Shown here: piece after piece, positions 1-33,270 of the stretch | Layout of the letters: every line of letters starts with the position of its first letter | Position numbering within the stretch: position 1 is the stretch's first letter | Assembly: GCA_019248485.1 (NCBI GenBank) | Contig: JAEHGL010000014.1 | Coordinates: forward strand, 1-33,270 | From: Candidatus Komeilibacteria bacterium S5_K13 | GTDB taxonomy: Bacteria; Patescibacteriota; Patescibacteriia; UBA1558; S5-K13 | Direction of reading: 5' to 3' | DNA: 33,270 nucleotides | Position numbers and translations under genes: made by a program | Notes under the pieces: model-generated | What the model was told of the DNA's origin: nothing | The model's database searches: none | The model's input: the letters and a program-made list of their open reading frames with translations, nothing else

Positions 1-14
1 CCTATTTCTAAACG

Positions 15-60
15 CTCACTTTTAGAAAGGTGTGAGAACTTTTTATTGTTTTTTTCATCT
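15..60 (+). terminator. Possible terminator of an upstream gene
   Basis: CTCAC at 15-19 can pair with GTGAG at 32-36, and a T-rich stretch follows at 39-60. The stem is short and imperfect. It would end a transcript entering from the left, but no gene is visible before it in this window. Confidence 0.3.
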
Positions 61-112
61 TTTTATTCTACAAGTGTTCGGATTCAAATGCGAATGTAGG
101 AGTTTTGAAAAT

Positions 113-162
113 TAGTTTAATTTGCTGTTGTAATAAGTGGTTTAGCGTTATAAATTAAACTA
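113..162. repeat. Inverted repeat in the leader of the 247-803 gene
   Basis: TAGTTTAATTT at 113-123 is the exact reverse complement of AAATTAAACTA at 152-162, giving an 11-bp stem with a 28-nt loop. A second dyad lies just upstream (CTACA 68-72 with TGTAG 95-99, and TTCG 77-80 with CGAA 91-94). The 246-nt leader before the first gene is therefore unusually structured for this compact genome. Its function is unknown; an operator or a leader RNA are both possible. Confidence 0.45.
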
Positions 163-246
163 TTTATTACTGTGGCAAATCAACAAGGCCCAACAGTAGC
201 AACGTGTTTTTTATAAATAAACGAGTTGCAAAAAAGGGAGGATGAC

Positions 247-411
247 ATGTCATCTTTTTCGAATGGACAAATGAACCAGCTAGGTAATTCATTAGAGAGG
301 GCTGGTTTTACACCGAATGACGTCACTAAGCTTGGACAATCCAAGGAAGTTCTTGGCGGGATTTTGAAGATTCTTCGTGGTCAAGCAGAAATCAATTTTT
401 TGAACATTTGA
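247..411 (+). CDS. N-terminal part of a CPR-type putative DGR target protein
   Basis: This 54-residue ORF starts at ATG 247, chosen over the in-frame ATG at 226 because GGGAGG lies at 236-241 with correct spacing. The product contains AGFTPNDVTKLGQ and a short helical segment ending in RGQAEI, with no signal peptide or membrane helix. From memory, this is the N-terminal module of a roughly 190-200 residue family common in CPR genomes, where the module runs directly into the part encoded at 408-803. Here the frame closes at TGA 409-411, immediately after a T6G run at 396-402. A single -1 shift there would join the two frames. No biochemical function is known to me. It could also be a real stand-alone small protein translationally coupled to the next ORF. 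Confidence 0.6.
   Translation: MSSFSNGQMNQLGNSLERAGFTPNDVTKLGQSKEVLGGILKILRGQAEINFLNI
396..402 (+). other. Candidate -1 frameshift site (T TTT TTG)
   Basis: In the reading frame of the upstream ORF the codons are AAT TTT TTG, so bases 396-402 fit the X XXY YYZ slippery pattern. After a -1 slip the ribosome would continue GAA CAT TTG ATT GAC into the downstream frame. An obvious 3' stimulatory pseudoknot was not found by eye. A one-base deletion in the T run, biological or from assembly, explains it equally well. Confidence 0.4.
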
Positions 412-803
412 TTGACTGTGATGCCAAACCCTTCGTTCCAAATGGTTGGTCCGTTGAAGAGCATCAAATGAGTGGTCAATTCAGTCTCAACTCTGCCAAG
501 ATTGAATTGTATCTGTCTAGAAAGCAGGCAAAGGGTTTAATCGTTGGAAATGATTTGAGGGATAGAATTAAAGGTAGGTCAGTTCTGAACGCAAATGTTC
601 TTGACTATTTACTTGCTCATCCTGAATTAATTCCGAATAATTGGAAAGGTAAATATGTATTTTTTTGGGGTACAATTTACCGCGACTCTTATAATAATCT
701 CTCCGTTCGTTACCTCCGCTGTATTGGATCGGAATGGTGCTGTGATTACTACTGTCTAAACTGCTACTTCGACTCCGATGAGCCATGTGCTCTCGCAAGT
801 TAA
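408..803 (+). CDS. C-terminal part of the putative DGR target protein, with a variable-looking end
   Basis: This 131-residue frame opens at TTG 408, overlapping the previous stop, with no Shine-Dalgarno of its own. It probably continues the 247-411 gene through a frameshift: coding potential extends upstream of TTG as EHLIDCDAKPF, which matches the junction I remember in unsplit relatives. Central motifs are FVPNGWSVEEHQ, LNANVLDYLLAHPELIP and FFWGTIYRDS. The last 35 residues are rich in Cys, Tyr, Asp and Trp and use codons unlike the rest of the window: 13 of 14 codons at 738-779 end in C or T, and nine end in C. That is what adenine mutagenesis of AAY template codons would produce. The family role is probably ligand binding through a hypervariable C-terminus (inference). 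No reverse transcriptase, Avd or template repeat is visible in the window. Confidence 0.6.
   Translation: MIDCDAKPFVPNGWSVEEHQMSGQFSLNSAKIELYLSRKQAKGLIVGNDLRDRIKGRSVLNANVLDYLLAHPELIPNNWKGKYVFFWGTIYRDSYNNLSVRYLRCIGSEWCCDYYCLNCYFDSDEPCALAS
720..800 (+). other. Candidate DGR variable region
   Basis: From codon 720 to the codon before the stop, the sequence encodes alternating Cys, Tyr, Asp, Asn, Phe and Ser around a fixed-looking scaffold that ends in LAS. Codons are almost all NNY and often end in C, against the strong A/T third-position bias of neighbouring genes. Retrohoming from a template with AAC/AAT codons would leave this signature. The matching template repeat was searched for by eye in the window and not found. 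Confidence 0.45.
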
Positions 804-851
804 TGTTAATGCTTAGTTCTTAAGTCCTTTGGCTTTTGAACTTAGTGTTTG

Positions 852-885
852 ACCTTGGTTGCTTAATGGTAGCCAAGGTTTTTTT
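852..885 (+). terminator. Intrinsic terminator after the 408-803 ORF
   Basis: ACCTTGG at 852-858 pairs with CCAAGGT at 873-879. The stem extends inward through wobble pairs to a TAAT loop, and the sequence is followed by a T7 run at 879-885. This is a well-formed Rho-independent terminator for the plus-strand gene. Confidence 0.8.
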
Positions 886-910
886 ATTTATATAAATTTT
901 TAGTATCTAA

Positions 911-1024
911 TAATCAGTCTTCAAGTGGAATGAAATGTAGTCGAGAAGCTGATAAAAATTAAAATCAGGTTCTCGATGCTTAGACTGAGTTTAGCTGAAG
1001 TCCAGGCTCGAACACTGATTTTTT
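911..1024. mobile_element. MITE-like or REP-like inverted-repeat element
   Basis: The gap 804-1128 has no gene. Besides the terminator at 852-885 it holds this element. Terminal AATCAGT (912-918) is the inverted copy of ACTGATT (1014-1020). Inside, TCAGTCT (914-920) pairs with AGACTGA (982-988). TCGAGAAgCTGAT (941-953) pairs with ATCAGgTTCTCGA (964-976), with one G-G mismatch. The element is richer in GC than its surroundings and ends in a T6 run. It encodes nothing. It resembles a non-autonomous palindromic repeat; no target-site duplication was clear. Confidence 0.5.
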
Positions 1025-1034
1025 ATCCGTATTA

Positions 1035-1066
1035 TTAGTATAATTAGTAAGATTAGTATATTAGTA
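1035..1066. repeat. Four short direct repeats of TTAGTA
   Basis: TTAGTA occurs at 1035, 1044, 1053 and 1061, with spacing of 9, 9 and 8 bases, and once more at 900 on the other side of the palindromic element. The array is AT-only and sits between two terminators. It could be a protein-binding array or simple-sequence drift. Confidence 0.5.
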
Positions 1067-1081
1067 TCGTATATTCGTATA

Positions 1082-1113
1082 TAAAAAAACAGGGAAGATT
1101 AGCTTTCCCTGTT
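1082..1113 (-). terminator. Intrinsic terminator of the minus-strand gene
   Basis: AACAGGGAA (1088-1096) pairs perfectly with TTCCCTGTT (1105-1113) around an 8-nt loop. Read on the minus strand, the hairpin is followed by a run of Ts (A run at 1083-1089 on the plus strand). It lies 15 nt past the stop of the minus-strand gene. Confidence 0.85.
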
Positions 1114-1128
1114 AATGTGTTTTTATAT

Positions 1129-2142
1129 TTATTGAAGATCTCTTACAATCTTCAATATTTCTTCTCCCGAAAGATATTCTAGTTTTTTCCAGACTGATTC
1201 AATAGCGATTTTAGCCTCTTGTTGTCTTTTCTCAACTATTGTAATAGCTGCATATGAGAGATCGTCTATATATTTTTGTTCTTCTTGCAACTTTTTAACA
1301 TCAGATTTGATTATTACTAATCTTTTGCCTAGTTCGTTATATAAATCATTAATATCGTCATCTGACATATTTTGCAGCTCTTCTTTTGTAGGTAATGGAG
1401 AACCATTGAGCTGGAGCTGTGGTGATTCCTCGGTTTGCATTTCTAAAGACCCAACAAGGAGATTTTCTGCGGAACTTTTATCACTATTTTCCGCAGGCTT
1501 TTCTTGTCGCGTCTGATTTTCTTCGTATTCATCTTTTTTGACAAGAAACATTTTAGTCCATTCATAAATAGTCTCTCCCTTTCTCCCATCGGGCATTAAT
1601 AATTTAAATTTAATGGCAGGACGTATAACAGAATTATACAGAGATTCAAAACCATTGTATCCAAGGGGCTTATAAACTTCATCGTAGATTCTTTTCTTCT
1701 TACGATCTCCCTGGATCATTACTCTATTAATTCCAGCTCGAAATTTTCCATCAAGTGCATAAAATAGCTTTAGACACTTTTGGAATATCTTTTTTTCCTC
1801 GATTTCCTTTTCTCGTGGTTTTTCAAGCTCTGTTATTTTCTCTCTAATCCCATCTTCAAAATTTGAATAATTGATGCCATTCGGAATTTTGGTTGTCAAC
1901 GCATGTCGGGTGCCATTTTCTCCAGGCTGAGCATTTATTGTTAGTGTGCCCGTGGTTAAATTAACCGATATTAGACAAACTCTTCCTTGAAGAGTGCTTC
2001 TTCCTTTTAATTTCTTGGCGAGTATAAAGTTTAGCTCGCCATCAAGTTCAAAAGTAGAGAAAAACTCTTCTAAAAGTTCTTTCATGCCTTCTGGAATTTC
2101 CATGGTATGAGCCTTGCCGACTGTTACATTTATCTTGAGCAT
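1129..2142 (-). CDS. Unrecognised charged protein with C-terminal coiled coil
   Basis: I do not recognise this 337-residue protein. The ATG at 2142 (MLKINVTV) is preferred over the upstream in-frame ATG at 2172 because GGGGG sits 5-6 nt before it on the minus strand. The protein has no signal peptide or membrane helix and should be cytoplasmic. Residues 1-100 look like a mixed alpha/beta domain. Residues 117-205 form a Lys/Arg-rich, possibly helical domain (GDRKKKRIYDEVY) that could bind nucleic acid. Residues 206-255 are a Pro/Glu/Ser-rich linker. Residues 260-337 are heptad-like and probably coiled coil. It is the only minus-strand gene in the window and a separate unit, with its own promoter and terminator. 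It stands next to the putative DGR target, but nothing shows a functional link. Confidence 0.75.
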   Translation of the reverse strand: MLKINVTVGKAHTMEIPEGMKELLEEFFSTFELDGELNFILAKKLKGRSTLQGRVCLISVNLTTGTLTINAQPGENGTRHALTTKIPNGINYSNFEDGIREKITELEKPREKEIEEKKIFQKCLKLFYALDGKFRAGINRVMIQGDRKKKRIYDEVYKPLGYNGFESLYNSVIRPAIKFKLLMPDGRKGETIYEWTKMFLVKKDEYEENQTRQEKPAENSDKSSAENLLVGSLEMQTEESPQLQLNGSPLPTKEELQNMSDDDINDLYNELGKRLVIIKSDVKKLQEEQKYIDDLSYAAITIVEKRQQEAKIAIESVWKKLEYLSGEEILKIVRDLQ

Positions 2143-2175
2143 GTGTTCCCCCTGTATTTTTTTATTTTTCATAAT

Positions 2176-2204
2176 AGATTATCATATAAACATAGTCTTG
2201 TCAA
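2176..2204 (-). promoter_or_regulatory. Sigma-70-type promoter for the minus-strand gene
   Basis: On the minus strand a perfect TTGACA (-35, plus positions 2199-2204) is followed by 17 nt and TAATCT (-10, plus positions 2176-2181). The start codon lies 34 nt downstream of the -10, leaving a short leader with a strong Shine-Dalgarno. This is the best promoter match in the window. Confidence 0.75.
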
Positions 2205-2215
2205 TGTGATTTGAT

Positions 2216-2241
2216 CCTCAGGGTTGGCGACCCTCAGGGTC
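2216..2241. repeat. GC-rich repeat with two CCTCAGGGT copies
   Basis: CCTCAGGGT occurs at 2216-2224 and 2232-2240. The second copy lies inside the palindrome GACCCTCAGGGTC (2229-2241). The patch is strikingly GC-rich in this AT-rich intergenic region between two divergent genes. It may be an interspersed repeat or an operator. Confidence 0.5.
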
Positions 2242-2274
2242 AAGAATGCTCTATTTTAGTGGCATTATTAATAT

Positions 2275-2303
2275 TTGATTTTTTGTTTTTTATATGTTAT
2301 ATT
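2275..2303 (+). promoter_or_regulatory. Promoter for lepB-hisS
   Basis: TTGATT (2275-2280), a 17-nt spacer and TATATT (2298-2303) form a good promoter. A TG one base before the -10 makes it an extended -10 element. The expected transcription start, about 2310, is only a few bases before the lepB ATG at 2313, so the mRNA would be nearly leaderless. Confidence 0.6.
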
Positions 2304-2312
2304 ATTCATAAT

Positions 2313-2984
2313 ATGCAAGAGCTAAATACAACAAATTTACAAAAACAAGACTCAAAAAAAGAAGATTTTTTAGAATCTACTGATTTTGTGCAGGGCAATA
2401 ATAGGGGGGCTTGGAGATCATATTTAAGCGTATTTTTGGAAATTGTAAAGACTATTATAATATCACTTGCAATAATACTTCCTATAAGATATTTTTTGAT
2501 CCAACCATTTATGGTAGAGGGAGCTTCTATGCAACCCAATTTTCATGACAGAGATTATCTGATAGTAAATGAAATTCTGTACAGATTCAAAGAGCCAGAA
2601 AGAGGAGAAGTTATTGTTTTCAAAAATCCAGAAAACATAAAACAATATTTTATAAAAAGAGTAATGGCAACTCCCGGAGAAAGCATCAAGATAGAAGATG
2701 GGTCTGTTTATATTAAAAAATCTGGAGATGATATTTACAACAAAGTAAATGAAGACGAGTATTTACCAAAAGATTTAAAGACCTACGGTAATTCTTCTGA
2801 AATTATGTTAGCGGACGATGAATATTTTGTAATGGGAGATAATCGTGGAAACAGTAGAGATAGTAGATTTTTTGGTCCACTTAAAAGAAGTCTGATAGTT
2901 GGAAGAGTGTGGCTTAGAGGATTCCCTTTTGATCAAATTTCTATATTTAATTTTGATAAATATAATTTTTTTGATAATTTATGA
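2313..2984 (+). CDS. lepB: Signal peptidase I
   Basis: Type I signal peptidase, a membrane-bound serine/lysine protease that removes signal peptides from exported proteins. I use ATG 2313 (MQELNTTN, 223 residues) because the upstream extension from 2211 reads through the promoter and a GC-rich repeat. An acidic cytoplasmic tail of about 35 residues precedes one membrane helix near residues 42-63. Catalytic Ser72 lies in the box GASMQPN and the general base Lys115 in YFIKRVMATPG. The C-terminal box GDNRGNSRDSRFFGPL is intact. The gene overlaps hisS by an ATGA, so the two are translationally coupled. Likely substrates here include the signal-peptide-bearing pilin-like proteins at 5158, 6912 and 25045. 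Confidence 0.95.
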   Translation: MQELNTTNLQKQDSKKEDFLESTDFVQGNNRGAWRSYLSVFLEIVKTIIISLAIILPIRYFLIQPFMVEGASMQPNFHDRDYLIVNEILYRFKEPERGEVIVFKNPENIKQYFIKRVMATPGESIKIEDGSVYIKKSGDDIYNKVNEDEYLPKDLKTYGNSSEIMLADDEYFVMGDNRGNSRDSRFFGPLKRSLIVGRVWLRGFPFDQISIFNFDKYNFFDNL

Positions 2985-4297
2985 AAAAGCAAAAGATAAA
3001 AAAATATTCTCTATTAAAAGGGTTTAAGGATATAGTTCCAGAAGATCAGTTTTACTGGAATTTTGTTTTAGATAAATTAAGTAAGTGTGCAGACGCCTAT
3101 GGATTTGAAAAGATTGACTTACCAATAGTAGAGGAGTATGGACTTTTTGCAAGAAGCGTAGGGACGGATACTGATATTGTTACAAAAGAAATGTTTGCGT
3201 TTGAAACTCTTGGCAAAGAAAAAGTAGCACTAAGACCAGAGGGAACAGCCGGGGCAGTAAGAGCTTATGTAGAACACGGTATGATGAATAAGCGCAAGCC
3301 AGTGAAGATGTATTATGAGGGTCCTATGTTTAGATATGAAAAACCTCAAGCAGGAAGATTTCGCCAATTTCATCAATTTGGATGTGAGGTTTTTGGTGAA
3401 GATGATCCAATCGTAGACGCCCAAATTATCTATATGTGTTATCAGATATTTGATGAGCTAAATATTCCAATTGAAATTAAGATAAACAGCATCGGTTGTA
3501 ATACTTGTCGAAATCACTATTTAAAAGCCTTGAAATTATATTTGAAAAAATATAAGTCAAAGCTATGCGTAGATTGCAACAAGAGATATAACAAAAATAT
3601 ACTTAGAATTTTAGATTGTAAAGAAAAGAAATGCCAAGAGATTGTGGCTGATGCTCCGCAAATAGTTGACCATCTATGCACAGATTGTAATACTCATTTT
3701 GTAAAAACATTAGAGTACTTGGAAGAATCTCAAATAGCATATACACTTAATCCATTTATCGTAAGAGGATTAGATTATTACAATAGAACTGCTTTTGAAA
3801 TATTTTGTAAAGAAGAGGATGGAAGTCAGAGTGCGCTTGGTGGTGGTGGTCGTTATGATTCTCTTGTGAGAATGCTTGGTGGTCAAAAAACCCCAGCCAT
3901 TGGATTTGCACTTGGGATAGAGAGAATTGTTTCAAGGTTAAGAGATATGTATGAAAAAACTCCAGCAGACGAAAGAAAATTTGAGATTCCTACCTCAAAG
4001 ACTTGTGATGTTTTCATTGCGCAGTTGGGTGATGGTGCTAGAAAAAAAGTTTTAGTTCTCTTTGAAAAAATAAGGCGCGAGGGATTTTTGGTTGGAGAGA
4101 GTGTTTCAAAGACAGCACTTAAACAACAAATGGAAGAAGCTGATAGACTCAAGGCAAAAATGTGTCTTATAGTAGGTCAGAAAGAAATAATGGACGATAC
4201 GATTTTAATAAGAGATATGGAAAGTGGAAATCAAGAAATAGTTCCGTCTGGTCAAATATTAAAAGTTTTAAGAAGAAGATTAGATAGTTTGAAATAA
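2981..4297 (+). CDS. hisS: Histidyl-tRNA synthetase
   Basis: Class II aminoacyl-tRNA synthetase that charges tRNA-His. At 438 residues it has the usual bacterial length. RPEGTA lies at residues 85-90, motif 2 with MFRYEKPQ and RFRQFHQFG at about 116-134, the histidine-specific GLDYY at 263-267, GGGGRYD at 287-293 and motif 3 GFALGIER at 308-315. The C-terminal anticodon-binding domain starts near residue 335. The insertion between motifs 2 and 3 carries several CxxC pairs (173/176, 196/199, 233/236), a possible metal site also seen in some other bacterial HisRS. The start ATG overlaps the lepB stop by four bases, so it is co-transcribed with lepB. Confidence 0.96.
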   Translation: MKKQKIKKYSLLKGFKDIVPEDQFYWNFVLDKLSKCADAYGFEKIDLPIVEEYGLFARSVGTDTDIVTKEMFAFETLGKEKVALRPEGTAGAVRAYVEHGMMNKRKPVKMYYEGPMFRYEKPQAGRFRQFHQFGCEVFGEDDPIVDAQIIYMCYQIFDELNIPIEIKINSIGCNTCRNHYLKALKLYLKKYKSKLCVDCNKRYNKNILRILDCKEKKCQEIVADAPQIVDHLCTDCNTHFVKTLEYLEESQIAYTLNPFIVRGLDYYNRTAFEIFCKEEDGSQSALGGGGRYDSLVRMLGGQKTPAIGFALGIERIVSRLRDMYEKTPADERKFEIPTSKTCDVFIAQLGDGARKKVLVLFEKIRREGFLVGESVSKTALKQQMEEADRLKAKMCLIVGQKEIMDDTILIRDMESGNQEIVPSGQILKVLRRRLDSLK

Positions 4298-4349
4298 ATA
4301 GGTATAAGGGATAAGGGGTATGGTATGTGGGATAAATACTTTATTCTAC

Positions 4350-4373
4350 ATTCAAAATTTTATATTCAAAATT
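4350..4373. repeat. Direct repeat upstream of rpsU
   Basis: ATTCAAAATT occurs at 4350-4359 and again at 4364-4373, a 14-nt period, in the 105-nt hisS-rpsU gap. The rest of that gap is G-rich, with repeated words related to ATAAGGG and GGGATAA. No clear promoter was found. Confidence 0.45.
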
Positions 4374-4402
4374 AATAATATAACCTGAAAGGGGGTGTAA
4401 AT

Positions 4403-4633
4403 ATGGTAGAAGTAAAAATCAAGAACAATGAGTCATTTGAAAAACTTTTTAGAAGATTCACAAAAAAAATCATTCAAAGTGGTAAATTATTGCAAGCAAG
4501 AAAAATTAGATTTAAGACAAAAGCAAAGAATGATAAGAAAAAAAGAGACGGAGCTTTTCATAGAATGAAAGTCCAAGACAAAAGAGAGTATTTAAGAAAA
4601 ATTGGTAAATTAGAAGATACATATCAGAGATAG
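4403..4633 (+). CDS. rpsU: Ribosomal protein bS21
   Basis: Small basic ribosomal protein of the 30S subunit, located near the anti-Shine-Dalgarno region of 16S rRNA and involved in translation initiation. The 76-residue product has the family N-terminus with NNESFEKLFRRF and a Lys/Arg-rich helical body. The C-terminus is about 10 residues longer than the shorter family members and ends GKLEDTYQR. It has one of the strongest Shine-Dalgarno sequences in the window (AAAGGGGGTG at 4388-4397), unlike most neighbouring genes. It is followed by the YqeY-like gene, an arrangement also seen in other bacteria (from memory). Confidence 0.9.
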   Translation: MVEVKIKNNESFEKLFRRFTKKIIQSGKLLQARKIRFKTKAKNDKKKRDGAFHRMKVQDKREYLRKIGKLEDTYQR

Positions 4634-4642
4634 GCGTTGGCT

Positions 4643-4668
4643 GGCTAGCTTTAGTTGTATTGCTAGCC
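4643..4668. repeat. Hairpin between rpsU and the YqeY gene
   Basis: GGCTAGC (4643-4649) pairs with GCTAGCC (4662-4668) around a 12-nt loop. No T-tract follows, so it is not a classical terminator. The next bases contain the ACTAAC words that recur in other gaps (19940-20018, 23580-23610). Confidence 0.5.
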
Positions 4669-4697
4669 TACTAACTTAACTAATCCTACTAACCTCA

Positions 4698-5141
4698 ATG
4701 TTAAAACAACAAATAGAGCAAGATTTAATAGTTGCCCTCAAATCAAGAGATGAGAATACTGTTTCTACTCTCAAGATGTTAAAAAGCGCAATCAAGAATA
4801 AAGAGATTGAGCTTATTAAAGAGTTAGACGAAGAAGCTGTCGTTAAAATGATAATGTCAGAAGTAAAAAAGAGAAAAGACAGTATCACTCAGTTTGAAAA
4901 TGGTAATAGAATTGATCTTGCAGACAAGGAGAGGGCAGAGATAGGCGTTCTAGAAAAATATCTTCCAGAAATGTTGTCGGATGAGGAGATAAAAAAAATT
5001 ATTTATGATATAATAAATGAAGAGACAATAGAAAAAAATCCCTCCAACTTTGGTAAGCTTATGAAACTAGTAATGGAAAGAGCTAGTGGAAAAGTAGATG
5101 GTAATCGTGTCTCTGTCATACTCAAAGAAGAGTTAAAATAA
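4698..5141 (+). CDS. GatB/YqeY domain protein
   Basis: A 147-residue cytoplasmic protein of the YqeY family, related to the tail domain of GatB in the tRNA-dependent amidotransferase. Family features are the N-terminal helix with LKSRDENTVSTLKMLKSAI, the charged stretch EVKKRKDSITQFENGNR, EIGVLEKYLPEMLS in the centre and a C-terminal GKVDGNRVSVILKEEL. The stand-alone form is presumed to bind tRNA or act near translation, but its exact role is not established. Length is typical of the family. It lies downstream of rpsU and 16 nt before the first pilin-like surface gene. No clear Shine-Dalgarno precedes ATG 4698. Confidence 0.88.
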   Translation: MLKQQIEQDLIVALKSRDENTVSTLKMLKSAIKNKEIELIKELDEEAVVKMIMSEVKKRKDSITQFENGNRIDLADKERAEIGVLEKYLPEMLSDEEIKKIIYDIINEETIEKNPSNFGKLMKLVMERASGKVDGNRVSVILKEELK

Positions 5142-5157
5142 TTTTTAATTTATAGAT

Positions 5158-6864
5158 ATGATTTCTAAAACAAATACAGAAATAAGATTTTTTGGTTTTT
5201 CAAAGATAACCGCTATTTATTTAACTTTTATAATAGCGGTTATTTTTTTATTGCCAATAATAACATTTGCTCAAGTAGATCTAAATCAAGCAAAAGACGT
5301 TGCTGATAATGCAGGACTCGGAACAATTTCAGGAACAGAGGCAATAGGTAGAATTATAAAAATAGCACTAGGTTTTCTTGGACTTATTGCCCTTGTTATT
5401 GTAACGATCTCAGGGTTTAAATGGATGACATCAAATGGTAATGAAGAAAAAATAAAAAGTGCCAAGAAAATGCTTCTAAATGGTGTTATTGGAATGATTA
5501 TAATATTATTTTCATATGTGATAGTAAATTTTATAATAAAAAAAGCTCAAGAGGGGACAGGTATTTTTGGCGGTAATAGTAATAATAGCACAGAGTATTT
5601 GGGTGGATTTGGAGCTGGTGCGCTTGGTGGTGGAGTTATTGAGTATCACTTTCCAGAAAGAGACGCAAATAATATTGCGAGAAATGCAATGATAATGATT
5701 ACATTTAAAGTTCCAGTTAAAAGCGATAGTGTTATAGGTGATGAATTTGAAGGGGGGGGGTGTGATGTATATATGGCAAGTGGATCTGTATGTGGAAAAT
5801 TATCTAACAAAATTACAATCACAGACAATGGAGCTCCAAGGGATTCTGATAGTTTTATAGTGGTTTTAAGTGCAGATGGAAAAAATGTTCTAATAGATCC
5901 AATAAATCATCTCGGATCTCCTGACAAAAATACAAATACAATTGTCCATCTTATGCAGGATATGAAAAGCGCAGACGGAAAAGATTTGTTTGCAGGACTT
6001 CAGAATGGGTATTCGTGGGCCTTTGAGGTGAGTACTTTTTTAGATGTAGTTCCTCCAAAAGTAAATTTTGTTTGGCCAAAAGATGGAACTTTTTATAGAA
6101 ACGCAATAGTTCAGATAACTTTTTCAGAACCAATTAATATAATGAGTATAAGTAGTAGTACTATTAATATAAAAATAGCAGAGACTTCTGTTTTGGGTGC
6201 ACTTAAAATTAGTAACGGTTATAAAACGGTAGAGTTTTTATCAAGTACTTCTTGTGGGGAAGTCGCGATCAATTCTTGCGGTGAACAAGTTTTTTGCTTA
6301 CCAGCAAGCTCTACCTTTAATGGCGTAGCAAAGTCTGGATCAGGGGCAAATTTTCTAACAGGAATTAATGATTCAAGTGGAAACTTTTTGGATGGTAATG
6401 ACGATAAAACCTCGGGAGATGATTTTAATTGGATTTTTAGAACGAATAATGCTTTAGAATTAACTCCTCCAGAAGTTTCTAGCATTAGTCCAGACAATGA
6501 TTCTTCTAACAATAATATTAGAACAGATGTTTCAGCAACTTTTAATGAGCTTATTTCACCATCATCACTTAGTTCAGATAATTTTTATATATACAAATTT
6601 TCTAATGAAGTTAATGCACTCTGTAATATAGATGCATTGAATGGAAGGAAAACGAGTATTACAAATATAAGTTGTTTCCCAAATTATACTGTTTCTGGAA
6701 ATCGTGCAACAACAAGCATCAAAATTTATTCACCATTTTTAGAGGCAAGTAGTACTGTGTATAGACCAAGACTTACGTCAAATATTAAAGATAGCTACGG
6801 AAATTGTTTTTATGATGCGCTGGGAATAGGAAGGGAAACTACAAGCACGCCAAGTCAACGATAA
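5158..6864 (+). CDS. Pilin-like protein with Ig-like ectodomains
   Basis: An exported 568-residue protein. A signal peptide of about 38 residues ends at ITFA before QVDLNQ. Two hydrophobic helices follow (about 66-88 and 106-127), separated by a short loop with SGFKWMTSNGNEEKIKSAKKM. This matches the T4SS-pilin/TrbC-VirB2-like module common in CPR proteins. After a Gly/Asn/Ser linker (135-160) come about three SbsA-type Ig-like domains (roughly 160-275, 285-425 and 430-560), each opening with a PP-V-x-F/I motif and carrying an ITFSEP- or ATFNEL-like strand. The protein probably sits in the membrane or a pilus with its Ig stalk outside. It is a tandem paralogue of the next gene. A G9 run at 5752-5760 lies inside the first Ig domain. 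No T4SS ATPase genes are nearby. Confidence 0.8.
   Translation: MISKTNTEIRFFGFSKITAIYLTFIIAVIFLLPIITFAQVDLNQAKDVADNAGLGTISGTEAIGRIIKIALGFLGLIALVIVTISGFKWMTSNGNEEKIKSAKKMLLNGVIGMIIILFSYVIVNFIIKKAQEGTGIFGGNSNNSTEYLGGFGAGALGGGVIEYHFPERDANNIARNAMIMITFKVPVKSDSVIGDEFEGGGCDVYMASGSVCGKLSNKITITDNGAPRDSDSFIVVLSADGKNVLIDPINHLGSPDKNTNTIVHLMQDMKSADGKDLFAGLQNGYSWAFEVSTFLDVVPPKVNFVWPKDGTFYRNAIVQITFSEPINIMSISSSTINIKIAETSVLGALKISNGYKTVEFLSSTSCGEVAINSCGEQVFCLPASSTFNGVAKSGSGANFLTGINDSSGNFLDGNDDKTSGDDFNWIFRTNNALELTPPEVSSISPDNDSSNNNIRTDVSATFNELISPSSLSSDNFYIYKFSNEVNALCNIDALNGRKTSITNISCFPNYTVSGNRATTSIKIYSPFLEASSTVYRPRLTSNIKDSYGNCFYDALGIGRETTSTPSQR
5752..5760 (+). repeat. G9 homopolymer inside a surface-protein gene
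   Basis: Nine consecutive Gs encode Gly199-Gly201 of the pilin-like Ig protein. Most glycines around it use GGA or GGT, so the run is not explained by codon habit. A one-base slip would truncate the protein early in its ectodomain, the arrangement of a phase-variable contingency locus. Confidence 0.7.
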
Positions 6865-6911
6865 TTATATATTTATAAAAACTGGACAAGGCAATATATG
6901 AAATCCGTTAG

Positions 6912-9900
6912 ATGATTATATTGAATAAAAATATAATATTTATGGATATTAAAATAAAAAATGATATGATAAATGATAACAAAAAAATATCTAATGTATT
7001 TAGTCTATTTATATTTTTAGCAATAGTTTTTGTTATTGCCCCTATTTTTGTTAATGCACAGGTTGATTTGGGTCAAACTCAAGAAATTGCTGCTAGCGCA
7101 GGGCTTGGTATAGAAGATAGTGAAGTTGTCATAGGAAATATTATAAAAATAGCACTAGGCTTTTTGGGGCTTGTTGGTCTTGTTATTGTAATCATTGCGG
7201 GTTTTAAATGGATGACTAGTGGCGGAAATGAAGAAAAGATAAAGAGCGCAAAGAAGATGTTACTTGCAGGTGCTGCCGGAATAGTTGTGATTTTGTTTTC
7301 ATATTTGATAGTAAATTTTATAATAACCAAAGTTCAAGAAGGAACTGGAACTCCAGGCGGACCTGGAAATCCTACAGAAACTGAAAGCTGTGATGTTGAG
7401 GGATCGTGTCATGGTTGTAATCGTGTTTGTTCCGGAGGAGAAGTTGTGTATTCAGAAATCTCTTGTGGTTGTTCCGGAGAACAAAGATTAAGAATTATTT
7501 CTTATAGTCCAAGGGGGAGCAATGTAAAATTGTGTCAGAAAGTGCAATTGGAGTTTAGTGAAAATATAAAAAGCTCAACCGTTAATTCTAATAACATAAA
7601 AGTTTATAGATGCAATACATCAGATGATTGCACGATAAATATAACAAGTCAAGGCACTGTAACGAGCTCTGAAAACATAATACAATTTTATGTAGATTCT
7701 TATGCAGAAAATACAACATATAAAGTTTTTGTTAGTCATGATGGAATTGAAGGGATCTCTGGTAAAAAATTATTAGAAGATTTTTCCTGGAATTTTAATA
7801 CAGGATCAGAAGAGGATAATGTTCCGCCAAAAGTTATTGATGTTTTTCCTGAAGGAGGCGATATTTGTCTTAAATCTCATATAAGCGCAGAGTTTTCTGA
7901 GGAAATGGATAAAATTTCTTTGCTTAATTTAGATAATTTTAGATTGTTTAAAGATAATAATACTCAAACAGATTTTACTTTTAAACACAGTGTAAATGCT
8001 AATAAGCTAATACTAAAGTCAAACAAGAACTTTGATGTTAATACGGATTATTTTCCGCTTTTAGATGGATCTAAAATAATGGATTCTTGTGGAAACAAAT
8101 TAGATGGAAACAAAAATGGAATCAGAGAGGATAGTATTGTTGATAATTATCCTACAAGTGGGCCGTCGGATGTGTGGAGATTTACAAGTGGTTTGAATGA
8201 TAAATGTGAGCCAGTTATTACGAGTGTATCTCCCGAAGAAGTTTATTATGATGGAGAAGCAATAACTATAACAGGCCAATATTTAAGTGACGCTGTCGTT
8301 GTTTTTGATAATCAAATAATAGTAGATGAATCAACAGAGCTTTGTATTGCGGGTGTGTCTGATAAATGGCCAAAAAGAATATGTAAATTAAACGATTGGA
8401 ATAGCAATAGTATTTCTTTGTATGTTCCAGCAACAGGCGGTGATTTAAATGGAATAAGAAATGGTGCTATTAAAGTACAAACAACAGAAGGTGTCGCAAG
8501 TGCAAGCGTTGCTTTAATAAGTCCTAGAATTGAGTCTGTTTCTCCAGAAGAGGGTGGGCCTGGGCAATTTGTAACAATAAACGGCTCTGGTTTTGGAAGT
8601 AGTAAAGGAAATAATGATAGAGTTGTATTAAGACCAATTTCAGAGAACACTACAGATGGAGATTTGGAACTGTCTTGCGGAATTGATAGTTGGCACGATA
8701 CTTATATAATAGTTTCTATTCCAAGTGATTTAGAATTGGGAGAATATTATTTTCAAGTCGTAAAAAAGGGTCTTCTACAAGATGAGAAATGGAGCAATAC
8801 TTATGCATTTGAAGTTGACAATTCTCTTCCCGGACCAGGTCTTTGTAGTGTATCCCCCAGCGTTGTAAAGTATAATGACGATTTTGTTGCAACTGGTGTA
8901 AGATTGGGAGATGGTTCATACAGCGTTAATGAAAGAAATGTATTGTTGGGAAGTTACTATAACTCAGTTACTTCTACTGTCATATCTTGGTCTGATCTAA
9001 GTGATGGGCAAGATACAAAAGTGACTGTTCAGACACCAAATCTTAGAAAAGGACAAGTTGGAGTGAGGGTTGTTACTCAAAAAAATGGAGTTACAAAATT
9101 TAGTAATAGTATTCCAATAAATATAGACGTAGATCCCGCAAATCAGTTTAAAATTACATATATAAGTCCTGCATCAAGTACTTTGGGCTCATATATTACA
9201 ATATATGGATCTGGCTTTGGAGATTCAAAGGGATTTTCTTCTACTGTTAAATTTAAAAACGGAGCTAGCGATGCTTGGTTTGATGGTGATTTTGCATTTC
9301 CAAGTGTTTGTTCTACTGCTTATTGGAAAGATGATAGGATAATAGTAAAGGTTCCAAGTAATTTTAATATACCAGAGGATCCAGGATACCTCAATTCTCA
9401 AGTTAAGATTATAAAAAACAAAGACACGGCAAGTCAGCAAGAAACAAATCCAGTTGCTTTTATAGTGAGAGATGGCAATCCAGCGCCTTCTATATGTTCT
9501 ATAGATCCAACAAAAGGAATAGCAGGGGATTCTATAACAGTCTACGGAGAATATTTTAACACCTTAAATAAGGCTGTGTTTAGTTACGGACAAGACGATA
9601 ATGAAGTATCTATGAGTGGTACAAATGGAAATTCAATTCAAGTCACTGTACCAGAAACAAAAACAGGTTTGCTCGCTCTTCACGGCGTTGATACTGGGTA
9701 TGGAAATACAGTGAATTTTGAATATGGTGAGAATGGTACAACTCCACCGCCTCAGACAAAGTGGGATTTTTATGGATGGCATTTTGAAACTTGCGATAAT
9801 TGTAAAATTCCTAGAGTAGTAACATCGCCTTGTGTAAATGCTTTTGCTTCACCTAGCCCAAGATCAGGATCAAAAGACGTTCCAGTTGATGCTAGACTAT

Positions 9901-12900
9901 TTTTTGCTTTTGAATATCCAGATGGAAGTGGGGCAAATATAAAGTCTAGCACATTGATTTCTAGTAATTTTGAATTATTAAATTGTGGAAGCGAGGAAAA
10001 TCCAATTTGCTCTACCAGTGCAAAGAGTTTTACTATAGAAAATAGTAATGCCTCGTCTATAGAATTTTCTGCAGACTCAAATTTTGTAGCTGGAAATTGG
10101 TACAAATTTAGTATCAAGCCAAATCGTATATATGATATAGATAACATGTTGTTATCCACGACTAACAATGAAATATTTTTCAAGATAAATAGTAATGGGG
10201 GTGTGTGTATTCCAGATACAATGAGAATTAATCCATTAGCACAAGTTACAACCTATGAGCCGCTTAAGAAAATTAGCTATTATGATTCACTTATAAATAG
10301 CAATGGTTGTTATGCTTGTAGTGATGAGGGATATACTTATGCTTGGGCTCCAACAAACTCTAATTTATTAGACTCTTTAACTGGCTTGGGAAGTGTAGCA
10401 ACAGCAACTCTAAACAGCAGCTTTAGAACTGGTACAGTAACAATAGAATCTACAGCTGCTTCTTCAGGACTAAGTTTGAGTTTATTTGCCAGTTCAACTC
10501 TTAGAATAAACTTGGGATGTTCAATTTTTAATAAAGCCTCTGGTACAAGTGAAAGTGCTGAGCAATTAGCTATTAGGCAGGGAAAATGTGCTAATGAAGA
10601 TGAGCATCCAGGTCTAACTTGCTGTTGGAATTCTGCGCAAGCTACTTGTGTAGATGATGGAAATTCAGTTTGTTTAGAGCCTTATTTGAAATTAGCGCCT
10701 TGCAAGAAAAGTCAAAACATTATAGTTCAGCTTGCCTCCCCATCCCCAGCTAATTATTCTACAAATGCTCCAATAGATGCAATTATTCATGCACAATTTG
10801 GTGGTTACGGAGGAGATAGTTTCAAAATGAATACAACTACGTATAATGGAGGAATGCAAATATTTTTTTGTGGCAATTCTACCTCTACATGTGCCCAAAC
10901 CGTATCTCCTATTACAGCGAGTGCAAGCGTATTAATGGATTTAAGCGATGATTTATTTGTAAGTTATGGTACTAATAATACTGCAACATTTACTCCAAAT
11001 GTTTGGTATAAGGTTAAGTTAAAAGATTCAATAAAAGATATAAGGGGAAACAAGCTTCAACAACCAACAGAATGGTATTTCAAGACAACATCGACTCCTT
11101 GTATTGCAACTCAGCTAAGTATTCTTCCAAACTCAGTTAGATTACCTGTGTCTGAAAGTAGAAGGCTGGTAGCAATTTGTTCTGATAGTAATTGTAATGT
11201 TTGTGCTTCGAGTGGATATCAATATTCATGGAGTTCAGCAAGTCCAACAATTGCAAGTATTTTAGAAAATGCCACAAATATCTCTACAACAACTGCTAAT
11301 GCAATAGGATCAACTACTATTACGGTAGTTAATAGTAGTTTGAATATTTCAAATAATAGAATAGTAACAGTCACTTCAAATTGTAATAGATTTAAAATTT
11401 CCTCTACGTGCAATTCTGATAGCAATTGTTGTTGGAATAATGATAAATGTTCTTCAAATACTGCAAGTTGTGCAAGTCAGTGTTCAGCATTTTCTTCTGA
11501 AGCTTCGTGTGAAATTACTACAGATGATGCAGTGTGTTGTTGGTCAGGAACAAGCTGTCTTAATGGAATTAGCAATCCAAGGTGTATGGCTCAAGATAAT
11601 TGTAGCAAAAATACAAGTGAGCTAACTTGTCTTAACTCTAATTGTTGCTGGGCTAATGCTAAGTGCACATTAAATATGGGGTTGTGTAATCATGGAAACT
11701 TTACAATGACAAGTAAATATCCAACTGGACAGTCTTGTCTTAATCCAATGATACACGCAGAGTTTGATGCAGTCATAAATTATAGTTCATTAAGCACAAG
11801 CACCGTTATTCTTGAAGATTTGGGGCCTATAAACGATCAGGCGTCAGAAAGAGTTATTAGAGTGCCAGTCCAATTTTATTCCTATTCAAGTTCATCAAGT
11901 CGGGGCGTGATTAATATGGAGCTTTTGAGTCCACTTAAACAAAAAAATAATTATAGAGTCAGATTGCTTGGATCAATAAGATCTATAGATGGCAGAACAT
12001 TGAATTGTAATAGTCAAAACCCATCAGAATTATTAGATGTTTATATAGATAGATTACAAGATATATTAAAAAAAGACGTTAGGACTTTAAACGAATTAAT
12101 TAAGTCTAGCTTAAAAGAAAATCAAAAGATTTTGTCAGAAATATTAATAATAGACAAAGAAATATCAGATAAATCACAGGACATTAAGTCGGTTATTGAA
12201 AATGAGAACACTTTAAAAGAATTATTAATAAGTCGAGATAAAAATATAAAGAAATTATCAAAAATAGATGATAAGATTTTATCGCAATTAGATATATATA
12301 AAGAAGTTGTATCTATAATTGATAATATAGTATCAGGTAGCCAATCTCAGTGGCAAATAGATCAAGGGTGTAGTTGGGGCTTTCAAACAAATAGTAGTCC
12401 ATGTGAGCTGTCTCATGTAGAGATTGTAGATCCAGCTGGGCATTATTACGAATATGATAAACCAAATGTAGAAAAAATATTTAAAGCAATAGCGCAAGAT
12501 GCATATGGTAATCCAATTTCAAGAATAGCGGGCTTTTATTCTTGGAATTGGCAATGGACTTCTGGTGATAACAGTCTTGTGAACATAGTTGGATCAAGTG
12601 AAGCCTCATCTACTATATTTAAATCTCAAAATAAAAATGGAAACACAAAGGCTACAATAACTGTAAAAAAACAAGTTCCACCAGTTGGTTATAACGACGA
12701 AGATATTACAGATGAAGCAACAATAAATTTATTTATGTGTAATACTCCTTGGAGTTTTGAAGCTTATGGATTTAAATTAAGATATTGCAGGGATGGAGGA
12801 TTGCCAGAATTAGATGCGTCTTCTGTTATTATAAATACACCAGTCAATTCCCCGGATGGTTTATTAAAAGAATATATATTTAGATACAAGGCCGATCCAA

Positions 12901-13916
12901 TTGCCAAGGCAAAAGATAGTAATTCTAGCTTATTAAGTTTGATTTTAGGTAGAATGTTTAACGACTTTGTTGTAAGAGTTTTTGCTGAGACAGCATCGTA
13001 TCAAGAAGATTTAATAGGTATTAGAATATATCAGAACAACAAGCATTTATCTCCTAGTGATTGGTATAGAAGCACAAATTCATTTGATTTTAAGGGAAGT
13101 CCACAATCAAGAAAGGTTGATTCTTATGATGCAATTGTAGACGGTAGGACAACTTATATAAATGCGGGTAGAAAATTCACAGAAAATGTTAATAATCAGG
13201 GTTCCTCTGGAAGAATTTCTACAAATATATACTTAATTTCAAAAAATCAGAATTCTTCACCGTTTACAAATAATATTTATTCTCAATTGGTTGATAGTTG
13301 GCAATTTAATGCAACTGAAACATCAGATATAAAAAATAAAATTTCTCAAGACGTAAAAAGATGGCAAGACTTAAGAAGTATTGAAAATAATTTAGAGATT
13401 TATGCTAATTCAAATAAATATTGTACTTATGATGATGATGATGATATCTCTAATGTTCGATGTGCTTCTGATGGTGATTGTATTAATCATATAATGAAGT
13501 TTGACAAATGTGTTAAAACCTACCCAGAACTTACAAGCGGCACGTATGTAAAAGGAACTACAAATTCTCTATGGGGTTCTTGGGATGATAATTTAGGCAA
13601 GGCTCTAAAAGTTAGTTTGCCGAAAGATCCAGTAAATCGGTTTAATAATTGCCATATTAATCCATATAATTTAGATCAATCAACTTGTTTTGATAGTATA
13701 AATCATATATTTATTTGTCCAAAAGATTCTAAGATATATTATTATGAGGCAAGTACGCATAATTCAAATGCAACAAAAGCATTGAGTTATAAACTTTATT
13801 CTTTGCTTAACTATTCTAATAATAATATGTGGTTTGATAATAATGCGGCTGTTAATGATAATATAGAGATTTCAAATATAAATGTTTGTAGTAGTGAACC
13901 TGTTATAGATCAATAA
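6912..13916 (+). CDS. Giant pilin-anchored multidomain surface protein
   Basis: About 2334 residues, the largest gene here. No start has a Shine-Dalgarno. ATG 6912 is the outer limit; ATG 6942 or 6966 give a more compact signal peptide ending VNA before QVDLGQ. Numbering is from 6912. Residues 50-142 are the same two-helix pilin-like module as in the upstream gene (GFKWMTSGGNEEKIKSAKKM). Next are a short Cys-rich knot (160-188), SbsA-type Ig-like domains (about 193-425) and IPT/TIG domains starting near 434, 538, 746 and 859. More SbsA/Big-like domains cover 975-1490. Two Cys-rich blocks with CCW motifs lie at about 1205-1256 and 1494-1587. A predicted coiled coil of about 100 residues follows at 1712-1810, then a novel C-terminal region with Cys and Trp. 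Probably an adhesin or cell-contact stalk (inference). The many cysteines imply extracellular disulfides. Confidence 0.82.
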   Translation: MIILNKNIIFMDIKIKNDMINDNKKISNVFSLFIFLAIVFVIAPIFVNAQVDLGQTQEIAASAGLGIEDSEVVIGNIIKIALGFLGLVGLVIVIIAGFKWMTSGGNEEKIKSAKKMLLAGAAGIVVILFSYLIVNFIITKVQEGTGTPGGPGNPTETESCDVEGSCHGCNRVCSGGEVVYSEISCGCSGEQRLRIISYSPRGSNVKLCQKVQLEFSENIKSSTVNSNNIKVYRCNTSDDCTINITSQGTVTSSENIIQFYVDSYAENTTYKVFVSHDGIEGISGKKLLEDFSWNFNTGSEEDNVPPKVIDVFPEGGDICLKSHISAEFSEEMDKISLLNLDNFRLFKDNNTQTDFTFKHSVNANKLILKSNKNFDVNTDYFPLLDGSKIMDSCGNKLDGNKNGIREDSIVDNYPTSGPSDVWRFTSGLNDKCEPVITSVSPEEVYYDGEAITITGQYLSDAVVVFDNQIIVDESTELCIAGVSDKWPKRICKLNDWNSNSISLYVPATGGDLNGIRNGAIKVQTTEGVASASVALISPRIESVSPEEGGPGQFVTINGSGFGSSKGNNDRVVLRPISENTTDGDLELSCGIDSWHDTYIIVSIPSDLELGEYYFQVVKKGLLQDEKWSNTYAFEVDNSLPGPGLCSVSPSVVKYNDDFVATGVRLGDGSYSVNERNVLLGSYYNSVTSTVISWSDLSDGQDTKVTVQTPNLRKGQVGVRVVTQKNGVTKFSNSIPINIDVDPANQFKITYISPASSTLGSYITIYGSGFGDSKGFSSTVKFKNGASDAWFDGDFAFPSVCSTAYWKDDRIIVKVPSNFNIPEDPGYLNSQVKIIKNKDTASQQETNPVAFIVRDGNPAPSICSIDPTKGIAGDSITVYGEYFNTLNKAVFSYGQDDNEVSMSGTNGNSIQVTVPETKTGLLALHGVDTGYGNTVNFEYGENGTTPPPQTKWDFYGWHFETCDNCKIPRVVTSPCVNAFASPSPRSGSKDVPVDARLFFAFEYPDGSGANIKSSTLISSNFELLNCGSEENPICSTSAKSFTIENSNASSIEFSADSNFVAGNWYKFSIKPNRIYDIDNMLLSTTNNEIFFKINSNGGVCIPDTMRINPLAQVTTYEPLKKISYYDSLINSNGCYACSDEGYTYAWAPTNSNLLDSLTGLGSVATATLNSSFRTGTVTIESTAASSGLSLSLFASSTLRINLGCSIFNKASGTSESAEQLAIRQGKCANEDEHPGLTCCWNSAQATCVDDGNSVCLEPYLKLAPCKKSQNIIVQLASPSPANYSTNAPIDAIIHAQFGGYGGDSFKMNTTTYNGGMQIFFCGNSTSTCAQTVSPITASASVLMDLSDDLFVSYGTNNTATFTPNVWYKVKLKDSIKDIRGNKLQQPTEWYFKTTSTPCIATQLSILPNSVRLPVSESRRLVAICSDSNCNVCASSGYQYSWSSASPTIASILENATNISTTTANAIGSTTITVVNSSLNISNNRIVTVTSNCNRFKISSTCNSDSNCCWNNDKCSSNTASCASQCSAFSSEASCEITTDDAVCCWSGTSCLNGISNPRCMAQDNCSKNTSELTCLNSNCCWANAKCTLNMGLCNHGNFTMTSKYPTGQSCLNPMIHAEFDAVINYSSLSTSTVILEDLGPINDQASERVIRVPVQFYSYSSSSSRGVINMELLSPLKQKNNYRVRLLGSIRSIDGRTLNCNSQNPSELLDVYIDRLQDILKKDVRTLNELIKSSLKENQKILSEILIIDKEISDKSQDIKSVIENENTLKELLISRDKNIKKLSKIDDKILSQLDIYKEVVSIIDNIVSGSQSQWQIDQGCSWGFQTNSSPCELSHVEIVDPAGHYYEYDKPNVEKIFKAIAQDAYGNPISRIAGFYSWNWQWTSGDNSLVNIVGSSEASSTIFKSQNKNGNTKATITVKKQVPPVGYNDEDITDEATINLFMCNTPWSFEAYGFKLRYCRDGGLPELDASSVIINTPVNSPDGLLKEYIFRYKADPIAKAKDSNSSLLSLILGRMFNDFVVRVFAETASYQEDLIGIRIYQNNKHLSPSDWYRSTNSFDFKGSPQSRKVDSYDAIVDGRTTYINAGRKFTENVNNQGSSGRISTNIYLISKNQNSSPFTNNIYSQLVDSWQFNATETSDIKNKISQDVKRWQDLRSIENNLEIYANSNKYCTYDDDDDISNVRCASDGDCINHIMKFDKCVKTYPELTSGTYVKGTTNSLWGSWDDNLGKALKVSLPKDPVNRFNNCHINPYNLDQSTCFDSINHIFICPKDSKIYYYEASTHNSNATKALSYKLYSLLNYSNNNMWFDNNAAVNDNIEISNINVCSSEPVIDQ

Positions 13917-13948
13917 CTATTCAAGTGTTTTATAAATTGTAAAATTTG

Positions 13949-13957
13949 TGTTATAAT
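13949..13957 (+). promoter_or_regulatory. Extended -10 promoter before the TSP3 gene pair
   Basis: TGTTATAAT at 13949-13957 is a perfect extended -10 (TGn plus TATAAT). No convincing -35 lies 16-18 nt upstream. The predicted transcription start, about 13964, falls in the hairpin at 13956-13983, so that hairpin may be a leader structure as much as a terminator. Confidence 0.5.
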
Positions 13958-13983
13958 AAAATCACCTAAATGGGTGATTTTAT
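13956..13983. terminator. Symmetric hairpin between the giant protein and the next gene
   Basis: ATAAAATCACC (13956-13966) pairs perfectly with GGTGATTTTAT (13973-13983) around a 6-nt loop. The T run is within the right arm, giving a terminator-like structure on both strands. It lies 40 nt after the giant gene's stop. Confidence 0.6.
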
Positions 13984-14041
13984 GTTTAAGAACGCTCATT
14001 GAACTAAAAACATATTGAACAATAAAATAGTTCAACATAAT

Positions 14042-15124
14042 ATGGATAATCTTTTAGATAAAAATTCTTTATCAGCAAGCGATCCAAATGGGGCTTTGGC
14101 TGACGATATTTTTTCAGATACTGAACGTTATAATTCGGATAAGGTTTTGAAGCCAGGAGGTATTGCGCCAAGATCGCCAATTACAAACTATAAAGAATTA
14201 GTTAGAGAGGTAGATGACTCTCAATCAGATAAAATAAGGCCAAAATATTTTTTTATTGGATTGATTGTTTTTGTTTTTATTTTTGTAGCAATAGGTTTTT
14301 ATGTATACACTAATTTTTTTATAAAGAAAAATGATTCAGGAGAAATATTTTTAGATAATAAGGCTCAAATTACAGATCTTTTAAATCAAGATGCAACTAG
14401 CACATATTCTTCAGATAATTTAAGTCAAAATGTTAATTTAGATAGTGATGGAGACGGACTTTTAGACCAAGAAGAGGATCTATTAAAAACAGATAAAAAT
14501 AAAATTGATACAGATGAAGATGGGCTTAGTGATAAGGATGAGCTTCGATACAAGTCAGATCCGCTTATCAAAGATTCGGATGGAGATGGTTATTTGGATG
14601 GTGAAGAAGTAAGAAATGGATATGATCCAATGGGTCCAGGTAAGTTATTGAATTTTGATTTTTTGAATTCAAATTTATCAAATGAGCCAGTTTTTGATAA
14701 TTTAGATATGTCTAATTGGTTAAATATTGAATCTTATATAAGCTCCCTAAAGACAGGTTCTTTCGCAAATTCAATTTTTGATTTTCAATATCCAGGTGAT
14801 TTAGTAGCTTCTGTAGATAATAATCAAATAGTGCTTTCGGGAAAAAATTTCAAAGTTTATTTTGAAATAAAAGACAATAAATTAGAACTTGATTTAAGTG
14901 ATTGGATTATGACCCAGCCAGAACTATCTTTATCAACTAATGATTCAATAAGTATATCTAATTTTGAAGCAAGAATAGTTACAAGTAATAATGAAGATTT
15001 CAAAAAAATAATTTTTATAGCAGACAAATCATCTATTTATATATTTAAATATTTGGGAGATGTTAATTTGGTGGATGATATTAATATTTTTAAATCAATT
15101 GCATATTCATTTAATATAAAATAA
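14042..15124 (+). CDS. Single-pass membrane protein with TSP3 calcium-binding repeats
   Basis: I use ATG 14042 (360 residues); the TTG at 14015 lies in a small TTGAAC/GTTCAA hairpin. An acidic, disordered N-terminus of about 65 residues is followed by one membrane helix (about 69-95, PKYFFIGLIVFVFIF). Outside are three thrombospondin-type-3 repeats at about 133-196, with the Asp-rich loops DSDGDGLLDQEE, DTDEDGLSDKDE and DSDGDGYLDGEE, which bind calcium in known members. The C-terminal 150 residues form an unrecognised domain. The topology suggests the N-terminus inside and repeats outside. It is separated from the giant surface protein by a hairpin and followed three bases later by a similar gene. 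Probably a cell-surface calcium-dependent structural or adhesion protein. Confidence 0.75.
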   Translation: MDNLLDKNSLSASDPNGALADDIFSDTERYNSDKVLKPGGIAPRSPITNYKELVREVDDSQSDKIRPKYFFIGLIVFVFIFVAIGFYVYTNFFIKKNDSGEIFLDNKAQITDLLNQDATSTYSSDNLSQNVNLDSDGDGLLDQEEDLLKTDKNKIDTDEDGLSDKDELRYKSDPLIKDSDGDGYLDGEEVRNGYDPMGPGKLLNFDFLNSNLSNEPVFDNLDMSNWLNIESYISSLKTGSFANSIFDFQYPGDLVASVDNNQIVLSGKNFKVYFEIKDNKLELDLSDWIMTQPELSLSTNDSISISNFEARIVTSNNEDFKKIIFIADKSSIYIFKYLGDVNLVDDINIFKSIAYSFNIK

Positions 15125-15127
15125 AAT

Positions 15128-16435
15128 ATGTTTGAAGAAAAACAAAATCAAAATATAAACTCCAATATGGACCCCTCTCAAAAAGTTTTTGATAGTTTAA
15201 ATACAGATAAAGAATTAGAGGCCAGTGATGATAATATTCATTATATGCCTGAGAGATTTATGACGCCTTCAGAAATGAGCCACAATAAAACAAATGTGGG
15301 TCTAATTATTTTAATAGTAGTAATTATTATAGTTATTTTGGCAGTTGCTGGATTTGCAATATATGTTTTATATGGAAAGGGGAGTGTTGCAAATAAAAAT
15401 GTCTTAGACTTAGGTATTACTCCAACTACAACGCAAGAGATTATCGATCCCAATAAACAAGAAAATTTAGACACGCCAGAGCTTAGAGATCAAAAAAGAT
15501 TGTCAGATATTTTAGAAATAAGAACCGCGCTTAGTTTATATTTTAATGAACAAAATAAATATCCAAATTCGTTATTTGACCTTTCTTCATATTTGACAAA
15601 TATCCCCGTTAATCCATCTCCAAATGGAGAGTCTTATAATTATCAAACAAAAGACTCCAACAAAGACTATGTTATTACATTTGCTTTTGAAGGAAATATA
15701 AAAAATGGAAATCTTATTTTACAATCTGGCAAATATCAGCTAAGCTCAAAATTTGGAATAGAAACATATAAAGAATTACAAGATGATAATGATAATGATG
15801 ATAGTAATGATAATTCTGATAATAATGATTCAAGCAATGATGATAATGATCAGCAACCAGCAATTATTCCTCCATATGGATTAGATTCAGATGAAGATGG
15901 TCTTACGGACCTTGAGGAACTTATTTTTAAAACAAATTCAGCACTAAAGGATACTGATTCAGATACTTATAATGATAAAGAAGAGATTATAAATTTATAT
16001 GATCCAACAAAAATTGATCAAAAATTGTTAGACAATGTAGATTTGGCAAGGGTTTTTGTGCAAGAAGATTTAAAATATTCATTTGTTTATCCCGCTTCTT
16101 GGACTACTCAAACGAAAGATACGGAGTCAAAAGATACTATTATTTTTGAATCAGAAAATAAAGATTTCATTAAGATTCAGGTCAAGGACAATCCTCAAGA
16201 ACTGTCAGCAAAGAGTTGGTATTTGAATAGTTCTCCAGAAGTAAATCCAAACGACTTAAGTGATTATAAAAACAAAAATAATATCATAGGAATTAAATCA
16301 AAAGATGATTTGAATGTTTATTTGGCTGTAAGCACAAAGATTTATATAATATCATATATTTCAATCGATACAGAAAAGTTGAGCTATCATTCTATTTTTG
16401 AATTAATTGCAAATAGCTTTAAGACTTTCAATTAA
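15128..16435 (+). CDS. Membrane protein with pseudopilin-like and TSP3 segments
   Basis: 435 residues. A polar N-terminus is followed by a membrane helix at about 57-83 (VGLIILIVVIIIVILAVAG). Residues 119-185 resemble the globular part of type II/IV pseudopilins: RDQKRLSDILEIRTAL, then YFNEQNKYPNSL, then the IPVNPSP loop. Residues 219-242 are an almost pure Asp/Asn/Ser linker. TSP3-type calcium loops follow at 252-293 (DSDEDGLTDLEE, DTDSDTYNDKEE). The last 130 residues start near YSFVYPASW and look like a PsbP/Mog1-type fold, a weak guess. It starts 3 nt after the preceding TSP3 gene, with which it shares topology and the TSP3 segment, so the two form an operon. Probably a surface scaffold or adhesion partner of the Ig-like proteins upstream. 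Confidence 0.75.
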   Translation: MFEEKQNQNINSNMDPSQKVFDSLNTDKELEASDDNIHYMPERFMTPSEMSHNKTNVGLIILIVVIIIVILAVAGFAIYVLYGKGSVANKNVLDLGITPTTTQEIIDPNKQENLDTPELRDQKRLSDILEIRTALSLYFNEQNKYPNSLFDLSSYLTNIPVNPSPNGESYNYQTKDSNKDYVITFAFEGNIKNGNLILQSGKYQLSSKFGIETYKELQDDNDNDDSNDNSDNNDSSNDDNDQQPAIIPPYGLDSDEDGLTDLEELIFKTNSALKDTDSDTYNDKEEIINLYDPTKIDQKLLDNVDLARVFVQEDLKYSFVYPASWTTQTKDTESKDTIIFESENKDFIKIQVKDNPQELSAKSWYLNSSPEVNPNDLSDYKNKNNIIGIKSKDDLNVYLAVSTKIYIISYISIDTEKLSYHSIFELIANSFKTFN

Positions 16436-16439
16436 TTTT

Positions 16440-16856
16440 ATGTACGACATAAATATTTTAATAAAAGATTTTGAGATAAAAAATTATTTTAATAAGTGTG
16501 TCAATAAGATATGTAAAAATGAAAAAGTAAAAAAAGATCAGATTTCAATTGTTATAATAGATGATGTTTTGATGAAAAAACTTAATGCTAGATACAGAAA
16601 AAAGAATAAAACAACAGACGTGCTTAGTTTTGTAAATTCAGATATAAAGGAAAAATTTTCCAAAGACAATTATTTGGGAGAAATATTCATTAGCTATGAT
16701 CAAGTCAAAAAACAATCCCAAGACGTAAAAAAAGAAATGATACATTTATTTGTTCATGGATATTTGCATCTTAAGGGGTATGCTCACGATGATGACGGGC
16801 AATTAGCTCGTATGAATAGAGCTCAGGCTAAAATATTAAATAAAATATATAATTAA
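16440..16856 (+). CDS. ybeY: Endoribonuclease YbeY
   Basis: Zinc-dependent endoribonuclease involved in 16S rRNA maturation and ribosome quality control. I chose ATG 16440 (138 residues, the usual compact length) because upstream in-frame codons overlap the previous gene. The family metal motif H-x3-H-x5-H is complete: HGYLHLKGYAH, with His106, His110 and His116. The conserved TTDVLSF strand (residues 58-64) and GEIFIS (80-85) are also present. It lies 4 nt after the TSP3 operon and 20 nt before ftsA, and is probably co-transcribed with the division genes. The DDDG after the third His is more acidic than in typical homologues. Confidence 0.94.
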   Translation: MYDINILIKDFEIKNYFNKCVNKICKNEKVKKDQISIVIIDDVLMKKLNARYRKKNKTTDVLSFVNSDIKEKFSKDNYLGEIFISYDQVKKQSQDVKKEMIHLFVHGYLHLKGYAHDDDGQLARMNRAQAKILNKIYN

Positions 16857-16876
16857 TAGATAAAATTTATACTAAT

Positions 16877-18115
16877 ATGAAAAGAAATCAAATAATCACA
16901 GGACTAGATATTGGCACGAGTCTTATAAAGGTAGCTGTCGCTCAAGTACAAGAGGATGGTTCTATTAATATAATAGGGGCGTCAGAACATCAATCTCGTG
17001 GTATTGTCGGTGGTAGTATTGTAAGCACAGAAGAGGTTGTAAATTCAATTTCTTCAGCTCTAGAAAAAGTAGAGCGAGTTATAGGCGTGCCAATAGAGCG
17101 CGTTACCATTAGTGTTTCTGGTCCAAATATAAAATCTATTAATAGTCAGGGCGTTGTTGCCGTTGCAAAAGCCGATGGAGAAATAAAATATGAAGATATA
17201 GATAGGGTGCTTGATGCAGCTCAAACAGTTGCAGTGCCAGCAAATTATGAAATATTACATGTTATACCACGTCATTACAAAATAGATAATCAAGACGACG
17301 TAAAAGATCCAATAGGGATGAGTGGTGTAAGGCTTGAAGTAAATGCTCAGATAATTATGGCATTATCATATCAAATAAAAACTCTTACAAAATGTATTTA
17401 TAGAACAAGTGTTGATATAAAAGATATGGTTTTTGGTATTCTGGCTGATGCAGAATCTGTTTTAAATAGAGATCAAAAGGAGCTTGGCACAGTGTTAATT
17501 AATATAGGCGCATCTACTACTGGAGTTGCTGTTTTTGAAGGAGGGGATCCAATTCATGTTGCAGTATTGCCCATTGGTTCATCTCACATAACAAATGATT
17601 TAGCGATTGGGCTTCGAACGTCTATAAAAGTGGCAGAACAAGTAAAAATAAATGAAGCAACTTGTCTTGTAGAGCAGGTAAAGAAAAGAGATGAAGTTGA
17701 TATAGGCTTATTTGATCCAGAAGAAGATAAAAAGATTATGATTCCAAGATCGGAAATATCCAAGATAGCAAGAGCGAGAGTTGAAGAAATTTTTGATCTT
17801 GTTGGTCGTGAACTAAAAAAAGTAGAGAGATTTGGAATGCTTCCAGGAGGAGTGGTTCTTACAGGCGGAGGGGCAAAGTTAAACGGTATAGTAGAGTTAG
17901 CAAAAGCAGAGTTAAAATTACCAGCATTTTTAGCAAAACCATATAAAGCAAATTCAATTACAGATAAAATATATGATTTGAGTTATAGTAATGTATTGGG
18001 ATTGATTTTGTGGGATTCTAAAAATAATCGTCCTACCAAAGGATTGGGATTCTCAGTTGATACAGGAAGAATGAGCTCAAAGATTTCTAAATGGTTTAAA
18101 TCAATTATTCCATAA
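16877..18115 (+). CDS. ftsA: Cell division protein FtsA
   Basis: Actin-like ATPase that ties FtsZ filaments to the membrane. The 412-residue product has phosphate-1 motif GLDIGTSLIKVAVAQ near the N-terminus, the FtsA-specific 1C domain with RVTISVSGPNIKSI, phosphate-2 motif LINIGASTTGVAVFEGG and adenosine motif VVLTGGGAKLNG. It ends in an amphipathic membrane-targeting helix (SKISKWFKSIIP). ftsZ follows after 46 nt, the standard order. No strong Shine-Dalgarno precedes ATG 16877. Everything expected of a working FtsA is present. Confidence 0.96.
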   Translation: MKRNQIITGLDIGTSLIKVAVAQVQEDGSINIIGASEHQSRGIVGGSIVSTEEVVNSISSALEKVERVIGVPIERVTISVSGPNIKSINSQGVVAVAKADGEIKYEDIDRVLDAAQTVAVPANYEILHVIPRHYKIDNQDDVKDPIGMSGVRLEVNAQIIMALSYQIKTLTKCIYRTSVDIKDMVFGILADAESVLNRDQKELGTVLINIGASTTGVAVFEGGDPIHVAVLPIGSSHITNDLAIGLRTSIKVAEQVKINEATCLVEQVKKRDEVDIGLFDPEEDKKIMIPRSEISKIARARVEEIFDLVGRELKKVERFGMLPGGVVLTGGGAKLNGIVELAKAELKLPAFLAKPYKANSITDKIYDLSYSNVLGLILWDSKNNRPTKGLGFSVDTGRMSSKISKWFKSIIP

Positions 18116-18161
18116 TAAATTAATTTTTTCTTCAATGAAATAAATTAGAAAGGAACAATAT

Positions 18162-19418
18162 ATGTCACGAAGCAAGGAAATAAAACCAGAGATTGAAACT
18201 TTTGCAAAAATAAAAGTTGTTGGAGTTGGTGGATCTGGTGGATCTGCTATAAATAGAATGGTAGGAGAAGGTATTAAGGGAGTTGAATTTATAGCTGTAA
18301 ACACGGATGCTCAAGCCCTTAGCATGTCTCAAGCTAAAAACAAAATACAAATTGGAATAGAAACGACAAGAGGACTTGGTGCTGGAATGGATCCAGAAAC
18401 TGGTTTTAGGTCTGCAGAAGAAAGCTCAGAAGAACTTGAGAAGGCTATAGGCGGTTCAGATATGGTTTTTATCACTTGTGGACTTGGTGGAGGAACAGGA
18501 ACTGGTGCCGCGCCTGTTATAGCAGATATTGCAAAAAATACTGGCGCACTTACAGTTGCTATTATCACGAGACCATTTGGCTTTGAAGGTGCACAGCGAA
18601 AAGCAATATCAGAGAGAGGATATAGCGAGCTAGAAAGTAGGGTTGATACTATTATTACTATATCAAATGATAGAATATGGAATGTATTAGATAGAAAAAT
18701 TTCTTGGCAAGAGGCTCTTCGCGCTGTTGACGGGGTGTTGCATCAAGGAATTCAGGGAATATCTGAAATAATTACAATTCCCGGCATGATAAACGTTGAC
18801 TTTGCTGATGTTAGAGCTATTATGTCTGATGCAGGATCTGCTCTAATGGGAATAGGTCGTGCAAGTGGAGAAGACAGAGCCAAAAAGGCCGCAAAGGAGG
18901 CTATTGACTCTCCACTCTTAGATGTTTCAATTGCTGGTGCAAAGGGAATATTATTTACAGTAACTGGTGGATCGGATTTAGCTATGTTTGAGGTCAATGA
19001 AATAGCAGAAATAATTACAGCATCAGCAGACGGAAATGCAAAAATAATTTTTGGTACTGTAATTGATGAGTCTATGAAGGGTGATATAAAGGTTATGGTT
19101 ATTGCAACTGGTTTTGAAAATTTTGATATAAAAGATTCAAAATCAATTGGTTTTCAATATACGCCAAATAGATATGTTAATTCAATAAATAATATAGATG
19201 ATAAAAAGCTAGATTCAAAAAATTCTAATTCAGAACCAGATAATAAAATAGAAGATAAAGAGGAAGATTATTTTGAAGACGAAGTGAAAGAAGAAGATAA
19301 TTCATTTAAGATTAGAAACAATAAATTTCAGAGTAATGATGATGAAGATATTATTATGCCGGATGCAAATAACGAATTAGATATACCAGCATTTTTGAGA
19401 AGAAAGATTAAATCATAA
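18162..19418 (+). CDS. ftsZ: Cell division protein FtsZ
   Basis: Tubulin-like GTPase that forms the division ring. In 418 residues it carries the GTP-binding loop GVGGSGGSAINRM (21-33), the tubulin signature GGGTGTGAAP (109-118) and the T7 synergy loop with NVDFADVRAIM that completes the active site of the neighbouring subunit. The core ends near residue 325. A disordered linker rich in Asp, Glu, Asn and Lys follows. The protein closes with the conserved C-terminal peptide DIPAFLRRKIKS that binds FtsA. It has a clear Shine-Dalgarno (GAAAGG, about 18149-18154), an exception in this window that fits a highly expressed gene. nrdR starts 4 nt after the stop. Confidence 0.97.
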   Translation: MSRSKEIKPEIETFAKIKVVGVGGSGGSAINRMVGEGIKGVEFIAVNTDAQALSMSQAKNKIQIGIETTRGLGAGMDPETGFRSAEESSEELEKAIGGSDMVFITCGLGGGTGTGAAPVIADIAKNTGALTVAIITRPFGFEGAQRKAISERGYSELESRVDTIITISNDRIWNVLDRKISWQEALRAVDGVLHQGIQGISEIITIPGMINVDFADVRAIMSDAGSALMGIGRASGEDRAKKAAKEAIDSPLLDVSIAGAKGILFTVTGGSDLAMFEVNEIAEIITASADGNAKIIFGTVIDESMKGDIKVMVIATGFENFDIKDSKSIGFQYTPNRYVNSINNIDDKKLDSKNSNSEPDNKIEDKEEDYFEDEVKEEDNSFKIRNNKFQSNDDEDIIMPDANNELDIPAFLRRKIKS

Positions 19419-19422
19419 ATAT

Positions 19423-19869
19423 ATGAAATGTCCAATTTGTCCAGCTACAACAAGAGTGCTTGATTCTCGTGTTGCAACAGATGAGGTGACAGTAAGAAGG
19501 CGAAGGGAGTGTCTTGAGTGCGGGTTTCGTTTTTCTACAATTGAAGAAATAGAAATTTTGGATCTTAAAATAATAAAAAGAGACGGAAAAAGAGAAATAT
19601 ACAATAAAGAAAAATTAAAATCAGGAATCAAGAAAGCTCTTGAAAAAAGAGATCATGGCGAGGAAGAAGTAGCACAGCTTTTGAGAGATATTGAAATGGA
19701 TTTACAAAAATTGAAAAAAGAAGAAATAGACTCTTCTGTTGTGGGAGAATTTGTTATGAATCATTTGAAAAAATTTGATGGAGTAGCTTATATTAGATAT
19801 GCATCTGTTTATAGATCTTTTGAAGATGTAAACATGTTTAAAAAAGAATTAAAAAATTTAGAAAAATAA
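19423..19869 (+). CDS. nrdR: Transcriptional repressor NrdR
   Basis: Nucleotide-sensing repressor of ribonucleotide reductase genes. The 148-residue protein has the N-terminal zinc ribbon with Cys3, Cys6, Cys30 and Cys33, the DNA-binding DSR and VRRRREC segments, and an ATP-cone domain from about residue 49 (IIKRDGKREIYNKEKL to YIRYASVYRSF). Length is normal for the family. It starts 4 nt after ftsZ, so dNTP supply control is genetically linked to division. No ribonucleotide reductase gene lies in the window, and I did not identify a convincing pair of NrdR boxes. Confidence 0.95.
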   Translation: MKCPICPATTRVLDSRVATDEVTVRRRRECLECGFRFSTIEEIEILDLKIIKRDGKREIYNKEKLKSGIKKALEKRDHGEEEVAQLLRDIEMDLQKLKKEEIDSSVVGEFVMNHLKKFDGVAYIRYASVYRSFEDVNMFKKELKNLEK

Positions 19870-19883
19870 GGTTCTGGGTTAGC

Positions 19884-19916
19884 CCCGTCATTATAATAGC
19901 TTATAATTGTTGCGGG
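19884..19916. repeat. Hairpin downstream of nrdR
   Basis: CCCG (19884-19887) pairs with CGGG (19913-19916), and ATTATAA (19890-19896) pairs with TTATAAT (19901-19907) around a TAGC loop. No U-tract follows. Just after it, GCGGGAT occurs twice (19912 and 19926). This looks like a palindromic intergenic repeat rather than a terminator. Confidence 0.5.
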
Positions 19917-19943
19917 ATTCAGCTTCGCGGGATAAGTTAGTGG

Positions 19944-20015
19944 GTTAGTTGATTAGGAATTTTTAACACACTGACAATCTAACCCTCTGACCACCTAACC
20001 CCCTAATCATCTAAC
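19944..20015. repeat. GGTTAG/CTAACC inverted repeat before the 90-aa gene
   Basis: GTTAGTTGATTAGG (19944-19957) pairs with CCTAATCATCTAAC (20002-20015) with one mismatch. The loop holds further CTAACC-like words. The right arm ends three bases before ATG 20019, so the folded RNA would sit on the ribosome entry site. Similar words precede the YqeY gene and glyS. Confidence 0.55.
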
Positions 20016-20018
20016 ACC

Positions 20019-20291
20019 ATGGAAGAACAACAAGCAAAAAATAGAGTAGAGGAATTATTAGAGGAAAATTTGAGGCTAAATAAAGAAATTTATGAAGTGT
20101 GTGTCAAATTAAAAAAATATATGTTTGCCGCGCAGATTTATAGTATTATTAAGTTTTTTATTATAATAATTCCTATTGTTGTTGCAATTATATTTTTATT
20201 ACCACTTTTTAGCCAAATCAGCCCATATCTAAAAGATTTACCAGCACTTCTAAAAATTGGTACTATGGATTATGAATCTTTGTTAAAATAG
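20019..20291 (+). CDS. Small coiled-coil membrane protein
   Basis: I do not recognise this 90-residue protein. Residues 1-35 are strongly charged and heptad-like (EELLEENLRLNKEIYE), a probable coiled coil. Residues about 43-64 are one membrane helix (IIKFFIIIIPIVVAIIFLL), and about 25 residues follow on the far side, ending MDYESLLK. The composition and reading frame support a real gene: it has an ATG start and a downstream intrinsic terminator. It precedes the membrane-protein/Clp pair but is separated from it by that terminator, so a shared function is only a possibility. ATG 20019 lies at the foot of an intergenic hairpin. Confidence 0.65.
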   Translation: MEEQQAKNRVEELLEENLRLNKEIYEVCVKLKKYMFAAQIYSIIKFFIIIIPIVVAIIFLLPLFSQISPYLKDLPALLKIGTMDYESLLK

Positions 20292-20317
20292 ATATAGGTA
20301 TGTTAGCTCTAATATTC

Positions 20318-20346
20318 AAGACGACTCTTGTGAATCGTCTTTTTTC
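20318..20346 (+). terminator. Intrinsic terminator after the 90-aa gene
   Basis: AAGACGA (20318-20324) pairs with TCGTCTT (20335-20341) around a 10-nt loop and runs into six Ts (20340-20345). It is a clear Rho-independent terminator, separating the small gene from the Clp operon. Confidence 0.85.
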
Positions 20347-20367
20347 TTACTCAAAAATCTATTTTTA

Positions 20368-20411
20368 TGGTAAAATATAAGTATGAATTGATGAATAAGT
20401 GCTTATATTTT
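20368..20411 (+). promoter_or_regulatory. Candidate promoter with overlapping operator for the Clp operon
   Basis: TGGTAAAAT (20368-20376) is a plausible extended -10. It overlaps the left arm of a perfect inverted repeat: AAAATATAAG (20372-20381) and CTTATATTTT (20402-20411), separated by 20 nt. A regulator bound to this dyad would block the promoter. The -35 is weak (TTACTC at 20347-20352). Confidence 0.4.
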
Positions 20412-20455
20412 GTTGTATTATTTAATTCATAGAGAATTTAATTCTTATTTTGAAA

Positions 20456-20827
20456 ATGAGTATAAAAATGAAAAACAAAGTATTACAACCCATATTTATT
20501 GATATTATGTGGGGATTTATTTATTTTCCTATTTGGTGGTATTCAAAAGGAATTTTAATGGCTTTTAAATTTTCTTTTGGGAGAATTGGAGATTATTGGA
20601 AAACTAGAGGATTTTCAATATCCATAAGATTTCTTTTCAAGCCAATGTATTTACAGAATGATTTTTGGGGTAGAGTAATTAGTTTTTTTATAAGACTCAT
20701 AGTTTTGATCTTTAAGCTAGTCCTTTTTATAATTGTAATCGTTGTATTTGTATCTATTTTCTTGTTGTGGACACTGCTTCCGATCATAGCTATTTATAAG
20801 ATTTTTATTAATATTTCTAATTTATAA
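20456..20827 (+). CDS. Small multi-pass membrane protein, partner of the Clp-like gene
   Basis: The first ATG of the frame, 20456, is used (123 residues); ATG 20468 is also possible. Hydrophobic stretches lie at about 14-35 (IDIMWGFIYFPIWWYSKG) and about 72-118, giving two to three membrane helices joined by a basic loop with FRIGDYWKTRG-like sequence and KPMYLQNDFWGR. From memory, a membrane protein of this type recurs directly upstream of membrane-anchored Clp ATPases in CPR genomes; I know no assigned function. It ends one base before the Clp-like ATG, so the two are almost certainly co-translated. It may be an anchor or substrate adaptor for the AAA+ protein. No catalytic motif is visible. 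Confidence 0.7.
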   Translation: MSIKMKNKVLQPIFIDIMWGFIYFPIWWYSKGILMAFKFSFGRIGDYWKTRGFSISIRFLFKPMYLQNDFWGRVISFFIRLIVLIFKLVLFIIVIVVFVSIFLLWTLLPIIAIYKIFINISNL

Positions 20828-20828
20828 A

Positions 20829-23501
20829 ATGAATAAGCTAGAAAAAACAACAATAAGTTATTGTAATAAATGTGATAGCGGACAGTGTGATTATTGTGGC
20901 TCTAGCAAGTATTATTTAAATATGGATGGAGTCAATATTTATTGGAGCAAGGATTTATCTGACTCATCTGTAAAAATTGATGAAATAAAAAAAATTGCAA
21001 ATGCAATGCTAAATGTAATTCTTTTTATGATCTCAATATGTGGATTTTTGTTGTTTGTCTATAAGTTTTATTTAATATTAGAAAATGGATATAGTATTTT
21101 ATATCAAAAAAACTGGGAGGGGCCAGTAGAGCTAATTATTTGGGTGTGTGTATTATTTGCAATGTTTTTGTTTTATAGATTGAATAGCAAGGATAATAGT
21201 AAATATAAAATACTCACATTAGATCCAGATCTTTATCAAGGCAAAAAATTAATTTCTCAAAATATTTACAAAACACTTTCTAGAGAAATAAAAAATTATT
21301 TAATAGATGCTTATTATATTTCAAAAAAATACAATATATCTTCAATTAATTCAATGTCATTATTTTTGGCGTTGTTAAAAAATGATAAGAGCACAATAAT
21401 TCTTGCAAGGCTTGGAATTTCAATAAGTGCCTTAGAGCAAAAACTTATGGGGAGGTTGGCGGAAAATAAAAATATTGAAATCGGTATAGATGAGCTAAGT
21501 TTTATAATGTTTAATTCATATTATTTTGCCAGGAAATCAAGCTCTAGCTATATAAATTTTAGTCATGTTATAACTGCAAATATTTTATGCAGTGAGTATA
21601 TTGTAGAATTGTTTTTGGATTTTGGGATTAGCATAGACCAAATTAACAATGTAATTGAGTGGATTAAATTATCAGATAATCTTATTAAAAAAAGTAAAAG
21701 GCACAAGTCAATTGCTATTTTTAAGCCTCGTGGAGACGTAAATAGGGCCATGACAGCTATTGCAACCCCGTATTTAGATAGTTTTAGTGAAGATTTTACA
21801 TTGCTTGCAAGACGTGGATATTTACCACTTAATGTTGTAAGAGAAGAAAAATTGCAAGAAATTTATAGAATAATAGAGTCAAATAACCAGAGCCTCGTTT
21901 TGTTGGGATTGCCTGGAATAGGTAAGGATAGCATTATAGAAACAATTGCAAATAATATGGCAAGCGAAGATGTTCCTAGTGTTTTACAAGACAAAAGACT
22001 TGTTTCTTTGTCTATATCAAGATTTGTTTCAGTCTCTCAAGCAGAAGGAAGAATCCAAGAAAATTTTTTGAAGCTTATGAATGAAGTCGTCAGATCTGGT
22101 AATATTGTTCTTGTTATAAGGGATATTCATAATATGGTAGGAATTTCATCATCTGGAATTGAAAATGTTGATTTATCAGAAGTTTTTTCTGATATTATAT
22201 CGCAGTATAATATAATGGTTATTGGAACATCTAATCCAAAAGATTATACAAAATATTTGGAAAATAGTTGTTTAGGCACATTATTATCAAAAGTTGAAAT
22301 TACAGAACCTAATATTAATGAAACAATTCAGATACTAGAGTCAAAAAGTTTTTCACTTGAGTATAAATATGGTGTTTATTTTTCATATCAATCATTAGAG
22401 AGAATAGTAAAGCTTACAAATAATTATATTCATGATAGATTTCAGCCAGAAAAAGCAATTCGTATAATGGAAGAACTCGCTGTGATGGTTTCAAAACAAA
22501 AAAACACACGTCTTGTTACAAGCGAGGATGTCTCTCGACTTATTTCAGAAAAGATTCATATACCACTTGAAAAAGTTACGGCAAGTGAGGGCGAAAAGCT
22601 TTTGAGATTAGAAGAAATTATGCACAAACGTATTGTCGGTCAAAACGAAGCAATATCAATGGTTGCATCAGCACTAAGACGTGCAAGAGCAGAGATAAGA
22701 GATGAAAAAAAACCAATAACAAATTTATTATTTTTAGGCCCTACTGGAGTTGGTAAAACAGAATTAGCAAAAACAGTTGCACAAGTATTTTTTGGTTCAG
22801 AGGAAAGTATGATAAGGCTTGATATGAGTGAGTATCAAGATGAAAATAGTATTTCAAGGCTTATGGGATCAGAAAATTTAGATAATTCGGGCATTCTTAC
22901 AGAAGCTGTGAGAAATAATCCATTTTCTTTAGTGTTGTTAGATGAAATAGAAAAAGCTCACCCAGAAATTTTGAATATATTTTTACAAGTTATGGATGAC
23001 GGAAGACTCACTGACTCAACTGGACGTACTGTAGACTTCTCAAATTGTATTATAATTGCGACTTCTAATGCGGGTGCGTTTTATATTCAAGACGAATTAT
23101 CGCGTGGATCGGACTTAGAAAAAATAAAAGAAGATTTATTACAACGTGAATTAAGAAGTAATTTCAAGCCAGAGTTCATAAATAGATTCAATGGTGTAGT
23201 TTTATTTAAGCCACTTAGTCAAGTTGAAATAGAGCAAATTGCGGTGATGATTTTGGATAAATTAGCCACAAGACTCAAGGAAAAGGGTATTGAGTTTGTA
23301 GCAACAAATGATGCTATTAAAAAATTAGCAGAATTAGGATTTAGTAAGGAATTTGGTGCAAGACCATTAAAGCGAACTATAGAGACTCGTGTTGATGATG
23401 CTCTTGCTAACTTTTTGCTCACAAATCAGATACAGCGACGTGATAGAGCTATTCTAGACCCTGATTTAAGTATTAGGATTGAAAAGGCAAGACGCCTCTG
23501 A
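20829..23501 (+). CDS. Membrane-anchored ClpB/ClpC-like AAA+ protein with a degenerate first ATPase
   Basis: 890 residues. The N-terminus has a zinc-ribbon-like CNKC...CDYC cluster (residues 12-23) and two membrane helices (about 58-83 and 100-117). A helical region (about 150-290) could correspond to the Clp N domain. AAA module 1 has GLPGIGKDS (360-368), where the usual Thr/Ser after Lys is Asp, and its Walker B reads VLVIRDIH (427-434), with Asp-Glu replaced by Arg-Asp. Module 2 is intact: Walker A GPTGVGKTE (637-645), Walker B LLDEIEKAH (703-711), sensor-1 Asn747, arginine finger Arg786 and sensor-2 GARPLKR (843-849). There is no ClpB middle domain and no IGF/LGF ClpP-binding loop. It is probably a membrane-tethered unfoldase or disaggregase powered by the second ring. 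It is coupled to the upstream small membrane protein. Confidence 0.88.
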   Translation: MNKLEKTTISYCNKCDSGQCDYCGSSKYYLNMDGVNIYWSKDLSDSSVKIDEIKKIANAMLNVILFMISICGFLLFVYKFYLILENGYSILYQKNWEGPVELIIWVCVLFAMFLFYRLNSKDNSKYKILTLDPDLYQGKKLISQNIYKTLSREIKNYLIDAYYISKKYNISSINSMSLFLALLKNDKSTIILARLGISISALEQKLMGRLAENKNIEIGIDELSFIMFNSYYFARKSSSSYINFSHVITANILCSEYIVELFLDFGISIDQINNVIEWIKLSDNLIKKSKRHKSIAIFKPRGDVNRAMTAIATPYLDSFSEDFTLLARRGYLPLNVVREEKLQEIYRIIESNNQSLVLLGLPGIGKDSIIETIANNMASEDVPSVLQDKRLVSLSISRFVSVSQAEGRIQENFLKLMNEVVRSGNIVLVIRDIHNMVGISSSGIENVDLSEVFSDIISQYNIMVIGTSNPKDYTKYLENSCLGTLLSKVEITEPNINETIQILESKSFSLEYKYGVYFSYQSLERIVKLTNNYIHDRFQPEKAIRIMEELAVMVSKQKNTRLVTSEDVSRLISEKIHIPLEKVTASEGEKLLRLEEIMHKRIVGQNEAISMVASALRRARAEIRDEKKPITNLLFLGPTGVGKTELAKTVAQVFFGSEESMIRLDMSEYQDENSISRLMGSENLDNSGILTEAVRNNPFSLVLLDEIEKAHPEILNIFLQVMDDGRLTDSTGRTVDFSNCIIIATSNAGAFYIQDELSRGSDLEKIKEDLLQRELRSNFKPEFINRFNGVVLFKPLSQVEIEQIAVMILDKLATRLKEKGIEFVATNDAIKKLAELGFSKEFGARPLKRTIETRVDDALANFLLTNQIQRRDRAILDPDLSIRIEKARRL

Positions 23502-23539
23502 TATAATGAGCTAATAGAATAATAGGTTAATTTTGAAAA

Positions 23540-23605
23540 GTCAGCGTGTCGGTAGTTTGGTTGGATAGAGAGCCTAATTTACTAACTATCTAACCCCCTC
23601 CTGAC
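23540..23605. repeat. Imperfect GGTTNGATAG hairpin before glyS
   Basis: GGTTGGATAG (23559-23568) pairs with CTATCTAACC (23586-23595) with one G-U pair. Outside it, GTCAG (23540-23544) pairs with CTGAC (23601-23605). The right arm again consists of ACTAAC/CTAACC words next to the following start codon, as before the 20019 gene. There is no T-tract. Confidence 0.5.
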
Positions 23606-23616
23606 CCACTAAATTT

Positions 23617-25041
23617 ATGGTAAAAAAAGATACAAAAGTCAAGGAAAATACAGAATTAATGGACAAAATTATATCACTTTGTAAAAGAAGGGGCTTTGTT
23701 TACTCTTCTTCTGAAATTTATGGTGGTTTTGCAGCTGTTTATGATTATGGACCATATGGAGTAGAACTTTTAAATAATATCAAAAATTCTTGGTGGAAAT
23801 ACATGGTTCAATATCGTGAAGATGTGGTGGGGCTTGATAGTGCTATTTTTATGCACCCAAAAGTATGGGAAGCGAGTGGTCATGTATCTGGATTCTCAGA
23901 CCCTCTTACTGAGTGTAAAAAATGTCATTATAGATTTAGGGTTGATACAGTATTAGAGGAGTTTGGAATTGGTGCTGATGAAAAAATGAGTCTTGAAGAA
24001 ATAGAAAAATTGTTTAAGAAGAGTTTAGCAAAAATAAAATGTGCAAAATGTGGATCAAATGAATTTACAGAAATAAAGAAGTTTAATTTATTAGTGAGCT
24101 CAAATTTAGGAAACTTTTCGGGTGATTCGGATAAAGATCCAGTTTATTTAAGGGGTGAGACAGCTCAAGGAATTTATGTAAATTACAAAAATGTATTGGA
24201 TTCAACACGGGTAAAAATTCCTTTTGGCATAGCTCAAATAGGAAAGGCTTTTAGAAATGAAATCACAGCACGACAATTTATTTTTCGTACTCGTGAATTC
24301 GAACAAATGGAAATGCAATATTTTACCTCTCCTAAAGAGGATATGAAAGAATATGAGAAACTCAAGGAATATAGATGGCAATATTATCTAGATTTGGGAA
24401 TAAAAAAAGAAAATCTTAAATGGCACAAACATGAAAATTTGGTTTTTTATGCAAAGGAAGCATATGATATAGAATATAAGTTTCCATTTGGATTCAAAGA
24501 GCTTGAAGGGCTTCATGCAAGAGGAGGGTATGACCTCAGTCAACATGCAAAATTTTCAGGAAAAGATATGAACTATCTTGACCCTTATACAAATGAGAAA
24601 TATATCCCTCATATAGTTGAATCTTCTGCGGGGGTGGGGAGAACATTTTTAGCGCTTATATCAGAGGCATATACAGAGGAAAAAATTGGTGATGAAGAGA
24701 GGGTTGTTTTGAAATTTAAGCCAGAAATAGCACCAATAAAAATTGCAGTATTTCCACTTTTAAAAAACAAGCCAGAACTTGTTGAAAAGGCCCATGGAAT
24801 ATTCAAAAATCTAAGTAAATTATATAGATGTGAGTTCGATGATAATGGAAATATAGGAAAAAGATATAGAAGGCAAGATGAAATAGGAACTCCATATTGT
24901 GCGACTATTGATTTTGACACACTCTCAAATAACGAGGTAACAATAAGAGATAGGGACACAATGAAACAAGAAAGAATAAAAATAGAAAATTTAGTAGAAT
25001 ATTTTAAATTAAAATTTTCCGGTTATACAACCGGACAATAA
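23617..25041 (+). CDS. glyS: Glycyl-tRNA synthetase, homodimeric type
   Basis: Class II synthetase that charges tRNA-Gly, of the single-subunit (alpha2) type found in many bacteria, archaea and eukaryotes rather than the alpha2-beta2 type. The 474-residue product shows FVYSSSEIYGGFAAVYDYGP at the N-terminus (start of the catalytic core), a zinc-ribbon insertion with CKKC and CAKC pairs, RGETAQGIYV, the motif-2 region FRNEITARQFIFRTREFEQME, and an anticodon-binding domain at the C-terminus (IGKRYRRQDEIGTPYC). The last codons form a GC-rich hairpin with the spacer to the next gene, which starts 3 nt after the stop. It follows a palindromic spacer with no clear promoter. Confidence 0.95.
   Translation: MVKKDTKVKENTELMDKIISLCKRRGFVYSSSEIYGGFAAVYDYGPYGVELLNNIKNSWWKYMVQYREDVVGLDSAIFMHPKVWEASGHVSGFSDPLTECKKCHYRFRVDTVLEEFGIGADEKMSLEEIEKLFKKSLAKIKCAKCGSNEFTEIKKFNLLVSSNLGNFSGDSDKDPVYLRGETAQGIYVNYKNVLDSTRVKIPFGIAQIGKAFRNEITARQFIFRTREFEQMEMQYFTSPKEDMKEYEKLKEYRWQYYLDLGIKKENLKWHKHENLVFYAKEAYDIEYKFPFGFKELEGLHARGGYDLSQHAKFSGKDMNYLDPYTNEKYIPHIVESSAGVGRTFLALISEAYTEEKIGDEERVVLKFKPEIAPIKIAVFPLLKNKPELVEKAHGIFKNLSKLYRCEFDDNGNIGKRYRRQDEIGTPYCATIDFDTLSNNEVTIRDRDTMKQERIKIENLVEYFKLKFSGYTTGQ
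25018..25035. repeat. GC hairpin at the glyS end
   Basis: TCCGGTT (25018-25024) pairs with AACCGGA (25029-25035) around an ATAC tetraloop. It covers the last glyS codons and lies 10 nt before the next ATG. No U-tract follows. It could modulate coupling between glyS and the pilin-like gene. Confidence 0.5.
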
Positions 25042-25044
25042 AAT

Positions 25045-25923
25045 ATGAAAAATTTCAAAAAAATGTTTTTTATTTTAGTTCCAGTTTTTGTTTTATTTAT
25101 TTTTAATATAGCAAGTGCCAAAATAGCTCTTGAAGTCCCTATTCCAGGAATGGAGGGTGGCGTAAAAGATCTAGGCGATTATATAAGAATTTTATATAAT
25201 TATGGAATTTATGCGGCTAGTATAATGGCAGTAATAATGATATCGATAAATAGTTTTAAGTGGGTTTCAGCCGGTGGAAATAAGGGTTCTATAGAAAAAG
25301 CAAAGAGTGGAATGCTAATGTCTATAACGGGGCTATTTTTGCTTTTTGCTTCTTATATGATATTAAATACAGTGAATAGTCAGCTCATTCTTTTAAAAAT
25401 GCCGTATGTTGAGCCTATTACCTCAGATTTTTTAGAGTTAGAAACTGAGAGTATGATTGGTTTAGACCCGGATTATTATGATGAGACATATGTTGCAGAT
25501 TATGGGCATGAATCTGAGGGTGGAGGAAATCAAGTGGCTGTACAAAAGTGTGGCACAGCATCACAACAGTTAGGTGGATATTTTTGCGTCCCTTTTTCAA
25601 ATAATGGAGACTTTGAATATGAATTTAGTGGGAATGTGATTGGTGATTGTCCAGATATGGAACAATGTGTAACAAAAAGCCCCGCTTGTAGCAACGGTAA
25701 TGTTTGTACGGCTATTGGCAATTGCAGTAAATACGCCGATGGTTATTGCGATGGTGTTGGCTCGCAAGTTTGTTGCAAAAAACCAAAGCAAGGTATTAGA
25801 AAACCATGTCAACATAACGCTGACTGTATAAGTAATTGTTGTTGTGATCATCCATGGTACTACAAGGATGTGTGCAACTCAAAAACCTTTTGTTATAATA
25901 ATGGGATGCCTTGTATACCATAA
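25045..25923 (+). CDS. Pilin-like protein with a cysteine-rich C-terminus
   Basis: 292 residues, exported. The signal peptide is about 25 residues, ending ASA before KIALEVP. The T4SS-pilin-like module follows, with two hydrophobic helices (about 52-70 and 90-109) and the conserved loop SFKWVSAGGNKGSIEKAKSG, the same pattern as the genes at 5158 and 6912 but more diverged. The remainder (about 168-292) is a Cys-rich ectodomain with some 22 cysteines, including VCC and NCCCDH, loosely recalling WAP/Dickkopf-like disulfide knots. It starts 3 nt after glyS. It implies an oxidising environment outside the membrane and a disulfide-forming system elsewhere in the genome. Probably a pilus or surface component; no secretion ATPase is close. 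Confidence 0.75.
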   Translation: MKNFKKMFFILVPVFVLFIFNIASAKIALEVPIPGMEGGVKDLGDYIRILYNYGIYAASIMAVIMISINSFKWVSAGGNKGSIEKAKSGMLMSITGLFLLFASYMILNTVNSQLILLKMPYVEPITSDFLELETESMIGLDPDYYDETYVADYGHESEGGGNQVAVQKCGTASQQLGGYFCVPFSNNGDFEYEFSGNVIGDCPDMEQCVTKSPACSNGNVCTAIGNCSKYADGYCDGVGSQVCCKKPKQGIRKPCQHNADCISNCCCDHPWYYKDVCNSKTFCYNNGMPCIP

Positions 25924-26003
25924 TAGGTATTTAATTTGTTTAGTCACGCTTTATTTTATTGAAATAACGTAATTTATAGATAGCCGCATTTAACTAAATC
26001 TTT

Positions 26004-27260
26004 ATGCAAAATATATTTTTAAAAAAACTTAAGGATACAAAGGCGATTACTGTTTTGGTTTTGATAAAAACGGGTTCAAGATATGAAAATGATTCAAATC
26101 GCGGAGTCGCTCATTTTTTGGAGCATTTACTTTTTAAAGGAACAAAAAAAAGACCAAGTTCTTTGGCGATCACAAAAGAGTTGGATAGTATTGGAGCAGA
26201 GTTTAATGCTTTTACGTCAAAGGACAAAACGGGTTTTTATATAAAAGCGCCAAAGGCGCATCTTGAAAAAGCATTAGACGTTTTATCTGATATGCTTTTT
26301 AATTCAAAGTTTGATACGCGAGAAATAGAGAAAGAAAGAGGCGTGGTGTTAGAGGAGTTCAATATGTATTATGATAATCCAATGATGTTTATAGATTCAC
26401 TTTTAGAGTGCGGTATTTTTAAAGGTCATAATTTAGGAGAACTTATATTAGGCGATCAAAATGTTATAAAAAATATAAAAAGATCACAGATACTAAAATT
26501 TTATAAAAAGTATTACAATCCAGACAATTTAGTAATAGGGGTTTCTGGAAATTTTGATCAAAATAAGCTATTGCCACTTATAAAAAAATATTTCAAAATA
26601 AAAGAGTATAATACAAAAAATACTTTTGAAGAGTTTACGGGGAATCAAAAAAAAGAACAAATATTAATAAAGAACAAAGAAACGGATCAAGTTCATACGG
26701 CTATTGGATTTTTGGGAACGTCTATATTTGACGATGACTATTACGCAGTAAAGCTCCTTTCTATTATAATAGGTGGAAATATGAGTTCAAGATTGTTTTT
26801 GAAAATTAGAGAGAAAATGGGGCTTTGTTATTATATAAAATCATATACAGACAGCTATCAAGATACGGGAATATTTTCTATTATATCGGGGCTTGATAAA
26901 TCAAGAATTGAAAGCGCGGTGGAGACAATTATCAAAGAATTAAAAAATATCAAGCAAAATGGTGTTACGGAAGAAGAGTTGAAAAGATCAAAAGAATTTA
27001 TAGATGGAAAGTTAATTTTAAATTTAGAAGATAGTGCAAATGTTGTTGAGTGGTATGGAGATCAATTGTTATTACAGGGAGACGCCATTTCACCAGAAGA
27101 ATTTTTCAAATATATCAATAAGATTACTATAAAAGATATAAAAAGAGTTGCAAACAAGATATTTTTAAAAGAAAAATTAAATCTTGCTGTAATAGGACCA
27201 TTTAAAAATTCTAAAGAATGGGAAACAAAATTTAAAAAGATTATAAATAAAATTTTATAA
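26004..27260 (+). CDS. M16-family zinc metallopeptidase
   Basis: 418 residues, a single-copy M16B-type peptidase related to the mitochondrial processing peptidase and to bacterial PqqL/YmxG-like enzymes. The inverted zinc motif HFLEH is at residues 37-41, with the third ligand Glu117 or Glu118 in ERGVVLEE. The C-terminal half has the inactive-like M16 repeat with SRLFLKIREKMGLCYYIKS. No signal peptide is visible, so it is probably cytoplasmic, acting on short peptides or exported-protein remnants. M16B enzymes of this length usually dimerise. The 80-nt gap upstream shows no clear promoter or Shine-Dalgarno. Confidence 0.92.
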   Translation: MQNIFLKKLKDTKAITVLVLIKTGSRYENDSNRGVAHFLEHLLFKGTKKRPSSLAITKELDSIGAEFNAFTSKDKTGFYIKAPKAHLEKALDVLSDMLFNSKFDTREIEKERGVVLEEFNMYYDNPMMFIDSLLECGIFKGHNLGELILGDQNVIKNIKRSQILKFYKKYYNPDNLVIGVSGNFDQNKLLPLIKKYFKIKEYNTKNTFEEFTGNQKKEQILIKNKETDQVHTAIGFLGTSIFDDDYYAVKLLSIIIGGNMSSRLFLKIREKMGLCYYIKSYTDSYQDTGIFSIISGLDKSRIESAVETIIKELKNIKQNGVTEEELKRSKEFIDGKLILNLEDSANVVEWYGDQLLLQGDAISPEEFFKYINKITIKDIKRVANKIFLKEKLNLAVIGPFKNSKEWETKFKKIINKIL

Positions 27261-27274
27261 AAACAAAAACTTTT

Positions 27275-27301
27275 TACTTAACCAAAAAAACAAGTTAAGT
27301 A
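27275..27301. repeat. Inverted repeat before the AI-2E permease gene
   Basis: TACTTAAC (27275-27282) and GTTAAGTA (27294-27301) are exact inverted copies separated by 11 nt. The T-run precedes rather than follows the hairpin, so it is not a plus-strand terminator. It lies 10 nt before ATG 27312 and may be an operator or part of the ribosome-binding region. Confidence 0.45.
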
Positions 27302-27311
27302 CAATAATAAT

Positions 27312-28331
27312 ATGGAAACAAGAACAGTGCATATTTCAACACTTACTTTTGTGAAAATAATAGCTATAGCACTTATTGCTTTATTTTTATTTTTGGTAAG
27401 AGATATATTGGCTATGATATTTTTGGCTTTTGTATTGGCATCTGCTATGAAGCCAGGGGTCGATTGGTTTGTAAATAAAAAAATTCCAAAAACACTTGGA
27501 ATAGGAATAATTTATATTGTTTTCTTAATGATTATTTCTATTTTGATGGTTATTATTGTTCCTCCAGTTTCAAGAGAAATTACCCAACTTGCAAATCATT
27601 TTCCAGATTATTATGAAAGGATTAATTTGTTTTTGGCAAAATTTAATTCAGGATTTACCAATAGTGAAAATAGTCAGTCACAGCTTACACTAGCTAATAT
27701 GGGTGGAGGATTAAGTGGTGCGGTTGGCTCTATTTTTAATACAACATTTCAAGTATTTAGTGGGGTTTTTGCATTTATCACAATTTTGATCCTTGCTTTT
27801 TATTTTGCAAGTGAGGAGACTAGAATAAGAAATTTTTTGAGAGGTCATATTCCAGCAAAAAAAAGAGATTATATTGTAGATCTTGTTTCTAAAGTTCAAA
27901 CAAAATTGGGTTATTGGCTTAGAGGACAATTGTTGTTGTGTCTTATTGTATTTGGAGCAACATTCTTGTTATTGGCAATCTTTGGAGTAAAGTATGCTCT
28001 GGTGCTAGCAATTTTGGCAGGTATTTTTGAAATTATTCCTTTTTTTGGACCATGGGTTGCGGGGCTAGTTGGAGTTTTGATAACATTTTCTATTTCTCCC
28101 GCAAAAGCAATAATTGTAGCTATTATATACTTAGTGGTGCAACAAGCCGAATCAGCATTTATAGTTCCAAAGGTGATGAGTAGATCTGTGGGACTAAATC
28201 CGCTTTTGGTTGTTATTGCTATACTTATTGGTTTTCAAATTGGTGGAGTAATGGGCGCGCTTATTTCGGTTCCATTCGTTGCTATGTTGTCAGTTTTTGT
28301 TTGGGATATATTAGATAAAAAAAATGATTAA
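27312..28331 (+). CDS. AI-2E/PerM family membrane transporter
   Basis: 339 residues with about seven to eight membrane helices, matching the AI-2E family (UPF0118, PerM/TqsA-like). Family signatures are ASAMKPGVDWFVNKKIPKTLG near the N-terminus, the central amphipathic soluble segment (about 90-130) and the C-terminal ILAGIFEIIPFFGPWVAGL and GLNPLLVVIAILIGFQIGGVMGAL. Named members export autoinducer-2 or act in Na+/H+ exchange; the substrate here cannot be told from sequence. It follows the M16 peptidase by 51 nt and precedes rsmI by 15 nt. Confidence 0.9.
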   Translation: METRTVHISTLTFVKIIAIALIALFLFLVRDILAMIFLAFVLASAMKPGVDWFVNKKIPKTLGIGIIYIVFLMIISILMVIIVPPVSREITQLANHFPDYYERINLFLAKFNSGFTNSENSQSQLTLANMGGGLSGAVGSIFNTTFQVFSGVFAFITILILAFYFASEETRIRNFLRGHIPAKKRDYIVDLVSKVQTKLGYWLRGQLLLCLIVFGATFLLLAIFGVKYALVLAILAGIFEIIPFFGPWVAGLVGVLITFSISPAKAIIVAIIYLVVQQAESAFIVPKVMSRSVGLNPLLVVIAILIGFQIGGVMGALISVPFVAMLSVFVWDILDKKND

Positions 28332-28346
28332 TTTATACACAAGATA

Positions 28347-29030
28347 ATGGGGAAATTATATATAGTTGCAACTCCAATAGGAAATTTATCTGATATAACA
28401 TTTCGTGCTATCGAAATTTTGAAATCAGTAGATTTTGTATTTTGTGAAGATACGAGAGTTACAAAAAATTTACTAAATCATTATGGTATCAATACAAAAT
28501 TAGAAAGTTATCATGAACATTCTGATAAAAACAAAGAAAACAAAATTTTATCACTTTTATCTGAGGATAAAAATATCGCCTACGTTAGCGATGCAGGAAC
28601 GCCAGGAATAAGTGATCCTGGAGAAAGATTAATAAATTATGTTTTGGAAAATAAGCCAGACATAAAAATAGAATCTATTCCAGGAGCCTCATCCCTTATA
28701 ACAGCGCTCTCAATTTCTGGATTTAATTGTGATAGGTTTAATTTTTTGGGATTCTTACCACACAAGAAAGGCAAGGAAACCTTGCTTAAAGAAATTATTG
28801 CAAGCGATGTTACAAGTATTTTTTTTGAGTCCACTCATCGTATTATTAAGAGCTTAGAAAAATTACAATCATTAGGATTCCAAGATAATAGAAATATGGC
28901 CGTAGCTCGTGAGCTTACAAAAAAATTTGAAACAATATATCGTGGAACCTTAAAAAGGGTTTTAAGTGATTTAAAGGGAGGAGTTACAAAAGGAGAGTTT
29001 GTAGTGATAATAGATAGAAGCTCCAAATAA
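28347..29030 (+). CDS. rsmI: 16S rRNA 2'-O-methyltransferase RsmI
   Basis: SAM-dependent methyltransferase that modifies C1402 of 16S rRNA in the decoding centre. The 227-residue protein has the tetrapyrrole-methylase fold: LYIVATPIGNLSDITFRA at the N-terminus, CEDTR at 33-37, the SAM loop DAGTPGISDPG at 82-92, then PGASSLITALSISG and ELTKKFE. It is shorter than the Escherichia coli protein (about 286), lacking the C-terminal extension, as is common in reduced genomes. It lies 15 nt after the permease and is probably co-transcribed with it. Confidence 0.94.
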   Translation: MGKLYIVATPIGNLSDITFRAIEILKSVDFVFCEDTRVTKNLLNHYGINTKLESYHEHSDKNKENKILSLLSEDKNIAYVSDAGTPGISDPGERLINYVLENKPDIKIESIPGASSLITALSISGFNCDRFNFLGFLPHKKGKETLLKEIIASDVTSIFFESTHRIIKSLEKLQSLGFQDNRNMAVARELTKKFETIYRGTLKRVLSDLKGGVTKGEFVVIIDRSSK

Positions 29031-29051
29031 CAAATCTCAATAATCAAATAA

Positions 29052-29098
29052 ATTACAATAACCAATATTCGAATTTTCAATTTATTGCATATTGTAAT
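29052..29098. repeat. AT-rich inverted repeat between rsmI and metG
   Basis: ATTACAATA (29052-29060) and TATTGTAAT (29090-29098) are exact inverted copies with a 29-nt loop that contains TTCGAA. The spacer is built of CAATAA/AATCAA words like those at 31510-31560. Confidence 0.5.
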
Positions 29099-29112
29099 AT
29101 GTGTATTATAAA
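29085..29112 (+). promoter_or_regulatory. Probable metG promoter
   Basis: TTGCAT (29085-29090), a 16-nt spacer and TATAAA (29107-29112) make a fair promoter. Transcription would begin near 29119, a few bases before ATG 29124, so the mRNA would be nearly leaderless, as for lepB. Confidence 0.45.
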
Positions 29113-29123
29113 TAAAGAGTATT

Positions 29124-30611
29124 ATGAATAAAGAACAAAACAAAATTTATATAACAACGCCTATTTATTATATCAATGACCGTCCTCACATTGGCCATGC
29201 TTATACTACTATAATTGCAGATGTACTCGCACGATATTATAGACAAAAAATAGGTAGTGATAATGTTTTCTTTTTGACTGGGACAGATGAGCATGGTGCA
29301 AAAATATCTGAAAGTGCAATAAAATATAATTTAGACACACAAGATTTTGCAGACATGATAAGTTCTGAGTTCTTTGAATCGTGGAAAAAATTAGATATTT
29401 CTAATAATGGTTTTATAAGAACAACAAGTGAAAAGCATAAAACTATTGTGCGCGATATTTTACTTAAACTAAAAGAATTAAAGACGCCAATTGGAAATGA
29501 TGTATTATATGAATCAGAATATGAGGGTTTGTATTGCGTGGGATGTGAAAAATATATTTTAGAATCAGAGTTAATAGATGGAAAGTGTCCAGATCATAAT
29601 AGAGTTCCTGAAAAGCTAAAAGAAAAAAATTGGTTTTTTAGATTGTCTGATTTTATTCCAAGTATTATAGAAAAAATAAAAAGCAATGAAATAGAAGTAT
29701 TTCCCGAAACAAGAAAAAATGAAGTTCTTGGAATATTAGAAAAACAAAGTCTGCCAGATTTTTCTATTTCAAGATCTATAAAATCAGTTCCATGGGGAAT
29801 AGATTTGCCTTGGGATGAAAATCAAAAATGTTATGTGTGGGTAGATGCGCTGTCAAATTATATTACAGCCCTTGATTATCCAGATGGTGAAAATTTTAAA
29901 AAGTTTTGGCCAGCTGATATTCAGCTTATGGCACTTGAAATATTGAAGTTTCATGCAATTTTTTGGCCAGCAATTCTTATGGCACTAGACTTACCACTTC
30001 CAAAGAAATTGGCAATTCATGGATTTTTTACAATAGATGACAAGAAGATGAGTAAGACGCTTGGTAATGTGATAAACCCAAATGATTTGGTAGAAAAGTA
30101 TGGACCCGATGTAACAAAGTATCTTATTTTATCTCAATTTGGATTTGGGTCAGAGAGTGATATAAATGTGTCTGAGTTTCCAGCAAAGTATAATGCAGAT
30201 TTAGTAAATGGGCTTGGGAATTTGGTAAATAGAACTACAAAAATGGTAGAGGATTATTTGAGTGGCAATGTTTATGAAAAATATGAAATCAGAGAGGATT
30301 CGCTTTTAGAGCTAGTGGGTGAAAACATAGAATGTCTAGATTTCAGAACAGCCCTTATTAATATAATGGCAACAATTAAATTAACAGATCAGTGGATAGA
30401 TAAAGATAAGCCCTGGGAATTATCAAAATTAGAAGATGAGGAGTCTAAAATAAAGTTAGAAAAAGTATTAAATGCTTCTATAGTAAATTTATTAAGTATC
30501 GCCAACGCTTTAAAACCATTTATGCCAAATAAATCACAGGAAATTATAGACATATTAACAGCAGAAAAAATTGTAAAACCCGAGTTCCCACTATTTCCTA
30601 GAATAGGGTAG
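29124..30611 (+). CDS. metG: Methionyl-tRNA synthetase
   Basis: Class I synthetase that charges tRNA-Met, both initiator and elongator. 495 residues. The HIGH motif is at 22-25 and KMSKT at 308-312. A partial zinc knuckle (CVGC and CPDH, about 137-162) sits in the connective peptide. FSISRSIKSVPWGI and WVDALSNYITAL are typical active-site segments. The alpha-helical anticodon-binding domain covers about 360-490, and there is no C-terminal tRNA-binding (EMAP-like) domain, so this is the short form. It is preceded by an AT-rich dyad and a likely promoter. Confidence 0.96.
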   Translation: MNKEQNKIYITTPIYYINDRPHIGHAYTTIIADVLARYYRQKIGSDNVFFLTGTDEHGAKISESAIKYNLDTQDFADMISSEFFESWKKLDISNNGFIRTTSEKHKTIVRDILLKLKELKTPIGNDVLYESEYEGLYCVGCEKYILESELIDGKCPDHNRVPEKLKEKNWFFRLSDFIPSIIEKIKSNEIEVFPETRKNEVLGILEKQSLPDFSISRSIKSVPWGIDLPWDENQKCYVWVDALSNYITALDYPDGENFKKFWPADIQLMALEILKFHAIFWPAILMALDLPLPKKLAIHGFFTIDDKKMSKTLGNVINPNDLVEKYGPDVTKYLILSQFGFGSESDINVSEFPAKYNADLVNGLGNLVNRTTKMVEDYLSGNVYEKYEIREDSLLELVGENIECLDFRTALINIMATIKLTDQWIDKDKPWELSKLEDEESKIKLEKVLNASIVNLLSIANALKPFMPNKSQEIIDILTAEKIVKPEFPLFPRIG

Positions 30612-30668
30612 TTTGCGATTTGCCATTTTCTATTTTGTAATTTTGAAATTAATTTACTATTTGCTTAA

Positions 30669-30757
30669 TTTCAATTGCCTTAGATCATGAGCTTAGGTCG
30701 AATGGTAAATAGCAAAATAATAAATCCACGGCATGCCGCCATGGCGTGCAATTGAAA
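30669..30757. repeat. Nested inverted repeats with two GC palindromes
   Basis: TTTCAATTGC (30669-30678) and GCAATTGAAA (30748-30757) are exact inverted copies. Inside lie two overlapping 10-bp palindromes, CGGCATGCCG (30729-30738) and CGCCATGGCG (30737-30746), which are out of keeping with the surrounding AT-rich sequence. Upstream, ATTTGCCATT (30619-30628) mirrors AATGGTAAAT (30701-30710) with one mismatch. The 175-nt metG-CvpA gap therefore folds back on itself. No T-tract or promoter is evident. Confidence 0.55.
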
Positions 30758-30786
30758 ATGAAAAATAATAAATAAAAAATATCATT

Positions 30787-31500
30787 ATGAATTACATAGA
30801 TATTATTATTCTTATTATCCTTGCCATATTTATTTTTGGAGGGGTAAAAAAGGGATTAGTTAGATCTATAGGGGAAATACTTGGAGTTTTTGTGTCAATT
30901 TATGTTGCTATAAACTTTTACGAAGTATGTTCTTCTTGGCTTGAAAATGCGGTGAGTTTTTTGCATGGAACAGTAACAGATATAGTAAGTGTTATATTAT
31001 TGTTTATAGTAGTTAATATTGCGATTTCTGTTTTGGTGTATTTTATAGATAAAATATTTTCTCTGCCAATACTCAATTTTTTTAATCATTTACTCGGAGG
31101 AATATTTGGATTAATAGGGGGCGTAGTATTAATTGTAGTTTTGTTTTTTATATTTGCTTATTTTGGGATAGGTGTTGGTATGTTTGAAAATTCAAAAGCA
31201 ATTCCTTATGTAGAAAAAGTTTCATTTTTTATAAAACCACTTTTACCACAAGATCTAAAAAGCGTTTCTATATCAGATTTCTTGGAAAATACATGGATTT
31301 ATAATTTAAAAAATTCTATAAATAATTTGCCAGACGATATTAATAGTGTAGATAAACTGGTTGCATATTTACGAGAAAATGTTGGTATAGGAGAAAATAT
31401 TATTTCCGATATTAAAGACTCTCAGTTTAAAGGAAAAACAAACTTGACTATAGAAGAAATAAAAACAAAACTTCAAGATTATTTGAACAATATCCAATAA
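30787..31500 (+). CDS. CvpA-family membrane protein
   Basis: 237 residues with four predicted membrane helices in the first 130, matching CvpA (colicin V production protein family). The start MNYIDIIILIILAIFIFGGVKKGLVRSI is typical of the family: a short N-terminus, a hydrophobic helix and a GxxKGLVRS turn. The soluble C-terminus (about 140-237) is predicted helical and charged. Members in other bacteria affect envelope integrity, biofilm or colicin export, with no agreed molecular function. It stands alone between two palindromic gaps. ATG 30787 has no clear Shine-Dalgarno. Confidence 0.85.
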   Translation: MNYIDIIILIILAIFIFGGVKKGLVRSIGEILGVFVSIYVAINFYEVCSSWLENAVSFLHGTVTDIVSVILLFIVVNIAISVLVYFIDKIFSLPILNFFNHLLGGIFGLIGGVVLIVVLFFIFAYFGIGVGMFENSKAIPYVEKVSFFIKPLLPQDLKSVSISDFLENTWIYNLKNSINNLPDDINSVDKLVAYLRENVGIGENIISDIKDSQFKGKTNLTIEEIKTKLQDYLNNIQ

Positions 31501-31534
31501 CTAAAATAATACCCAATAATCAATACTCAAATTA

Positions 31535-31600
31535 CAGATAATAATCAATAGTCAATTTCTAATTTTCGATCATTGAATATTGTGATTTGGTGATTATCTG
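31535..31600. repeat. Imperfect AT-rich hairpin before tatD
   Basis: CAGATAAT (31535-31542) pairs with ATTATCTG (31593-31600), and TCAAT (31552-31556) pairs with ATTGA (31572-31576), giving a 66-nt imperfect foldback. The gap is made of CAATAATCAATA-like words related to those before metG. Confidence 0.5.
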
Positions 31601-31636
31601 GAACTTGTTATTTGTTTATTGTTATTTATAAATATT

Positions 31637-32452
31637 ATGTTAATAGATACTCATGCACATTTGAATTTTGAGGCATACGACAGCGACCTGGTAGATGTTG
31701 TTAAAAGATGTATTGACTTTCCTATGGTTGTAATAAATGTAGGATCACAGTTTGAAACATCAAAAAAAGCCGTAGAGCTTACAAAGCATAAAAATTTTTA
31801 TAGTTCATTAGGACTTCATCCAATACATGTATTTGATGAAGATTTTATTTTGGAGGATTATCAAGCCTTGATTAACGATAACACCTCGACTTCGCTCAGT
31901 GCGCATTCGCGAGTTGTTGCTATAGGGGAAGCTGGTTTAGATTATTTTCATATAAAAGAAAAATCAATTCCTGTAGATGAGGTTATAAAAAAACAAAAAG
32001 ATATTTTTATATGTCATATTGATTTAGCACGACAAAATAATTTACCCCTTATTTTGCACGGTAGAAATTCGCAGGAATTAAATACGTGTTATGGAGATAT
32101 TTTTGGGATATTAAAAACAGAGGATTATTGTAGCGGTGTTGTTCATTGTTTTGGAGGAAATATTGACGAGGCAAGGATAGCTCTAAATTTAGAATTATAT
32201 ATTGGATTTACTGGTATAATTACATTTCCAAAAGCAGAAGATTTGCGTGAGGTTGTAAAATTTGTGCCACTTGATAGAATACTCATAGAAACAGACTCCC
32301 CATACTTAGCCCCTCAAGCAGTAAGAGGTCAAAGAAATGAGCCTATTTATGTAGAAGAAGTAGCAAAGGAAGTTGCAAGGATTAAAGGCTTAGAAATAGA
32401 GGAAGTAATAGATGCAACATGGAAAAATGCAAAAAACTTATTTAAAATTTAA
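31637..32452 (+). CDS. tatD: TatD-family metal-dependent hydrolase/DNase
   Basis: Metal-dependent hydrolase of the TatD family, with 3'-5' exonuclease activity in studied members. ATG 31637 (MLIDTHAHLNF, 271 residues) is chosen over TTG 31619 because it places the metal-binding HxH motif (DTHAHL) at the N-terminus as usual. Further ligands are Glu in AIGEAGLDYF, His in LILHGRN, His in VVHCFGG and Asp in ETDSPYLAP. The segment before RVVAIGE includes a GC-rich stretch (31884-31913) that may be an inserted repeat and makes this loop about 10 residues longer. It lies 11 nt before rmuC. Confidence 0.93.
   Translation: MLIDTHAHLNFEAYDSDLVDVVKRCIDFPMVVINVGSQFETSKKAVELTKHKNFYSSLGLHPIHVFDEDFILEDYQALINDNTSTSLSAHSRVVAIGEAGLDYFHIKEKSIPVDEVIKKQKDIFICHIDLARQNNLPLILHGRNSQELNTCYGDIFGILKTEDYCSGVVHCFGGNIDEARIALNLELYIGFTGIITFPKAEDLREVVKFVPLDRILIETDSPYLAPQAVRGQRNEPIYVEEVAKEVARIKGLEIEEVIDATWKNAKNLFKI
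31884..31913 (+). repeat. GC-rich palindromic insertion candidate within tatD
   Basis: Thirty bases starting CTCGAC and ending CGCGAG have far more CpG than the gene around them. They keep the reading frame and encode about ten residues before the conserved RVVAIGE. The stretch weakly recalls the CTCGA/CTGAG words of the palindromic element at 941-1012. The encoded residues could also be an ordinary helix of TatD. Confidence 0.35.
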
Positions 32453-32463
32453 TTTAAAAACAT

Positions 32464-33270
32464 ATGCTAAACTATATTATATTAGTTTTACTCATCGTTC
32501 TTATGGGAATGATTTTTGTGTTACTAAAGAAAAAAGATATTGCAAAAGATGATCAATCTTTTTTGATGCTTCAGGGTCAGCTAAATGAGATGAGTAAGAC
32601 ATTGGACTCAAAGCTTAATGATTCAAATCAAATGATTCATTCAAAAATGACAGAGAGTCTAGACATTGTAAAAAACGTTACCCAAAGCCTTACAAAACTT
32701 GATGAGACAAATAAGCAGGTAATGGGCTTTGCGCAGCAGCTTCAATCACTAGAGAATATTTTGAAAAATCCAAAACAACGTGGAATTCTCGGTGAGTATT
32801 ATTTGGAAACAGTTTTGAAAAATGTTCTTCCACCAAATTCATATCAGATGCAATACAAATTTAACAATGGAGAAATAGTTGACGCTGTAGTATTTGCAAA
32901 AGAAGGAATTATTCCAATCGATTCTAAGTTTTCACTAGAAAATTACAATAAAATACTAGACGCTCGAGATGATGGAGAAAAAGAAACTTTAGAAAAACTA
33001 TTCAAGCAGGATTTGAAAAATCGTATTGATGAGACAAGTAAATATATTAGACCAAAAGAAAAAACAATGGAGTTTGCTTTTATGTTTATTCCATCTGAGG
33101 CAATTTATTATGACTTACTCGTAAACAAAGTTGGTGCGGTAAAAGTAAATACAAGAGACTTAATAGAGTATGCATTTCGCGAAAGAAAAGTAATCATTGT
33201 TTCTCCTACTACATTTTTGGCATATTTACAAACAGTTATGCAAGGTTTAAGAGCTCTTAAGATAGAAGAG
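32464..33270 (+). CDS. rmuC: RmuC-family protein, cut by the window edge
   Basis: The first 269 residues of a RmuC-like protein; the frame is still open at the right edge. RmuC family members are predicted nuclease-like proteins that limit recombination at inverted repeats. ATG 32464 starts an N-terminal membrane helix (MLNYIILVLLIVLMGMIFVLL, residues 1-21). A coiled coil follows (about 30-100). The conserved RmuC core then begins with QRGILGEYYLETVLKNVLPP, VDAVVF and IPIDSKFSLENY, and continues with KTMEFAFMFIPSEAIYYDLL and RKVIIVSPTTFLAYLQTV. It lies 11 nt after tatD. A role limiting recombination at inverted repeats is notable in a window so full of them. Confidence 0.92.
   Translation, partial: MLNYIILVLLIVLMGMIFVLLKKKDIAKDDQSFLMLQGQLNEMSKTLDSKLNDSNQMIHSKMTESLDIVKNVTQSLTKLDETNKQVMGFAQQLQSLENILKNPKQRGILGEYYLETVLKNVLPPNSYQMQYKFNNGEIVDAVVFAKEGIIPIDSKFSLENYNKILDARDDGEKETLEKLFKQDLKNRIDETSKYIRPKEKTMEFAFMFIPSEAIYYDLLVNKVGAVKVNTRDLIEYAFRERKVIIVSPTTFLAYLQTVMQGLRALKIEE

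Follow-up and report, generated by a model that had tools for sequence, protein, structure and literature searches.

A gene near the start of the window, by which we mean the whole 33,270-nucleotide stretch of DNA analyzed here from Candidatus Komeilibacteria bacterium S5_K13, belongs to a family of diversity-generating retroelement (DGR) targets from Patescibacteria, and with a probability of about 0.6 we read it as an orphaned member of that family that is no longer diversified and is now frozen. Under this reading, a DGR reverse transcriptase (RT) in an ancestral or donor genome would have copied a template repeat (TR), randomized its adenines and overwritten the 3' end of the gene with the product, with the AAY-derived codons seen today as the trace of that writing. 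Later, the gene would have parted from its template and RT, plausibly via insertion-sequence (IS) traffic and loss of the cassette, and in the present genome its tail would change by ordinary mutation only. We infer both the past writing of this copy and its frozen state, the latter because the assembled genome lacks the hypermutation machinery.

At the contig end, the window opens with one end (~100 nt) of an IS30-like element (positions 1-101). Upstream of the gene is a leader typical of the family, GGAGGATGACATG, within which a Shine-Dalgarno-like GGGAGG (237-242, plus strand) can be read and which also precedes the paralogous target of the same genome (L006). An ATG at 247 then opens a 54-codon ORF, ending in a stop at 409-411, for the N-terminal module of the target (247-411, plus strand, beginning MSSFSNGQMNQLGNSLERAGFTPNDVTKLGQ...); this module is 46-58% identical to the N-termini of relatives and is out of frame with the ORF at 408-803. 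The latter, on which the original prediction centered, has the coordinates given for it and covers no more than the 3' portion of the gene, comprising the conserved core (408-683, plus strand), where 31 of 32 family-conserved residues are kept, and a DGR-type variable region (VR; 684-800, plus strand). Module and core are separated by a 1-nt frameshift: beyond a T6 run (396-401), which a following G completes to the heptamer T TTT TTG, the core resumes in the -1 frame. In the same stretch (396-411, plus strand), the upstream stop overlaps a TTG start (408-410) as TTGA. Correspondingly, the profile (HMM) matches to this gene fall in two frames, whereas its relatives are single read-through ORFs. 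When the heptamer was considered as a site of programmed -1 frameshifting, the RNA fold downstream of it was not unusual (z 0.16). Several relatives (L036, L054, L072, and L073) are made up of the core and a short N-terminus, so the frameshift has not necessarily silenced the gene, and the core may still be produced from the TTG at 408 or via frameshifting. Beyond the gene lie a terminator-like hairpin, ACCTTGGTT...AGCCAAGGT, read from the sequence and followed by a T run (852-890, plus strand), and the zone in which the cis TR of relatives would be expected to start (1121-1200, plus strand), occupied here by an unrelated minus-strand ORF (1129-2172).

The original prediction took the end of this gene to be a DGR variable region, and this is supported by the homology of the gene to targets accompanied by TR, Avd and RT, with the tail corresponding to their VR. 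As had been claimed, 13 of the 14 codons at 738-779 (TGC TGT GAT TAC TAC TGT CTA AAC TGC TAC TTC GAC TCC GAT) are NNY, and nine of them end in C. The share of codons ending in C is 44% in the tail; it drops to 15% in the gene body and stands at 8% across the 10,209 codons of the window's long ORFs. Since both counts are reached by just one of 10,196 14-codon windows, in a tested set that contains the gene itself, the pattern is more than chance. The further claim, that the encoded residues are those reachable from AAY, holds at nine of the ten columns that match AAY codons in the template of a close relative (L016), these being the NNY codons CGC ATT TGC GAT TAC TGC TAC GAC GAT, with GAG at the tenth. 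An ordinary lectin-like protein that had acquired its codon bias by chance, with no DGR history, would agree with the lack of a TR in its own genome; against it stand the concentration of the bias in the tail and the column-by-column alignment of the gene to targets with adenine-specific TR/VR differences, and such an origin is nearly refuted.

The core has homologues at 79 loci in GTDB, almost all from Patescibacteria; the window gene has the core motif FFWGTIYR and the C-terminal VR, with ~40-63% identity over the core and a profile E-value of ~1e-65. Each locus was scanned for a sequence closely resembling its final codons, and at the 32 TR-linked loci the start of the TR follows that of the VR at a distance of 440-519 nt. 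In counts made over a fixed length, such that adenines were not favored, 522 of the 611 TR/VR mismatches at these 32 loci fall at TR adenines, which constitute 26% of the TR bases, and codon positions 1-2 hold 573 of the 611. On the 3' side of the TR, the inspected loci have a reverse-strand bAvd gene (PF22296), and in most TR-linked loci a DGR RT with GLPLGNLTSQ and YIRYADD-type motifs follows. The TR-linked loci with bAvd and RT are complete DGRs. The avd-like gene that had been anticipated downstream on the other strand is accordingly a feature of the relatives, whereas none follows the window gene. Two pairs of near-identical genes add a temporal dimension, differing at 1.0% of sites in the body versus 14.1% in the VR in one case and at 3.0% versus 17.8% in the other, with 42 of the 43 VR differences at codon positions 1-2; divergence confined almost entirely to the VR shows that the family has been active recently. 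In a poorly resolved tree of the targets, TR-linked and TR-less members are intermixed, and supported branches force at least 10 changes between the two states.

This survey also brought up several observations on other members and their RTs. Many DGR RTs of the class, among them those of G061, G065, G105, G109, G153, and G201, match the RT profile in two pieces, in some cases within one open frame, with the break at position 185-190, just before GLPLGNLTSQ; these two-piece matches suggest that an insertion into the RT, or a split of it, has recurred. At L017 there are tandem targets (7007-7534 and 7830-8396) with no TR within 8 kb, while the target L115 (G035:C12) is frameshifted though the G035 genome has a DGR RT. 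A further gene of the family, L071, lies on a contig labeled Methylocapsa sp. (PLUZ01000209.1), which is likelier to be a mis-binned patescibacterial contig.

A Patescibacteria-restricted DGR clade, clade 2, whose targets typically have no recognized domain, has been described previously (Roux et al., 2021, PMC8144416). The window gene resembles the targets of that clade in its host group, its short length without recognizable domains and its C-terminal VR, and its relatives display the same architecture of VP, TR, reverse-strand Avd, and RT. Host and architecture suggest that these relatives belong to clade 2. Unlike the clade 2 systems, the window locus has no TR, Avd or RT, and searches of the rest of its genome turned up no TR and no DGR RT.

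That genome amounts to 1.06 Mb in 133 contigs and is 99% complete. A profile built from 21 DGR RTs found none in it. The only ORF recovered by an RVT_1 search encodes an apparent fusion of NusB to a retron-like RT, which is ruled out as a DGR RT by its QGISTSP, in place of GLPLGNLTSQ, and by the DGR RT profile. This 528-aa ORF (L001:1114-2700, minus strand, on contig C65 of the window's genome, G000) combines NusB (PF01029, E 4e-35) with a retron St85-like RT (PF00078). The TR was sought by blastn and by an adenine-aware pattern of 48 bases, in which the template is permitted an A wherever the VR has another base and three mismatches are tolerated, and which recovers 33 of the 36 known TRs in TR-linked loci. 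Neither approach detected a TR in the contiguous downstream sequence, at the place where relatives have theirs, or elsewhere in the 133-contig draft. At the locus itself, searches of Pfam, NCBIfam, and PHROGs gave no significant match for the ORF at 1129-2172, and hence none to mark it as Avd, and the phage and plasmid collections yielded no protein match. Among close relatives, the genomes of L014 and L030 likewise gave no TR fitting their VRs in the stretches covered near their RTs. The description of the window gene as an active trans target, as the original prediction had it, is not supported by this genome, in which a search for both a near-copy template and an RT came back empty. With the genome in 133 draft contigs, the cassette could have been missed, and RT and TR may lie beyond the assembly.

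Targeting at a distance does occur in this family. In G010, a genome of the same order, one contig bears a cis target together with TR and RT, and a second target, located on a different contig, fits that TR with 18 adenine and two other mismatches; remote targeting is therefore real in the family. By analogy, the window gene could be a live trans target, written by an RT from a TR that is peculiar to the lineage and has codons other than Trp at three altered positions of the VR, RT and TR both being present in the cell and absent from the bin as an unassembled repeat, a plasmid, a phage, or an element of another cell. Such a situation would be in keeping with the break of the contig at an IS30-like repeat. 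It has to contend with a 99%-complete assembly devoid of a DGR RT, with the blank result from the phage and plasmid collections, and with the fact that the paralogue L006 and the window VR have no template-like third positions in common.

Five conserved residues of the VR are changed, namely three Trp to Cys (at 720, 741, and 753, all TGT), G96N, and A127C (786), so that the non-adenine scaffold of the VR, which is usually though not universally kept in the family, is not preserved here. Conserved positions are retained at 8 of 13 in the tail versus 31 of 32 in the body (Fisher p 0.005). Scaffold departures are more frequent in TR-less loci generally (mean 2.1 versus 0.9 in TR-linked loci; p 1e-4; five in the window gene), and because other TR-less relatives also depart, these changes bear on current templating and not on homology. 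The juxtaposition of an intact body and an altered tail is the main difficulty for the orphan reading: plain decay should strike body and tail alike, so the tail may stem from a different, unseen template, and one with other scaffold codons would explain the intact body better than orphaning followed by mutation. That TR scaffolds do vary is seen in the TR of G010, where TAC replaces TGG at the fourth Trp; the TGT codons here could thus be one A-to-G step from TAT. Template codons of AAT at the three Cys positions were also considered; they are possible, but would need the same two-base outcome three times, and a TAT template codon or a point mutation is simpler. Further, the high use of C-ending codons is uneroded, which speaks against a very old date for the last writing. 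The better fit of an unseen template to the intact body and the variability of TR scaffolds lead us to retain live trans targeting as an unlikely alternative that still holds an appreciable minority of the probability. The paralogue L006 (contig C66) differs from this pattern in having changes in both body and tail, and it sits on a long branch apart from the window copy in the tree.

The same alterations could be attributed to a pseudogene, the 1-nt frameshift relative to the family at the T6 run and the five scaffold departures then being nothing other than the decay of a useless gene, and G035, of the same order, offers a parallel in its own frameshifted target. We consider this improbable, given the near-complete conservation of the core at 31 of 32 positions, the TTG start overlapping the upstream stop, the four relatives that make do with the core and a short N-terminus, and the prediction that the core folds alone. 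Specifically, AlphaFold2 modeled the 131-aa product with a mean pLDDT of 97.1. The structural matches listed for the model are mostly CTLDs and weak (Z up to 4.6, Foldseek E no lower than 0.097), and a sequence search of the PDB found no match; with matches of this strength, a lectin-like fold of the core is likely, on the model, and not established. The core may constitute a compact lectin-like binding domain, the binding function being conjectured from the modeled fold.

Returning to the orphan reading, the immediate neighborhood of the gene hints at how the separation from the cassette might have come about. Bases 1-101 of the contig (C42:1-101) are repeated exactly at C2:36082-36182, C43:2-101, and C53:1-96, and a transposase fragment beside the C2 copy matches NF033563 transpos_IS30 (E 6.5e-8, 32.6 bits, which for this 91-aa fragment is below the curated cut-off of 80 bits). 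This IS30-like end is situated 146 nt upstream of the target gene, L006 on C66 lies just downstream of the end of a weakly recognized rve/IS3- or IS481-type transposase, and a 26-nt near-copy of the IS end of the window forms the beginning of the contig that carries the relative L070. IS-driven separation of target and cassette is a plausible inference. As separate observations, both DGR targets of this genome are ~250 bases or less from transposase-marked contig ends, and IS30-like ends coincide with contig breaks in G000. Orphaned targets are common: among 30 genomes of the class that are at least 90% complete and bear a clear target (E < 1e-20), the DGR RT is missing in 12, including G209, which is assembled as a single contig and bears two targets.

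Targets that lack a cassette of their own are already known from several other systems. Nanoarchaeota contain partial DGRs reduced to the target, its VR, and cis elements (PMC4372165); remote variable proteins, along with homologues of VPs, have been described in cyanobacteria (PMC7517822); and Thiohalocapsa has DGR loci that are disrupted or act in trans (PMC10907252). Like the nanoarchaeal examples, the window gene lacks its own cassette and has a VR with a history of adenine mutagenesis; unlike them, it resides in a genome without a DGR RT, whereas those genomes keep other complete DGRs. With the cyanobacterial and Thiohalocapsa loci, it shares a position away from any RT, transposons near or in the loci and the presence of some VRs with no matching TR, but those involve other protein families and genomes in which an RT is present.

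A less expected side result is the presence of family members on phages. A 41.5-kb phage contig with a terminase and a major head protein (L146; IMGVR_UViG_3300036886_000032) carries a target at 1218-1724; its record contains no DGR RT, and a scan of 40 kb found no TR. L152 and L153 were grouped with it as tailed-phage targets. A 4,975-base viral contig (L144; IMGVR_UViG_3300013137_002377) has three targets in tandem (304-777, 800-1222, and 1587-2009). Their VRs have 25 variable columns, 21 of which contain adenine and 23 of which are at codon positions 1-2, and divergence between their bodies amounts to 13-22%, third positions being the most changed class; judged from these alignments, the VR pattern looks like that expected from one shared, unseen template. 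The TR core pattern of the family was found in none of the viral contigs. It is conceivable, if rather unlikely, that the targets form a mobile pool separable from the retroelement, carried by phages and IS elements, temporarily without an RT, and rewritten in trans by a compatible DGR of the host, in which case the window copy, L144, and L146 would be examples.

These findings have a bearing on how DGRs are counted. Surveys centered on the RT are blind to stand-alone targets, and remote targets were not detectable by the method of Roux et al. (PMC8144416); with 12 of 30 target-bearing genomes having no recognizable DGR RT, such counts miss a good part of this hypervariable protein family. Whether viruses borrow the mutator of their host is a testable question prompted by the phage-borne copies, and frozen copies such as the one proposed here would provide a natural test of the fate of a variable tail once diversification stops.
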